Below are positions 1 to 38,655 of a stretch of 38,655 nucleotides of DNA, piece by piece. Source of the stretch: a virus. A model generated the notes under the pieces. It did not search any database and was not told where the DNA came from. It saw only the letters and a list, made by a program, of their open reading frames with translations. The DNA lies in the IMG/VR virus record IMGVR_UViG_3300045258_000159, positions 1-38,655 of that record; one strand, written 5' to 3'. The position numbers and the translations under genes are program-made. How positions within the stretch are numbered: the stretch's first letter is position 1; the number at the start of each line of letters is the position of its first letter.

Positions 1-230
1 CGGTGGTTGAGGATCACCATGTTCGGGATCGCGCCGCGCGTCATGACGTTCCCGGAGCCGTCGACCAGCACCGGAAGCCAGTCCGAGCCGCTCCATCCGT
101 ACATGATCGGGCCGGGCGCCGGCTTGCCGTTCGAAGGCGTGACGCCATAGTTGACATCGGCCGACGCGAACGAGGCGAGGGCAAGGCTGACCAGGACGGC
201 AACAGCGAGTCCAGCGCGCGACCACTTCAT
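1..230 (-). CDS. Secreted tail-region protein, N-terminal part (continues across the circular junction)
   Basis: The ATG at 228-230 follows a GGGGGA ribosome site and lies 10 bases after the preceding gene. It opens a frame that runs off base 1. The first 24 residues form a clear Sec signal peptide: a KWSR positive start, a hydrophobic core, and an ASFASA cleavage site before DVNYG. Joined to base 38655 the frame stays open and continues into the reading frame that ends at 38268. The whole protein would be about 205 residues, or 203 if the shared terminal hexamer is counted once. I do not recognise the family. Its place after tail-tip genes and before a large secreted protein suggests a virion-surface or host-envelope role, which is inference. 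Confidence 0.75.
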   Translation of the reverse strand, partial: MKWSRAGLAVAVLVSLALASFASADVNYGVTPSNGKPAPGPIMYGWSGSDWLPVLVDGSGNVMTRGAIPNMVILNH

Positions 231-240
231 CAGGTTCCCC

Positions 241-579
241 CTATGCCTCGCCCGCGCGCGCTTCGCCGCGGATCACGATCTTGCCCGGATACGTCCGGTA
301 GAAGCCCGACCCCGTCACGCGGATCTGGCAGCGGTATTCGCCCTTCGCGGCCGAGAGCGAGCTGCACGAAACCTCGCCCTCGCCGGTGGCGGCCGTGGTG
401 ACCGAGGCGGACACGGGCGAGAACTCGGCAGACGCTCTGCGCTTTCGGCCTTCGAGGAGCACGGTCTTCCCGGAGAGATCAAGCGCCGAGCCGTCCTCGT
501 CCTGCAGGGCGAAATAGAGGACCGCGTTGGTGTCCCCCTCGGTGAACGTCTTCCAAGTCGGAATCGTGATCAGGTCCAT
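241..579 (-). CDS. Small tail/baseplate-like protein (BppU N-domain-like)
   Basis: This 112-residue protein starts at an ATG preceded by GAGGGG. It begins with a short strand, then FTEGDTNAVLYFALQDEDG and DLSGKTVLLEG, and ends with an immunoglobulin-like strand pattern (GEYRCQIRVTGSGFYRTYPG). The layout resembles the N-terminal domain of BppU-type baseplate or fibre proteins, which help attach receptor-binding components to the tail tip. It lies in the late minus-strand unit directly after two tail-tip genes, consistent with that role. There is no visible enzymatic motif. The fold assignment is from recalled pattern only, so the precise function is uncertain. Confidence 0.65.
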   Translation of the reverse strand: MDLITIPTWKTFTEGDTNAVLYFALQDEDGSALDLSGKTVLLEGRKRRASAEFSPVSASVTTAATGEGEVSCSSLSAAKGEYRCQIRVTGSGFYRTYPGKIVIRGEARAGEA

Positions 580-625
580 CGCGCCCCTCGGGTCGGCGGG
601 GACCTACGCTGAACCTCGAATCGGG

Positions 626-1243
626 TCAATCCCTTTCCGGGGCCAGCCGGATCGAGGTCCGGCCGCCCGCGGGGGAGACGATTCGGCGGCGCGCGGCGGG
701 GGCCGCGATGCGCGCGCGGGCGCCTCCGGGAGCGATCACGAGCGCGCGTTCGACCGTGTCGGTCACGACCGCGTCGAGGTAGACCGGCTCGGCCCAGATC
801 TCGTCCACATTGAGCGGGACAAAGTCGGAGCTCTGCGTCGCGTCGATCCCGATCTGCAGCGCGTTGAAGCGTGCCACCGACCACGGCAGGCCGCCGGGCG
901 CGGTCAGGAACTGCGCGAAGAAGAGCTGGTAGCCGCCCTCGAGCGGCTCGAACAATGGGCCGCCTGCATCCAGTCCGCCCAGTCGAGCTACGAGGCGCAT
1001 CGCGGTCAACCCGGACCCCGCGCAGAGGGCGAACACGCTCACCAGGTCTACGCCCGAGGCCGCAGCCGTCAGCGGCTCGATGGTGTAGCGGTCGCGTTTG
1101 TCCGAGTCGCTGCATTCGAGCCACTGGTTCGGCGATCCGCTCGACACCGACTGCCAGTTGGCGAGCGGTGGACCGGACGCATTGCGCGGCGTCCACGTCG
1201 TGAAGTCGCCGGGCCCGTTGGGGCGACAGACCTGGGTTGGCAT
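626..1243 (-). CDS. Tail-tip-associated protein of unknown function
   Basis: The gene encodes 205 residues and starts at an ATG that shares one base with the stop of the upstream tail-tip gene (TGATG), a sign of translational coupling. The first 160 residues alternate short hydrophobic strands with turns and contain a few cysteines (VCRP, LECSD, ALCAG). The last 45 are basic and Arg/Ala-rich. No transmembrane segment or catalytic motif is visible. The beta-rich pattern and its position between the large tail-tip protein and a BppU-like protein suggest a structural part of the tail tip, perhaps a carbohydrate-binding jelly-roll. That reading is inferred from context. Confidence 0.65.
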   Translation of the reverse strand: MPTQVCRPNGPGDFTTWTPRNASGPPLANWQSVSSGSPNQWLECSDSDKRDRYTIEPLTAAASGVDLVSVFALCAGSGLTAMRLVARLGGLDAGGPLFEPLEGGYQLFFAQFLTAPGGLPWSVARFNALQIGIDATQSSDFVPLNVDEIWAEPVYLDAVVTDTVERALVIAPGGARARIAAPAARRRIVSPAGGRTSIRLAPERD

Positions 1244-4200
1244 CAGATCTCCACGGCGCGGATCAGGTAGCGATTCGGCAGCCCGGCCGCGCGCGTCTTC
1301 TCGTAGACCATGAGGTTTTTCCCGGCCCACGAGCCGTCGGAGCAGGGCTTGGGGAAGGGCCGGGGCGCGCCGCCGTCGGTCGCCGGGGCGTCCCAGTCGG
1401 CGCCGAGCTGAAGGACGTGCCCGCGCTCGATGTCCTGCGCGTTGACATAGGTCACGAACTCGGTGAGGACGTGCGGCTGGACCTTCCAGTCGAAGAGCCG
1501 GTCGCGGATGTCGGTCGCGGTCGCCGGGTCCTTGATGTTCGGGCAGTTGTGGACGAACTCGATCCGGCCGAAGGACTCGATCGAGGCGCCGGCCTGCGTC
1601 TGCCGGTCGTTCGGGGTGGTCGTCGCCTGGTCCTGCGCGAAGGCGCTCCCGGTCCACCCGCGCGAGTCGGTGTCGGTCACGAAGACCTGCTCGGCGTAGG
1701 TCCCGGCGATCCCGTCGTAGTCGAAGTTGACCCGGATGACGTTGGCCACGTCCTCGACGTCGGTGCGCCCGATCTTGAGCGAGCCCTTCTCGATCATGCC
1801 GCGCGTGAAGATCGTAGGGTCGGCCTCGGTGCGGTAATTCGCAGCCGTGCCCGGGTCCCACGGGATCGCGCAGAATGGGGAGTTGAGCGCGCCGGTCTTC
1901 CGCGGGAACCAGCATAGGATCTGCCGGGCGATCTCGGCGACCCAGTCCTCGAGCCGCTGCTCGCGGTCGATCGCGCCGAAGATCTTGTAGCCCGAGAGCG
2001 CGGTCTTCGCCGCGGTGAACGATCCGAGGTCCGACCCGGTCGCGATCTCGGCCTCGGTGACGCCGCCCAGCTCGCACTTGGCCCAGTGGACGAGGTCGAC
2101 CGGATGCTCGATCAGGGCGCCGGGCGATCCGGCGTAGGCGCCGTCGGGCGCGCCGGAGTCGTGGTTCTGATCGGGGACCCCGACCGGGAAGGCGAAGGTC
2201 TTGGCGTCGATCGCGCGGATCTCGCTCACGCCCGGATGGCGCCCAACAACCTGCCCGGTGCGCACGTTGAAGATCGGCGCGCCCGCGCGTCCCGGGCGCA
2301 GGATTCGGCCCGAAGGGATGTAGCGCACGACCGGCATGATCCGGTGCACGTCGACCTTCTGCCCCGTGTCGCGTGTCTGGATGTGGATGATCGCGGTGTT
2401 GAAATCGTCCCACTTTCCGACCACGGTGGGGTCCACGGTCATCCCGGCGACCTGGATCGGCGTGTTGCTGGGGAAGGTCGTGGACGCCCCGGCGCCGAAG
2501 GCGGTGTAGCTCGTCAGAGACGCGAACCCGACGCGCTGGATGATCCCCCAGCGCCCGAGCGTGCCCGACCATGCGTTCTTGGCGTAGAAGATCCACAGCT
2601 CGAGCGAGACGAACTCGCCGTCCGGGCGCGAGTCGCCGAAGGTCATCTGGATTTCGATGTTGCCGCCGGTGTAGTCGAGCGAGGAATAGCCGCTGAGGTC
2701 GATCGGCTTGTCCTCGCGCAGCAGCTCCTTGATCGACCCGATCGTCGTGGTGCCGTAGGCGGCGACCGGCAGGATCGGCACGATGAACTGCTGCTGGTCG
2801 AACAGGATCGTGTCCGGCCCGCCCGCGGGATTGCTTTCGGTGGGCTCGGTGTAGATCTGGGCGTACTGGTCGACGGCGTTCTCGTAGATGTAGATGCCCC
2901 GCGTGTCGTCTGCGACCTCCTTGTCGGAGACCAGGAGCGTCGGGTAGTCGTCGCCGGCCGCGGTCTGGGAGGAGATCGGCAGGAGCGGCATGGGCGCGCG
3001 CGTGATCCCCGAGTAGACCGACGCCACGTCGAGCGAGGTGTCCTTCTCGCGCCGGGTCTTCCAGTCCCCGTAGGCGATCTGCTTGCGCTGGCCCACGGTG
3101 TCCTTGGGCGCATTCGGGTAGGCGTTGAGCTCGATCGTGCCGGGCGGGATGACCGCGCGCCCCCAGTCTCGATTGTGCGTGCAGTAGAGCGTCACGCCGA
3201 GGGAGTCCATGTCCTTCCACTTCGACACCCGGCCATCGAGAATGGGGAATTCCCCATCGACGAACGCGATCCCCTCAAAGGCGTACTGGATCAGGATCGG
3301 CGCGTCGGTCCATTCGTACTGGGCGAAGAGATCGAGCAGGGTCTCGCTCACGCCCTGCCCGGCGACGCGCTCATTCTTGAGGCGCAGGTCGCAGTCGCCC
3401 GGGTTCCAGCGGTTGGTCCACGGCGTTCCGCCCGCGTGCGCCTGGCCGAGCCCGGCGATCAGCGGGTCCCACGGCTGCCCGGTCGGGTCGGTGAACGCGG
3501 GCATCCCGAAGTAGAGCGTCTTCGCGCCCGCGCCGCAGGTGTCGGTCAGGGTGATCTTGGCGAGGATCGTCGGCACGAGCTGGGTTTCGCCGGGATCGGG
3601 CGGCGTCACCGCGGCCGGCACGACGTCGCCCTCGATCAGCATGTAGACCTTGGAGACCGGCCCGGTATCGTTCCATGTGTAGAGCCGCCACAGGTCGTCG
3701 CCCACGATCAGCGCGTCGGCCATCCCGCCCGTGCCGTCATGCGTCAGGTGCTCGCTGGGATCGTCGACCCAGCCCGTCAGGGCCGCGAGCCCGCGCCACG
3801 AATGGTGAACCAGGTTCCCGCCGTCGGTGTTGTCCCACGCCCCGGCGTAGAGCGCGTCGGTCGAGTCGAGCGCGAGCCAGCGGTCGTAGGTCACGTCCCA
3901 CGGCACCGCGGCGAGCGCGGCCGGAGAGCCGACGACGGTCCACGTCGCGCCCCTGTCCTCGCTGTGCGCGAAGACCGGGTCGCCGCCCTCGATCCACATC
4001 ACGTAGATCGTGCCGTCCGAGCCCACGCGGACGATCGGGCAGCGCGGGACGCTCGAGCCGGTGTAGTCGTAGATCAGGACCGTCGAGGAGGTCGCCCAAC
4101 CGTCGGTCGTGATCAGCGCGCGCACCTGGTCGACGTTCGCCCCGGCGTTCGAGTAGTCGCCGACCAGCACCGCGTGGTTGGCGTCGAAGATGTGGCCGAT

Positions 4201-4782
4201 CCGCGCGGCCGAGTGGTTGACGGTGTCCCAGACGAAGTAGCCGAGCGCGTTGTCGTGGATCTTCACCTGCGTGCCCCACGTCCCCGCGCCCGTGCGCTGG
4301 CGCATGTACGTGTTGCGCGCCGAGCCGCCCCCGCCGCCTTCGTAGGTGATGAGCTGGCAAATCGTGGCCGCGTCGGCGTCGACGATCAGGCCGGCGCAGC
4401 CGCGCGTGGAGGAACCCCACGTCCCGTCAATGTCGCCCGATGTGGGCCACGTCACGCCGCCGTCGGTCGACTCCTTGACCCGGACGCCGAAGAGCCCGTA
4501 GGCGGTGAGCAGCGTTCCGCTCGACAGGAGCGCCGCGCTCAGGGCCTCGAGGTCGTTCGCCGTCTGCGCGGGCTCGACGTTGTAGACCGTGCCCGGCGTC
4601 TTCGTGGCGATGTCGACCGAGCAGAACATGATCTTTCGGTTGTGGGCGTTGCCCGCAACGCCGGCCGGGGCCCAGCACGCATGGACCTTCGAGCGCGCGG
4701 CGTCATAGAGCAGGGGGCCGACGGTCTGGCCGCCGTTGGTGTTGTTCGCCTCGCCGTCGAGCCGGACGTCGGTCGTCGCCAT
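1243..4782 (-). CDS. Large tail-tip protein with an N-terminal BNR/Asp-box region
   Basis: This 1,179-residue protein is the largest in the window. Residues about 1-390 look like a beta-propeller. Two Asp-box motifs (S-x-D-x-G-x-T-W) are present: STDGGVTW at 105-112 and SEDRGATW at 274-281, with a degenerate one near 225. Such repeats occur in sialidases and related propellers. Residues about 400-1179 resemble siphophage tail-tip or baseplate hub proteins that follow the distal tail protein. The gene comes two genes after the tape measure, the usual place for tail-tip and adsorption proteins. It probably recognises or processes a surface glycan. Sialidase catalytic residues cannot be assigned by eye, so enzymatic activity is unproven. 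Confidence 0.8.
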   Translation of the reverse strand: MATTDVRLDGEANNTNGGQTVGPLLYDAARSKVHACWAPAGVAGNAHNRKIMFCSVDIATKTPGTVYNVEPAQTANDLEALSAALLSSGTLLTAYGLFGVRVKESTDGGVTWPTSGDIDGTWGSSTRGCAGLIVDADAATICQLITYEGGGGGSARNTYMRQRTGAGTWGTQVKIHDNALGYFVWDTVNHSAARIGHIFDANHAVLVGDYSNAGANVDQVRALITTDGWATSSTVLIYDYTGSSVPRCPIVRVGSDGTIYVMWIEGGDPVFAHSEDRGATWTVVGSPAALAAVPWDVTYDRWLALDSTDALYAGAWDNTDGGNLVHHSWRGLAALTGWVDDPSEHLTHDGTGGMADALIVGDDLWRLYTWNDTGPVSKVYMLIEGDVVPAAVTPPDPGETQLVPTILAKITLTDTCGAGAKTLYFGMPAFTDPTGQPWDPLIAGLGQAHAGGTPWTNRWNPGDCDLRLKNERVAGQGVSETLLDLFAQYEWTDAPILIQYAFEGIAFVDGEFPILDGRVSKWKDMDSLGVTLYCTHNRDWGRAVIPPGTIELNAYPNAPKDTVGQRKQIAYGDWKTRREKDTSLDVASVYSGITRAPMPLLPISSQTAAGDDYPTLLVSDKEVADDTRGIYIYENAVDQYAQIYTEPTESNPAGGPDTILFDQQQFIVPILPVAAYGTTTIGSIKELLREDKPIDLSGYSSLDYTGGNIEIQMTFGDSRPDGEFVSLELWIFYAKNAWSGTLGRWGIIQRVGFASLTSYTAFGAGASTTFPSNTPIQVAGMTVDPTVVGKWDDFNTAIIHIQTRDTGQKVDVHRIMPVVRYIPSGRILRPGRAGAPIFNVRTGQVVGRHPGVSEIRAIDAKTFAFPVGVPDQNHDSGAPDGAYAGSPGALIEHPVDLVHWAKCELGGVTEAEIATGSDLGSFTAAKTALSGYKIFGAIDREQRLEDWVAEIARQILCWFPRKTGALNSPFCAIPWDPGTAANYRTEADPTIFTRGMIEKGSLKIGRTDVEDVANVIRVNFDYDGIAGTYAEQVFVTDTDSRGWTGSAFAQDQATTTPNDRQTQAGASIESFGRIEFVHNCPNIKDPATATDIRDRLFDWKVQPHVLTEFVTYVNAQDIERGHVLQLGADWDAPATDGGAPRPFPKPCSDGSWAGKNLMVYEKTRAAGLPNRYLIRAVEI

Positions 4783-4785
4783 GGG

Positions 4786-5559
4786 CTAGACCTCCTCGAG
4801 GATCGAGAGGTTCATGTCCCACAGGTCGGTGAAGATTTCATCGTGCTCGAATTCCACACCCTGCTTGCGCACGAGGTAGGCGCGCCCGGCCGCGACTGCC
4901 GCGGCGTCGTCGCGCGGCACGAACCAGAACGGGCGCGCGCTCCCGCCCTCGCCATCCAGGAAGTCGCCCAGCTGGTTCTTCGCAGCGGTCTCGACCACGC
5001 TCCACTTCATGTCGAGCCCCAGCCGCCGGCGGGCCCAGGTCTCGGCGACGACCGAGCCATCATCGGCATCCGACGACTGGACCCCGAAGCGATAGCGGTT
5101 CGGCATCCCGATGTCGGGGTTGTAGGTGAGCACCGTGTGCGCGCCGAGATAGAAGATCCCGACCTCAGGCGCCGCCGACGGGGCGGCCCAGTAGAGCGCC
5201 CACCATTCCTTGGACGGCGCGCTGGTGAGGGCCGCGTAGTAATCGCGGAGCGTGTCGACTGAGGGCAGCGAGGACAGGGTCAGGAAGTCCGTCCAGGTCG
5301 TCGCGTCGGTCCCGTGCTGCAGCTTGGTCGTGCCCCACTGGGAGTAGTTCCCGGCCGCGATCGCCAGCGCCGTCGGGGCGATCGCCGCGGTCGTGTGGAT
5401 GATCAGACGCTGCGCACTCGTGCCCACGCCCTTCCAGCGCGAGCCGCGCTTGAGCCCGACCGCGTTCTGGGGGTCGTAGCCGGCGGCGGTGGCCGTGGCG
5501 GTGGCGACGGCATTCTTCGACTGGTAGCCGCCGATCAGGCGAACGTTGGTCGAGGCCAT
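4786..5559 (-). CDS. Distal-tail-like protein
   Basis: The gene encodes 257 residues. Its ATG shares one base with the TAA stop of the tape measure gene (TAATG). The N-terminal half has the look of a surface-binding beta domain (VRLIGGYQSKNAV, IIHTTAAIAPTALAIAAGNYSQW). The C-terminal half (ETWARRRLGLDMKWSVV, then ARPFWFVPRDD, ending DLWDMNLSILEE) resembles distal tail proteins, which form the ring between the tape-measure-filled tube and the tip. Position immediately downstream of the tape measure supports this. The family is not certain from motif reading alone. Confidence 0.7.
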   Translation of the reverse strand: MASTNVRLIGGYQSKNAVATATATAAGYDPQNAVGLKRGSRWKGVGTSAQRLIIHTTAAIAPTALAIAAGNYSQWGTTKLQHGTDATTWTDFLTLSSLPSVDTLRDYYAALTSAPSKEWWALYWAAPSAAPEVGIFYLGAHTVLTYNPDIGMPNRYRFGVQSSDADDGSVVAETWARRRLGLDMKWSVVETAAKNQLGDFLDGEGGSARPFWFVPRDDAAAVAAGRAYLVRKQGVEFEHDEIFTDLWDMNLSILEEV

Positions 5560-7946
5560 TAGCCCCTCGCCGGGTCGGCAGCGAGAGCGAACTCCTGCGC
5601 GTAGTCGCCGCCGCGCGCGAACGCCCGGAGGCCGTCGGCGCTGATCGTCTGGACCTGGTAGACGATCGTGGCCGGGCCGCCGCGTGGCGTGCGCGTCGAG
5701 CCCTGCCGGACCTGCGCCATGACGTCGCGGAGGGTATCGAGACCGCGCACGAGCCCGGCGGTGATGTTGGTCCCGGTCGACGCGCCGCTGTTCGCGACCA
5801 CGAACTCGCCGCCCGCGAGCATTGCGGGGATATTGTCGGTGAAGCTGGGCCCGCCGGGGAGCGCGAGGCCCGCGGCCGCATGGACCGGGAAGACCATCGC
5901 GGCTGCGTCCCGAATCGCGCGCACCGGGCCGCCCATCGCGTACCCGGGGATCCTGGCGAGCGTTGCGACGAGACCACGCGCGGCGATCGATCCGCCTCCG
6001 GACGCCGTGATGGGGCCACCCGCGCCGCGCCGCTGCTCGGCCACCGGGCCGCCCTTTTCGAGGCCGAAGATGCTCCCGAGCACCTTGAAGAACGACTGCT
6101 TCCCGGGCAGGATCGCCGACAGGACCGCCGCCTTGGCGATCGCGGCGACGATCTCGGAGATGAGCTGCCCCACGATGCCGAGGGCGCTCTTCATGAACTG
6201 CCCGAGCGAGGCGAACACGTTCTGGCCGCGGACGAAGATGTTCGTGAACATGTCCTTCCACGCGGCATCCGCCTGGCCGGCCGCCTCGACCAGGGCGCGC
6301 CCGACGTCGTTGATCGGGCTGAACTGGGCGATGGCATCCGCGAGCGTCGTCTTGAAGTTCTCCGCCTCCTGCTCGGCGCGCTGCAGCGGCGTCACGACGT
6401 CCGCGAGTTCCTTCGTGTCGATCTCGAGTGGGGCGGTCTTGCGGCCGCGCAGGTCGCGGATCTCATTCGGGTCGGGCGGGCCGAACGAAGGAGCGTTCTG
6501 CCCCGGCACGCTGAGGTCGGGCTTGCGCACCTCCGTCGGCAGGGCGAGCGCCTTCTTGATGTCGTCCTTGCTCAGCTCGCCGATTCCAGCCTTGACCTCC
6601 TCGAGCATCTTGAGGAAGTCGGCGAGGGCGGAGGTGCCGGCCTTCGCGCCATCGGTCGTCGAGGCCCAGGCGCCCTGGCCGTCCTTGTCGAACTGCCGGA
6701 GCTGGGCGCCGGCCTTTGCGATCGACTCGTCGAACTTCGCCACCTGAGCGGCCGCGTCCTGGGCATCGCGCTCCGCGTCGACGAGGGCCTGCTGCTTCGG
6801 CGAGAGGGGCGCGCCCGACGGCGCCGAGCCGGCGCCCGCGTTCGCGTCGACGCGCTTCTCGGCATCGCGCAACCTGCGGACCTGCTCGCCACGCGCAGCC
6901 ACCAGGCGCTCGAGCTCCGCCTCGGCTTCCTTGGCGTTCGTCACGACCTTGACTTCGAGGGCCTTGCCGGCATCCGCGCGCACCTTGTTGATCACGAACA
7001 GGAGCGCGGTGAACCCGAGGATTGCGAGCGTGATCGGGCCGCCCGCGGCCGACAGCGCGACGAGGTCGACGCCGATCGCGGCGAGCCCGGCCCGGAGCAG
7101 GGGCACGATGGCCAGGAACGCCGTGACGGCGATCCCGAGGCCGGTGATCTGGGTAGCGGTGTCGGAGATGGCCCGCGACGCCTGAGGGTGCTCCTGCTGG
7201 TAGTGACGGAGCGCGGCTGCCGCGTCGGTGAACCCGTGGATCAGCTGCGTCAGCTCGGGCAGCAGCTCCGTGGCGATCTCCGCCTTGAGCCCGGCCGTGA
7301 CCGCCCGAGCCTCCTTCATCGCATCGCCGTACTCGTCGCCGACGACGCCCGCCGTGTTGGAGATTGTCGCGCCGAGCGCGTCCGAGCGCTCCTCCATCTC
7401 CCGGATCTCGGCCGAGCCGGCGTTGATTAGGGGCAGGATCTCGGCGGCACCGCGGCCGAACACCTTGAGCGCGAGGGCGGCGCGCACGCCGGGGTCCTCG
7501 ACGGCGTTAAGGCGGTCGACGATCTTGAGGAATGCCTCGCTCGGGGGGCCGAGGCCCTTGTCGAGGTCCTTGGCCGCGAAGCCGATGTCGACCAGCGTCT
7601 TGCGCGCCTCACTGCCGGGGTCGCGAGCCTCGAACAGCGAGCGGTTCATGATCTTGATCGACGAGGCGACCGCGGGCAGGCTCGTGTCGAGCTGGTCCGA
7701 GGCGAACTTGAGGCGGGAGATGTCCTCGGTGGTCTGCCCGGACTGGATACCGAGCACGCGCAGGTCGTCGGCCTCGCGGCCGGCCGACGTGGCGATCGTC
7801 GCGAGCGCCCCTGCGACGCCCGCGGAGAGCGCGATCATCGCGCCGGCGGAGAGCGCGATCGCGCCAAACTCCCCCGAGACATTCTTGAGAGCGCCGCTGG
7901 CCTCGTCGCGCGCGCGAAGGATGATGGTGACGGCGGTTTCAGCCAC
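5559..7946 (-). CDS. Tail tape measure protein
   Basis: The protein has 795 residues. It begins AETAVTIILRARDEASGALKNVS, a common opening of TP901/lambda-H-like tape measures, and is Ala-rich and helical. It has a hydrophobic stretch at about 268-320, a charged coiled-coil region after 335 (EAEAELERLVAARGEQ), and another hydrophobic segment near 600. The C-terminal region is Gly-rich with GGGSIAARG-type turns. The GTG start lies four bases after the small chaperone-region frame. The gene is the longest between tail chaperone and distal tail genes, as expected. Its product sets tail length and is thought to help DNA pass into the host. At about 1.5 angstroms per residue the tail would be near 120 nm. 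Confidence 0.93.
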   Translation of the reverse strand: MAETAVTIILRARDEASGALKNVSGEFGAIALSAGAMIALSAGVAGALATIATSAGREADDLRVLGIQSGQTTEDISRLKFASDQLDTSLPAVASSIKIMNRSLFEARDPGSEARKTLVDIGFAAKDLDKGLGPPSEAFLKIVDRLNAVEDPGVRAALALKVFGRGAAEILPLINAGSAEIREMEERSDALGATISNTAGVVGDEYGDAMKEARAVTAGLKAEIATELLPELTQLIHGFTDAAAALRHYQQEHPQASRAISDTATQITGLGIAVTAFLAIVPLLRAGLAAIGVDLVALSAAGGPITLAILGFTALLFVINKVRADAGKALEVKVVTNAKEAEAELERLVAARGEQVRRLRDAEKRVDANAGAGSAPSGAPLSPKQQALVDAERDAQDAAAQVAKFDESIAKAGAQLRQFDKDGQGAWASTTDGAKAGTSALADFLKMLEEVKAGIGELSKDDIKKALALPTEVRKPDLSVPGQNAPSFGPPDPNEIRDLRGRKTAPLEIDTKELADVVTPLQRAEQEAENFKTTLADAIAQFSPINDVGRALVEAAGQADAAWKDMFTNIFVRGQNVFASLGQFMKSALGIVGQLISEIVAAIAKAAVLSAILPGKQSFFKVLGSIFGLEKGGPVAEQRRGAGGPITASGGGSIAARGLVATLARIPGYAMGGPVRAIRDAAAMVFPVHAAAGLALPGGPSFTDNIPAMLAGGEFVVANSGASTGTNITAGLVRGLDTLRDVMAQVRQGSTRTPRGGPATIVYQVQTISADGLRAFARGGDYAQEFALAADPARG

Positions 7947-7949
7947 GAA

Positions 7950-8153
7950 TCAGTCCCCCACGACGAGCTCGGCCAGGAGCGAGATGCACTGTGCGAGGGG
8001 GTCGTCCATCGACATGAGGAGCTTGCTGACCCGGCCTACGCGCTCCGCGCGCGCGGCGGCGAGAATCCGCGCGTTGATCTGGATCTCTTCGAGTCCGCAC
8101 TCATGGAACAGCCTCGTCGGCAGCATCCCCGCTAGCTTCGACAGCTCCGCCAC
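7950..8153 (-). CDS. Small frame between tail chaperone and tape measure (possible frameshift extension)
   Basis: This 67-residue frame overlaps the upstream tail-chaperone-like gene by 53 bases and ends four bases before the tape measure start. It could begin at a GTG at 8153, which lacks a good ribosome site, or at a downstream ATG. In many siphophages the tail chaperone is made in two forms by ribosomal frameshifting (lambda G and GT). The present frame is +1 (equivalently -2) relative to the upstream gene, so it fits the position of a T-like extension but not the common -1 shift. I see no textbook slippery heptamer. It may instead be an independently translated small gene. Confidence 0.55.
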   Translation of the reverse strand: MAELSKLAGMLPTRLFHECGLEEIQINARILAAARAERVGRVSKLLMSMDDPLAQCISLLAELVVGD

Positions 8154-8649
8154 CGCGCTTGCCTGACCGGTTCGGATGAGGAAATCGGGCGGCGTCCCGC
8201 GCCTCCTTGGCCGCGGTCGCGAACTTGACGATGTCGGCGAACAGGCGGGCTCGGAACGGCCCGAGATTCGAGAGCGGGACGGCGTCCTGCGGGCACTCGC
8301 TGTCGGGTCCGGCCCAGATCACTGGCCGCGTCACGCCGCGCACGATCGCGTTGTCGACCTTGCCGGAGAGGTCGTCCTGGATCAGGCGTTCGACCGAGCG
8401 CGAGGCGCGATCGGTGAGCGTCTTGGCCGCGCGCTGCGCCTTCTTGAGGTTCCGGCTGGCGAGGTCCTTCGCGACCTTCTCGACGTCCTGGTCGTCCATC
8501 GCCGAGTCGGCCGGGATGATCCCCGTCGAGATCATCTCGTCGGCACCGAGCTTCCTGATCTCGAAGCCGTACGTTTCTCCGTCGGGGCCCTCGTACTCGA
8601 CGGTCTTCCGGCCCATCAGGGCGGCGCTCTCGCGCGTGAGCAGCTTCAC
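8101..8649 (-). CDS. Tail assembly chaperone-like protein
   Basis: The gene encodes 182 residues from a GTG that overlaps the tail tube stop by four bases (GTGA). The sequence opens with a short beta hairpin (RKTVEYEGPDGETYGFEIRKLGADEM) and then becomes helical and Lys/Ala-rich, like lambda-G-type chaperones that coat the tape measure during tail assembly. It sits between the tail tube gene and the tape measure gene, the conserved place for this function. The C-terminal end is Gly/Ala-rich and overlaps a second frame that may extend it. The assignment rests mainly on order and general composition. Confidence 0.75.
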   Translation of the reverse strand: MKLLTRESAALMGRKTVEYEGPDGETYGFEIRKLGADEMISTGIIPADSAMDDQDVEKVAKDLASRNLKKAQRAAKTLTDRASRSVERLIQDDLSGKVDNAIVRGVTRPVIWAGPDSECPQDAVPLSNLGPFRARLFADIVKFATAAKEARDAARFPHPNRSGKRGGGAVEASGDAADEAVP

Positions 8650-9656
8650 GCGAGGTAGGCGCCCGACTCGAGATTGACGGTCTGGATCGCGCAGGGCTCG
8701 GACGTCATCGCCGAGCCGCCCGAGCCGAAGCCCTTGATCGACACGTTGGCGATCACCTCGTCGGTGCCGGTCTCGAGCGGCGGCAGCGCCTTGGTGATGC
8801 GCGAGCGGTTGATCTTGAAGTCGGTCAGGTAGAAGTCGGTCCCGATGCCGGTCGCCGCGCCCACCCACTTCATCCGGAACGTCGTCCGGTCGGCGAACGC
8901 CTTGAACAGCTCGTAGATCGCGGCCGAGTCGAACAGCACCCGCAAGTCCGCGGTCACGAGCATCGGCTTCGTGGGCTTGGCCTCCCTCGGCGTGACCGAG
9001 CCCAGGCAGGTGATCCCGCGGTTCATGCGGCGGTCGATCCGGATCTTGCCCGAGAGCACGCAGAAGCCGGTGTCGGACGCGGCGGCCGGGTTCCAGATCG
9101 TGGCCTCGGCCGCGAGCTGGATCGGGATCGGCGTGATCGTCGTCAGGCCCGACGAGGACGCGGTGTCGCCGCCCGTCGTGCCCTTCTCCTTCTTCGACTT
9201 GAGGTCGGCGGTGATCTGCCCGATGCCGGCCGCCGCGTCGAACGCGATCTCGACCACGTTCGCCTTGACGCCGAGGTCGGTGAAGACCTTGCCGGCCGGG
9301 ATGTTTCCGAGCGACTTCTGGATCGTGGCCGAGGGCAGCGTCGTGCCGGGCGTGAAGCTCTTCGTGTACGCGGTCGTGCTGCCGTCGCCGGTGACCGTCT
9401 TCGTCCCCATGATCATGTACCAGAGCCAGTCGAGCCCGTTGTACGTCAGCTCGGAGGTGAACTGGCCGTCGTTCAGGACCGCGCCGTTGAAGAGCGCCGC
9501 GAGCCCGGCGGCGCCGGTCTGCATCTCCGACTCGAACGTCTCGAGCTCGGGAACGAGGGCCAGCCCCTTGCAGGGGATCACCTTGAGGCCGGTCGTGCGC
9601 TCGGTTCCCCAGGCGCTTTCGATGCCGAGCTGGATGTAACTGTCGAGAACTCCCAC
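8646..9656 (-). CDS. Major tail tube protein
   Basis: This 336-residue protein starts at a GTG with a GGAGG site five bases upstream. It opens GVLDSYIQLGIESAWGTE and continues with alternating strands (GQFTSELTYNGLDWLWYMIMG, then FTDLGVKANVVEIAFDAAAG), a pattern typical of tail tube proteins of the Phage_tube_2 kind. The length suits that family. It lies between the tail terminator-like gene and the tail chaperone-like gene, the usual tail tube position. The product would polymerise into the tube around the tape measure. No signal peptide or membrane segment is visible. Confidence 0.85.
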   Translation of the reverse strand: MGVLDSYIQLGIESAWGTERTTGLKVIPCKGLALVPELETFESEMQTGAAGLAALFNGAVLNDGQFTSELTYNGLDWLWYMIMGTKTVTGDGSTTAYTKSFTPGTTLPSATIQKSLGNIPAGKVFTDLGVKANVVEIAFDAAAGIGQITADLKSKKEKGTTGGDTASSSGLTTITPIPIQLAAEATIWNPAAASDTGFCVLSGKIRIDRRMNRGITCLGSVTPREAKPTKPMLVTADLRVLFDSAAIYELFKAFADRTTFRMKWVGAATGIGTDFYLTDFKINRSRITKALPPLETGTDEVIANVSIKGFGSGGSAMTSEPCAIQTVNLESGAYLA

Positions 9657-9665
9657 CGTTTCCTC

Positions 9666-10136
9666 CTACTGCTCGTCCGGCGTCCAGTTGAACGGCGCGA
9701 TGAACGTGACGAGCACGACCGCGCGGTCGACCATCTCCAACTCGTTGTAGTACGGCACCGTCTCGGCGTGCCTCGCCCGCCCGTGCGCGCCCTCGATCAA
9801 CGGCAGCGAGAGCACGGCCTTCTTCGCGTCGGCTTCGAGGCGTTCGATCTCAGCCGTCACGTCGTTCGCCTTCGCGTACAGCAAGACGCCGACCTTGGCG
9901 TCCTCGCGGTAGCTGCCCGACTGCATCGCCTCGGACGGCGCGCCCGCGCCCATCAGTACCGTCGCGGCCGGGAAGTCGCCCTCCTGCATCTGCGACAGGA
10001 CCCGGATCCGCCGGTCCACGTATTGCCCGGCCTTGCGCCCGAGGTCGGTGTGGAACCCCTGGCCCTTCAGGACACGCTTGAGGCGCGCCACGATGTCCTC
10101 GGCCAGCACCGTCTTCTTCGGCTTCACGACAGCCAT
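9666..10136 (-). CDS. Tail terminator / tail completion-like protein
   Basis: The gene encodes 156 residues. Its ATG shares one base with the upstream stop. The order of predicted elements (long N-terminal helix with ARLKRVLKGQGF, strand DRRIRVL, then KVGVLLYAKANDVTAEIERLEADAKKAV, and a final strand VDRAVVLVTFIAPFNW) resembles tail terminator proteins, which cap the tail tube at the head-proximal end. It lies between an HK97 gp10-like gene and the tail tube gene, matching the conserved order. The family call is from pattern and context and has not been checked by search. Confidence 0.7.
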   Translation of the reverse strand: MAVVKPKKTVLAEDIVARLKRVLKGQGFHTDLGRKAGQYVDRRIRVLSQMQEGDFPAATVLMGAGAPSEAMQSGSYREDAKVGVLLYAKANDVTAEIERLEADAKKAVLSLPLIEGAHGRARHAETVPYYNELEMVDRAVVLVTFIAPFNWTPDEQ

Positions 10137-10744
10137 CAGGCGACCGCCTGGGCGATCTCGCGCTCGAAGATCGCGCGAGACTGCCCCTGAGCCTCCTGGC
10201 GCGCGCGCTCCGCAGCGTGCACGCCGGTGATCGTGGCCTTCGAAAGGCCGATGAAGAGGACGCCGCGGTTGTCGCCCTTGCCGCCCACGCCGCGCGCCAC
10301 GAACACCGGGACGCCCGACCGCGCGGTGATCCAGAAGCCGCCCTCGACCTCCGTGGGCGACCCGTAGCGCGGCCGCCCGGTCGACGTCAGGGCCTCACCG
10401 ACCGGCACCGCGAGCACCTTGCCCTTGACCGGGTAGATCGTCCCGCCCTCCTCCTGGATGTGCGCGTAGGAGGCGGAGGGGCCGGTGCCGTAGCCGATGC
10501 GCACGGACCAGCCGCTGGCGGTCAGCTCGGGCTGCGCGTTCGCGATCGAAGCGTTCGCGGACTTGACCAGGTTGCCTGTGCGCCGATCGAGATCGGTCGA
10601 GAGCACCTCGACCATCTTTCGGCCGGCGATCGCCCTGAGGATCTCGACGGTCCGGAACTCGGCCCGGTTGACGGCGCCCACGAGCTTCCCGCTCAACGAC
10701 TTGAGCGCCTCGAGGTTGAGGATCCCGAGCTCGAACCCGGCCAC
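10136..10744 (-). CDS. HK97 gp10-like head-tail joining protein
   Basis: This 202-residue protein starts at a GTG that overlaps the upstream stop by one base (TAGTG), with GGAGG eight bases before. Its N-terminal helices (RTVEILRAIAGRKMVEVLSTDLDRRTGNL) precede a strand-rich part containing YAHIQEEGGTI. That block is characteristic of the HK97 gp10 / minor tail family, whose members join the completed head to the tail. It lies between the connector-like gene and the terminator-like gene, in the expected order. The last 60 residues are basic and helical. Confidence 0.8.
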   Translation of the reverse strand: MAGFELGILNLEALKSLSGKLVGAVNRAEFRTVEILRAIAGRKMVEVLSTDLDRRTGNLVKSANASIANAQPELTASGWSVRIGYGTGPSASYAHIQEEGGTIYPVKGKVLAVPVGEALTSTGRPRYGSPTEVEGGFWITARSGVPVFVARGVGGKGDNRGVLFIGLSKATITGVHAAERARQEAQGQSRAIFEREIAQAVA

Positions 10745-11343
10745 TAGCGCCACCTCCGTCTGCGGAATCCCTTGAGCAGGCTGATGGTCTGCTTCGGCAC
10801 CGCCTCGTTCAGGTACGTCGTCGTCTGGCCGTTCATCGAGATCGAGGCGATCTGTGCCGCCTGGATCTCCGGCGCGCGCCAGAGCGCCCCGCACACCTGA
10901 AGCGCCGCCTCCTTGAGGTCCTCATCGAGCGGCGCCACGCCGTCGGCGTCGCCGTAGCCCGCCGTGTACGTCACCTGCCAGTTCTGGATCCCACGGCAGA
11001 AGATGGCGTTCCGAAATGCGATGCGGCGCCGGCCCGGAGTCAGAATCACGACCGGGTAGGCCGCCGCCGTCAGCTCGTCCCACGCCACCGGGACGGTCGT
11101 TCGGATCTGCTCGATCTTCGTGACCGCCGTGACCGGGTCATGAAGCAGCGTCAGCTCGTTCGATCCCGATCCGTCGAGCACGTCGACGTAGTCGGCGCTC
11201 AGGATCTTGCCGCCACCGATCGTCTTCTCGCAGAAGCGCAGCGCCGCCAGGACGACCCGTTCGAGCCGTTCGAGCTTCGACTCGTCGGCGCCGAGGTATT
11301 CCTGCGCCTCGACCAGCGAGACCAGTTCGGTGGCGGCCGGCAT
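10744..11343 (-). CDS. Head-tail connector (gp6-like)
   Basis: The protein has 199 residues. It begins with ELVSLVEAQEYLGADESKLERLERVVLAALRFCEKTIG, an all-helical opening that matches HK97 gp6/YqbG-type head-tail connectors, which form a ring under the portal. The central part carries strands (NWQVTYTAGYGD) followed by DEDLKEAALQVCGALWR, also a familiar feature of this family. The C-terminus is Arg-rich (GFRRRRWR). It follows capsid genes and precedes the gp10-like gene, the conserved connector position. Start is ATG. Confidence 0.8.
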   Translation of the reverse strand: MPAATELVSLVEAQEYLGADESKLERLERVVLAALRFCEKTIGGGKILSADYVDVLDGSGSNELTLLHDPVTAVTKIEQIRTTVPVAWDELTAAAYPVVILTPGRRRIAFRNAIFCRGIQNWQVTYTAGYGDADGVAPLDEDLKEAALQVCGALWRAPEIQAAQIASISMNGQTTTYLNEAVPKQTISLLKGFRRRRWR

Positions 11344-11346
11344 CGG

Positions 11347-11574
11347 CTACTTCTGCTTCGTCTCGGCGGGCTTGGTGACCGATCCGCCCTTCGGCTTCTC
11401 GGCCTTGTCGCCCTTCGGCTTCTCGGCGTCGGCGTCCTCGAACAGCTCGCCCGCGTGACGCGCGATCCAGAGCGCCTCGAGCTCGTCGACCTCGCGCGTC
11501 TCGCCGATCGACCATGGCTTGCCGTGGCCGCGGAACTCCTTGGGCTCGGGGCCCTTGTAGCGCAGGAGCGCCAT
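11347..11574 (-). CDS. Small capsid-region protein with Lys-rich tail
   Basis: The gene encodes 75 residues and starts two bases after the upstream stop. The N-terminal half (ALLRYKGPEPKEFRGHGKPW, then GETREVDELEALWIARHAGEL) resembles small proteins found between capsid and connector genes in many siphophages. The C-terminal half carries two EKPKG repeats and is Lys/Glu/Pro-rich and likely disordered. No enzymatic feature is visible. It may be a minor head protein. Function is unknown. Confidence 0.7.
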   Translation of the reverse strand: MALLRYKGPEPKEFRGHGKPWSIGETREVDELEALWIARHAGELFEDADAEKPKGDKAEKPKGGSVTKPAETKQK

Positions 11575-11576
11575 GG

Positions 11577-12170
11577 CTAGTTCTTCCTGCCGACGATCGT
11601 CGCCGTCACGCCGCAATAGCGCCGGCCGATCGTCCCGCCAACCTCGGCGTTCAGGACCACGAGGCGGTACCAGCGGTGCGCATAGACCGAGGTCGTTGGA
11701 GCGAGCGCCACGACCGTGCCCCAGACGTTCGCGCCCACGGTCGTCGAGGCCGAGAGCGACAGATAGGCGACCGACGCCAGCGTCCCGAACGTGTTCGAGA
11801 TCGCGAAGTTCCCCTGCGGGATATCCTTTTGGTCGGCGTACTGGACCTGGTACCCGATCGAGTCGGAGGCGGTGTTCGCCTGGCCGTAGACCGTGAAGAT
11901 CACGAGGGGGTAGGCCGAATACCCCTGCGTGAACTGGTAGTTGGAGAGGTCCAGCCACTCCGTGGTGTCGGCGAAGTCGACGGCCGCGCCGGGGCCGGGC
12001 AGCGAGATCACGAGCGAGTCGGTCACGCCGAGCCCGCGCGAGGAGATGCCGCGCTGCCAGCGCAGAGGAACGGTCGTGAGACCGATCTCCGCCTGGGCGA
12101 ACTGCGGAATCACCATCGCGGCAACGATGGCGACAAGAGCGAGAGAGCACAGCCTGCGGAGATTCTTCAC
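11577..12170 (-). CDS. Capsid-adjacent protein with a Sec signal peptide
   Basis: The gene encodes 197 residues from a GTG preceded by AAGGAGG. Residues 1-27 form a standard Sec signal peptide: KNLRR, a hydrophobic core, and PQFAQA cleavage before EIGL. The mature part is beta-rich, with many Ser/Thr/Val/Tyr residues (TDSLVISLPGPGAAVDFAD, SASTTVGANVWGTVVALAP), and has only one cysteine, near the C-terminus. It lies directly after the major capsid gene, where decoration proteins are usual, but cytoplasmic capsid decoration would not need export. It might be a host-envelope or surface-modifying protein made late in infection. I do not recognise the family. Confidence 0.8.
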   Translation of the reverse strand: MKNLRRLCSLALVAIVAAMVIPQFAQAEIGLTTVPLRWQRGISSRGLGVTDSLVISLPGPGAAVDFADTTEWLDLSNYQFTQGYSAYPLVIFTVYGQANTASDSIGYQVQYADQKDIPQGNFAISNTFGTLASVAYLSLSASTTVGANVWGTVVALAPTTSVYAHRWYRLVVLNAEVGGTIGRRYCGVTATIVGRKN

Positions 12171-12203
12171 GTCGGATCCTCCTTGGAACGAGTCAGGGAG
12201 TCC

Positions 12204-12223
12204 GGGGCGGCCGAAGCCGCCCC
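12204..12223 (-). terminator. Strong UUCG hairpin after the major capsid gene
   Basis: On the transcribed minus strand, a perfect 8-bp GC stem GGGGCGGC/GCCGCCCC encloses a TTCG tetraloop closed by C-G, the extra-stable cUUCGg type. It lies between the capsid stop (12245) and the start of the signal-peptide gene (12170). No U-run follows, so complete termination is unlikely. It may stabilise the 3' end of abundant capsid mRNA or reduce downstream transcription. Confidence 0.6.
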
Positions 12224-12244
12224 CAGCCTCTGTCGATTCGTGGG

Positions 12245-13792
12245 CTAGACGCCCTGGTCGTAGACCTGCCCGACGTGCGGCTCGGTGCCGTCCGTCTTGT
12301 ACGGCGAGCCGAACGCCTCGCGCATCGTGCCGAGGATCTCGATCTGGTCCTGCTTGGCGCGCGTCTGGTCGAGCACCTGCAGCGTGACCTCGCGCACCTT
12401 GCCGATCTTCCACGCCGGCAGATAGACCAGCTCGGTCGACGTGCGATCGAGCGCGGTCGTGCCGGACGAGTTGACGCCCGACGAGTCGAGGTTCGCCCGC
12501 TGCTTGCCCGAGACCGCGTACTTCCAGCCGAACGGGGTCGGCGGGACCTTGCCGCTCACGTTCGTCGCGGCCTGCGACGCCGCGTAGGCCGTCAGCCACG
12601 CCTGCACCGACAGGAGCTGCGAGTTCCCGATGGCGCCCGAGAGGCACAGCACCTTGCCGGGGCTCGTGCCGTACTTGTCCATGCGGCCCAGCACCTTGAG
12701 CAGGAAGTCGCGGATCGAGGCATCGGAGTCGAGCCGCGCGCCGCCGGCCGCGACACGCGCCGGGTTGACCGAGCGCGTCGCGACGTAGCGCAGGCCCGGG
12801 AACGCCTTGGCCGGGTGGTCGGTCACGGCGTTGATGTCCGTGTCCATGTGGGTCGCGGTCGTGTCGCCGTTGAGGATCATCTCCTCCTCGGCCTCGCCGA
12901 GCGTCTCGACGATCGCGTGACGAGCCCACGGCAGCTCCTCGATCGCGGCGTCCTCGACGAGGAACTTCGACATCTTGATCGCGACGCCCACAGCCTTGGC
13001 GGCGAGGTCGTACTTCGACGTGATGTCGCGCGTGTTGAGGCCGTCGCCGATCGCGGGCGTATCCGAGTCGCCGGTGTTCTCGGTCATCAGGAACGCCTGC
13101 AGGTCGGTCAGCCACGTCGGGAAGCGCAGCGAGCCGTGGCGCATCGGCACTTCCTGGAAGTAGGCCGCCAGGACGCGCTCGATCCGGATCATCTCGATCA
13201 GCTGCTCGGACATGTCCTGGGCGAGCCATTCGAGACCCGCGCCGGCGTCGCCCGTGTCGAACGCCTCCTTGAGGATCGGCTCGACCGCCTTGCAGGCGTC
13301 GAGGTAGGGCCCGCGGAAGATCTTCAGCTGCTCGATCCGGCCGAGGTCCTTGATCCCCATGAGCATGGCGGTCAGGCGCACGTCGTCGCCCGCAGTCTTC
13401 CACTGCTCGAAGACGTCGTCCTCGTCGGTCTCGAAGGTCGTGCCCCACGGGTGGACCGTCGACTTGACGACCGACTTCGCCTGGTGGATGGCCTGCATCC
13501 CGTACTGCAGGAAGGCTTCCTTCGACACCGGGATGCGGCGCTTCTTGCCGTCCAGCGTCGGCGTGCGGTTCATGTCGCCCACGAGCACCTTGAGATCGCG
13601 CAGGGCCTTCACCTGCTCGTCGCGATCACCGTCGGCCTTGCCGAGACGCTCGATGACCTCGGCGTGCTGGGTCGCGAACAGCGCGACCTTGTCCGAGAGC
13701 TCCTTGCGCTTGGACTCGCTCGCGGCGAGCGCGGCCTCCATCGAGCTCTTGAGCGTGGCCTTGCTGGTGGTGTCGATCAGGATCTGGCTCAC
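12245..13792 (-). CDS. Major capsid protein (HK97 fold)
   Basis: The chosen GTG start is preceded by GGAGG and gives 515 residues. The first 85 residues are helical and charged (LAASESKRKELSDKVALFA), like the scaffolding delta-domain of HK97-type capsid proteins that the protease removes. The rest has the expected HK97-like mix: KYDLAAKAVGVAIKMSKFLVED and EEEMILNGD near 265-315, and a C-terminal strand region ending GTMREAFGSPYKTDGTEPHVG. It follows a prohead protease gene. It would form the icosahedral shell. The N-terminal cleavage is inferred from family knowledge. Confidence 0.88.
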   Translation of the reverse strand: MSQILIDTTSKATLKSSMEAALAASESKRKELSDKVALFATQHAEVIERLGKADGDRDEQVKALRDLKVLVGDMNRTPTLDGKKRRIPVSKEAFLQYGMQAIHQAKSVVKSTVHPWGTTFETDEDDVFEQWKTAGDDVRLTAMLMGIKDLGRIEQLKIFRGPYLDACKAVEPILKEAFDTGDAGAGLEWLAQDMSEQLIEMIRIERVLAAYFQEVPMRHGSLRFPTWLTDLQAFLMTENTGDSDTPAIGDGLNTRDITSKYDLAAKAVGVAIKMSKFLVEDAAIEELPWARHAIVETLGEAEEEMILNGDTTATHMDTDINAVTDHPAKAFPGLRYVATRSVNPARVAAGGARLDSDASIRDFLLKVLGRMDKYGTSPGKVLCLSGAIGNSQLLSVQAWLTAYAASQAATNVSGKVPPTPFGWKYAVSGKQRANLDSSGVNSSGTTALDRTSTELVYLPAWKIGKVREVTLQVLDQTRAKQDQIEILGTMREAFGSPYKTDGTEPHVGQVYDQGV

Positions 13793-13811
13793 TGGTTTCC
13801 TCCGTGCGATG

Positions 13812-13826
13812 CCGGGTAGCACCCGG
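13812..13826 (-). other. Hairpin upstream of the major capsid gene
   Basis: A perfect 6-bp stem CCGGGT/ACCCGG with a 3-base loop lies between the protease stop and the capsid ribosome site. There is no U-run. A second, stronger hairpin follows the capsid gene, so the two could define a stable capsid transcript by processing. That role is inference. Confidence 0.4.
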
Positions 13827-13841
13827 ATCAGGTTTGGGGCG

Positions 13842-14729
13842 CTACCCTTCGGCCCCGGTACCGGCCGTCTCCGGCGCGGGCTCCGTGTCGAACAACTCGT
13901 CGATGTCGGTGGTGGCGCGCGCTGCGGCCGCGACAGCCGCAGCCAGGCGCTCGGGGTCGTCCGTCTCGCCCGCCACCCGCGCGGGCTCTTCGCCGGCGAG
14001 CAGGGCGTCGATCTCGTCGACGATGGTGCCGGCCGCGCCCGATCCGCCTCCGGCAGCAGCCGGGGCCGCCTCCGGGGTGGGAAGGGCCGGCGTGGCCGGC
14101 GACGACGCGGCCGACTTCGTGCGCTCGCGCGCGGCCTTCAGGCGATCGAGGAACTCGTCATCGACCGCCAGCTCCTCGAGCACCTTGCGCATCAGGTCGC
14201 GCAGGCCCCTGGACTCGGGCCCGCCGTGCCCGCGCGCGCTCAAGAGATCGGTGTCGGGGTTCGAACCCACGGGCACGAAGGACAGCTCGCACTGCAGCCA
14301 CTTGAGGTAGCGCGTGCCGGGCTCGCTGTAGATCCACTGCCCGGCGGCGAGCGTGATCACCTCGCCGGTCGGGCGCTGGACGACCTTGGGAATGAAGCCC
14401 ACGGACTGCTTCTGCAGGCGCTTCTTGCGGGCCTTGGAGGCCGCGATGATCGCGTCGGTGTGCTCGGGGATGTCGTCGTCGAAGGTGCCGTAGTTGATCA
14501 CCCGCTCGGCGCTGGTCTCGGCGCGGTCCAGCACGCCGATATTGGCGCGCAGGGACCAGTAATCGTGGCCGTAGAGGACCGGGGAGCCGGGGTCGAGCTC
14601 GCAGCCGAGCGGATCGAGGGTCTCGCCATCGGAATCGACCGACGGCGTCGACACGAGAGCGGAGAACGTGGTCGCGTTGGACCCGTCCTTGGCAGCCTTG
14701 ACCTCGCAGGCGAAGATCTTCCGGAGCAA
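13842..14729 (-). CDS. Prohead protease, HK97 (S78) family
   Basis: The frame gives 295 residues from a TTG start with GGGAGG six bases upstream. Early residues SALVSTPSVDSDGETLDP and SPVLYGHDYWSLRANIGV, with candidate catalytic His55, are followed by LQKQSVGFIPK with candidate Ser109. This is the His...Ser order of HK97-type prohead proteases, which trim capsid delta-domains before DNA packaging. Residues about 205-295 are Ala/Pro/Gly/Glu-rich and may act as a scaffold or disordered tail. It is placed between portal and capsid genes, as usual. Confidence 0.85.
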   Translation of the reverse strand: MLRKIFACEVKAAKDGSNATTFSALVSTPSVDSDGETLDPLGCELDPGSPVLYGHDYWSLRANIGVLDRAETSAERVINYGTFDDDIPEHTDAIIAASKARKKRLQKQSVGFIPKVVQRPTGEVITLAAGQWIYSEPGTRYLKWLQCELSFVPVGSNPDTDLLSARGHGGPESRGLRDLMRKVLEELAVDDEFLDRLKAARERTKSAASSPATPALPTPEAAPAAAGGGSGAAGTIVDEIDALLAGEEPARVAGETDDPERLAAAVAAAARATTDIDELFDTEPAPETAGTGAEG

Positions 14730-14798
14730 CGCGCACCTCCCAAAGGGACGCGCGCCCCAAACGCTGAACTCCGGAGGTTGTCAACAGGAAATCTGGAA

Positions 14799-16979
14799 TC
14801 AGGCCGCGGACGGCTCCGCGAACAGCGCGTCGAAGTCGCCCGACAGGACGATCTCGGTCGACTTGCTGCGCGACTCGCGCGCGCGCTTCGCCGCCTGGTC
14901 GACAACGGGCAGGATCGTGCAGCGGCAGTTGATGCGGTTGCCGGCCGAGCCTTCGCCCGGGTAGGGGATCGCCTCGTCGCCCTTCTTGCCGGGCACGACG
15001 AACTCCTCATCGAGTCCGATCTGGACGCCGTCCATCGCGGCGTGATCGAACTCGTCTCCGGCGTCGATCGAGCGCACGAACGAGTCGCGCGAGGAGATCC
15101 ATTCCTCGCCGGTCACCACCTCGCTCTGGCGCCAGCCGAAGTCGGTCGCGGCGTTGTAGGCGGTCCCGGTCTCGGTCCATGCGATCCTCAGGGCCTCGGA
15201 GCGCCTCAGGTCGAACAGGGCGACGAGGTCGCTGGCGATCTCCGTCGTCGTCAGGCCCTCGTCATTGGCGCGGGCGAAGAGGTCCGACACCTGCTGACGA
15301 GCGCTTTCGCCAATCAGCTTCGATTCGCGCGCCGCGGTGCGCTCCATCCACGAGGTGACGCCGGGGACGCTGGCGAGGAAGTCCGGGTCGTCGACCACCT
15401 CGGCCATGGCGCTCTGGCCGCGCTCATGGACAATGCGGGCGTACGCCTGCAGGAGCACGGCCTCGAACTCCTCGTCGGGCAGCTCGACGTCGAACGAGTC
15501 CTTGGTGCGCGTCGTGCCCGCCTTCTCGAGCGAGGCCACGAGGCGCTTCTCCTGGCGCGTGGCGAGGTCGACGAACAGGCGCTCGATCTCGGGCACGAAC
15601 GACTCCATGTCACGCTCACGCTCCATGCGCTTCTCGTGCCGCACGGGGTCGTCGATCCACGCCTTGGGCTGGGCGCGGCCGGCGCGCGCGGGCGGCAGCG
15701 GCTGGGAGACCGTGCCGGTCGGGGCGAGGATCTGCGGCGCGTAGAGCGTGTCGCCGCCCGTGGCGCGCGGCTTGCCGATCTCGATCCGGGCCTCGTTCTG
15801 CGTCAGGAGGCCGCCCGAGACCAGCGCGACGAGCGACTGCGCCCGCTTGAGCCTCAGGTCCTGGATGGCCTCGACCTTCTCGTAGTCGAACCACGCGACC
15901 AGGTTCTCGTCGCCCCAGAGGCGCCACAAGACGTTCTCGGTGATGTCCTGGGCGAGCATCTCGAGCTCGGGGATGATGGTGTTGAACCAGTACATCTCCT
16001 TCTGCTCGCTGGCGTTCGCATAGGACGCCTCCCTCAGGTCGCCGACGTACATCGGCGGGACGCCCGCGGCCGAGGCGATCTGCTCTTTCGAGGTTTCGAG
16101 CAGCTCGATGAACTCGCCCTCGGCGGGGGAGATGCCGGAGGGGACCCACTTCGCGCCGTCCCAGAGCACGCCCACGCGCTTGCGGTTACCGCGCCCGGAG
16201 GTGATCTCCTGGATCTCCTTCTTGAGGTCCGGGCGCTCGAGCTGGTCGACGTGATCGTCGAAGGAAATCCAGCCTGGCGGGACGCCGCCATGGGCGAGGA
16301 ATTCGGTGTTGTACTTGGCGATCTGGTCTTCGAGCCACGCGAAGATCTGGGTTGAGCGGAGCCACGTGAGCCCGCGCCAGTCGTCGGCCGGGTTCACCAT
16401 ACGGGTGTGGAACACCTGCTCAGGCATAAGGATGCGTCGCTCGGGCTGGCCGTCGGGGCTGTACTCATAGCGCAGGGGCTTCCTGCGGGCGCCCTTGATG
16501 ATCGTCGTCTTGTTCGGCTGCATGAGCCACATCTCGCGCGGGCGCGACGTGCCGAGGTACTCGAGCTCGACCATGCCGTCGCCGGTGAGCTGGAAGCAGG
16601 CATCGAGCCGTGCGCGGAACGAGGCCGGGCCCTCGGTGTCGTTGACGCTGCGGAAGAGGCGCGCCGGGGAGCCCTCGATGGTTGGATCCATCGGCGTCCG
16701 CTCGCCGGACTTCGACATGCGGCCGATCAGGAGCGGCACGCGGGACTTGTCGGTCGCCTTCCGCATAACGCAGCGGTAGACGGTCGGGATCGTGGCCACG
16801 CACTTCATGAGGTCGGGCCCGATGTAGGGCCGCGCCGCCTCGGAGCTCGAGCTCGTGATTGCGCCGCGGTAGTCGAACCACGCGAGGAGCCCTTCGCCGA
16901 GGCCAATCAGCTTCTCGCCCAGGCCCATGACGGCCGACGCTCCGAGCGCCTCCCTGCGGCTTCGCCTCTGCCGGCTCAC
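14799..16979 (-). CDS. Portal protein fused to a MuF-like C-terminal domain
   Basis: The gene encodes 726 residues. The GTG start overlaps the terminase stop by four bases and has GGAGG four bases upstream. An internal ATG gives a start 17 residues later. Residues about 18-430 match HK97-type portals (IPTVYRCVMRKATDKSRVPL, EFLAHGGVPPGW, AAGVPPMYVGDL). Residues about 550-693 match the MuF head-morphogenesis domain: LRIAWTETGTAYNAA, SIDAGDEFDHAAMDG and GNRINCRCTI. Portal and MuF proteins are often separate genes, so this is a fusion. The portal forms the DNA channel and the MuF part is a minor internal head component. Confidence 0.9.
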   Translation of the reverse strand: MSRQRRSRREALGASAVMGLGEKLIGLGEGLLAWFDYRGAITSSSSEAARPYIGPDLMKCVATIPTVYRCVMRKATDKSRVPLLIGRMSKSGERTPMDPTIEGSPARLFRSVNDTEGPASFRARLDACFQLTGDGMVELEYLGTSRPREMWLMQPNKTTIIKGARRKPLRYEYSPDGQPERRILMPEQVFHTRMVNPADDWRGLTWLRSTQIFAWLEDQIAKYNTEFLAHGGVPPGWISFDDHVDQLERPDLKKEIQEITSGRGNRKRVGVLWDGAKWVPSGISPAEGEFIELLETSKEQIASAAGVPPMYVGDLREASYANASEQKEMYWFNTIIPELEMLAQDITENVLWRLWGDENLVAWFDYEKVEAIQDLRLKRAQSLVALVSGGLLTQNEARIEIGKPRATGGDTLYAPQILAPTGTVSQPLPPARAGRAQPKAWIDDPVRHEKRMERERDMESFVPEIERLFVDLATRQEKRLVASLEKAGTTRTKDSFDVELPDEEFEAVLLQAYARIVHERGQSAMAEVVDDPDFLASVPGVTSWMERTAARESKLIGESARQQVSDLFARANDEGLTTTEIASDLVALFDLRRSEALRIAWTETGTAYNAATDFGWRQSEVVTGEEWISSRDSFVRSIDAGDEFDHAAMDGVQIGLDEEFVVPGKKGDEAIPYPGEGSAGNRINCRCTILPVVDQAAKRARESRSKSTEIVLSGDFDALFAEPSAA

Positions 16980-18394
16980 GCGGCCTCCAATCGAGATCCC
17001 GAGTACTTCAGCGCCATGTTCGCGGCGTGACACATGAGCAGGAACGCATCGAGCGAGTCCCACTTCATTCCAGCGCGATCCTTCAACGACTTCGAGTCCT
17101 TCTTCTTCGCCAGCGACAGCTTGTGCTTCCTCATCTCGTCACGCAGCGGCGCCCACGGGCCGTTCGCTGGAAGCAGTAGCGAGGTGAGTCCCGAGGGTCG
17201 GTCGGCGTGCTCCTCGACGAACTTCATCGCCTCGACGCACAGGTCGTAGCGTACGGTCGGGCTGAAGACGATCTTCTCCTCAGGACGTACGTGCACACGC
17301 AGGTTCTGCCCGGCGGCGTTCCCCACACCCGTGTAGTCGATCGCCTTGCGGCCGCGGTAGTCACGCACGTTCGTCTCGACGCGCCGCTGCAGGTGCGGCC
17401 ACGTCGTGTTCTCGTGGCGCTCGCCGTGCACGCCGATGATCAGGTCGCGGGCCGTCACATCGCAGACATAGCCCACGCCCGCCGTCGACTCGACGCCCAT
17501 GTCCCAGCCCTGGCCGTACTTGTGCCCCGACACCGGCCGGGTCGAGACCGGCAGGCCGGCGTCGAAGATCTTGAGCAGGTGCTCCTTGCGGAACGTGTGG
17601 ACATTCGAGCCCACGAACTCCGCGAGCACCTCCTGCCGGTAGAGGATGTCCGGCAGGCGCGCTTTCATGCGCTCGAAGTACTCGGGATGCAGCCACGGGT
17701 TCTCGGTCGCTGGGCCCGAGTAGGCGTAGAGCGTTTCGTCCCCGCCGAGCCTCGCTTCGTCGAACTCGTTGTAGAGATCCTCGTACCATTCCTCCTGCGG
17801 CGAGCTGAACCCGATCACCGGCCCGTTCGACTTGCGCACGCGGGTCGTCAGGAAGTGCCAGGCGAACTCCGAACCGAACGACATCTCGTCGAGCGTGACG
17901 AAGTCCCACTCGGGTCCGCGAAGATTCTGGCAGTCGTCCTTGGTCGTGCGTGCCGTGATGTAGCTGCCGCCCTTGAGGTACACGGTCGGATACGGCGAGT
18001 ACACGATGTCGTCGAGCATAGATAGAGCTACCGGATTGGAAGTCCAGTACGCGATAAGCCGTTTGATCGCGAGGTTCGCCTGCTCTTGGGAGCGGGAAGC
18101 CGCGAGGCACGCGACACCCTTCTTTGACTCCGCGACCTCCGAATGAAGCTCGGCGATGACGTCCGTCTTTCCCCAGCCCGTGCCCGCATTCACGATCCCC
18201 AGCTTGACCTTGCCCTCGCGCACGTCGAGTCGCCTGAGAACCTCGCGCTGGGCCGGATGCGGCACCCAGCCGCGGAGCGCAATGGCGGCCGCGACCGGAT
18301 CGCTCCGGATGCGGCCAAGGCCGGTGCGCAGGCGCTCCTGGTCCTTGGGTCCCAGCGACTCGCGCAGCAGGGGCGGTAGAGCGCGCACGGTCAT
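16976..18394 (-). CDS. Terminase large subunit
   Basis: The 472-residue protein carries an ATPase domain with Walker A GTGWGKTD at 71-78 and Walker B ending DFVTLDE at 164-170, followed by a GFSS coupling segment near 195-198. The C-terminal nuclease has acidic residues in an RNase-H-like order: WDMG (D298), AIDYTG (D353) and KWDSLDAF (D446/D449). The ATG overlaps the small-subunit-like stop by four bases. It cuts and packages phage DNA into proheads through the portal encoded next. Length and motifs are complete. Confidence 0.95.
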   Translation of the reverse strand: MTVRALPPLLRESLGPKDQERLRTGLGRIRSDPVAAAIALRGWVPHPAQREVLRRLDVREGKVKLGIVNAGTGWGKTDVIAELHSEVAESKKGVACLAASRSQEQANLAIKRLIAYWTSNPVALSMLDDIVYSPYPTVYLKGGSYITARTTKDDCQNLRGPEWDFVTLDEMSFGSEFAWHFLTTRVRKSNGPVIGFSSPQEEWYEDLYNEFDEARLGGDETLYAYSGPATENPWLHPEYFERMKARLPDILYRQEVLAEFVGSNVHTFRKEHLLKIFDAGLPVSTRPVSGHKYGQGWDMGVESTAGVGYVCDVTARDLIIGVHGERHENTTWPHLQRRVETNVRDYRGRKAIDYTGVGNAAGQNLRVHVRPEEKIVFSPTVRYDLCVEAMKFVEEHADRPSGLTSLLLPANGPWAPLRDEMRKHKLSLAKKKDSKSLKDRAGMKWDSLDAFLLMCHAANMALKYSGSRLEAA

Positions 18395-18777
18395 TCGTCA
18401 TCTTCGGGGCCCAGGGCTTCCTCGACGCGGGAGAGGGCGCTGACCAGGGCGTTGCCGAGATCGGGCGGCGCCTCCTTCGGGTCGAAGCGGAATCCGCAGC
18501 GGTCTGCGATCTGGCGCTTCGCCTCCTGGCGCGTCGCGAAGTCCGGCACGGTACCCACGATCTCGCCGCGGGGGCCGTAAACGTGCTTCGTCGCCTTCAT
18601 CTCGCGGATCCAGTCACGCATAACCTGATCCATGTGCCGCCGGCCGCGGGAGCGCGCCCGGTCGAGAATTTTCTTCTCGCTCGTGGTCGGCTTCTTCGGC
18701 CGGCCGGCAGCCGCACGCTTACCCCCCTTGGGGCGCGTCGATTTGGCGGGGTCGACGCCGGTCTTACGCGACGGCAC
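18391..18777 (-). CDS. Terminase small subunit-like protein
   Basis: This 128-residue protein starts at a GTG with AGGAG upstream and overlaps the terminase large subunit by ATGA. The N-terminus is basic (KSTRPKGGKRAAAGRPKK), followed by helices (SEKKILDRARSRGRRHMDQVMRDWIREMKATKHVYG) and an acidic tail. Position directly before terL and general size fit a small terminase subunit, which recognises phage DNA and regulates the large subunit. No standard HTH could be confirmed by eye, so the call rests largely on context. Confidence 0.65.
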   Translation of the reverse strand: MPSRKTGVDPAKSTRPKGGKRAAAGRPKKPTTSEKKILDRARSRGRRHMDQVMRDWIREMKATKHVYGPRGEIVGTVPDFATRQEAKRQIADRCGFRFDPKEAPPDLGNALVSALSRVEEALGPEDDE

Positions 18778-19015
18778 GGGCCTGCTCCTGAAGAGGTTCG
18801 AACGTCCGCTCCGGCATCCTCGCCCGCGTGTTCCCGGGGCACTGGCTGTGCGGCCGCCCGGTACGCCGGCGGATCGACATGCACGAGAGGTGGGAGCACG
18901 CGGTGCAGAGCCGGCGCTCGACGCGGCGCTTGAAACCGAACGCGGGGTCGCTCTTCGCAGGGATCCCGGCCTGGCAGCAGCGGCACTTGTTCGTCGGGCG
19001 AGGCTCTTCGCTCAC
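18764..19015 (-). CDS. Small cysteine-rich zinc-binding protein
   Basis: The frame from a GTG preceded by GGAGGG gives 83 residues and overlaps the next gene by 14 bases. It contains KCRCCQAGIPAK and LCTACSHLSC, cysteine pairs able to bind one zinc ion. It resembles the small zinc-ribbon or HNH-like proteins common near phage terminase genes. An HNH nuclease would need conserved His and Asn residues, which I cannot place, so no catalytic role is assigned. It may bind nucleic acid. Confidence 0.55.
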   Translation of the reverse strand: MSEEPRPTNKCRCCQAGIPAKSDPAFGFKRRVERRLCTACSHLSCMSIRRRTGRPHSQCPGNTRARMPERTFEPLQEQARAVA

Positions 19016-19171
19016 GTGGACCCTCCATCCCGGGGACGGGACGGCGGGGCCCATACGCTGAACGCGCGAGGATTGCAACGGGGTCAGGTTGCGAGGAGAT
19101 CAGCGGCGCGCCATGGCACCGCGGCAGGCTACAGCGGGGCGTTCGTGAAAGCTATGGGATTGGAGGCGGTG

Positions 19172-19726
19172 CTAGCGGGTTGGAGTCGAACTGGAATCGG
19201 GGTGTGGTGCGGAATCCATCGTCGTCTTCACCTGGTCGAGCAACGCCTGCACCTTCGCCTTTGACCCCGGGTCGAGGGTGTAGTCGTGGTGCGTTTCCTT
19301 GTACGAACCCGGATCCGCGACGATGTCGATCCCGCTGTTCAGCACTCGAGTACCGCCGTCGACCGCGATGAAGGTGAAGGTGGCCATCGTCTTCGCGCTC
19401 GATCTGGTTCCGAGAGACAGGATATTGCCGATCGTCGGCTTCAGCGGCTGCTCGAAGGTGGCGCTAAATTCGTCCTTGCGGGTCGGGTTCCAGCCGTTCT
19501 CGGACAGCCTGGCGACCATGGCGCCCTGAATCCGCTGCACATTGTTGCTGGCGATCACGACGCTCGCCGGCCGCTTCGCCTCCTCGGCCGCCGCGACCTT
19601 CGCGAGCTGCTTTGCGGTTGCCACCGAGTCCTTTGCGGCGCGCTCCGCAGCCTTCTCGGCGTCGGTCTTCGCCAGGGCGGGGGAGTTCGTCAGGATTAGG
19701 GCGGCGATGAGGGATAGGATTCGCAC
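19172..19726 (-). CDS. Predicted secreted protein upstream of terminase genes
   Basis: The gene encodes 184 residues from a GTG preceded by GAGGGG, almost abutting the upstream stop. Residues 1-19 form a Sec signal peptide (RILSLIAALILTNSPALA). A charged Ala/Lys helix follows at 20-50, then a beta-rich domain (ASVVIASNNVQRIQGAMVARL, TFTFIAVDGGTRVLNSG) with no cysteines. It does not match a head or packaging protein I recognise. It may act in the host envelope, for example in superinfection control, or be a host-derived cargo gene. Its position next to terminase genes is unexplained. Confidence 0.7.
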   Translation of the reverse strand: MRILSLIAALILTNSPALAKTDAEKAAERAAKDSVATAKQLAKVAAAEEAKRPASVVIASNNVQRIQGAMVARLSENGWNPTRKDEFSATFEQPLKPTIGNILSLGTRSSAKTMATFTFIAVDGGTRVLNSGIDIVADPGSYKETHHDYTLDPGSKAKVQALLDQVKTTMDSAPHPDSSSTPTR

Positions 19727-19728
19727 GG

Positions 19729-19983
19729 CTACACCCCTCGGTCGCGCGCAAGCTTGGCGGCTTCGTCGACGATCCCATACCTGATTCGGATCCCGCTCGC
19801 AGCCCGACGGCCGATCCCCGTTTCGCCGCTGAATTGGTCGATTGCTTTCACGATGGCGGCGTCGCCGCCAGGGTCGAATGATGCGAGGCGTCCAAGTTCA
19901 AACAGGAGCATGTTGGTCGTGATCCCGCACTCGCTCGCGAGCTGGCTGGCGGTTGGCTCTTCGATAAGGCTGGATTTCGGCAT
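19729..19983 (-). CDS. Small protein of unknown function, possibly HTH
   Basis: The ATG at 19983 has GGAGG eight bases upstream and gives 84 residues; an upstream TTG in the same frame lacks such support. The N-terminal part (EEPTASQLASECGITTNMLLFELGRLASF) has a helix-turn-helix-like rhythm. The rest is helical with ETGIGRRAASGIRIRYG. It may be the first gene of the late minus-strand unit. The function is unknown. Confidence 0.6.
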   Translation of the reverse strand: MPKSSLIEEPTASQLASECGITTNMLLFELGRLASFDPGGDAAIVKAIDQFSGETGIGRRAASGIRIRYGIVDEAAKLARDRGV

Positions 19984-20199
19984 GGGTTGGACCTCCAAAT
20001 TTCGACGGTGGGCCGCGATCTTCGGAGCGTATGGCTACGGAGTCAAGTGGGGTGGAGATCGTCGCAGCGTCCGAGGCTGGCTCATTTGTGCGCGTTTGTG
20101 GGGGCAGGGTTCGGGTCTGGTTCTGTGGTCAGGCGCATTGCGCCCTGCCGTGAACGCCGTCACGCCACCCATCATGTAACTACTACAGAGTCTTCTATT

Positions 20200-20211
20200 C
20201 TCTCGGGAGAG
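20200..20211. repeat. Short palindrome CTCTCGGGAGAG
   Basis: A 12-bp inverted repeat (CTCTC-GG-GAGAG) lies in the 332-base stretch between the minus-strand genes at 19729-19983 and 20316-20801. It could be an operator or stem near a promoter of the late unit. No clear -10/-35 pair was found beside it. Other parts of this stretch hold no gene I can support. Confidence 0.3.
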
Positions 20212-20263
20212 TCAGAATCTAGGGAAGGGAACCTGCAACTCTCTGCGGTGCATCCTTGTGCGA

Positions 20264-20323
20264 CCGAGTGACCTCCCATTGCACCGTAGGTCATGACCTC
20301 CCATTGCACCGTAGGTCACTCGG
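20264..20323. repeat. Two abutting 25-bp palindromic repeats (candidate iterons or operator)
   Basis: Positions 20269-20293 and 20294-20318 are identical 25-bp units placed head to tail with no gap. Each unit begins TGACCT and ends AGGTCA, so each is an inverted repeat around a CCCATTGCACCGT-type centre. The pair is framed by CCGAGTGACCT and AGGTCACTCGG, an 11-bp perfect inverted repeat across the full 60 bases. The element overlaps the end of the winged-helix gene at 20316. Such arrangements are typical of sites bound by dimeric DNA-binding proteins, for example replication iterons or operators. Confidence 0.65.
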
Positions 20324-20801
20324 ATGGCGTGCGCGGGGCGGGCGTCTGCTCGCGCAGGAGCTTCATCTCGCCCCCGACCCAGTCCTTCGGCTTCGAGATA
20401 TGGATGCGGATTCCCGCCTTCGGGGCGTAGCCCGGAAACCGCTGGACCGTGACGTAGCCCTGGGCTTCGAGGCGATGGAGCCACGCCCGGGCGGTGCGCT
20501 CGTCGACGTGCTCCATGATCGCCAGGGTCGAGATCGTGACCCGGCGCCGGCCGTAGACCCATGCGGATTTGGGGGGTTTTCGATCCAGCAGGTTGAGGTA
20601 GAGGTGCCACGCCTCGCCGAGCTGCTTGCGGTGCTTGGGCTCGAGCAGGCCGCGGGCGAGGTCAACCTTCGTCCGGGAGAGCGTTTCCGCGGGAACGGCG
20701 CGCCTGCGCGGATCGCTCACGCGCGCCGGGCGCTTGACCGGGACGCGGCCATTCGGGTACGGTTCCGTCCGGGGTTCGGTGTCATGAGCACCAGCCTCCA
20801 T
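20316..20801 (-). CDS. Winged-helix DNA-binding protein (replication or control gene)
   Basis: The ATG at 20799-20801 gives 161 residues. After a basic N-terminal region, residues about 60-145 form a winged-helix pattern: KHRKQLGEAWHLYLNLLDRK, then TISTLAIMEHVDERTARAWL as the recognition helix region, and LEAQGYVTVQRFPG as the wing. This is the HTH_36/DnaD-like arrangement found in phage replication initiators and regulators. The gene faces the Xre-type regulator across a short divergent region, and its end overlaps two 25-bp palindromic repeats. A replication-initiator role is plausible but not shown. Confidence 0.7.
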   Translation of the reverse strand: MEAGAHDTEPRTEPYPNGRVPVKRPARVSDPRRRAVPAETLSRTKVDLARGLLEPKHRKQLGEAWHLYLNLLDRKPPKSAWVYGRRRVTISTLAIMEHVDERTARAWLHRLEAQGYVTVQRFPGYAPKAGIRIHISKPKDWVGGEMKLLREQTPAPRTPSE

Positions 20802-20812
20802 GCTCCAAGCCC

Positions 20813-20834
20813 GCGTCAAGTCACCACTTGGCGC
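20813..20834. promoter_or_regulatory. 22-bp imperfect palindrome in the divergent control region
   Basis: GCGTCAAGT and ACTTGGCGC are inverted repeats with one mismatch, separated by four bases. The site lies 12 bases upstream of the minus-strand winged-helix start and 40 bases upstream of the Xre-type gene. Such a position suits an operator bound by the neighbouring regulator and shared between divergent promoters. The identity of the bound protein is inferred. Confidence 0.5.
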
Positions 20835-20873
20835 GGGTTGTCTTTTGTTGTAGCGTCCCAGCCCAGCCCGATC

Positions 20874-21194
20874 ATGGGAGGGCCGTTGATCCGCACGAGC
20901 GCCTACTCGCTCGCGGAACTGCGAATCCAGCTCGGCGAAGCTCGCGGCGGCATTGTTGGAGCCGTCGCGGACAGACGAGGAAACCTGATGACCCAGACGG
21001 ATCTGGCCCGCGCGGTCGGAGTGACGCAGGCGCATATCTCAGCGATCGAGCTCGGGAAAGCACACCCGAGCCCCAGCCTGGTTGCGCGCCTCGCCGCCGT
21101 CTGGTCCGTCGACTCAACGACCGTGCGTTCGGCCGTTGTGGAAACCATCAGGCGCCGGAAGGCCAAAGAGCCGCAGCTCCGCGCGATTTTCTAA
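20874..21194 (+). CDS. Xre-family HTH regulator
   Basis: The gene gives 106 residues from an ATG without a strong ribosome site, suggesting weak or leaderless translation; an internal ATG at 20988 is an alternative. Residues about 38-75 have the classical helix-turn-helix MTQTDLARAVGVTQAHISAIELGK, followed by PSLVARLAAVWSVD. Such proteins are repressors or early regulators in temperate phages. It is the first gene of the plus strand and is transcribed away from the winged-helix gene. There is no C-terminal self-cleaving peptidase domain. Confidence 0.8.
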   Translation: MGGPLIRTSAYSLAELRIQLGEARGGIVGAVADRRGNLMTQTDLARAVGVTQAHISAIELGKAHPSPSLVARLAAVWSVDSTTVRSAVVETIRRRKAKEPQLRAIF

Positions 21195-21244
21195 GCCCCG
21201 CCACCCTACCCGATTTTCTGTCCCGCGCCATTTGTATTTTTCAC

Positions 21245-21273
21245 TTGCGATGTGTCTACGATTGTTCTAGATT
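21245..21273 (+). promoter_or_regulatory. Candidate sigma-70-like promoter of the early unit
   Basis: TTGCGA and TAGATT are separated by 17 bases, a good match in spacing and a partial match to TTGACA/TATAAT. The stretch just upstream is AT-rich compared with the rest of the genome. It lies after the Xre-type stop and upstream of the first recombination-unit gene. The transcription start has not been measured. Confidence 0.45.
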
Positions 21274-21281
21274 CGTCACGT

Positions 21282-21297
21282 TGCGTTGGTGAACGCA
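21282..21297 (+). promoter_or_regulatory. Inverted repeat just after the candidate promoter
   Basis: TGCGTT and AACGCA form a 6-bp stem with a four-base loop, starting about 9 bases after the -10 hexamer. It could be an operator for the Xre-type protein or a 5' hairpin of the transcript. It differs in sequence from the palindrome at 20813, so the same protein need not bind both. Confidence 0.3.
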
Positions 21298-21332
21298 GCA
21301 GAGGTGAACGTCTCTTTCTCATGGAGGACGCC

Positions 21333-21740
21333 ATGCAGCAACCCGCCTTGAAGCAATCCCCGAAGACTGCGAAGCACACGCCCGGGCCGTGGACGGCATC
21401 CGAGAAGGACAATCGGGGCTGGCGGTCGATTCGCTCGCCCAGACTGGCTGTCCCCGTCGCTGAGGTCTTGGGCAACGGGCTCTGCGAAGACGAGGCCAAC
21501 GCCCGCCTGATCGCCGCAGCGCCCGATCTGCTCGCCGCGCTCAAGCTGAACCACCGCGCCGGGCTCCTTCGGTCGGAGATTTCGGACAACCGCGCCCGGA
21601 TCAATGATTCGACCCGAACGTTGACCGCGGAATACAAGACGATCGCCCGCGCGAATCTCGAGGCGGCGAAGGCCGAACTGGCGGCCATCGAGAAGCTGCA
21701 GGCCGCTGCGATCGCCAAGGCCGAAGGCGGTGCCCTGTGA
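21333..21740 (+). CDS. Phage protein of the HTPGPW...LIAAAPDLL family
   Basis: The ATG at 21333 has GGAGG five bases upstream and gives 135 residues; upstream in-frame starts lack this. The N-terminal KHTPGPWTASEKD and later DEANARLIAAAPDLLAALK are a familiar pair in many small phage proteins of unknown function. The C-terminal part is a long charged helix (TRTLTAEYKTIARANLEAAKAELAAIEKL). It is the first gene of the early unit and overlaps the next by GTGA. No enzymatic role is known to me. Confidence 0.8.
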   Translation: MQQPALKQSPKTAKHTPGPWTASEKDNRGWRSIRSPRLAVPVAEVLGNGLCEDEANARLIAAAPDLLAALKLNHRAGLLRSEISDNRARINDSTRTLTAEYKTIARANLEAAKAELAAIEKLQAAAIAKAEGGAL

Positions 21741-22177
21741 GCACGATCTCTCATCCCAACTGCGGCGACGGTGCCCCGCTCCCGGAAGTGAAAGCCGTCC
21801 AGCCTCGCCCGATCGTCACGTTCCGCGTCGTCGTGCGCGAGACGCAGGTCGCGCTGCGCCGCAACAACCGGCCCGAGATGCCCGACTTCGGCCTGCCGAA
21901 GCTCTACTCGGACCAGATCGCCGAATTCCCCTCGGAGTGCACCGCCGCCCTGGCGCTCGACTTCGTGAAGCTCCGGACCGAGCTCGGCCGGCACTTCAAG
22001 AAGGACCAGCTCGTGATCGAGCCCGTGGTGCACGCCGGGCTCCGGAATGATCAGGAGCTCGCGCTGCTCTGCCGCGTGCGCGACACGATGGTGTTCCTCG
22101 CGTGGGTCGAAGCGTTCGACTACCTCTCGAACACGCGGCGCTCGATGGTGGGCGTGGACGAGCGGGTGGCTCGGTGA
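21737..22177 (+). CDS. Early protein of unknown function
   Basis: The gene encodes 146 residues from a GTG overlapping the upstream stop by four bases. After a Cys-containing start (HPNCGDGAPLPE), it has strand PIVTFRVVVRETQVALRR and helices (ECTAALALDFVKLRTELGRHF, MVFLAWVEAFDYL). No membrane segment or familiar motif is visible. The position before the exonuclease unit suggests a role in early DNA metabolism or its regulation, but this is only context. Confidence 0.65.
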   Translation: MSTISHPNCGDGAPLPEVKAVQPRPIVTFRVVVRETQVALRRNNRPEMPDFGLPKLYSDQIAEFPSECTAALALDFVKLRTELGRHFKKDQLVIEPVVHAGLRNDQELALLCRVRDTMVFLAWVEAFDYLSNTRRSMVGVDERVAR

Positions 22178-22395
22178 GAAACCCCGACGCCTACTGCCAG
22201 GTCTCCGACGAGACGTGCTCCTCCTGCCCGCGCTGCATCGGCTCGCAGTTCATCCCGACGACGGGGATGCCGCCGTGCACGTGCGCGGGCACCGGGTGCG
22301 ACAACGAGGAGCACCGCGCCGCCGACGAGCGGGCGCGGGCGAGGTTCGAGGACAACGTCGACATGGAAGCGAAGGAGGTGGGGCGTGCTCACTGA
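22174..22395 (+). CDS. Small cysteine-rich protein
   Basis: This 73-residue protein starts at a GTG overlapping the upstream stop (GTGA). It has eight cysteines arranged as CQVSDETCSSCPRC and PCTCAGTGC, suggesting one or two zinc sites. The C-terminal part is charged and helical. It overlaps the exonuclease gene start by 11 bases. It may bind nucleic acid, but no known family is assigned. Confidence 0.6.
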   Translation: MRNPDAYCQVSDETCSSCPRCIGSQFIPTTGMPPCTCAGTGCDNEEHRAADERARARFEDNVDMEAKEVGRAH

Positions 22396-23296
22396 CGCGC
22401 AGGTCGACGCCCGCCGCTCCGGCCTCGGCGGCTCCGATGCTGCCGCCGCCTGCGGCGTCTCGCGCTGGCGCTCGCCGCTCGACGTCTACCTCGAGAAGCG
22501 CGGCGAGGCGCCCGCATTCGAGGGTAACGAGTACACGAAGTGGGGCGAGCTGCTCGAGCCCGTCATCCGGCAGAAGTATTCCGACGAGACCGGCCGGATC
22601 GTGCGCCTGCCCGAGCAGACGCTCCGACACAACGCGATCCCATTCATCCTCTGCCATCCCGACGGCGTGACCGACGACGGCCGCCTGTTCGAGGCGAAGA
22701 ACACGCGCCACGACCACGGCTGGGGCGAGCCGGGATCGGGCGAGATCCCGCAGGAATACCTCGTCCAGGTGCAGCACAACATGCTGGTGACGGGGCTCAC
22801 CGTCGCCGACGTGGCCGTGCTGGTCGCGGGCTCTGACTTCCGCATCTACGAGGTCCACGCCGACGTCGAGTTGCAGGAGCTGCTGGTCGATCGCGAGTCG
22901 GCCTTGTGGCGCCGAATCGAGCGCGCCGAGCCGCCGGCCCCGGTCAACGCGCGGGACGTGCTCGCGCTCTACGGGCGCGCCTCGCAGGACCTGCGAGTGC
23001 AGGCGTCGTTCGAGGTCGTCGGCGCGGTGGCCGCGCTCGCGGCGGCCAAGAAGGCATCCACGCTGCTCGAGCACGAGATCGAGCAGATCGAGACCGCGAT
23101 CAAGGCGCACATGGGCCACGCCGACACGCTGGTGAACGGCCGCGACGTGCTGGCGACGTGGAAGGCATCGAAGCCGGTCGCGCGCCTGGACACCGCCGCG
23201 CTCCGCAACCAGCACCCCGACATCGCCGAACAATTCACGCGCCTCGGAGAGCCGAGCCGCCGCTTCCTCCTCAAGTCGAACGGAGATTCCCGATGA
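22385..23296 (+). CDS. YqaJ-family viral exonuclease (lambda Exo-like)
   Basis: The gene encodes 303 residues from a GTG preceded by GGAGG. It contains the YqaJ/lambda-Exo motifs: RRSGLGGSDAAAACGVSRW, KWGELLEPVI with Glu54, HPDGVTDDGRLFEAKNT with Asp93, Glu103 and Lys105 (PD-(D/E)xK core), and a Gln-rich YLVQVQHNML segment. Such enzymes digest one strand from DNA ends to start single-strand annealing recombination. It is followed, with a four-base overlap, by a probable annealing protein. Confidence 0.9.
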   Translation: MLTDAQVDARRSGLGGSDAAAACGVSRWRSPLDVYLEKRGEAPAFEGNEYTKWGELLEPVIRQKYSDETGRIVRLPEQTLRHNAIPFILCHPDGVTDDGRLFEAKNTRHDHGWGEPGSGEIPQEYLVQVQHNMLVTGLTVADVAVLVAGSDFRIYEVHADVELQELLVDRESALWRRIERAEPPAPVNARDVLALYGRASQDLRVQASFEVVGAVAALAAAKKASTLLEHEIEQIETAIKAHMGHADTLVNGRDVLATWKASKPVARLDTAALRNQHPDIAEQFTRLGEPSRRFLLKSNGDSR

Positions 23297-24507
23297 GCAC
23301 GCTCTCGCCGCAGACCAGCAACCCCTTCGGCTCCGCGCCGATCGCCGCCGCGCCTCAGATGGCCTCGCAGGCCGCGCTCGTCCAGCGCGAAGTGGCCGAG
23401 GTGCAGGCCGCCATGATCATCGCCAAGCGGGAGCCGCGCGATCCGCGCCGGGCGATGGACCTGATCCTGAACAACTGCTCGCGCGAGGGGCTCGCCGAGC
23501 GGTCGATCTACCAGTACGCCCGCGGCGGCCAGGACATCACCGGCCCGTCGATCCGGCTCGCCGAGGAGCTCGCGCGCGGCTGGGGCAACATCCTGACCGG
23601 CGTCACCGAACTGTCGCGGCTCAACGGCTACTCCGAGTGCCTCGCCTATGCGTGGGACCTGGAGACCAACTTCCGCGACGAGAAGCGGTTTCAGGTCAAG
23701 CACTGGCGCGACACGAAGAAGGGCGGCTACGCCCTGACCGACGAGCGGGACATCTACGAGACCATCGCCAACTCCGGCGCGCGGCGGAAGCGGGCCTGCA
23801 TCCTCTCGGTGATCCCGATCGACGTGCAGGAGGCCGCCGTCGAGCAGTGCGAGCTGACGATGCGGACCAAGATCAACGTCACGCCGGAGAAGATCGCCTC
23901 GATGGTGGCCGCGTTCGCCGAGGTCGGCGTCACGAAGTCGCAGCTCGAGCGCCGCATTCAGCGCCGAGTCGAGACCATTACCCCGGCGCTCATGGCGAAC
24001 CTGGGCAAGGTGTTCAACTCGCTCAAGGACGGCATGTCGCAGGTCGTCGACTGGTTCGACCCCGATCCCGAGACGCCCAACGGCGCGCCCGCGCCGACCA
24101 GCCGCGCCGAGTCGGTCAAGGATCAGATCAAGCAGCAGACGGCTCCCCCCGCGCCCAAGGATGGGCAGAGCGAAGCGGCGGCGGTCGGGGAAGGGGGCGT
24201 CGTCTCCGCGCCGTCCCCGGAACCGGCCGCCGGGGACGACCGATTGCCGTTCGATGAAGGTGAGGAGGCGCCGGGGCAGGACTCGGACGGGACCGTGCTG
24301 TCGCAGCGCGTCCACGCGATCGCGGTCGAGCTCGGGATCTGGGCAGAGGGTCGCGGCGTGACGCTCTCGGGCCAGATGGCGGCCCGCCTGGGGATCGAGC
24401 CGGGCATCGCGGCGCTGACCGACATGATGGCGATCAACAAGCTCGAGCTGCTCCACGGCATTCTGCTCGAGACGAAGGCGAAGAACACGAGGCAGCCGAA
24501 GAAGTAG
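23293..24507 (+). CDS. Probable phage recombination (single-strand annealing) protein
   Basis: The protein has 404 residues from an ATG overlapping the exonuclease stop by four bases. The conserved-looking part (about residues 45-235) includes AKREPRDPRRAMDLILNNC, SIYQYARGGQDITGPSIRLA and ACILSVIPIDVQEAAVEQCE, which I recall as a widespread phage family found beside Exo genes. It lacks the usual RecT or Redbeta wording, so the annealing role is inferred from pairing with the exonuclease. Residues about 255-345 are acidic and Pro/Ala/Gly-rich, and a helical domain ends the protein. Confidence 0.65.
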   Translation: MSTLSPQTSNPFGSAPIAAAPQMASQAALVQREVAEVQAAMIIAKREPRDPRRAMDLILNNCSREGLAERSIYQYARGGQDITGPSIRLAEELARGWGNILTGVTELSRLNGYSECLAYAWDLETNFRDEKRFQVKHWRDTKKGGYALTDERDIYETIANSGARRKRACILSVIPIDVQEAAVEQCELTMRTKINVTPEKIASMVAAFAEVGVTKSQLERRIQRRVETITPALMANLGKVFNSLKDGMSQVVDWFDPDPETPNGAPAPTSRAESVKDQIKQQTAPPAPKDGQSEAAAVGEGGVVSAPSPEPAAGDDRLPFDEGEEAPGQDSDGTVLSQRVHAIAVELGIWAEGRGVTLSGQMAARLGIEPGIAALTDMMAINKLELLHGILLETKAKNTRQPKK

Positions 24508-24671
24508 CACTCCACGGCGGTCCCGGCTCCACGCGCCACGCTTCTCGAAGGGGCGCCACTGGATGCTGGGGCCGCTGGGACAACTTGATATCGCGGCGCC
24601 GTCGACGCGGATGGGGTGCAAGGCAAGGCACAGAGTCCTGCGGGCGTCGCGAGGTACTTCACGGAGGAACG

Positions 24672-25031
24672 GTGTTCCCACGGACGCGGAACAAGATGCG
24701 CAACGTGCGCGAGGTGTACCGCGGCCAATCCTACGACTCGAAGAAGGAAGCGCGCTACGCCGCCCAGCTCGACGTGCGCGCGGCGGCCGGCGAGATCTTC
24801 ACCTGGACGAAGGGCGCCTCGGTCTACCTCAAGGCGGGCAACGTTCAGCTCGTCGGCCCGAGCGGGCGCCGCATGTACTACCGCCCCGACTTCGAGGTCA
24901 CGCACATGGACGGCCGCGTCGAGCTCGTGGACGTGAAGGGCAGGAAGGACACGAAGGACCCGGTGTACCGGCTGTACTGGTTGAAGCGCGAGGTGCTCAG
25001 AGCGATGGGCGTCTCGATCACAGAGGTGTAG
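24672..25031 (+). CDS. DUF1064-like phage nuclease
   Basis: The GTG at 24672 has GGAGG four bases upstream and gives 119 residues. The sequence contains SYDSKKEARYAAQLDVRAAAGEI, MYYRPDFEVTHMDGRVELVDVKG and a final basic segment. This matches DUF1064 proteins, with PDF...ELVDVKG forming a PD-(D/E)xK nuclease core (Asp, Glu and Lys). Members often act in phage replication or recombination as Holliday-junction or branched-DNA nucleases. A 164-base gap without a gene precedes it. Confidence 0.8.
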   Translation: MFPRTRNKMRNVREVYRGQSYDSKKEARYAAQLDVRAAAGEIFTWTKGASVYLKAGNVQLVGPSGRRMYYRPDFEVTHMDGRVELVDVKGRKDTKDPVYRLYWLKREVLRAMGVSITEV

Positions 25032-25121
25032 CGCCGCGCTCTATCCGCTCACCGTAGCCCGGCACGGGTTCCGGCCACCAACGGCGGGCGAGCGCGGCCA
25101 ACGTCACACACGGAGGATGAC

Positions 25122-25415
25122 ATGCCCAAGAAGGAGATGGCGGCCTGCGAGTTCTCGCTCAACGTGCGCTGCTCGAAGCTGATCGTCGAGCCGCCCAAGG
25201 GCGAGAGCATTTCGCCGACGCTCTCGGCCGAGTTGATCGAGACCGTCGAGAAGTCGCCCGCGAAGATTGCGATCAAGGACATCGACGAGACGATCGCCGA
25301 AGTGCTCCGCGCCGGGATCCTGAAGGGCCGCCGCTACGAGCTGTACGTCCAGCTCAAGGAGCTGCCAGAGGTCCAGACCTCGATGAACTTCGACTCGGCG
25401 TCGGGGGCGCACTGA
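25122..25415 (+). CDS. Small early protein of unknown function
   Basis: The gene encodes 97 residues from an ATG with GGAGG six bases upstream. It alternates strands (ACEFSLNVRCSKLIVEPP) with helices (LSAELIETVEKSP, IDETIAEVLRAGILKG) and ends YELYVQLKELPEVQTSM. No catalytic or metal motif is visible. It precedes the Ala-rich repeat gene by one base, suggesting co-expression. Confidence 0.65.
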   Translation: MPKKEMAACEFSLNVRCSKLIVEPPKGESISPTLSAELIETVEKSPAKIAIKDIDETIAEVLRAGILKGRRYELYVQLKELPEVQTSMNFDSASGAH

Positions 25416-25416
25416 C

Positions 25417-26121
25417 ATGGCGCGCGCCCTGATCCTCGATGAGATCGTGCTCAAGTACGGATCGCACGCACGGCCGCAGTCGGGGATGTGCGTCATGGAA
25501 GCCGCCGCCTACGTCGCCGGCGAGGAATTCTCCGATCACCCCCAGTGCGTCTGCCCGGTGATCGCCCGGTTCCTGCGCTCGTGGAATGACGCGCTGCCGG
25601 ACGACGAGACTCGGACGCGCCTGCTCAGGCCGCTGATCCCGGTGATCCTGAACACGCGCTCGACGGAGGCGGTCGAGATGCGGCGCTCGTGGATGGCCTT
25701 CGACTGGATGGTGCGCGAGTTCACGCCGACGTGGCTCGACCTCGTGGAAAGCTGTAAGCCGCACGCGGCGAACCTGCGCGCGCTGCCCGAGATCGACTCG
25801 ACCGGCGCGCTCGACCTGGCGCTCCCGGCGCTGCGCGAAGCGCAGCGCGCGGGGGCCGCAGCGCGGGCCGCAGCGTGGGCCGCAGCGGGGGACGCAGCGT
25901 GGGACGCAGCGGGGGACGCAGCGGGGGCCGCAGCGGGGGACGCAGCGCGGGACGCAGCGCGGGACGCAGCGCGGGACGCAGCGCGGGACGCAGCGCGGGA
26001 CGCAGCGCGGGACGCAGCGCGGGACGCAGCGCGGGACGCCCTCGCTCCGCCGACCGCTGCGCTGCAGCAGTCGGCGATCGCCCTGATCCACCGCATGGCG
26101 GCCGTGAAGGAGGTCGCGTGA
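25417..26121 (+). CDS. Phage protein with a variable Ala-rich repeat region
   Basis: The protein has 234 residues. Residues 1-140 (LKYGSHARPQSGMCVMEAAAYVAGE, CPVIARFLRSWNDALPD, MAFDWMVREFTPTWLDL) match a family common in actinobacteriophages and other phages. Residues about 145-208 are built from four-residue repeats such as AARD, AAGD and AAWD, encoded by 16 tandem 12-bp units. These would form a long charged Ala-rich helix. A short helix follows. Function is unknown. Copy number may vary because every unit keeps the frame. Confidence 0.8.
   Translation: MARALILDEIVLKYGSHARPQSGMCVMEAAAYVAGEEFSDHPQCVCPVIARFLRSWNDALPDDETRTRLLRPLIPVILNTRSTEAVEMRRSWMAFDWMVREFTPTWLDLVESCKPHAANLRALPEIDSTGALDLALPALREAQRAGAAARAAAWAAAGDAAWDAAGDAAGAAAGDAARDAARDAARDAARDAARDAARDAARDAARDALAPPTAALQQSAIALIHRMAAVKEVA
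25849..26040 (+). repeat. Sixteen tandem 12-bp repeats inside a gene
   Basis: The 192-base array is made of 12-bp units. Positions 25945-26028 hold seven exact copies of GCGCGGGACGCA, followed by an eighth that differs at its last base. The eight earlier units (25849-25944) vary at two or three positions. Each encodes four residues. The exact copies at the 3' end suggest recent expansion by slippage or unequal recombination. Confidence 0.9.
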
Positions 26122-26858
26122 GCCTTCGCGCCATCTACGACGCCCGCGGAGTTCCCGATACGACGAAGCTCGCCGACCTCTACGTCGTCTCAAGCACCCT
26201 GACCTCGCGCCCGACTCTCGGCAATCCCAAGGGCCGCGTCCTCGTCTCTCTCTCCGGAACGCTCCACTTCACGCCCGATGGCGAGGTGGACCCGCACCCG
26301 CTCAACCTGGCGGTGCACGACCTCGCCGACCACTACGGCGCAATCATGCCGGGCATCCTCGGCATCGAGCCCAACGGCTACTACACCCAGGGGATCGACC
26401 TGACGAAGCGCGGGCTCGCCTCGGAGCTAATCCCGCTGTGGATCGAGAAGGCCGGGCCGTTCGACGGTATCCACTGGGACATTTTCACGCCGCTCGCGAA
26501 CCCGACGCCGCCGTGGGATCGGGTCATGTCCGGGATCGCGTCGACGATCCGACTGGCGGGCAAGCTCGTCCTCGGCCAGCAATTCCAGATCACCGACGGC
26601 GTGATGGGCACCAATGGCATGTGGTGGGAGCAGAGCCCGAACAACAACCAGTACACGATGGAGCGGCACCTGATCGACGCGACCATGTTCCGTCAGGTGG
26701 TGAAGATGGCCGACAAGCGCGAAGCGATCTTCGTGTGCGAGATGCGCGAGCCCGAGGAATTCCCGCAGTGGTATCGCGATCAGGTCAAGGCGTGGGCGAT
26801 CGCGAACGATTTCTACCTCAGTGTCGGCGTGGATGCGGACGCGGGGGCGGCGCTGTGA
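26118..26858 (+). CDS. Possible TIM-barrel glycosidase-like protein
   Basis: The gene encodes 246 residues from a GTG overlapping the upstream stop by four bases. The order of strands and helices, with GILGIEPNGYYTQGIDLTK and PFDGIHWDIFTPLANPTPPW (Asp121), resembles the beta-strand ends of TIM-barrel glycoside hydrolases, in which an acidic residue follows a strand. Later parts contain LVLGQQFQITDG and AIFVCEMREPEEF. No signal peptide is present, so it would act in the cytoplasm. Which sugar, if any, it acts on is unknown, and catalytic residues are not confirmed. Confidence 0.55.
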   Translation: MSLRAIYDARGVPDTTKLADLYVVSSTLTSRPTLGNPKGRVLVSLSGTLHFTPDGEVDPHPLNLAVHDLADHYGAIMPGILGIEPNGYYTQGIDLTKRGLASELIPLWIEKAGPFDGIHWDIFTPLANPTPPWDRVMSGIASTIRLAGKLVLGQQFQITDGVMGTNGMWWEQSPNNNQYTMERHLIDATMFRQVVKMADKREAIFVCEMREPEEFPQWYRDQVKAWAIANDFYLSVGVDADAGAAL

Positions 26859-27031
26859 CCCGCCACGCGCTCATCGCGATCGCGGTGGCGGCGCCCTTCA
26901 TCATCGCCGCCCTCGTCGCCAGCGGCTACGACTCCGCGAAGGGTGCCCGTCGGCTCTGGCGCTCGGTGGTCATTCTCGGGGTCGGGGCGGTGCTTGTCGG
27001 GCTCGTGTTGCGGACTGGGGGATTGCCGTGA
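26855..27031 (+). CDS. Small membrane protein with two hydrophobic segments
   Basis: This 58-residue frame starts at a GTG overlapping the previous stop (GTGA). It has hydrophobic segments at about 5-22 and 39-53 separated by a basic loop (SAKGARRLWRS), suggesting an inner-membrane hairpin. It might be an early membrane-acting or accessory protein. Function is unknown. Confidence 0.55.
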   Translation: MTRHALIAIAVAAPFIIAALVASGYDSAKGARRLWRSVVILGVGAVLVGLVLRTGGLP

Positions 27032-27291
27032 TTCGCGAGCCGTGGTGGTTGACCGCACGATCTCCCGAGATCGACGACTCGCGTCTTGGTCATGCGTGCA
27101 TGGTCGCGTCCAGAATCGTCGGCAACGATCGGCTGTCGGAGCACCTTCGACTGGCCGCGGAGAGATTGCGCAGCGACGCGACGCCCGTTCCTCAGCGACG
27201 GATTCAAGGTCGCGTTGGCTACTACCGCTGCTCGCGATGCAAGGGCGTCGGACACAATGCCGCGACGTGCCGGGAGGGATCGCGCTCATGA
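27028..27291 (+). CDS. Small protein with a CCHC zinc knuckle
   Basis: The gene encodes 87 residues from a GTG overlapping the preceding stop. Residues 12-60 are helical, with SEHLRLAAERLRSD. The C-terminus has CSRCKGVGHNAATC, which is exactly CX2CX4HX4C, the retroviral-type zinc knuckle that binds single-stranded nucleic acid. The protein could bind ssDNA or RNA during early replication. The family is otherwise unrecognised. Confidence 0.7.
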   Translation: MIREPWWLTARSPEIDDSRLGHACMVASRIVGNDRLSEHLRLAAERLRSDATPVPQRRIQGRVGYYRCSRCKGVGHNAATCREGSRS

Positions 27292-27407
27292 GCAACCACG
27301 AGCCTGTCGAATACGGCGCGGTCTGCCTCGTGGCCGTTCTCCTGACGCTGGTGGCGTTCGGGGTTGCGGGGCTCGCGCTGCATGTGATCGGGAGGGTGGG
27401 GCTGTGA
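27288..27407 (+). CDS. Very small single-span membrane protein
   Basis: An ATG overlapping the preceding stop opens a 39-residue frame with a short polar start (SNHEPVEYG) and one hydrophobic segment covering most of the rest. It overlaps the following gene by four bases in the same coupled string. The coding call relies mainly on the unbroken overlap pattern. Confidence 0.5.
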   Translation: MSNHEPVEYGAVCLVAVLLTLVAFGVAGLALHVIGRVGL

Positions 27408-27694
27408 ACTGGCGCGCCTCGTGGATCTACCAGTGCGACGACTGCAAGGGCCTCTCGGTCTACACCGAGCACCCGGCGCTGCTGGTGGCGTGCCCGACAT
27501 GCAAGGAGCCCGTCGACGAGAAGTGTACGGGCGATGGTGGGCGCTACGAGCGTCAGCCGCACAAGGCGCGCATCGCGCTGGCCGCGCAACTCAACCGCGA
27601 CCGGAAGACGGCGATTTGCGAGTGCCCGGCCCCGCCGGTCGGTGCTCGCAAGTCGAAGCCGGTCGACACCGCGACGTCCGAGATGTTCGGGTGA
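27404..27694 (+). CDS. Small zinc-ribbon protein
   Basis: The gene encodes 96 residues from a GTG overlapping the previous stop. YQCDDCKG and ACPTCKEP form two CX2C knuckles typical of a zinc ribbon, with further cysteines at EKCTG and CECP. A basic helix (PHKARIALAAQLNRDRK) lies between. A nucleic-acid-binding role is plausible. It is one of several small Cys-rich proteins in this early unit. Confidence 0.65.
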   Translation: MNWRASWIYQCDDCKGLSVYTEHPALLVACPTCKEPVDEKCTGDGGRYERQPHKARIALAAQLNRDRKTAICECPAPPVGARKSKPVDTATSEMFG

Positions 27695-28050
27695 GCAGTC
27701 TCCGCCAGAACGTCGCCCACCCCCGCGGCGAGGCGCAGCTGACGCTGTGGACGCCCGCGGGAAAGTACGAGGCGCAATACCTCGAACACCGCCGCGCGCA
27801 TCCGCAGGTCTTCGATGAGCTCGTGGCGGCGGCGCGGGAGGCGCGGGCGCGAGGATGGAAGAAGCTGGGCATTCGCGCGATCTGGGAGCGGATGCGCTGG
27901 CGGCGAGGTCCCAAGCCGCTCGACAGCGCGGGCTTCCACATGAACGACCACCTGACGGCCTACTACGCGCGCGAGATCGTCGCGAGCTGTCCTGACCTGG
28001 TGGAGATGTTCGAGCTGCGGACGAGGACCAACCCGGAGGAATCGGCGTGA
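27691..28050 (+). CDS. Early phage protein of a recurring unknown family
   Basis: The frame of 119 residues starts at a GTG overlapping the prior stop. The central part, ELVAAAREARARGWKKLGIRAIWERMRW, then FHMNDHLTAYYAREIVASCPDLVEMFELR, is a pattern I recall from small proteins of several phages, all helical with a conserved N-(x)4-AYYAR block. No function is known to me. Position suggests a role in DNA metabolism or host takeover. Confidence 0.65.
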   Translation: MSSLRQNVAHPRGEAQLTLWTPAGKYEAQYLEHRRAHPQVFDELVAAAREARARGWKKLGIRAIWERMRWRRGPKPLDSAGFHMNDHLTAYYAREIVASCPDLVEMFELRTRTNPEESA

Positions 28051-28583
28051 CCTGCATCGTTGCGATCAAGGACGGCGGCAAGGTGCACATGGGATGCGAC
28101 TCGATCGGGACGGACGGCTGGCGCAAGCAGGCGCGCACGCGGCCGAAGCTGTTCAAGAAGGGGCCGCTGCTCATCGGCTACTGCGGCAGCTTCCGGATGG
28201 CGGATCTGCTCGAGTTCAACCTCGACGTCCCGAAGCTCCTGCCGGATGAGGACCTGCCGACGTGGATGGTCAAGGAGCTCGTCCCGGCGGTGCGCACCAA
28301 TTTCAAGGAAGGCGGATACGCGACGAAGCACGACGACGCCGAGCGCGGCGGAGACTTCCTCATCGCGGTGCGCGGCCGCCTGTTCTGCATCGAGAGCGAC
28401 TATCAGGTCGGAGAGACGACGCGCGAGTACGCCGCTCTCGGAAGCGGCGAGCCATTCGCGATGGGATCTCTATTCGGGACCGAGGGCCGGGCGGTGCTCG
28501 ATCGTCTGCAAGTCGCACTCGAAGCCGCGCATGAGATGTGCGCGACGGTGGCCCCGCCGTTTCACTTCCTCGCGGAGGACTGA
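28047..28583 (+). CDS. Proteasome/HslV-like Ntn-hydrolase peptidase
   Basis: The gene encodes 178 residues from a GTG overlapping the upstream stop. After removal of the initiator Met, Thr becomes residue 1 (TCIVAIKDGGKVHMGCDS). Asp18 then becomes 17 and Lys34 (RTRPKLFKK) becomes 33, the catalytic Thr1/Asp17/Lys33 spacing of HslV and proteasome beta subunits. Later blocks LLIGYCGSF and YAALGSGEPFAMG match the family glycine loops. The length suits HslV (about 175). No HslU-like ATPase is visible, so it could use a host unfoldase or act alone on small substrates. Confidence 0.8.
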   Translation: MTCIVAIKDGGKVHMGCDSIGTDGWRKQARTRPKLFKKGPLLIGYCGSFRMADLLEFNLDVPKLLPDEDLPTWMVKELVPAVRTNFKEGGYATKHDDAERGGDFLIAVRGRLFCIESDYQVGETTREYAALGSGEPFAMGSLFGTEGRAVLDRLQVALEAAHEMCATVAPPFHFLAED

Positions 28584-29059
28584 TGTTCACGCTGACCGTC
28601 TCAGGGATCGAGATCCGGTGCGATAGCGCAGGTGACGCGGCCGAGCTCGTGCGCGCGCTCGAGGCAGAGAAGGCGGAGCCCACGCGCAAGCAGGTCCTCG
28701 CCGGGGTCAAGTTCGCGACCCGCGCGGCGCGCAAGGCGCGCGGTGTCGCCCGCGACGATCTTGCGGCGGGCTTCACCGACCCGCCGGCGAAGACAGCGCA
28801 GACCAAGGAGGTCCCGGTCAAGCGCCTGCCGCCCGGCGTGTCGAAGGCGGACGCGGTCGCCACGAAGAAGCCGAGGGGGGGGTCCGGTCGACGGCCGTCG
28901 CTCACCGATTCGGAGATCACGGAGATCCACGCGCGTTACATGGCAGGCGAGCGATCGTCCGACCTGTGCCAGGAGGCGGGCGTCAGCCTCGCGCCGCTCT
29001 ACAACGGCTTCAAGAGGCTCGGGCTGCCGATCAAGGGGCGCTCGGGCGGGAACGGATGA
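28583..29059 (+). CDS. Early protein with a C-terminal resolvase-like HTH
   Basis: The 158-residue protein starts at an ATG sharing one base with the prior stop (TGATG). The N-terminal part (FTLTVSGIEIRCDSAGDAAELVRALEAEK) suggests a small strand-helix domain, followed by a basic Lys/Arg/Ala linker. Residues about 103-155 (RPSLTDSEITEIHARYMAGE, then DLCQEAGVSLAPLYNGFKRL) resemble the DNA-binding HTH of Hin-type resolvases. No recombinase catalytic domain is present. It is likely a regulator or DNA-binding adaptor. Confidence 0.65.
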   Translation: MFTLTVSGIEIRCDSAGDAAELVRALEAEKAEPTRKQVLAGVKFATRAARKARGVARDDLAAGFTDPPAKTAQTKEVPVKRLPPGVSKADAVATKKPRGGSGRRPSLTDSEITEIHARYMAGERSSDLCQEAGVSLAPLYNGFKRLGLPIKGRSGGNG

Positions 29060-29063
29060 GCGC

Positions 29064-29270
29064 GTGACCCACGACCCCGGCATCGACATTCCTCGCGACC
29101 ACATGCTGACGACCGACGAGGTTGCGAAGTTGCTCCGGATCACGCCTCAGCGCGTGCGGCAGAAGGCGCTGCTCGGGGAGATCCCGCGGCACAAGATGGA
29201 CGGCCGCGTGCTATTCGCCCCCGAAGACATTCGGGCGTACATCGACGCGCGGCGGGAGGGCTCGACGTGA
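29064..29270 (+). CDS. Excisionase/MerR-type HTH protein (first copy)
   Basis: The GTG at 29064 gives 68 residues. MLTTDEVAKLLRITPQRVRQ, then GEIPRHKMDGRVLFAPEDIRAYIDARR is the helix-wing pattern of Excise/MerR-like HTH_17 proteins. It might be an excisionase or a regulator. A second such protein lies directly before the integrase. The upstream part (VTHDPGIDIPRDH) could be skipped if translation starts at the ATG coding the first Met of the HTH. Confidence 0.7.
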   Translation: MTHDPGIDIPRDHMLTTDEVAKLLRITPQRVRQKALLGEIPRHKMDGRVLFAPEDIRAYIDARREGST

Positions 29271-29701
29271 AACGCAAACAGGTTCGGCTCTACGACGGTG
29301 GCGCCAGGCATCGCGAGCTCGTCGCGCAGTTGTACGCGCGCGGATGGTCCAGCCGCGGATGGATGGCGACCCTCCTGAGCGCCGTCCAGAACGACGAGGA
29401 GTGGAGCTGCGCGCTCGAGGACGATTCCCTGGAGGAGATCAAAGAGGCGAGGGTCGTTCCCGACGGTTGGATGTTTTACTCCGAGGTGGAGAGCGGCAAG
29501 ACCGTCCTCGCTTTCGTCGAGGTCGAGGTCACGAGCCCGGTGTCCGAGGACAAGATGGCCGCCTATGCGAACCTGTTCTGGGAGCTGGACGTCCTTGAGA
29601 TCGCGCTCGACGTCGTGGTCGTCGACTATGCGGGCGAGGCGTCGCACCTCCTGGGCCAGGCCAACATGGTCGAGCGCATGTTCGGCGGGAGCAGGGGATA
29701 G
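29267..29701 (+). CDS. Possible nuclease-like protein (PD...EVEV...K pattern)
   Basis: The frame of 144 residues starts at a GTG overlapping the upstream stop. An N-terminal helical HTH-like part (ELVAQLYARGWSSRGWMATL) precedes VVPDGWMFYSEV, TVLAFVEVEVTS and SEDKMAAYANLFWEL. The order P-D, E-x-E, K...Y is like replication-relaxation and restriction-nuclease-like proteins. The usual Lys of E-x-K is replaced, so activity is doubtful. Function is inferred weakly. It lies between two excisionase-like HTH genes. Confidence 0.5.
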   Translation: MKRKQVRLYDGGARHRELVAQLYARGWSSRGWMATLLSAVQNDEEWSCALEDDSLEEIKEARVVPDGWMFYSEVESGKTVLAFVEVEVTSPVSEDKMAAYANLFWELDVLEIALDVVVVDYAGEASHLLGQANMVERMFGGSRG

Positions 29702-29709
29702 GCGCCCAG

Positions 29710-29892
29710 GTGAAGCCCGCCACCGCGCTGCTGAGTGCCTCGGAAATCGCGGCAATCCTCAAGATCCCCGCGAAAAAGGTCTACGACCTCCTCCGCGAGG
29801 AGGGCCTGCCTTGCTACCGGATCGGCCGGCGGGTACGTTACGACCCGGGAGAGTTCGAGCGCTGGCTCTCGACCCGAAAGGGACCAGCATGA
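29710..29892 (+). CDS. Excisionase-like HTH protein beside integrase
   Basis: This 60-residue protein starts at a GTG and overlaps the integrase start by ATGA. LLSASEIAAILKIPAKKVYD, then EGLPCYRIGRRVRYDPGEFERWL is an Excise/HTH_17 winged-helix pattern. Overlap with the integrase gene makes a recombination directionality factor (Xis) likely. It could bind near the candidate attP about 1 kb downstream. A function in phage excision is inferred from context. Confidence 0.75.
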   Translation: MKPATALLSASEIAAILKIPAKKVYDLLREEGLPCYRIGRRVRYDPGEFERWLSTRKGPA

Positions 29893-30860
29893 GACGACAG
29901 CGTGGCCTCTACCGCCGCAAGGGACGCGACGGCTGGCACGCCTGGGTTCGCGTGGACGGCGAGCCCCGGCAGCGCAAGATGGGCACGACGCTCATCGAGG
30001 CGCAGGCGAACCTCAAGAAGGTGCGCGCGCAGGGGGGCGCGCCCGCGACAACGACGGTTGCCCAGGCGATCGCGGTGTGGTGCGAGACGCAGCTCTCCGT
30101 CTCGCACGGCTCCGCTCGAGGCCGGGCGATCGTTCTGGCGCGAGCGGAGAAGTACCTCGCCCGGTTCCTCGGCTTCGACCGCGTGGCCTCTCTCGGCTAC
30201 GCGCGCCTGAGCGAGTACCGGCTCTGGCTCGACACGCAGGGGCTGGCGGCGCAGACGGTGCATCACCTGATGGGAGATCTGAGGGGCCTGCTGCTGTTCC
30301 TCGTGCGCACCGGGCGACTGGATCGGACGCCGTTCGATCGAGCGCTCATGCCGCGGGTTCCGCAGCGTCTCGCACGGCCGCTCCTGCCCGAAGAGGCGCG
30401 CGCGGTGTGCGCGATCCCGGGCGAGCTCGGTTTCCAGTGCCGGCTGGGCATCGGGAGCGGGTTCCGGTTCTCCGACCTGTGCGGGCTCGATCGGACGCAC
30501 TTCGACGGCGCCGCGCTCGTCCTGGTGGCGCAGAAGACCGGGCGAGTGGTGCGGGTGCCGCTCGATCAGGAGCTCGCGGACGAGATCCGCGGCCGGATCG
30601 GGCGACTGTTCGATCGCTCACCGAACGCCCCGGGATCGTTCAACCGGAGCGTGCGGGCCGCCTCAGGAGTGGCCGGATTTCACGCACACCGGATGCGCCA
30701 CACGTTCGCGAACCGGATGCGCGCGAAGGGCGTGGACATCTACCGGATTCGCGACTTGCTCGGGCACCGGACCGTGACCACGACCGAGATCTACCTGTCG
30801 TCGGTGGCGGCATACGACCCGGAAACGGTACAGGCGGTGACCGAGGTTGTGACCGGATAG
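29889..30860 (+). CDS. int: Tyrosine-family integrase
   Basis: The gene encodes 323 residues. An Arm-type beta-rich N-terminus (GLYRRKGRDGWHAWVRVDGE) and a SAM-like core-binding domain precede the catalytic domain. Candidate catalytic residues are Arg193 (GSGFRFSDL), Lys216, His267 and Arg270 (HRMRH), His293 (LGHR) and Tyr302 (TEIYL), in the usual order. It would join phage and host DNA at an att core; a tRNA-like core begins 48 bases after its stop. A 10-bp palindrome GCGCATGCGC overlaps the last base of the gene. Confidence 0.95.
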   Translation: MRRQRGLYRRKGRDGWHAWVRVDGEPRQRKMGTTLIEAQANLKKVRAQGGAPATTTVAQAIAVWCETQLSVSHGSARGRAIVLARAEKYLARFLGFDRVASLGYARLSEYRLWLDTQGLAAQTVHHLMGDLRGLLLFLVRTGRLDRTPFDRALMPRVPQRLARPLLPEEARAVCAIPGELGFQCRLGIGSGFRFSDLCGLDRTHFDGAALVLVAQKTGRVVRVPLDQELADEIRGRIGRLFDRSPNAPGSFNRSVRAASGVAGFHAHRMRHTFANRMRAKGVDIYRIRDLLGHRTVTTTEIYLSSVAAYDPETVQAVTEVVTG

Positions 30861-30869
30861 CGCATGCGC
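30860..30869. repeat. Perfect 10-bp palindrome at the integrase stop
   Basis: GCGCATGCGC begins at the last base of the integrase stop codon. It may be a small stem or a protein-binding site upstream of the candidate attP core. Biological relevance is uncertain. Confidence 0.3.
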
Positions 30870-30907
30870 ACCGAATCGGCGCTGGAACTGAGAAGTCAGC
30901 ACGAACG

Positions 30908-30952
30908 TTCCTAAACTGCGTGCCGGGTGTTCGAGTCACCCCGGGGGCACCA
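30908..30952 (+). other. Candidate attP core: 3' half of tRNA-Arg(CCT)
   Basis: The segment reads as a tRNA from the anticodon loop to CCA: loop TTCCTAA, 3' anticodon strand ACTGC, variable bases GTGCC, T-stem GGGTG/CACCC with loop TTCGAGT, then acceptor strand CGGGGGC, discriminator A and CCA. The 5' anticodon strand upstream does not pair, so it is not a complete tRNA. It lies 48 bases after the integrase stop. Phages often use such 3' tRNA halves as attachment cores because they restore the host gene on integration. The anticodon assignment assumes a five-base variable loop. Confidence 0.8.
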
Positions 30953-31027
30953 CACTCAAACCGGCCAGAGCGCGCCGAACTCTCCCGTTCGCAAGCTCTT
31001 ACGGATCGAGCCCGCCCGCTACACGCG

Positions 31028-31054
31028 GCGTAGCAATGCTACGCGGGGCGTAGC
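31028..31054. repeat. Hairpin and direct repeats of GCGTAGC
   Basis: GCGTAGC and GCTACGC form a perfect 7-bp stem with loop AAT at 31028-31044, and a third GCGTAGC copy is at 31048-31054. A related GCTACACGC lies just upstream. They are in the 325-base stretch between integrase and the next small gene, where integrase arm sites or a terminator could lie. No gene is supported in this stretch. Confidence 0.5.
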
Positions 31055-31090
31055 CGAATCCCCAAGAGTCCCCGTGAATCCCCGCTGGTT

Positions 31091-31109
31091 CCGTGACCGA
31101 ACCGTGACC
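31091..31109. repeat. Direct repeats CCGTGACC
   Basis: CCGTGACC occurs at 31091-31098 and 31102-31109. A longer form ACCGTGACCA also appears inside the integrase gene at 30771-30780. On either side of the attP core these could be arm-type protein-binding sites. Their spacing to the core is larger than in simple examples, and this role is conjecture. Confidence 0.3.
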
Positions 31110-31185
31110 AGTCCCACCTCCCGGCTATGCTCCTCCGCTGCACATCGAAACCCCTCGCTCCAACCCTCACCTCCCGAGGCGCCCC

Positions 31186-31395
31186 ATGTCCGACCCCATC
31201 GCCCACGATCTTGCCGCGCGCGGCTACCTCGTCCTCTGCCTGGCACCCAACCAGGTCTTCCGGTACATCGCCTTCCCGAACGAGCACACGGACCGCCTGG
31301 CGCCGTCGTGGGTGGCCGTGCACGAGCCGAACGGCGGGTTCTCCGAGGTCGAGGCGCGGCTGGTGGCTCTGGATCGGGGCGGGGCGCTGGTGTAG
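31186..31395 (+). CDS. Small protein of unknown function after attP
   Basis: This 69-residue frame (SDPIAHDLAARGYLVLCLAP, VAVHEPNGGFSEVEARLVAL) has a plausible ATG preceded by a weak CCCGAGG site. It is compact and looks like a small alpha/beta domain. Located between attP and the late unit, it belongs to a small accessory group that might be expressed in lysogeny. Function is unknown. Confidence 0.55.
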   Translation: MSDPIAHDLAARGYLVLCLAPNQVFRYIAFPNEHTDRLAPSWVAVHEPNGGFSEVEARLVALDRGGALV

Positions 31396-31406
31396 CCTCA
31401 CGGGCC

Positions 31407-31622
31407 ATGTCCGACGATCGCATTCCCCTGACGCTGAACCTGCGCTCCGCCGATTGCCCGGCCTGCGGGTACGAGCTGCGGGTGAAGGTAGTCGTCGCCC
31501 ACGCGCCGGGGGAGACTCGGCCGAGCACCTGCCCGCGGTGCCAGGCCCCGCTCGTGACCTGGGCCGAGGAGGCGCACTACGGGCCGCCGGAGATCACACC
31601 CTTGCCGACGAAGAAGCGATGA
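31407..31622 (+). CDS. Small zinc-ribbon accessory protein
   Basis: The gene encodes 71 residues. It has ADCPACGYELRVKVVV and STCPRCQAP, two CX2C pairs that would form a zinc ribbon. The next gene overlaps by ATGA. The location between attP and the end of the early strand suggests an accessory or lysogeny-expressed role. There is no stronger assignment. Confidence 0.6.
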   Translation: MSDDRIPLTLNLRSADCPACGYELRVKVVVAHAPGETRPSTCPRCQAPLVTWAEEAHYGPPEITPLPTKKR

Positions 31623-31984
31623 TCGACTTCCTGAAGCGCGGTGGCGACGCGATCCGATTTGCCGTGACCGTGTGGCGTCTCAGGGCCGACGTGAACGCCC
31701 TCGCCGCTCGAGTCGACAAGCTCGAGCAGGGCCGGGTGCCCACGCTCCCAACGGACGGGCTTCGACTTCTTCGCGGGATTTGGTGGAAGCAAGGAGAGAT
31801 CGAGCCGGAGGGCTATTGCGCGGGGTGTGCCTCGAACGGCCGCCGCGTTCCGTTGCAACGCGAAGATCGGGACAGCCACGGTGCGCATATGTCCCGCATT
31901 GGTTACCGCTGTCCCTCATGTGGGTGGTACTGCGCCTTCCCGATCGATGAGGATAGAAAGATCCACAAGCTGATCACCTGGTAG
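31619..31984 (+). CDS. Zinc-binding accessory protein
   Basis: The 121-residue protein starts at an ATG overlapping the previous stop. Its N-terminal helices (FLKRGGDAIRFAVTVWRLRADVNALAARVDKLEQ) suggest a short membrane-adjacent or coiled-coil segment. The C-terminal part has YCAGCASNGRRVPL and RCPSCGWYC, zinc-ribbon pairs resembling those in small phage proteins with an NUDIX- or DUF-like wrapper. It is the last plus-strand gene and converges on the late unit. Confidence 0.6.
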   Translation: MIDFLKRGGDAIRFAVTVWRLRADVNALAARVDKLEQGRVPTLPTDGLRLLRGIWWKQGEIEPEGYCAGCASNGRRVPLQREDRDSHGAHMSRIGYRCPSCGWYCAFPIDEDRKIHKLITW

Positions 31985-31987
31985 AGC

Positions 31988-32001
31988 GAGGCGGCCGCCT
32001 C
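31988..32001. terminator. Palindrome between converging transcription units
   Basis: A perfect 14-bp palindrome GAGGCGGCCGCCTC lies just after the last plus-strand stop and before the last gene of the minus-strand late unit. It could form a stem on either transcript. No U-run is present, so it is only a possible bidirectional terminator. Confidence 0.35.
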
Positions 32002-32055
32002 CGTCCGGGCTCGCCGCCCCGACGTGCGCACCGCCTTGCCCCCGCAACCGCTTCG

Positions 32056-32364
32056 CTAGGCCGGGTTCGCGGCGACCGCGTCGCCCAGCTTTCCCGCCTC
32101 CGAGTCGAGACGATCCGCGAGCGCGGACAGCGCCGCCGGGTCCGTCGCGTTCGCGCGCACTTCGGCGGCGAGCGCCTGGATCAGGGCCACAGCGGAGTCC
32201 GCCGCGCCTTCGATCGCCGTCACCTTGTCGGTGATCTGCGTGAGATCGGCCATTTCCTTCGCCTCCTGTTGGATGATGCGTGCCAGCAGCGCGATCGTGA
32301 CGACCTGTCGCTGCTCGATGCGGAGAAGCGCCCTGTCGGTCGCACCCCCAGTGAAATCGTGCAT
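32056..32364 (-). CDS. Small helical protein at the end of the late unit
   Basis: The ATG at 32364 is preceded by GAGAGGG and gives 102 residues. It has helix-rich text: LLRIEQRQVVTIALLARIIQ, then DLTQITDKVTAIEGAADSAVAL and LSALADRLDSEAGKLG. This last part is a familiar pattern in small coiled-coil phage proteins near tail or lysis genes, sometimes with a Pro-rich tail. Function is unknown. It is the final gene on the minus strand before the converging plus-strand genes. Confidence 0.7.
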   Translation of the reverse strand: MHDFTGGATDRALLRIEQRQVVTIALLARIIQQEAKEMADLTQITDKVTAIEGAADSAVALIQALAAEVRANATDPAALSALADRLDSEAGKLGDAVAANPA

Positions 32365-32374
32365 GGTGGCCCTC

Positions 32375-32578
32375 TCAGGCGTCGTCGTGATGCTCTTCCT
32401 GCGTTCCCGTCGAATCCACGGAGCTGGCGGAGCCAGCCTCCTCCTGCTCGAGCTTCCAGTGCGCCTGCTCCGCAGCGATCTGATCCTCGATCGGCCACGG
32501 GTTCTGCTCGCGCTCGGCTGCATACTCGTCGGGATGCCAGCCCGGGCGGCAGCCGGGGTACTGCAGTTCGTCGGACAT
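32375..32578 (-). CDS. Small acidic protein of unknown function
   Basis: The gene encodes 67 residues from an ATG with GGAGGAAG upstream, which supports translation. The sequence is Glu/Asp/Gln-rich with PGCRPGWHPDEYAAEREQ and a disordered C-terminal tail ending EEHHDDA. No function is recognised. Confidence 0.6.
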   Translation of the reverse strand: MSDELQYPGCRPGWHPDEYAAEREQNPWPIEDQIAAEQAHWKLEQEEAGSASSVDSTGTQEEHHDDA

Positions 32579-32592
32579 CGCTTCCTCCTCGT

Positions 32593-32672
32593 TGGTGAAC
32601 CGCGCCAGGAATCGAACCTGAGTCGCCGCCGGCCCTTCTCAGGTGCGGGCAGTCTAGGAGCGCGACCGCGCC
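32593..32672 (-). other. Degenerate tRNA-like element
   Basis: On the minus strand, a T-arm-like segment (CAGG-TTCGATT-CCTG) precedes CGCGGTTCACCA, and a loop CTGAGAA upstream could carry a GAG (Leu) anticodon. The 5' sequence does not pair with the acceptor strand; it repeats its bases instead. The D and anticodon stems are weak, so this does not fold as a working tRNA. It may be a remnant or mimic. A second, weaker T-arm-like segment lies about 32,680-32,690. Confidence 0.3.
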
Positions 32673-32723
32673 CCGCCGGGGTATGAACCCGGCCCTGTGT
32701 GCACCATCACAGCGACGCGGTCC

Positions 32724-32969
32724 TCAGTCCGTGAGCTTCTGGACGCGGTCGGCGAGCGCCACGTCGGCCGTGCACTCGATCGTCATGTCGGCCGAAAGGT
32801 CGATCGGGACGACTCGATCCTCCGGCCCCTCGCACAGCGTGACCGTGCCCGCCGCGACCTCGGTCCCGACGTCGATCGTCAGTCGCTTCACGCACAGGAT
32901 CGTGCCGGTCGCGACGTCGACGACCTGGCTGCGGAAGGGATTGCCGACCCATTCGAGCTTGAGCTTCAT
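32724..32969 (-). CDS. Small protein of unknown function
   Basis: This 81-residue protein starts at an ATG one base after the upstream stop. It alternates strands (KLKLEWVGNPFRSQVVDVATG, VTLCEGPEDRVVPIDLS) and ends with a helix (DVALADRVQKL). It is small and beta-rich. Its position in the distal part of the late unit suggests an accessory or structural role. No family is recognised. Confidence 0.6.
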   Translation of the reverse strand: MKLKLEWVGNPFRSQVVDVATGTILCVKRLTIDVGTEVAAGTVTLCEGPEDRVVPIDLSADMTIECTADVALADRVQKLTD

Positions 32970-32970
32970 G

Positions 32971-33429
32971 TCAGGAGCGCATTGCCCACTGCAGCGCCTC
33001 GATCGAGCTCGGGAACGAGCTGTCGTCGGCCACCGCGAACTCGACGATGATCGAGGTGTCCTCGACGTCGACCATGCGGAACACGATCATGCGCCCCAGC
33101 GAATCGAGTCCCTTGGCGGCGAAGTTGCCCACGGTCGGCCCGCTCCATCCGGCGACGGGCGCGCCCTGCTCGACCTGGCCCTCGAGGCTCGAGCAGTCGA
33201 GGATCGGCTGGCTCTTGCCGTCGTAGAGCACGATCGAGCCGAGGCCCGAGTGGGGCGGCATGTCGGGCCGCGCGTTCTCGAGGTCGATGAAGACGGCGCC
33301 CTGCCCGCCCTCGGCGACGAACGACGAAAGCTTGCCGTCCAGTAGCTCGAGCGAGATCGGCCCCTGGTACTGCCGCTTGAGAGATTCGACCCTGCGCGGC
33401 AACGAGATCCTGCCGGTGGAAATGCTCAT
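32971..33429 (-). CDS. Beta-rich protein of unknown function
   Basis: The gene encodes 152 residues from an ATG with AGGGAGGG upstream. The sequence is mostly strand-forming, with PISLELLDGKLSSFVAEGG, GLGSIVLYDGKSQPILD and MIVFRMVDVEDTSIIVEFAV. There is no signal peptide or membrane segment. It follows a putative lipoprotein gene in the distal late unit. It may be structural or an accessory protein. The family is unknown. Confidence 0.65.
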   Translation of the reverse strand: MSISTGRISLPRRVESLKRQYQGPISLELLDGKLSSFVAEGGQGAVFIDLENARPDMPPHSGLGSIVLYDGKSQPILDCSSLEGQVEQGAPVAGWSGPTVGNFAAKGLDSLGRMIVFRMVDVEDTSIIVEFAVADDSSFPSSIEALQWAMRS

Positions 33430-33443
33430 TGGACCCTCCCTGG

Positions 33444-33896
33444 TTACTGAGGCCACGGACTCAGATCGAGCGCCGTGGTATCGGGTTGCGTGCCACATGG
33501 GCCCGAGACATTCGTCACCGCGGCCCCTCTCAGGTTCAGCCCGTCGTGCACCATCCAGAACGAGCCGGAGAGCACGGCACAGTTGCTCTCGTGTTTCGCG
33601 TCGGGCAGCAGCTCCCCGCGCAGCGTGTCGCCATCGGTCCCGGCGAACGCGCACGTGTAGCGGATCAGGCTCGTGACCGGCGGCAGCCCGCAGATCACGA
33701 ACCGATGCTGCGCGATCCAGACGTTGACCTTGCCCGTTTGCCACACCGCCGCGCCGGGGACGTCGCCGCCGGCGGCCGCGTAATAGCGCACCTCGGGCTC
33801 GTCCTGGACGACGATTCCGACCGAGTCCACTCCGGTCGGAGATACGCAGCCCCCGGCCGCCAGCGCGAGCAGAACCAGAGCGCTCGCAATCCTCAC
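33444..33896 (-). CDS. Predicted lipoprotein near lysis genes
   Basis: The 150-residue frame starts at a GTG overlapping the upstream stop (GTGA). Residues 1-17 form a lipoprotein signal (RIASALVLLALAAGGC) ending in a lipobox-like AGGC before Cys17. The mature part is beta-rich with several cysteines. It lies in the lysis region, so an outer-membrane role such as an o-spanin-like or exclusion function is possible. It is much longer than Rz1-type spanins, so this is uncertain. Confidence 0.65.
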   Translation of the reverse strand: MRIASALVLLALAAGGCVSPTGVDSVGIVVQDEPEVRYYAAAGGDVPGAAVWQTGKVNVWIAQHRFVICGLPPVTSLIRYTCAFAGTDGDTLRGELLPDAKHESNCAVLSGSFWMVHDGLNLRGAAVTNVSGPCGTQPDTTALDLSPWPQ

Positions 33897-34150
33897 GTGA
33901 CGAGCGGCACGCGCCACTCGGGCGCGCGACAGAGACATCGCTCGTACTCGGTGAACGTGGCCGAGCGGACGTAGAGCCTCTGCTCGAGCCCGTTATTGCG
34001 GTCCTCGACGAGCAGCAGGTCGGGACAGGCCAGCACGCGCCTCAGGAGCAGGATCAGCCCATCCGCGGAGCCCTCGGCGAGCTCGACGAGCTGCTCGTAC
34101 TTCGAGACCGGCAGCTTGATCACGCGCACGCCCATCTTCGGCAGTGGCAT
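33893..34150 (-). CDS. Small protein of unknown function
   Basis: The gene gives 85 residues from an ATG sharing one base with the previous stop (TGATG). It has a basic start (PLPKMGVRVIKLPVSKYEQL), helices with GLILLLRRVLACPDLLLVED, and a final part with several Arg and Cys residues. It has one moderate hydrophobic segment. It lies between lysis-region genes. Function is unknown. Confidence 0.6.
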   Translation of the reverse strand: MPLPKMGVRVIKLPVSKYEQLVELAEGSADGLILLLRRVLACPDLLLVEDRNNGLEQRLYVRSATFTEYERCLCRAPEWRVPLVT

Positions 34151-34410
34151 CAGGCGCTTGCGACCGATCCCGAGTTGGGCGGCCCCCAGCCATGGCCCGA
34201 GAACAGCCCGACGAACTGCGTCAGGACCGCGTACAGCGACTCGGGAGAGAACTTCCCATTCGTGATCTCCATCACCCGCGCGACGAGTGCGTCGATCTGA
34301 TCCGACGCCTGCGGCACCGTCTCGCGGATCTTGCCGAGTTCCGCCAGTAGGATCTTGAGGCCGTCGCCGAAATCCCCGCCCACCACGATCAACAGTTCGA
34401 GCAGCGTCAT
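34150..34410 (-). CDS. Small protein with a hydrophobic N-terminus
   Basis: The frame encodes 86 residues from an ATG with GGGAGGA upstream. The first 14 residues (TLLELLIVVGGDFG) are hydrophobic, followed by helices (LKILLAELGKIRETVPQASDQIDALVARVMEI) and a Gly/Pro-rich end. It might be a small membrane-associated protein. Located among lysis-region genes, a holin-related role is conceivable but not shown. Confidence 0.6.
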   Translation of the reverse strand: MTLLELLIVVGGDFGDGLKILLAELGKIRETVPQASDQIDALVARVMEITNGKFSPESLYAVLTQFVGLFSGHGWGPPNSGSVASA

Positions 34411-34422
34411 GACATTCCTCCC

Positions 34423-35271
34423 TTATTGGGGCGGGCTGGGCGTCCACCCGAGCTGCAGGCGCGCCACGATCGAGTTGCGGTACGGGTTCTTGAGGTCGAC
34501 GACGGGGATCAGGCCGATGTACCAGGCGGTCTTGCCGCTCGGGTTCCGCGCCACGCGCCACGAGATCGGCAGCGCGAAGTCGACCGAGGACCTGTGCCCG
34601 ATGATCCGGTCGACATGGTCGCCGAAATACTGCACCGCGCGCACGCGGGCGAAGAGTTGAATCCCGCCGCCCTGTCCATCCGTCGACAGCGCCCACGAGA
34701 CGCCCTCGCCGACCGAGCCGACCTTGGAGCCCACGCCCCAGTCCGAGCCGATCACGAGCGCGATTGCGGGGCCCGTGGAGTAGGCGAACTGGCCGCCGAT
34801 CTCGCCGTCGTAGTCGAGCGGCTTGCCCGGGTAGTTCACGAGGTAGGCCGCGTCGGAGCCAAGCGCCCGCACGCCCCCCGAGATCCCGAAGTTCGCCCGG
34901 TGCATGTCGAGCGGGGGATAGTTCATCTGCGCCGAGGCCGGCATCGGGATCAGCAGGACGGCCAGCGCGAGGCCGAGCATCCACATCGCCACGGTCTTGT
35001 TCGCCACCGAGTTGTCCGCAGCGTCGACTTTCGTCGAGACGTCCGCGGCCTTCGCAGGCTGGAACGGACGCTGCCAGCCGAGCTTCGCCAGCACGACCGG
35101 AGCCGCGATGGTGAGCATGGCCGCAGGGCTGATGATCCCGGCGCCGGTGTCGACGCTGACGGGCCACCCCTGCCACTTCGCCACGCCGAGCCAGATCAGG
35201 GAGAGCGCGACGGCCCAGCCCTCGATGGTGTTGAAGATGTCCTTGAGCTTCTGGAACAGGCTCTGATCCAC
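34423..35271 (-). CDS. Membrane protein with internal signal-like segment and beta-rich C-terminus
   Basis: The GTG start at 35271 has GGGAGGAG upstream and gives 282 residues. Hydrophobic helices occur at about 19-32 and 46-64, then a polar linker with VSTKVDAADNSV. A third segment at about 93-115 (AMWMLGLALAVLLIPMPASA) looks like a Sec signal peptide followed by a Gly/aromatic, beta-rich part (HRANFGISGGVRALG, GEIGGQFAYSTGPAIALVIG) that resembles an outer-membrane or surface domain. It may be a fusion of a holin-like part and an exported domain. A second internal start near the signal-like segment is possible. Confidence 0.65.
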   Translation of the reverse strand: MDQSLFQKLKDIFNTIEGWAVALSLIWLGVAKWQGWPVSVDTGAGIISPAAMLTIAAPVVLAKLGWQRPFQPAKAADVSTKVDAADNSVANKTVAMWMLGLALAVLLIPMPASAQMNYPPLDMHRANFGISGGVRALGSDAAYLVNYPGKPLDYDGEIGGQFAYSTGPAIALVIGSDWGVGSKVGSVGEGVSWALSTDGQGGGIQLFARVRAVQYFGDHVDRIIGHRSSVDFALPISWRVARNPSGKTAWYIGLIPVVDLKNPYRNSIVARLQLGWTPSPPQ

Positions 35272-35293
35272 GTTCTCCTCCCTTCGCCGGCCG

Positions 35294-35632
35294 CTATTGG
35301 CCGAGCAGTTTTGCGACGATTTCCTTGCCGCCCAGCGCCAGTAGCGCGATCGCGATCGAGCCCGCGGCAATCCGAACGAGCCAGAGATCGGCGCCGCTCA
35401 GCTTCCGCGCGACCCCCTGAAGCTCCGACTTCTGTAGGCTGAGCGCCGTGTCGCGCATCGCCGTCGCCGAGGTGCGCAGTTCCGCGAGCGCGATCTTCAC
35501 GTCGCCGCGCGCGTCGGAATCGCCGATCCGCATCGAGGTCAGCACCTCGCTGACCCTTCCCGAGGCAAGTTCGAGCCTTGCGATTGCTTCTTCGAGGTCA
35601 TCGAGACGTCCTCGCAGTTCGTGATCTTCCAT
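35294..35632 (-). CDS. Coiled-coil protein with C-terminal membrane segment (possible holin)
   Basis: The ATG at 35632 gives 112 residues; an upstream ATG at 35674 would add 14 Gly/Arg-rich residues with no ribosome site. HELRGRLDDLEEAIARLELA and VKIALAELRTSATAMRDT are coiled coils, followed by a hydrophobic segment at about 84-101 (LWLVRIAAGSIAIALLAL). It lies directly after the lysozyme-like gene, so it may be a holin or other lysis-associated membrane protein. Only one membrane segment is evident, so the class is unsettled. Confidence 0.6.
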   Translation of the reverse strand: MEDHELRGRLDDLEEAIARLELASGRVSEVLTSMRIGDSDARGDVKIALAELRTSATAMRDTALSLQKSELQGVARKLSGADLWLVRIAAGSIAIALLALGGKEIVAKLLGQ

Positions 35633-35695
35633 TCGGCCGGCACCGCCCCCCCGGTCGTGTGTCGCCCCTGCCATGCGCGGGCACGACCGCGCCGT

Positions 35696-36211
35696 CTACG
35701 CCGTGAAGTCCGACAGCAGCCCGGCCATCCGGTTCATCCATCCGAACGCCCACTTCGCCTGCGTCGCATCGTTCGTCACCAGCCGGCCGTAGAGCCGCAG
35801 CCGCTCGCCGAACATCGAGAGCCAGAGCTTCGCGGGCGCGGCTGCTTCGATCGCGGTCAGGGTCCGGGGCCCGAACACTCCGTCCACGTCGAGCCCGCCG
35901 AGTGCGCGCTGGATCATCCGCACCGCCTGGCTGATCCCATGCTGGACCCCGGAATCGACCACGAGCGCCCGCAGGCGGTCATCTGAGATCTTGGAGAACC
36001 CCGGCACCTCGACGTAGAGGTAGCGGTAGATTTGGAGCGCCTCGGTCGCCGACAGGTGCTCCACGTCGGCTGCCGAGACGTCCTTCTTCCTCCACGCCGC
36101 GAGCGTCCCCTGCGTCACCCCGAACTTCGTCGGCCCGCCATGATCGTCCGGATCGTTGACGTACCCGCCCTCGCGCGAGATCAGGTCGGCGAGCATGTCG
36201 GCCTCGGTCAC
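35696..36211 (-). CDS. Endolysin: GH108-type lysozyme with PG-binding domain
   Basis: The gene encodes 171 residues from a GTG overlapping the previous stop. It contains LISREGGYVNDPDDHGGPTK, the GH108 signature with candidate catalytic Glu14, and later VVDSGVQHGISQAVRMIQRAL and GVFGPRTLTAIE, the usual C-terminal PG_binding_3 part. It cuts peptidoglycan during lysis. No signal peptide is seen, so release would depend on a holin. It follows the large secreted protein gene and precedes membrane-protein genes. Confidence 0.9.
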   Translation of the reverse strand: MTEADMLADLISREGGYVNDPDDHGGPTKFGVTQGTLAAWRKKDVSAADVEHLSATEALQIYRYLYVEVPGFSKISDDRLRALVVDSGVQHGISQAVRMIQRALGGLDVDGVFGPRTLTAIEAAAPAKLWLSMFGERLRLYGRLVTNDATQAKWAFGWMNRMAGLLSDFTA

Positions 36212-38271
36212 CGGATGTCCCGCTCGGTGATCTGGTCGGCGTATACCCACTGGATCGGCCCGGAGTTGAAGTAGCGCACCGTCGAAGTGTTCGCCTGCAT
36301 CGCGCACCACTTCGCCGCTTCCATGACGCCGTTGATCATCCGCGTCATTTCCCACGCCGGCCGCGGGCCCGAGTACGGCCCGTTCGCCGTCACGCCGATC
36401 CCCGCGCGCCAGTTCGGGATGTGCGTGACCCAGATCACGCCCTTGGCGATCCCGCGGTGGGCCAGCGCACTCGTGTTCGCCGCTTCCGACGCCGTCGAGA
36501 TGTCGATCTGCCGCTCGAAGCCCATCGCAGCGCCGAGCAGCGAGTTCATGCCGTAGCGCATGGGGATGTAGACGTCGGCCGAGACCGTGTCGAGCGTGCC
36601 GCCCCAGAGGTACTTGGACGGCACGTAGAGCAAGTCGCGGTAGCTCACGCTGACGGGGGAGATCAGCGAGGCCCCGATCGTGTTGATGTTCGGCAGGAAG
36701 TAGTCGACGCCCCGGCCGATGCCGCCGATCATCACGCTGTTCGGCTCCTGCGCGTTCGCGTTCGGCGCCTCATACTGGGTCCGCACGACGCGGTAGCCGT
36801 GCCCGTAACTCGCCCCCGCGAGCGCGATGGCGTAGGAGATCGAGTCGAAGTTCGAGAGGAAAAACCCGCCCGGCCCCGCGAGCTGCGACGAGTAGTCGTC
36901 GCCCGGAGGCATCACGTGACGCGAGACCAGCAAGGGGTCGCCGACGGCGGTGATCAGCTTTCGGGTCGCCCCCGTGAGCAGCGAGTACGTCGAGTGATCC
37001 CGCTGCGTCGACGTAGTACCGAAGGCCCATGCCAGGCGGTCCTTGCCAAAGATGTCGTTGTAGACGCCGCCCGAAGCCGACGTGAGCGATGAGTCCGAGA
37101 CCGACCCACCGGCTGACGTCCCGGCATGGTTGTGGACCGTGAAGCGCCCCATCTTGTAGCGCCGCGCGGCTGCGAACTCGTTGGCGAAGCGCGTCGAGCC
37201 GTTCTCGGCCGTCGCCATCGAGTCGGTCTCTTCGCCGAGCGTGTAGGGGATCTTCCACACACCGAGCGAGTCGAACCCGGCGAAGGCGTCGGCCACCTGC
37301 GGGTAGCTGCACTGGACGCAGGCCACGCCCGGCACCACGAAGCGCTTGGAGCCGTCGTCGATGTCGAGCGCGACATGCTGGGCCGGGAACTGGAAGATCG
37401 ACGGCGCGAGGCGCGCGGCCATGCCCATCGCGACCACCGAGAGCTGCGACGACTTGAAGTTCGCCGAGCCGACGTTCGACGCCTTGCTCTCCCAGTTGAT
37501 CACGCCATAGCCGTTGGCGTTCGCGGTCCCCGCGCGCGTCGAGACGATGGGCGGGTTGTAGAACCACGCGCAGACGGTGTCGGATGCGGTGGCAGACGTG
37601 CCGCCCACGCCGTCGGGATCGGCCTTCGTGTAGTTGTAGAACGCGAGCCACAGAACCGGCGTGATGTAGTTGCCCGCGAGACTGCCGCTCGAAGTCGGTA
37701 GGCGCTGCGAGAAGTAGGTATTGACCGGGAATGCGAATCCCGCCGGGCTCGTGGCGAACGGGCTGGACCCGGTGAGCGACACATTGACGTGGCCCGAGTT
37801 GACGCCGAGCGAGTCGTCGCCGGCGCCGGCCGCGAGATCCGACCCCTCGGAGATGTAGAGCACCGGCACGCGCGGCCGGTTCGCGGCCTGCGAAAGCTGG
37901 ACGGCAAATCGCCTACCCGGGCCGGTTCCTCCGCTGGCGTTCGTGCACATGACGACGATCAGATCGTAATCGAAGCGCGGGGACGCGCCCGTGGGCGCGA
38001 TGCTGTCCTTGAGCTCCGAGAGCGTATAGCTGCACGTCAGGAAATGCGCGCCCTTGCCGAAGGCGTTGGTCGCATCCTCCCAGCAACTCTGGTTCGCGAT
38101 CGTGATCTTGTTCCCGGACTTGATCGAGCGCGACAGGAGGTCGAAGAAGCCGGTGTAGTTGTCCTTGCTGTCCGTGTAGAGCGAGTCGACGAGGACGAGC
38201 ACGCCGCCCGCATGAGCGGACGAGCTGAACAGCGAGAGCGCGAGGGCGAAACCGAGCGCGAGCCGCTTCAC
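36208..38271 (-). CDS. Large secreted protein with polysaccharide-deacetylase-like motifs
   Basis: The GTG start overlaps the previous stop and gives 687 residues. Residues 1-22 form a Sec signal peptide (KRLALGFALALSLFSSSAHA). The mature protein is Gly/Ser/Ala-rich. Three or four spaced motifs resemble CE4 (NodB) polysaccharide deacetylases: ALDIDDG at 301-307 with Asp303/305/306, TVHNHAG at 378-384 with His380/His382, MPPGDD at 454-459 and VIWVTH at 612-617. The motif distances are larger than usual, so the match is tentative. It could modify or bind surface polysaccharide as an exported adhesion or processing protein. Confidence 0.7.
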   Translation of the reverse strand: MKRLALGFALALSLFSSSAHAGGVLVLVDSLYTDSKDNYTGFFDLLSRSIKSGNKITIANQSCWEDATNAFGKGAHFLTCSYTLSELKDSIAPTGASPRFDYDLIVVMCTNASGGTGPGRRFAVQLSQAANRPRVPVLYISEGSDLAAGAGDDSLGVNSGHVNVSLTGSSPFATSPAGFAFPVNTYFSQRLPTSSGSLAGNYITPVLWLAFYNYTKADPDGVGGTSATASDTVCAWFYNPPIVSTRAGTANANGYGVINWESKASNVGSANFKSSQLSVVAMGMAARLAPSIFQFPAQHVALDIDDGSKRFVVPGVACVQCSYPQVADAFAGFDSLGVWKIPYTLGEETDSMATAENGSTRFANEFAAARRYKMGRFTVHNHAGTSAGGSVSDSSLTSASGGVYNDIFGKDRLAWAFGTTSTQRDHSTYSLLTGATRKLITAVGDPLLVSRHVMPPGDDYSSQLAGPGGFFLSNFDSISYAIALAGASYGHGYRVVRTQYEAPNANAQEPNSVMIGGIGRGVDYFLPNINTIGASLISPVSVSYRDLLYVPSKYLWGGTLDTVSADVYIPMRYGMNSLLGAAMGFERQIDISTASEAANTSALAHRGIAKGVIWVTHIPNWRAGIGVTANGPYSGPRPAWEMTRMINGVMEAAKWCAMQANTSTVRYFNSGPIQWVYADQITERDIR

Positions 38272-38655
38272 CAGGGGATCCCGAGCAGCCAGACGTCGTA
38301 GATCATCTGGGCGCCGGTGAAGTTCGATAGGTAGAGCGAGGTAAACTGCGCCTGATAGGGCGCGTTCGTCAGCGAATCCGTGAGCGGGATCATCTTCCAC
38401 CGATCCAGCAGGCTAGTGAGCCGAACCGTCTTAACAGAACGCGCGCCCGTGCCGAGCGGGAACCACCAGCCGAGCGCGGTCGAGTCCGCCGTCGCCGACG
38501 AGTTCGCGCGCACGGCCAGCTCGAGGTAGCCCCCAGCCGAGAACGAGGCCGCCTTGATCCGGACCAGCGCGAACATCTGTCGGTAGGCGCTCGACTGGAA
38601 CGGGATCGCCGACGAGTCGTTCGCGGCCGAGGCCAGCGTGACGTTCGAGCGGTGG
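38268..38655 (-). CDS. Secreted tail-region protein, C-terminal part (continues from base 1)
   Basis: This open frame enters from base 38655 and ends with a TGA at 38268-38270. The same protein starts at base 230 across the junction. The visible residues include SNVTLASAANDSSAIPFQ, then FALVRIKAASFSAGGYLELA and SLYLSNFTGAQMIYDVWLLG, a beta-rich pattern like the capsid-adjacent secreted protein. The stop overlaps the start of the next gene by four bases. Function is unknown; see the N-terminal part at bases 1-230. Confidence 0.75.
   Translation of the reverse strand, partial: HRSNVTLASAANDSSAIPFQSSAYRQMFALVRIKAASFSAGGYLELAVRANSSATADSTALGWWFPLGTGARSVKTVRLTSLLDRWKMIPLTDSLTNAPYQAQFTSLYLSNFTGAQMIYDVWLLGIPW

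Follow-up and report, generated by a model that had tools for sequence, protein, structure and literature searches.

A gene for a probably exported protein directly after the major capsid gene of a phage, a place where export is unexpected

Tailed-phage head operons are usually read as sets of cytoplasmic assembly parts. Among described systems, XepA, a late jelly-roll protein of PBSX, is exported and is not present in mature particles (PMC6834076), so that there is a precedent for a phage beta-sandwich protein with a function outside the cytoplasm. A survey found phage-encoded hypervariable proteins to be devoid of the signal peptides of their bacterial surface counterparts, which was taken as support for a phage origin (PMC6199706). 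A search of the literature, for the most part of papers accessible without subscription, yielded no report of signal peptides on capsid-module proteins.

The window analyzed here spans the full 38,655 bases of an IMG/VR virus record (68% G+C). The minus strand carries in order genes for terminase, a portal-MuF fusion, protease, a capsid protein of HK97 fold, the protein under study (P0001), a 75-aa product, head-tail adaptor, connector and tail proteins. The phage is probably temperate, because an integrase is encoded at 29565-30860. Features at the P0001 locus are:

12245..13822, minus strand: major capsid protein of HK97 fold (matches PF05065 with E 2.5e-5, which is at the gathering cutoff, and phrog_10, major head protein, with 5e-6)
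12205..12222, minus strand: GC-rich UUCG hairpin between the capsid gene and P0001, without a T run (fold z -1.4)
12178..12184, minus strand: Shine-Dalgarno AAGGAGG of P0001, 7 nt ahead of the GTG (sequence)
11577..12170, minus strand: P0001, 197-aa precursor, GTG start, stop TAG (ORF, codon usage, Shine-Dalgarno)
12090..12170, minus strand: predicted Sec type I signal peptide, residues 1-27, cleavage between AQA and E (heuristic scan and null)
11577..12089, minus strand: predicted mature part, 170 aa, orphan, probably beta-rich (no matches; AlphaFold mostly strands, pLDDT 39)
11347..11574, minus strand: 75-aa gene between P0001 and the head-tail adaptor (ORF; phrog_3129 at E 0.096 only)
10744..11343, minus strand: head-tail adaptor (phrog_442, E 5e-19)

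The original prediction had set a gene at 11577-12170 directly after the major capsid gene; its coordinates are exact, and the upstream neighbour is identified by both PF05065 and phrog_10. The two genes are separated by 74 bp. The hairpin residing in this interval was considered as a meaningful element ahead of P0001 and set aside, its z of -1.4 being not clearly beyond chance. Small genes similar to the 75-aa one follow the capsid gene in GBK2, AL and Y3_1, as judged by eye. P0001 is a genuine gene. GC content at codon positions 1, 2 and 3 is 0.59, 0.49 and 0.91, and the codon-usage score reaches +0.51 bits per codon in frame, compared with -1.24 and -1.01 for the two remaining sense frames and no more than +0.05 for antisense; in-frame codon usage is phage-like and resembles that of the neighbour genes. 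An internal start at Met19 was discarded, the sequence read by eye having no Shine-Dalgarno there.

Elsewhere in the window, one 754-aa protein is made up of portal (PF04860) and MuF (PF04233) domains (14799-17063, minus strand), a 12-bp repeat, GCGCGGGACGCA, is found in 16 copies at 25849-26039, and a 25-bp unit whose ends are inverted (TGACCT...AGGTCA) occurs in two perfect tandem copies at 20269-20318 and may provide operator sites. No close relatives of the phage were found via its capsid, portal, tail and terminase proteins. Two contigs were matched via the recombination gene, neither of them carrying a gene like P0001, and the host was looked for and not found.

In some of the phages reached through the portal protein, phrog_5707 directly follows the capsid gene. 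P0001 is placed likewise, directly after the HK97 capsid gene and ahead of the head-tail adaptor, with the 75-aa gene intervening. Eighty IMG/VR loci with phrog_5707 were collected, and a structure model built from 57 members has a jelly-roll fold (pLDDT 91.7). The model matches XepA (Z 9.8, rmsd 5.2, 118 aligned), YomS (Z 9.6, rmsd 2.7, 104 aligned), the jelly-roll cement protein of BPP-1 (Z 9.0, rmsd 2.8, 111 aligned) and chains of phages Milano, 7-7-1 and Carin1 (Z 9.1, 8.7 and 7.8, respectively), rows with Z within 1 of each other being taken as tied. The premise that this slot usually holds capsid decoration or head proteins is sound, because the phrog_5707 fold resembles cement and capsid-associated chains, those of BPP-1, Carin1 and 7-7-1 among them. 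P0001 itself has no detectable relation to the phrog_5707 profile (shuffled sequences score the same in hhalign and hmmsearch), and no similarity to the phrog_22694 profile beyond shuffles; a kinship to the two families, which the order of strands had seemed to indicate by eye, was discarded on these scores.

The first 27 residues of P0001, MKNLRRLCSLALVAIVAAMVIPQFAQA, followed by E, are arranged like a signal peptidase I substrate. All features of such substrates (basic n-region, hydrophobic core, AXA site within about 30 residues) are found in the sequence: the n-region has a charge of +3 (KNLRR), the core spans 10 residues with a mean hydropathy of 3.27, and the predicted site lies between AQA and E. 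N-termini were evaluated by a home-made rule, calling for a basic n-region, an uncharged core, and small residues at -3 and -1. At a core hydropathy threshold of 3.2, 35 of 200,000 random 45-mers of the phage's own amino-acid composition pass (0.017%), and none of the 4,742 internal windows of ten virion proteins of the same phage does so, even at a looser threshold. By sequence, P0001 begins with a Sec type I signal peptide of canonical form that exceeds chance by far, in agreement with the strong signal peptide originally proposed. Since P0001 is without relatives, no conservation backs the signal peptide. Given this textbook export signal, P0001 probably works in the host envelope and not in the virus head.

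The mature part is an orphan. Homologs were found neither in viral contigs, phages (even at E 10), PHROGs, Pfam and IMG/VR, nor in about 50 other virus records (a search run without a positive control), and phmmer returned no match up to E 10 among all PDB chains, XepA and YomS included. The AlphaFold2 model obtained from the single sequence consists mostly of strands, at a pLDDT of 39 that is too poor for fold comparison. A beta-rich mature domain, as originally suggested, is plausible from this model, which lends it weak support.

P0001 is not the only product of this phage with a signal peptide. Two further genes in structural positions, overlooked in the original prediction, sit between a BppU_N-like gene and the gene for a GH108 endolysin (35696-36355):

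3..230, minus strand: protein A, first 76 of 205 residues, signal peptide (frame open across the contig ends)
38268..38654, minus strand: protein A, remainder (joined frame, stop overlapping the next start codon)
36208..38271, minus strand: protein B, 687 aa, orphan, signal-peptide N-terminus, start overlapping the stop of A (sequence)

The genome is probably circular, because one minus-strand frame, that of protein A, leaves the left end at position 3 and is continued in frame from 38654 to the stop at 38268; the record has no end repeats. The core of protein B is weaker (hydropathy about 2.3), and falls below the threshold of one signal-peptide scan. Protein B comes after the tail genes, and its middle part is, by eye only, faintly like polysaccharide deacetylases. 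P0001 and protein A have no mutual similarity. A 184-aa protein of no family, with signal peptide MRILSLIAALILTNSPALA, is encoded upstream of the terminase genes (19172-19726, minus strand). By eye, 34423-35007 resembles a beta-barrel precursor and 33444-33938 a lipoprotein. The frame at 34423-35271 (minus strand) joins a holin-like N-terminus, a signal-peptide-like segment and a beta-barrel-like part, and may represent two genes or a fusion. Because of the signal peptides of A and B, along with the beta-barrel-like and lipoprotein-like genes recognized by eye, export of late products seems a theme in this phage, and the host is probably diderm.

Signal-like N-termini were searched for in 95 phage loci, among 931 ORF ends with a Shine-Dalgarno. 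Nine were obtained, some being artefacts of other frames. One belongs to a phrog_22694 protein (E 3e-54) encoded in the head module of IMG/VR contig L069 (1666-2274), in which about 32 added residues form a predicted signal peptide; relatives from Bradyrhizobium, Microcystis and Streptomyces phages and from two further IMG/VR contigs lack it. Judged by sequence, therefore, the architecture of a signal peptide on a head-module protein recurs in another phage, a point that had escaped the original prediction, as had the hydrophobic N-termini of some HK97 capsid proteins themselves. Four of the nine are such capsid proteins, and a closer look upstream of phrog_5707 raised the count to six loci with five distinct sequences, all of them HK97 capsid genes with an N-terminal extension:

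L051, 2481-3926
L052, 2494-3942
L055, 2543-3910
L081 and L084, 2493-3929
L096, 2558-3913

The extensions are hydrophobic, signal-peptide-like or transmembrane-like, and lie ahead of the coiled delta region. Four of the extended proteins were scanned against Pfam, and their capsid identity is established by PF05065 (E 1e-59 to 1e-72). Codon comparison of the extensions provides weak, mixed evidence for translation and constraint. Because some HK97 capsid proteins have a hydrophobic N-terminus, such a segment by itself does not exclude a head role.

The most economical reading of P0001, a genuine gene with a canonical signal peptide in the capsid-cement slot, is export to the envelope. P0001 would be made from the head operon late in infection, be taken by the Sec pathway of its host, a diderm, into the periplasm or onto the outer surface, and be freed of 27 residues by signal peptidase I; the resulting 170-residue domain, probably a beta-sandwich, would act in the envelope. 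It may weaken or alter the surface before lysis, or mask receptors against re-adsorption of progeny, possibly together with A and B, as further probably exported late proteins, in a manner comparable to XepA of PBSX. We regard a late surface or lysis role in the envelope as having slightly less than an even chance of being correct. The earlier proposal that the protein is sent to the envelope, or acts outside the cell, thus holds as the most economical reading, in line with the signal peptide and the XepA precedent. Against export stand the placement in the head operon, which favours a head role, and the hydrophobic N-termini of some HK97 capsid proteins, which imply that a segment of this kind need not mean periplasmic release.

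P0001 might alternatively be an accessory protein of capsid or tail that is exported, attains its fold outside, and comes to coat the virions when the compartments are mixed by lysis. It resides in the cement slot beside the capsid gene, frequent occupants of the slot are jelly-roll cement-like proteins, and A and B are located where tail-fibre genes lie. Decoration from outside is nevertheless unlikely: the binding of cement proteins to heads normally takes place within the cell, lambda, T7 and T4 being examples of phages assembled in the cytoplasm (PMC6260602), and P0001 has no sequence link to any decoration family. Proheads of T4 begin on the inner membrane (PMC9958956), and this, like the five distinct IMG/VR capsid proteins with hydrophobic extensions, would fit a P0001 held at the inner membrane by its hydrophobic N-terminus while proheads assemble, this N-terminus being kept or removed late. 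Such tethering is improbable, however, as P0001 differs from a signal anchor in its ideal signal peptidase I site and its short core, and as a basic N-terminus on the cytoplasmic side would have the remainder of the protein translocated, away from the prohead.

A superinfection exclusion or lysogenic-conversion protein, placed by chance in the late operon, would be in keeping with a temperate phage carrying an integrase, and exported exclusion proteins do exist, the soluble periplasmic Glo among them (PMC3952083). The chances of this are slim: ltp is a lysogeny-module gene, transcribed in the prophage (PMC3952083), whereas P0001 is found among head genes, far from the integrase and not in a lysogeny module. 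That P0001 is an ordinary head protein, its hydrophobic N-terminus being incidental or translation starting downstream, is very unlikely, since phrog_5707 members do have mildly hydrophobic N-termini but lack the basic-core-AXA layout seen in P0001, which random sequences reach at a rate of 1.7e-4, and a strong Shine-Dalgarno precedes the GTG.

Should export to the envelope prove right for a gene in the capsid-cement slot, annotation that relies on gene position would be misleading here, and late operons would also encode effectors of the envelope, produced at the same time as virions. A more general and rather doubtful proposal is that head-module proteins of some tailed phages (P0001, the phrog_22694 variant and the HK97 capsid proteins whose N-termini are hydrophobic) may be directed to the cytoplasmic membrane or through it, either for an unrecognised membrane-coupled step of head assembly or for decoration after lysis. 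As phrog_22694 proteins exist in two forms, one bearing a signal peptide and one lacking it, related proteins offer a way of testing the question.

Compared with known systems, phrog_5707 proteins (e.g. gp34 of Azospirillum phage Cd) and the BPP-1 cement protein (3j4u) share with P0001 the slot and a similar domain size, but have no signal peptide and no detectable sequence homology to it. The L069 phrog_22694 variant likewise belongs to the head module and combines a signal peptide with a small mature domain; it comes after the head-tail adaptor, and is homologous to signal-less phage proteins, unlike P0001. Ltp and Glo are, as P0001 may be, temperate-phage proteins acting outside the cytoplasmic membrane, but belong to another module; Ltp is lipid-anchored, and no similarity of P0001 to either was found. 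Gp40 of Xanthomonas phage PBR31 has an N-terminal signal peptide and is similar to tail-associated hydrolases (PMC10975493), but is an esterase whose gene adjoins presumed spanin genes, and is rather to be compared with protein B. XepA and YomS, from the B. subtilis prophages PBSX and SPbeta (PDB 6i56 and 6i5o), have no sequence similarity to P0001, and XepA belongs to a lytic cassette, whereas P0001 follows the capsid gene. Both are, as P0001 would be, late phage proteins, and their beta-sandwiches resemble capsid cement, the link in fold being drawn here only through the phrog_5707 model.

Follow-up and report, generated by a model that had tools for sequence, protein, structure and literature searches.

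The late promoter P3 of phage GIL01 is activated by gp6, whose binding site is a palindrome centered at -43.5 (PMC6182141). In the replication origin of phage lambda, a 39-bp AT-rich region adjoins four iterons, and every iteron contains an 18-bp inverted repeat (PMC6022878). These are among the closest described systems for a 60-base block of palindromic repeats found in the window analyzed here, which is the whole stretch of 38,655 nucleotides and an entire virus record with the gene content of a tailed temperate phage; searches of the literature turned up no directly comparable element. The likeness to the gp6/P3 site of GIL01 (PMC6182141) consists of a palindrome upstream of late genes, together with small phage-encoded DNA-binding proteins. 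In contrast to that site, the block consists of two palindromes of 25 bp, each with a middle of 13 bp, that abut directly, and the binder and promoter proposed for it below are candidates. Like the lambda iterons (PMC6022878), it is built of repeated units with an internal dyad, and both an AT-rich stretch and a possible replication gene lie close by. However, it has two units rather than four, of 25 rather than 18 bp, and they lie at a stop codon rather than inside a gene.

Anatomy and setting of the block

The block reads CCGAG, then twice in direct succession TGACCT-CCCATTGCACCGT-AGGTCA, then CTCGG (Table 1). A preliminary description had reported two identical, abutting 25-bp units with TGACCT/AGGTCA ends, and its coordinates and sequence proved right to the base. 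The 11-bp inverted repeat that it saw framing the block is also present, although six of the 11 bases in each arm are unit ends and only CCGAG/CTCGG is new in the frame. Since these six bases per side belong to the units, frame and units constitute one feature. Most simply, the block can be described as one palindrome, with arms of 11 bp around a 13-bp middle, in which the inner 25 bp are doubled, and it would have originated when the core of such a palindrome was duplicated in tandem. The overlap with the 3' end of the winged-helix gene, likewise noted before, amounts to only 8 bp (20316-20323), comprising the stop codon (20316-20318, minus strand), the last codon and part of the preceding one.

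Table 1. Coordinates of the repeat block and of neighboring features in the window
Feature	Position	Strand	Description
Whole block	20264-20323		Two 25-bp palindromic units inside an 11-bp inverted repeat
Unit 1	20269-20293		TGACCT-N13-AGGTCA
Unit 2	20294-20318		Same sequence as unit 1
Left arm of the 11-bp inverted repeat	20264-20274		CCGAGTGACCT
Right arm of the 11-bp inverted repeat	20313-20323		AGGTCACTCGG; contains the winged-helix stop codon
AT-rich stretch	20172-20231		Second most AT-rich 60 bp in the window; candidate promoter (or melting) region
Weak promoter-like pair TTGACT-17-GAAGAT	20018-20046	-	8/12 match, ahead of the gene starting at 19983
First leftward gene past the gap	19729-19983	-	84 aa, no assigned function; presumed start of the structural operon
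Winged-helix protein	20316-20801	-	161 aa; MarR-like below cut-off; weak DnaD-like helicase loader match
Xre-type (HTH_3) regulator	20874-21194	+	Domain match; candidate binder

Simulations were used to judge how far this arrangement departs from chance. When the window was simulated 40 times with a first-order Markov model, no exact tandem duplication with a period of 15 to 60 appeared, and the longest match run at these periods was 14. The 11-bp inverted repeat is, by itself, not rare at the window's length and composition (one perfect repeat with a spacer of at most 60 was observed, versus one to three in each of 12 simulations), but the chance that an 11-pair dyad would be centered exactly on the tandem block is about 6e-7 (0.2725^11). 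The 25-mer occurs twice in the whole window, with no other occurrence at up to three mismatches. Degenerate copies of the unit, at the same tolerance, gave seven matches in the window, including both units, versus nine expected by chance, and those lying elsewhere were dismissed. An inverted 9/10 match to the unit middle (20243-20252) was also judged likely to be chance. The block is a real, non-random element of an ordinary kind, and it probably has a functional control role. Over the window as a whole, perfect inverted repeats of at least 10 bp with spacers of at most 60 were rarer than in first-order simulations (3 versus 4 to 12).

From 18.4 kb onward, the genes for terminase, portal, head and tape-measure proteins are read leftward, and an endolysin gene, also leftward, lies at 36 kb. 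Genes for a RecE-like exonuclease, a Holliday-junction-resolvase-like protein and a tyrosine integrase read rightward between 22 and 31 kb. Gene directions diverge near 20-21 kb, where the winged-helix and Xre-type genes sit. Between these two genes, at 20808-20849, there is a strong terminator-like hairpin (14 pairs and a 4-base loop, followed by GTCTTTTGTT) that reads rightward with no obvious rightward gene before it, and it may be the end of an unseen antisense or small transcript. The block covers the winged-helix stop codon and the edge of a gap of about 330 bp (19984-20315) that precedes the leftward gene at 19983, placing it upstream of the leftward structural genes and about 1.5 kb from the terminase genes.

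Elsewhere in the record, an HslV-family peptidase-like phage gene was found at 28047-28583 (phrog_1040). About sixteen copies of a 12-bp unit at 25849-26039 correspond to an alanine-rich repeat of the ARDA/AGDA type in a 234-aa protein without assigned function; its later copies are probably recent, since they do not differ from one another. When position 38655 is joined to position 1, a leftward reading frame stays open for about 220 codons across the junction, which suggests that the genome in the record may be circular or permuted and nearly complete; at 68% GC, the frame could also be due to chance.

A candidate operator ahead of the structural genes

Judged by its anatomy, the block is tentatively read as an operator or activator-type protein-binding site that controls the structural operon, a reading held with somewhat less than even confidence. 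It would act in cis within the temperate phage's control region, where each 25-bp palindrome would bind a dimer, which could be of the phage winged-helix protein, of the nearby Xre-type regulator or of a host protein, and two dimers would thus lie side by side with their centers 25 bp apart. The bound dimers would activate or repress leftward transcription of the structural operon from a promoter that may lie within the AT-rich stretch or just before 19983.

This operator reading is favored because the dyad is centered exactly on a perfect tandem duplication, and because the block borders the gap that immediately precedes the leftward structural genes; as a dyad-symmetric site in a regulatory gap, it has the form expected of an operator. 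It is favored, too, because the two 60-bp stretches with the highest AT content in the window match the two main promoter regions expected, and because two small DNA-binding proteins are encoded alongside the block. The AT-rich stretch beside the block is 57% AT in a 68% GC genome, a composition that is also expected of a promoter, and the most AT-rich 60 bp begin at 21231, ahead of the rightward early genes; by their composition, both stretches look like promoter regions.

Other observations weaken the operator reading. No further copy of the palindrome exists anywhere in the phage, and no clear promoter was found, the best leftward pair (Table 1) falling below the threshold of the promoter scan. 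Moreover, the half-site centers are 19 bp apart, which exceeds the spacing of most small dimeric regulators.

The match of the winged-helix protein to phrog_7498, a DnaD-like helicase loader family, is weak (E 1.8e-6, residues 48-124) and spans just the N-terminal winged-helix part of the 296-position profile. The single-sequence structural model had low confidence (mean pLDDT 42), with the order helix-helix-helix-strand-strand, and was too poor for a fold search. A search of solved structures with the protein returned nothing meaningful, and no relatives were found in the collections searched, where the single-protein scans detect close relatives only, since they require an exact short peptide.

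Autoregulation, replication and other explanations

The preliminary description saw in the block an arrangement typical of replication iterons or autoregulated operators; here, too, a palindrome bound by protein is the preferred reading, so that the earlier interpretation is partly supported. The second proposal fits poorly and was rejected: the winged-helix gene is on the minus strand, so that the block lies at its 3' end, about 480 bp from its start and away from its own promoter.

The iteron proposal came out weak. It leads to the second-ranked reading, an unlikely one, in which the block belongs to a lambda-type origin where the winged-helix protein, as a short initiator or helicase-loader-like protein, would bind the units as iterons and melt the adjoining AT-rich stretch. 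The phrog_7498 match and the lambda parallel of inverted-repeat iterons beside an AT-rich region (PMC6022878) are consistent with such an origin, and no other replication initiator was recognized among the scanned phage proteins. The preliminary description had named a change in GC skew and an AT-rich melting region nearby as origin signals; the AT-rich stretch, which would equally suit a promoter, lies about 33 bp from the block, and the skew makes no turn at 20 kb. Iterons are several direct repeats, usually three or more, and just two copies are present here even with up to three mismatches allowed. No DnaA box with at most one mismatch was found within 800 bp of the block (the nearest one-mismatch sites are at 21137 and 21237), although a DnaA box is not required in every phage origin. 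The position at a stop codon, outside the interior of the gene, and the restriction of the family match to the N-terminal part of the profile also argue against this origin.

Third, and also unlikely, the winged-helix transcript may end in an RNA hairpin that acts as a stabilizer, a processing site or a transcription end. The 60 nucleotides fold far better than shuffled sequences on both strands (z about -4.5) and are located exactly at the gene end, as a hairpin-forming sequence of an intrinsic terminator would be. However, the z value falls to -2.0 with 10 nucleotides of extra flank per side, and no known RNA family was matched in Rfam. An intrinsic terminator, a hairpin followed by a T-run, was rejected since the T-run is absent on both sides, and the block departs from such terminators also in its long interrupted middle. 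Half of the arm sequence recurs in the middle, where an RNA stem does not need it. The stop codon sits within the stem, which a terminating ribosome would therefore open.

It is improbable that the block is a functionless palindrome doubled by replication slippage. The copies are perfectly identical, which suggests a recent duplication, palindromes are known for their instability (PMC7999016), and no relatives show selection; nevertheless, the doubling is exactly in register with the dyad, and the block occupies one of the two main control regions. A packaging (cos/pac) or recombination site is very improbable, for although the terminase genes lie downstream of the block, several genes separate them from it, the tyrosine integrase is 9 kb distant and the record ends elsewhere than at the block.

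Searches for relatives and the meaning of the element

The unit, the tandem and the frame, in exact and degenerate forms, were absent from the viral collection, and a search of the genome collection for one degenerate form of the unit found none. Phage and plasmid records gave only weak DNA matches (E 2-8), which were set aside as chance. The portal and terminase proteins had no close relatives among viral contigs, and the best portal matches in phage records were 22-27% identical. One candidate, L003, encodes a RecE-like exonuclease 46% identical to that of this phage, and it was rejected as an instance of the same layout since its upstream genes differ and it holds no such block. The absence of matches marks the phage as isolated within these collections and is not evidence that the element is unconserved.

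In a lineage isolated in this sense, the block might represent a compact switch or origin, with a short winged-helix protein that stands alone and recognizes the doubled 25-bp palindrome located at the stop codon of its own gene, but we consider this improbable. If the block is not a site that switches on the structural genes, it would be an ordinary control element in which a duplication occurred recently. If it is such a site, the lytic switch of a lineage without a close relative in the searched collections would lie here.

Follow-up and report, generated by a model that had tools for sequence, protein, structure and literature searches.

What kind of enzyme does a phage encode when it carries a gene resembling the HslV peptidase and no unfoldase beside it? 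This question is raised by an ORF on the plus strand (28047-28583) of a 38,655-base virus record, the whole stretch of DNA analyzed here, which we call the window. The record contains a minus-strand structural block with terminase, portal, head, adaptor, and tape measure genes, a plus-strand early/lysogeny block with a RusA-type resolvase, an integrase, and a helix-turn-helix protein, and an endolysin at its right; the virus is a temperate tailed phage. Proteasome homologs of this sort have been described before. A phage "HslV" without HslU was reported in 2020 (PMC7823757), and the group I homologs AAH, PPH, and CPH were described by Fuchs, Alva and Lupas (2021; PMC8665760), who found AAH and PPH in many phages and without AAA+ partners. 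A phage-borne proteasome homolog without an unfoldase is thus an already known kind, and there is nothing new in that headline. We assigned the ORF to the AAH type, i.e., a group I, BPH/HslV-related threonine Ntn hydrolase, on the basis of its reading frame, profile matches, and structural model.

The ORF has a GTG start and encodes 178 amino acids. The initial annotation had placed it at exactly these coordinates with Thr1, Asp17, and Lys33 as catalytic residues, and the three indeed occupy positions 1, 17, and 33 after Met removal. The mature protein begins TCIVAIKDGGKVHMGCDS once Met is removed, which would expose the predicted nucleophile Thr1 (codon ACC, 28050-28052); the codons of Asp17 (GAC) and Lys33 (AAG) lie at 28098-28100 and 28146-28148. 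Third-position GC is 87%, the level expected of real genes in the window, and a GGAGG ribosome-binding site (28035-28039, plus strand) lies 7 nt upstream of the start. The start overlaps by 4 nt the stop of a co-directional upstream gene of unknown function (PHROG 13625; 27742-28050, the end of ORF 27421-28050), and the stop overlaps the ATG of a co-directional downstream gene (28583-29059) whose small product weakly matches a resolvase-type helix-turn-helix. On the same strand follow a tyrosine integrase (PHROG 1; 29565-30860), a marker of the lysogeny/early module of a temperate phage, and an excisionase-like helix-turn-helix protein (HTH_17; 29710-29892).

Given the composition of the sequence, Thr1/Asp17/Lys33 would coincide by chance at 7e-5 per ORF, a figure for residues picked after the fact. 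By themselves, the three matching residues are weak evidence; what we take as decisive, as judged from sequence, is the match of residues 1-171 to the PHROG 1040 profile ("peptidase HslV family"; E 6.8e-21). A Pfam search of the protein returned no relevant match, and with the NCBIfam HslV model it reached 13.3 bits, where the cut-off is 137. A tblastn search with the protein recovered 190 isolate phage records at a best identity of 39.6%, and the matches named as PHROG 1040 include T5-like, Geobacillus, Moorella, and Tenacibaculum phages. Within PHROG 1040 the protein is a distant member, no more than 40% identical to those of isolate phages, and we found no other difference from the family. 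Used alone as a query against viral contigs, the window protein gave no relatives, whereas an alignment of ten phage proteins gave hundreds, and AAH matches were obtained in at least 348 viral contigs.

Structure prediction, proposed in the initial annotation as a check, returned a proteasome-like Ntn fold. The AlphaFold (AF2) monomer model of the window protein (pLDDT 95.9, pTM 0.90) has helices at residues 49-58, 70-88, 135-144, and 150-164 and a terminal strand at 172-177. BPH was the top Foldseek match (E 2e-11, TM 0.83), and by VIA Z it scored 21.2 versus 19.4 for the best HslV, with HslV and 20S beta subunits following it. A profile built from 78 AAH sequences gave the same order against the PDB: BPH at 8.8e-7, HslV at 6.4e-6, and proteasome beta at 7.5e-5. 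The loss of catalytic residues in relatives, which had been named as grounds for dropping the claim, was not seen; all 174 sequences examined retain Thr/Ser, Asp, and Lys, with Ser in place of Thr in one, that of phage pT24. These positions had been left out of the search patterns used to collect the relatives. A conserved SSFRM motif was rejected as a sign of constraint because it belonged to the search pattern. In all 174 sequences the Thr (Ser in one) comes immediately after the start codon, which indicates that AAH has no propeptide.

We compared the window protein with each of the known groups by features and distribution. In alignment and model it has the proteasome-like core with Thr1 (or Ser1), Asp17, and Lys33, as well as the compact subunit with H1-H4 and without insertions, a C-terminal H5, or a propeptide, that characterize AAH. 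We found its relatives in Azospirillum, Rhizobium, Mesorhizobium, Frankia, Streptomyces, Myxococcota, and some Firmicutes, as well as in hundreds of viral contigs. Published AAH has a similar range, mainly alpha-proteobacteria and actinobacteria but also other phyla and many phages, and likewise has no AAA+ partner; this comparison revealed no distinguishing feature. The predicted protein thus fits AAH, an assignment made on features and distribution rather than on direct clustering with the published AAH set (KEGG OC.661151). BPH (PDB 5ovs, 5ovt, and 5ovu), the closest solved structure, shares Thr1, an elongated pore loop, and the lack of an unfoldase with the window protein, but the two are only 19-24% identical and the window protein is phage-borne. 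PPH identity was rejected, as PPH has about 140 residues and lacks H2, whereas the window protein, at 178 residues, retains a long second helix (70-88). HslV shares the fold, the Thr1/Asp17/Lys33 spacing, and the length, but it has a short basic linker at the pore between H2 and S7 (RxLRRLE or RxLRKLE), where the window protein has a 16-residue pore loop, EGGYATKHDDAERGGD (residues 88-103 with Met as 1; 28308-28355, plus strand). The loop is exactly 16 residues long in 78 of 78 AAH sequences, with a median net charge of -2, which is mild beside the strongly acidic loop of BPH. The AAH and HslV profiles align only remotely. We therefore rejected HslV identity on the basis of the bit score, the lack of HslU, and the missing short basic linker. 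Of the "HslV/proteasome-like peptidase" initially proposed, a proteasome-type Ntn hydrolase with intact active-site residues stands, and HslV itself does not.

The window had also been said to contain no AAA+ partner, and we found none among its main ORFs as annotated by PHROG and Pfam. A dedicated scan covered 53 other viral records carrying AAH: an HslU/ClpX-type ATPase (AAA_2) above the Pfam cut-off was present in 0 of 11 isolate phages and 0 of 42 uncultivated records, the latter including possible fragments and yielding two weak matches below the cut-off. The same search gave a signal in 14 of 14 control genomes. The absence of an unfoldase is a family-wide, published rule rather than an oddity of this phage. 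A phage peptidase ring could instead dock on a host unfoldase (HslU, ClpX, or, in actinobacteria, Mpa) and redirect host proteolysis, as the HslV-like fold of the window protein might suggest. All 24 bacterial genomes with AAH that we examined have HslU or partial, ClpX-like matches to the HslU profile, but HslU itself, together with HslV, was found in 17, and the other 7, all actinobacteria, have neither. These HslU-less genomes and the loss from AAH of HslV's basic pore linker weaken the earlier suggestion of attachment to a host unfoldase in the case of HslU. Moreover, AAH phages have no co-located ATPase (53 records), and the authors of the BPH study looked for a partner and found none (PMC5777263). 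We consider such docking improbable, while host ClpX or an unrecognized ATPase could serve as a partner. The missing ATPase in the 53 records, the HslU-less bacterial genomes, the lost basic linker, and the BPH-like loop together favor an enzyme with no dedicated unfoldase.

The explanation that we favor, and hold to be fairly probable, is an accessory AAH-type, self-compartmentalizing threonine peptidase of a temperate tailed phage that works without a dedicated unfoldase. Its activity, ring assembly, ATP independence, and substrates are inferred as follows. Removal of the initiator Met would expose Thr1, which Asp17 and Lys33 would activate in the manner of the proteasome, as the intact residues and predicted fold suggest. 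Going by the relatives, since our model is of a monomer, the subunits probably assemble into a closed double ring that resembles BPH and encloses the active sites. BPH is a tetradecameric double ring whose Thr1 reacts with epoxomicin and for which no unfoldase is known (PMC5777263). The pore loop would partly block the entry in place of a regulated gate and limit cleavage to peptides or unstructured polypeptides, making a dedicated AAA+ unfoldase unnecessary, as suggested by the family-wide absence of a partner and the loss of the basic linker. Peptides of phage or host origin and misfolded proteins arising in infection would be the most likely substrates.

Two other activities were weighed against this peptidase. 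BPH was inactive on model substrates, pore-loop mutants included (PMC5777263), and functions vary widely among Ntn hydrolases and within the proteasome family (PMC8665760), so that a non-proteolytic Ntn hydrolase, such as an amidase or a connectase-like ligase with a specific substrate, might be proposed. However, the core of the window protein is compact and BPH-like, without the connectase-type insertion between S3 and S4, and we regard this alternative as highly unlikely. The remote similarity to HslV could also be taken to indicate a catalytically dead regulator or a decoy subunit for host HslV, which is scarcely credible when catalytic Thr/Ser, Asp, and Lys are found in every relative examined. 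An anti-phage defense role was considered as well, and PADLOC gave no match for the window protein.

The 2021 description of AAH reported no informative genomic context (PMC8665760). Gene clustering around 173 relatives revealed TerL, portal, S78 prohead protease, and HK97 capsid genes as recurrent neighbors, which Pfam confirmed in the sampled loci. Among 27 uncultivated viral records with a PF04860 portal, AAH lay no more than 5 kb from the portal in 15, against 5.1 expected; none of 20,000 random-position draws was as extreme (binomial 2e-5), and AAH and portal were on the same strand in 23. Two control genes, the window's early gene 22906-24507 and a methylase, were within this distance in 0 of 7 records with a PF04860 portal (Fisher P 0.011 versus AAH). 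This control set is small and was drawn from these two genes because a viral-contig search with the upstream neighbor of AAH gave no relatives and one with RusA as positional control gave two. As a separate observation, the PF04860 portal was commoner in AAH records (27 of 42) than in controls (7 of 37; P 8e-5), two sets whose hosts may differ.

AAH often sits inside the head operon of these phages, and in four uncultivated HK97-type phages it does so at differing junctions: TerL-portal-AAH-protease in L086 (3439-8980; overlaps of 4 and 17 nt), TerL-AAH-protease/capsid-portal in L053 (618-6469), portal-AAH-protease-capsid in L068 (2655-7325), and TerL-AAH-portal-protease-capsid in L021 (572-6252). 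Since the junction differs among phages, several independent insertions of AAH are likely. A tree of the 78 AAH sequences, too poorly supported for counting the origins of the head-operon location, has 14 changes of location, only 2 of them forced by well-supported branches. The head-operon association is possibly a new lead, short of a demonstrated function.

One reading of this association is that AAH serves head assembly as a specific protease for processing or clean-up, co-expressed with the head genes and acting on scaffold, delta-domain, or capsid by-products. The proximity to the portal in HK97-portal phages and the position inside a TerL/portal/S78 protease/capsid operon, at several junctions and with start/stop overlaps, argue for it. 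On the other hand, a tolerant insertion site would yield the same pattern, the sampled phages retain their own S78 prohead protease, and in isolate, large virulent phages AAH lies amid nucleotide-metabolism or uncharacterized genes. In the window, it lies about 12 kb from the portal and on the opposite strand. We judge this reading unlikely, and it is equally doubtful that AAH was repeatedly recruited into head operons for ATP-free trimming or degradation of prohead-maturation peptides and misfolded subunits. A role as a substitute for the prohead protease was rejected, as S78 protease genes adjoin AAH. Proteasome homologs are common among phages, with intact active sites and without a known partner, and we found no function for them in the accessible literature. 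The repeated placement in head operons provides a concrete, testable hypothesis of AAH function, and a role in head assembly, if true, would be the first for any viral proteasome homolog.

In the window, AAH lies within the early/lysogeny block, next to the integrase module, and was found in 0 of 34 viral records, some of them fragments, that have the early gene 22906-24507. It is thus an accessory gene, an optional passenger in this phage group. The early gene itself encodes a large protein with a strong match in its central part to PHROG 3657 (E 1.8e-92), a family without an assigned function, and the window's member is common to 34 viral contigs. The initial annotation had suggested action early in infection, which is plausible for this phage, given the plus-strand module beside the integrase, but cannot be generalized because many AAH relatives lie within late head-assembly operons.

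The relatives showed several further variations. Arthrobacter phage Pitbull has an AAH-like gene at the right end of its genome, two genes ahead of the terminal HNH gene (L003:6001-6968); the 2021 paper did not find AAH in actinobacteria-specific phages (PMC8665760). Pseudoalteromonas phage J2-1 encodes an AAH domain fused to a C-terminal extension, about 200 residues long and without an assigned function (L008:3001-4167). The HslV gene of Rhizobium mayense (G008:C121:172709-173227, the genome of locus L118) contains an in-frame TAG inside the matched stretch. Two strains of Rhizobium lusitanum, R. leucaenae, and R. freirei carry an identical AAH gene with a stop after residue 38 (L154, L156, L157, and L159; 8001-8546), a pseudogene that is probably located on a shared plasmid.

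Follow-up and report, generated by a model that had tools for sequence, protein, structure and literature searches.

A 687-residue protein with a predicted Sec signal peptide and no detected relatives, encoded beside the endolysin of a probably temperate tailed phage

Phage lysis cassettes encode exported proteins beside the endolysin, such as spanins and signal-peptide endolysins. Sugar-deacetylating proteins are also phage-encoded, and the tailspike O-antigen deacetylases G7C gp63.1 and PP99 gp55 are examples from the tail region (PMC6989608). Among cellular enzymes, the CE4/NodB deacetylases (PF01522) follow a set of motifs in which MT1 holds a tandem Asp (LTFDDG), MT3 reads RPPYG with an Arg, MT4 supplies an Asp (DW) and MT5 reads LMH. 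The NodB fold is a (beta/alpha)7 barrel carrying an Asp-His-His metal site. The two metal-binding His of MT2 are spaced as HTxxH, or as H(T/S)xxxH in some NodB2 proteins, while NodB2 and CE18 take the Arg from elsewhere and miss MT4 as well, and members of the NodB1.2 subclass can have motifs that are hardly recognisable (PMC10967932). The CE18/Agd3-type exopolysaccharide deacetylases (PF25115, PDB 6NWZ) are secreted proteins of roughly 700-800 aa, in which an N-terminal alpha/beta/alpha domain is followed by a NodB-like CE domain beginning near a DD pair, and their motif CM2 is by published definition HxxxH (PMC7229062). Here we describe a 687-residue phage protein (P0001) for which a sequence-only reading had proposed Sec export and CE4 deacetylase motifs.

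The phage and its late cassette

The window analysed is the whole of the virus record IMGVR_UViG_3300045258_000159, 38,655 nt in length. Its two ends abut directly: read across the junction from base 1 to base 38655, the minus strand gave an intact 205-aa frame (230 to 38268), which a simple gene caller recovered on the rotated sequence; end repeats of direct or inverted type were not found. Because of this intact frame, the contig most plausibly represents a phage genome that is circular or else circularly permuted, and its structural genes together with an integrase (Table 1) indicate a tailed, probably temperate one. It appears distant from sequenced phages: the terminase had three matches only among them (23-26% identity), the best-covered phage matches of the portal, which span most of the protein, were at about 23% identity, a peptide-pattern search of viral contigs gave no portal relatives, and near relatives sought through portal and endolysin were not found. 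As a separate observation, the middle of a 533-aa frame (about residues 118-421) matches phrog_3657 (1.8e-92) as well as genes that very different phages carry, annotated as exonuclease or hypothetical, at up to 56% identity, far closer than the matches of any structural gene tested.

Table 1. Positions of the features discussed, in window coordinates
Feature	Position	Strand	Basis or remark
P0001, 687-aa orphan, predicted Sec export	36208-38271	minus	GTG start, TGA stop, open frame, signal peptide, codon usage
Predicted signal peptide of P0001, VKRLALGFALALSLFSSSAHA	38209-38271	minus	sequence and rule-based scans; cleavage expected after A21
ALDIDDG, residues 301-307	37351-37371	minus	MT1-like
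TVHNHAG, residues 378-384	37120-37140	minus	MT2-like position, but HxH
MPPGDD, residues 454-459	36895-36912	minus	MT3-like, no Arg
VTH, residues 615-617	36421-36429	minus	MT5-like, after strand-like stretch GVIW
205-aa signal-peptide protein (MKWSRAGLAVAVLVSLALASFASADVNYG...), C-terminal part	38268-38655	minus	upstream neighbour of P0001
Same 205-aa protein, N-terminal part with signal peptide	1-230	minus	open reading frame crosses window ends
112-aa baseplate-upper-protein-like gene (by eye)	241-579	minus	phrog_1084 3.7e-5; phrog_6183 minor tail 0.0095
GH108 endolysin	35696-36211	minus	PF05838 7.5e-22, PF09374, phrog_315; downstream neighbour of P0001
Signal-peptide protein, beta-barrel-like	35007-34423	minus	
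Lipoprotein-type N-terminus	33917-33444	minus	LLALAAGGC
Integrase	29565-30860	plus	
533-aa frame	22906-24507	plus	phrog_3657
184-aa signal-peptide protein	19726-19172	minus	
Terminase	18394-16979	minus	
Portal with head-morphogenesis domain	17063-14802	minus	
Protease	14729-13842	minus	
Major capsid	13822-12245	minus	
197-aa signal-peptide protein	12170-11577	minus	VKNLRRLCSLALVAIVAAMVIPQFAQA
Head-tail adaptor	11343-10744	minus	
Minor tail protein	9656-8646	minus	
Tape measure	7946-5559	minus	

P0001 is a real gene. The open reading frame reported earlier exists, but on the minus strand, which the sequence-only reading had left unsaid: coding runs from 38271 to 36211 with the stop at 36210-36208, and the plus-strand frame at the same coordinates has three internal stops. 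GC content by codon position is 0.56/0.52/0.92 (GC3 0.92), and its codon frequencies correlate at 0.84 with those of four structural genes, compared with at most 0.69 for the other five frames.

The gene stands third in a row formed by the baseplate-like gene, the 205-aa signal-peptide gene, P0001 and the GH108 endolysin gene, in agreement with its earlier placement between a secreted-type gene and the endolysin, and it is transcribed in the same direction as the late genes. The stop of the 205-aa gene overlaps the P0001 start in a GTGA (TGGTGAAG). On the other side, the endolysin starts either at GTG 36211, in a GTGA overlap with the P0001 stop, or at ATG 36196, which lies 15 bases beyond the GTG, is preceded by GAGG and would leave an 11-base gap. 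The region 33400-38655 yielded no promoter-like site; its terminator-like sites number three (shuffle mean 1.6), and two of these are nested inside P0001. From the overlaps with its neighbours and the lack of a promoter-like site, we infer that P0001 belongs to a packed late cassette and is expected to be made together with the endolysin. The 205-aa neighbour matched no family convincingly, and no relative of it was found in phages; it carries a YGWSGSDWLPVLVDGSGNV stretch reading like a tail protein.

Predicted export and the other signal-peptide genes

The N-terminus of P0001 runs V/M-KR-LALGFALALSLF-SSSAHA and then GG, so that residues 1-21 present a basic n-region, a hydrophobic core and an AHA cleavage site of the AxA type. 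The Sec signal peptide claimed in the sequence-only reading was thus confirmed both by eye and in a rule-based scan for n-, h- and c-regions with an AxA site. DEKR residues account for 14.6% of P0001, versus about 20-28% in the portal, capsid, tape measure, terminase, endolysin and a 1179-aa protein of the phage, and there are seven cysteines; the signal peptide, the low charge and the cysteines together fit an exported protein. That P0001 is an exported late protein encoded beside the endolysin is well supported at the level of sequence, while export, which is predicted by rule and by eye only, its timing and its site of action are inferred.

An exported protein at this position had been called unexpected, a judgement weakened by the presence of several other signal-peptide genes in the same phage, five further genes, the 205-aa neighbour among them, beginning with signal-peptide or lipoprotein N-termini. 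Directly after the major capsid gene, a 197-aa protein with a full Sec-type signal peptide and no PHROGs or phage match occupies the usual decoration-protein position, where a signal peptide is unexplained. A 184-aa signal-peptide protein is encoded just upstream of the terminase gene. Another gene encodes a signal peptide followed by sequence reading like a small outer-membrane beta-barrel, possibly a superinfection-exclusion or conversion gene, and a lipoprotein-type N-terminus (lipobox LAAGGC) is encoded downstream of the lysis cassette. The signal rule was passed by 6 of 38 called frames in the window, versus 26 of 717 in 67 other viral loci and 13 of 212 in the viral loci above 60% GC, rates that are a hint and not a measurement, as the crude frame caller missed two named signal genes and included doubtful frames.

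P0001 might instead be a virion protein, receptor-binding or at the tail tip, with a hydrophobic N-terminus that serves assembly or goes unused for export. The slot after a baseplate-like gene and before the endolysin often holds such genes in siphophages, the protein is charge-poor and rich in Ser/Thr/Gly/Asn (32.8%) as tail adhesins often are, and the 197-aa gene shows another signal peptide in a structural slot. However, the N-terminus is more than a hydrophobic patch, having all three parts of a signal peptide, and in a survey of phage DGR target proteins signal peptides were not detectable (PMC6199706). We consider a virion role unlikely, though worth keeping in view.

Motif words, family profiles and the search for relatives

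All four motif words named in the sequence-only reading are present in the order given, and the numbering of D303/D305/D306 and H380/H382 is correct. Their description as CE4 motifs holds in part. ALDIDDG has the tandem Asp of MT1, and VTH could be MT5; by contrast, HNHAG (residues 380-384) departs from the MT2 spacing, as it does from the HxxxH of CE18 CM2, MPPGDD lacks the Arg of MT3, and no MT4 word could be assigned. A strict pattern fitted to the observed spacing turned up once among 20,000 shuffles and never among 466 comparison frames (other long open frames from fetched loci); for a looser pattern of CE4 type the corresponding counts were 89 and 6. As both patterns were written after seeing the P0001 sequence, these chance rates are optimistic.

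Family tests gave the deacetylase assignment no support. Comparison of P0001 with Pfam, NCBIfam and PHROGs (hmmscan) and with PDB (phmmer) returned no meaningful match, including none to PF01522 or PF25115, and no profile, PDB or tblastn result supported a deacetylase family. Against a CE4 profile (this and a CE18 profile were built from fetched CE4 and bacterial CE18 proteins), P0001 scored -1.2 bits with filters off (E 0.6), below its own reversed sequence at 0.4 bits (E 0.2), whereas five single CE18 (Agd3-type) proteins used as a positive control scored 4.4 to 11.6 bits (E 0.012 to 7e-5). The test therefore sees NodB relatives as distant as CE18 but does not see P0001. Against CE18, hhalign gave P0001 a score of 20.2, where 15 shuffles scored between 15 and 30, and local profile alignment with 14 bacterial CE18 proteins gave z below 1. 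DUF2194 (PF09960) yielded no member for comparison. In one bacterial genome at least six CE18 (Agd3-like) genes form a tandem run (G024:C6:10-10728; L020, L024, L030, L033, L034, L035).

These results bear differently on the candidate families. An ordinary CE4 polysaccharide deacetylase, for which ALDIDDG, MPPG and VTH in CE4 order would speak, is contradicted by the profile score, the off-consensus MT2 and MT3 and the lack of an assigned MT4, and we regard it as hardly credible. An Agd3-like CE18 enzyme would match in size and in the succession of signal peptide, alpha/beta domain and CE-type motifs (PMC7229062), but with shuffle-level scores, on which profile membership was rejected, and HxH in place of HxxxH this too is very unlikely. 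For a NodB-like reading in general, the profile tests lower the probability and do not remove it, because structural relatives can lie beyond sequence detection.

The search for distant homologues proposed with the deacetylase reading came back empty across viral, phage, plasmid and genome collections. Viral contigs scanned with whole P0001 and three sub-stretches contained no relative, nor did genome contigs, and six-frame searches of about 830 bacterial genomes of three phyla and 50 viral records, like tblastn against phages and plasmids with the whole protein (E<=1) and residues 296-687 (E<=10), also found none. The DIDDG...HNH pattern occurred in viral contigs at three loci, all unrelated to P0001; among the matches listed for LDIDDG were unrelated loci, many of them tail-like, none of which matched P0001 by tblastn. 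Four six-frame matches near E 1e-3 were rejected as chance, three because they span TAG stops and the fourth (L014) as a 173-aa low-complexity frame without VTH. P0001 thus appears to be an orphan in the collections searched. With no homologue there was no alignment for structure prediction, and AlphaFold2 run without relatives gave unusable models for the whole protein and for residues 296-687 (mean pLDDT 29.9 and 29.4).

Considering that profiles give no support for an enzyme and that the motif patterns were picked after the fact, the motifs may be coincidental and P0001 a protein without enzymatic activity, exported to the envelope or surface of the lysogen or infected cell and acting in superinfection exclusion or adhesion; genes nearby encode a second exported protein, a probable outer-membrane barrel and a lipoprotein. 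Tight packing in the late cassette with no promoter-like site of its own is unlike a typical stand-alone conversion gene, however, and shuffles and other frames seldom show the motif order, so that we judge this reading improbable, to about the same degree as a virion role.

A tentative role and its relation to known systems

The reading we put forward, tentatively and as somewhat short of an even chance, is that P0001 is a late Sec-exported protein of a temperate tailed phage that acts on the envelope or on glycans of the cell surface around lysis. It would be produced, like the endolysin and a second signal-peptide protein, from one tight cassette, pass through Sec to the periplasm or beyond in a diderm host, and act there as the cell is lysed. 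A role at the envelope is favoured by the signal peptide, the low charge, the cysteines, the gene overlaps and the adjoining GH108 endolysin. The N-terminal part reads like an alpha/beta domain and is followed by a region with D-x-D-D, H-x-H, P-P-G and T-H behind strand-like stretches, a layout that would be compatible with a metal-dependent hydrolase distantly related to NodB.

The enzymatic part of this reading is favoured by motif words in CE4-like order that are rarer in shuffles and other frames, and disfavoured by the lack of profile, PDB or tblastn support despite a working positive control, by HxH, by the missing Arg and by the lack of an assigned MT4. We think a NodB-like fold of any kind possible but lean against it; deacetylase activity, less likely still, is a guess, and catalysis and substrate are speculative. 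A wall that has lost N-acetyl groups is normally better protected from muramidases such as GH108, so peptidoglycan would be an odd substrate beside this endolysin and a surface polymer the likelier one. Stripping of acetyl groups from such a polymer might let virions leave the cell or keep them from rebinding debris. A more elaborate and very improbable version would have the structural-slot proteins (after the capsid and at the tail end) exported alongside a divergent, NodB-like enzyme that founds a new family, the virions collecting them in the periplasm at lysis or emerging onto a receptor-stripped surface.

Set against described systems, P0001 resembles CE4/NodB deacetylases in the order of its DDG, PP and H words, and differs in its HxH, its PP motif without Arg, its unassigned MT4 and its shuffle-level CE4 score. 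Its likeness to CE18 lies in layout and spacing judged by eye only; it has no sequence-profile similarity, and CE18 members are found largely in exopolysaccharide gene clusters whereas P0001 sits in a phage late cassette. Compared with the exported proteins of lysis cassettes, it is much larger and soluble-looking; it has no lipobox, and apart from the signal peptide no membrane anchor was noticed. The open-access literature searched held no precedent for a phage NodB-type deacetylase of this layout or for an exported one in a lysis cassette. Should P0001 prove not to be a deacetylase, the late cassette would still encode a large exported orphan. With several signal-peptide genes present, the question arises why so small a phage exports so much. 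The tailspike deacetylases, to which it is likened by description, are virion parts that act from outside at adsorption, while for P0001 export is predicted; if it is an exported lysis-phase glycan deacetylase, it would mirror those outside-acting tailspikes, as a phage enzyme modifying the host surface from within.
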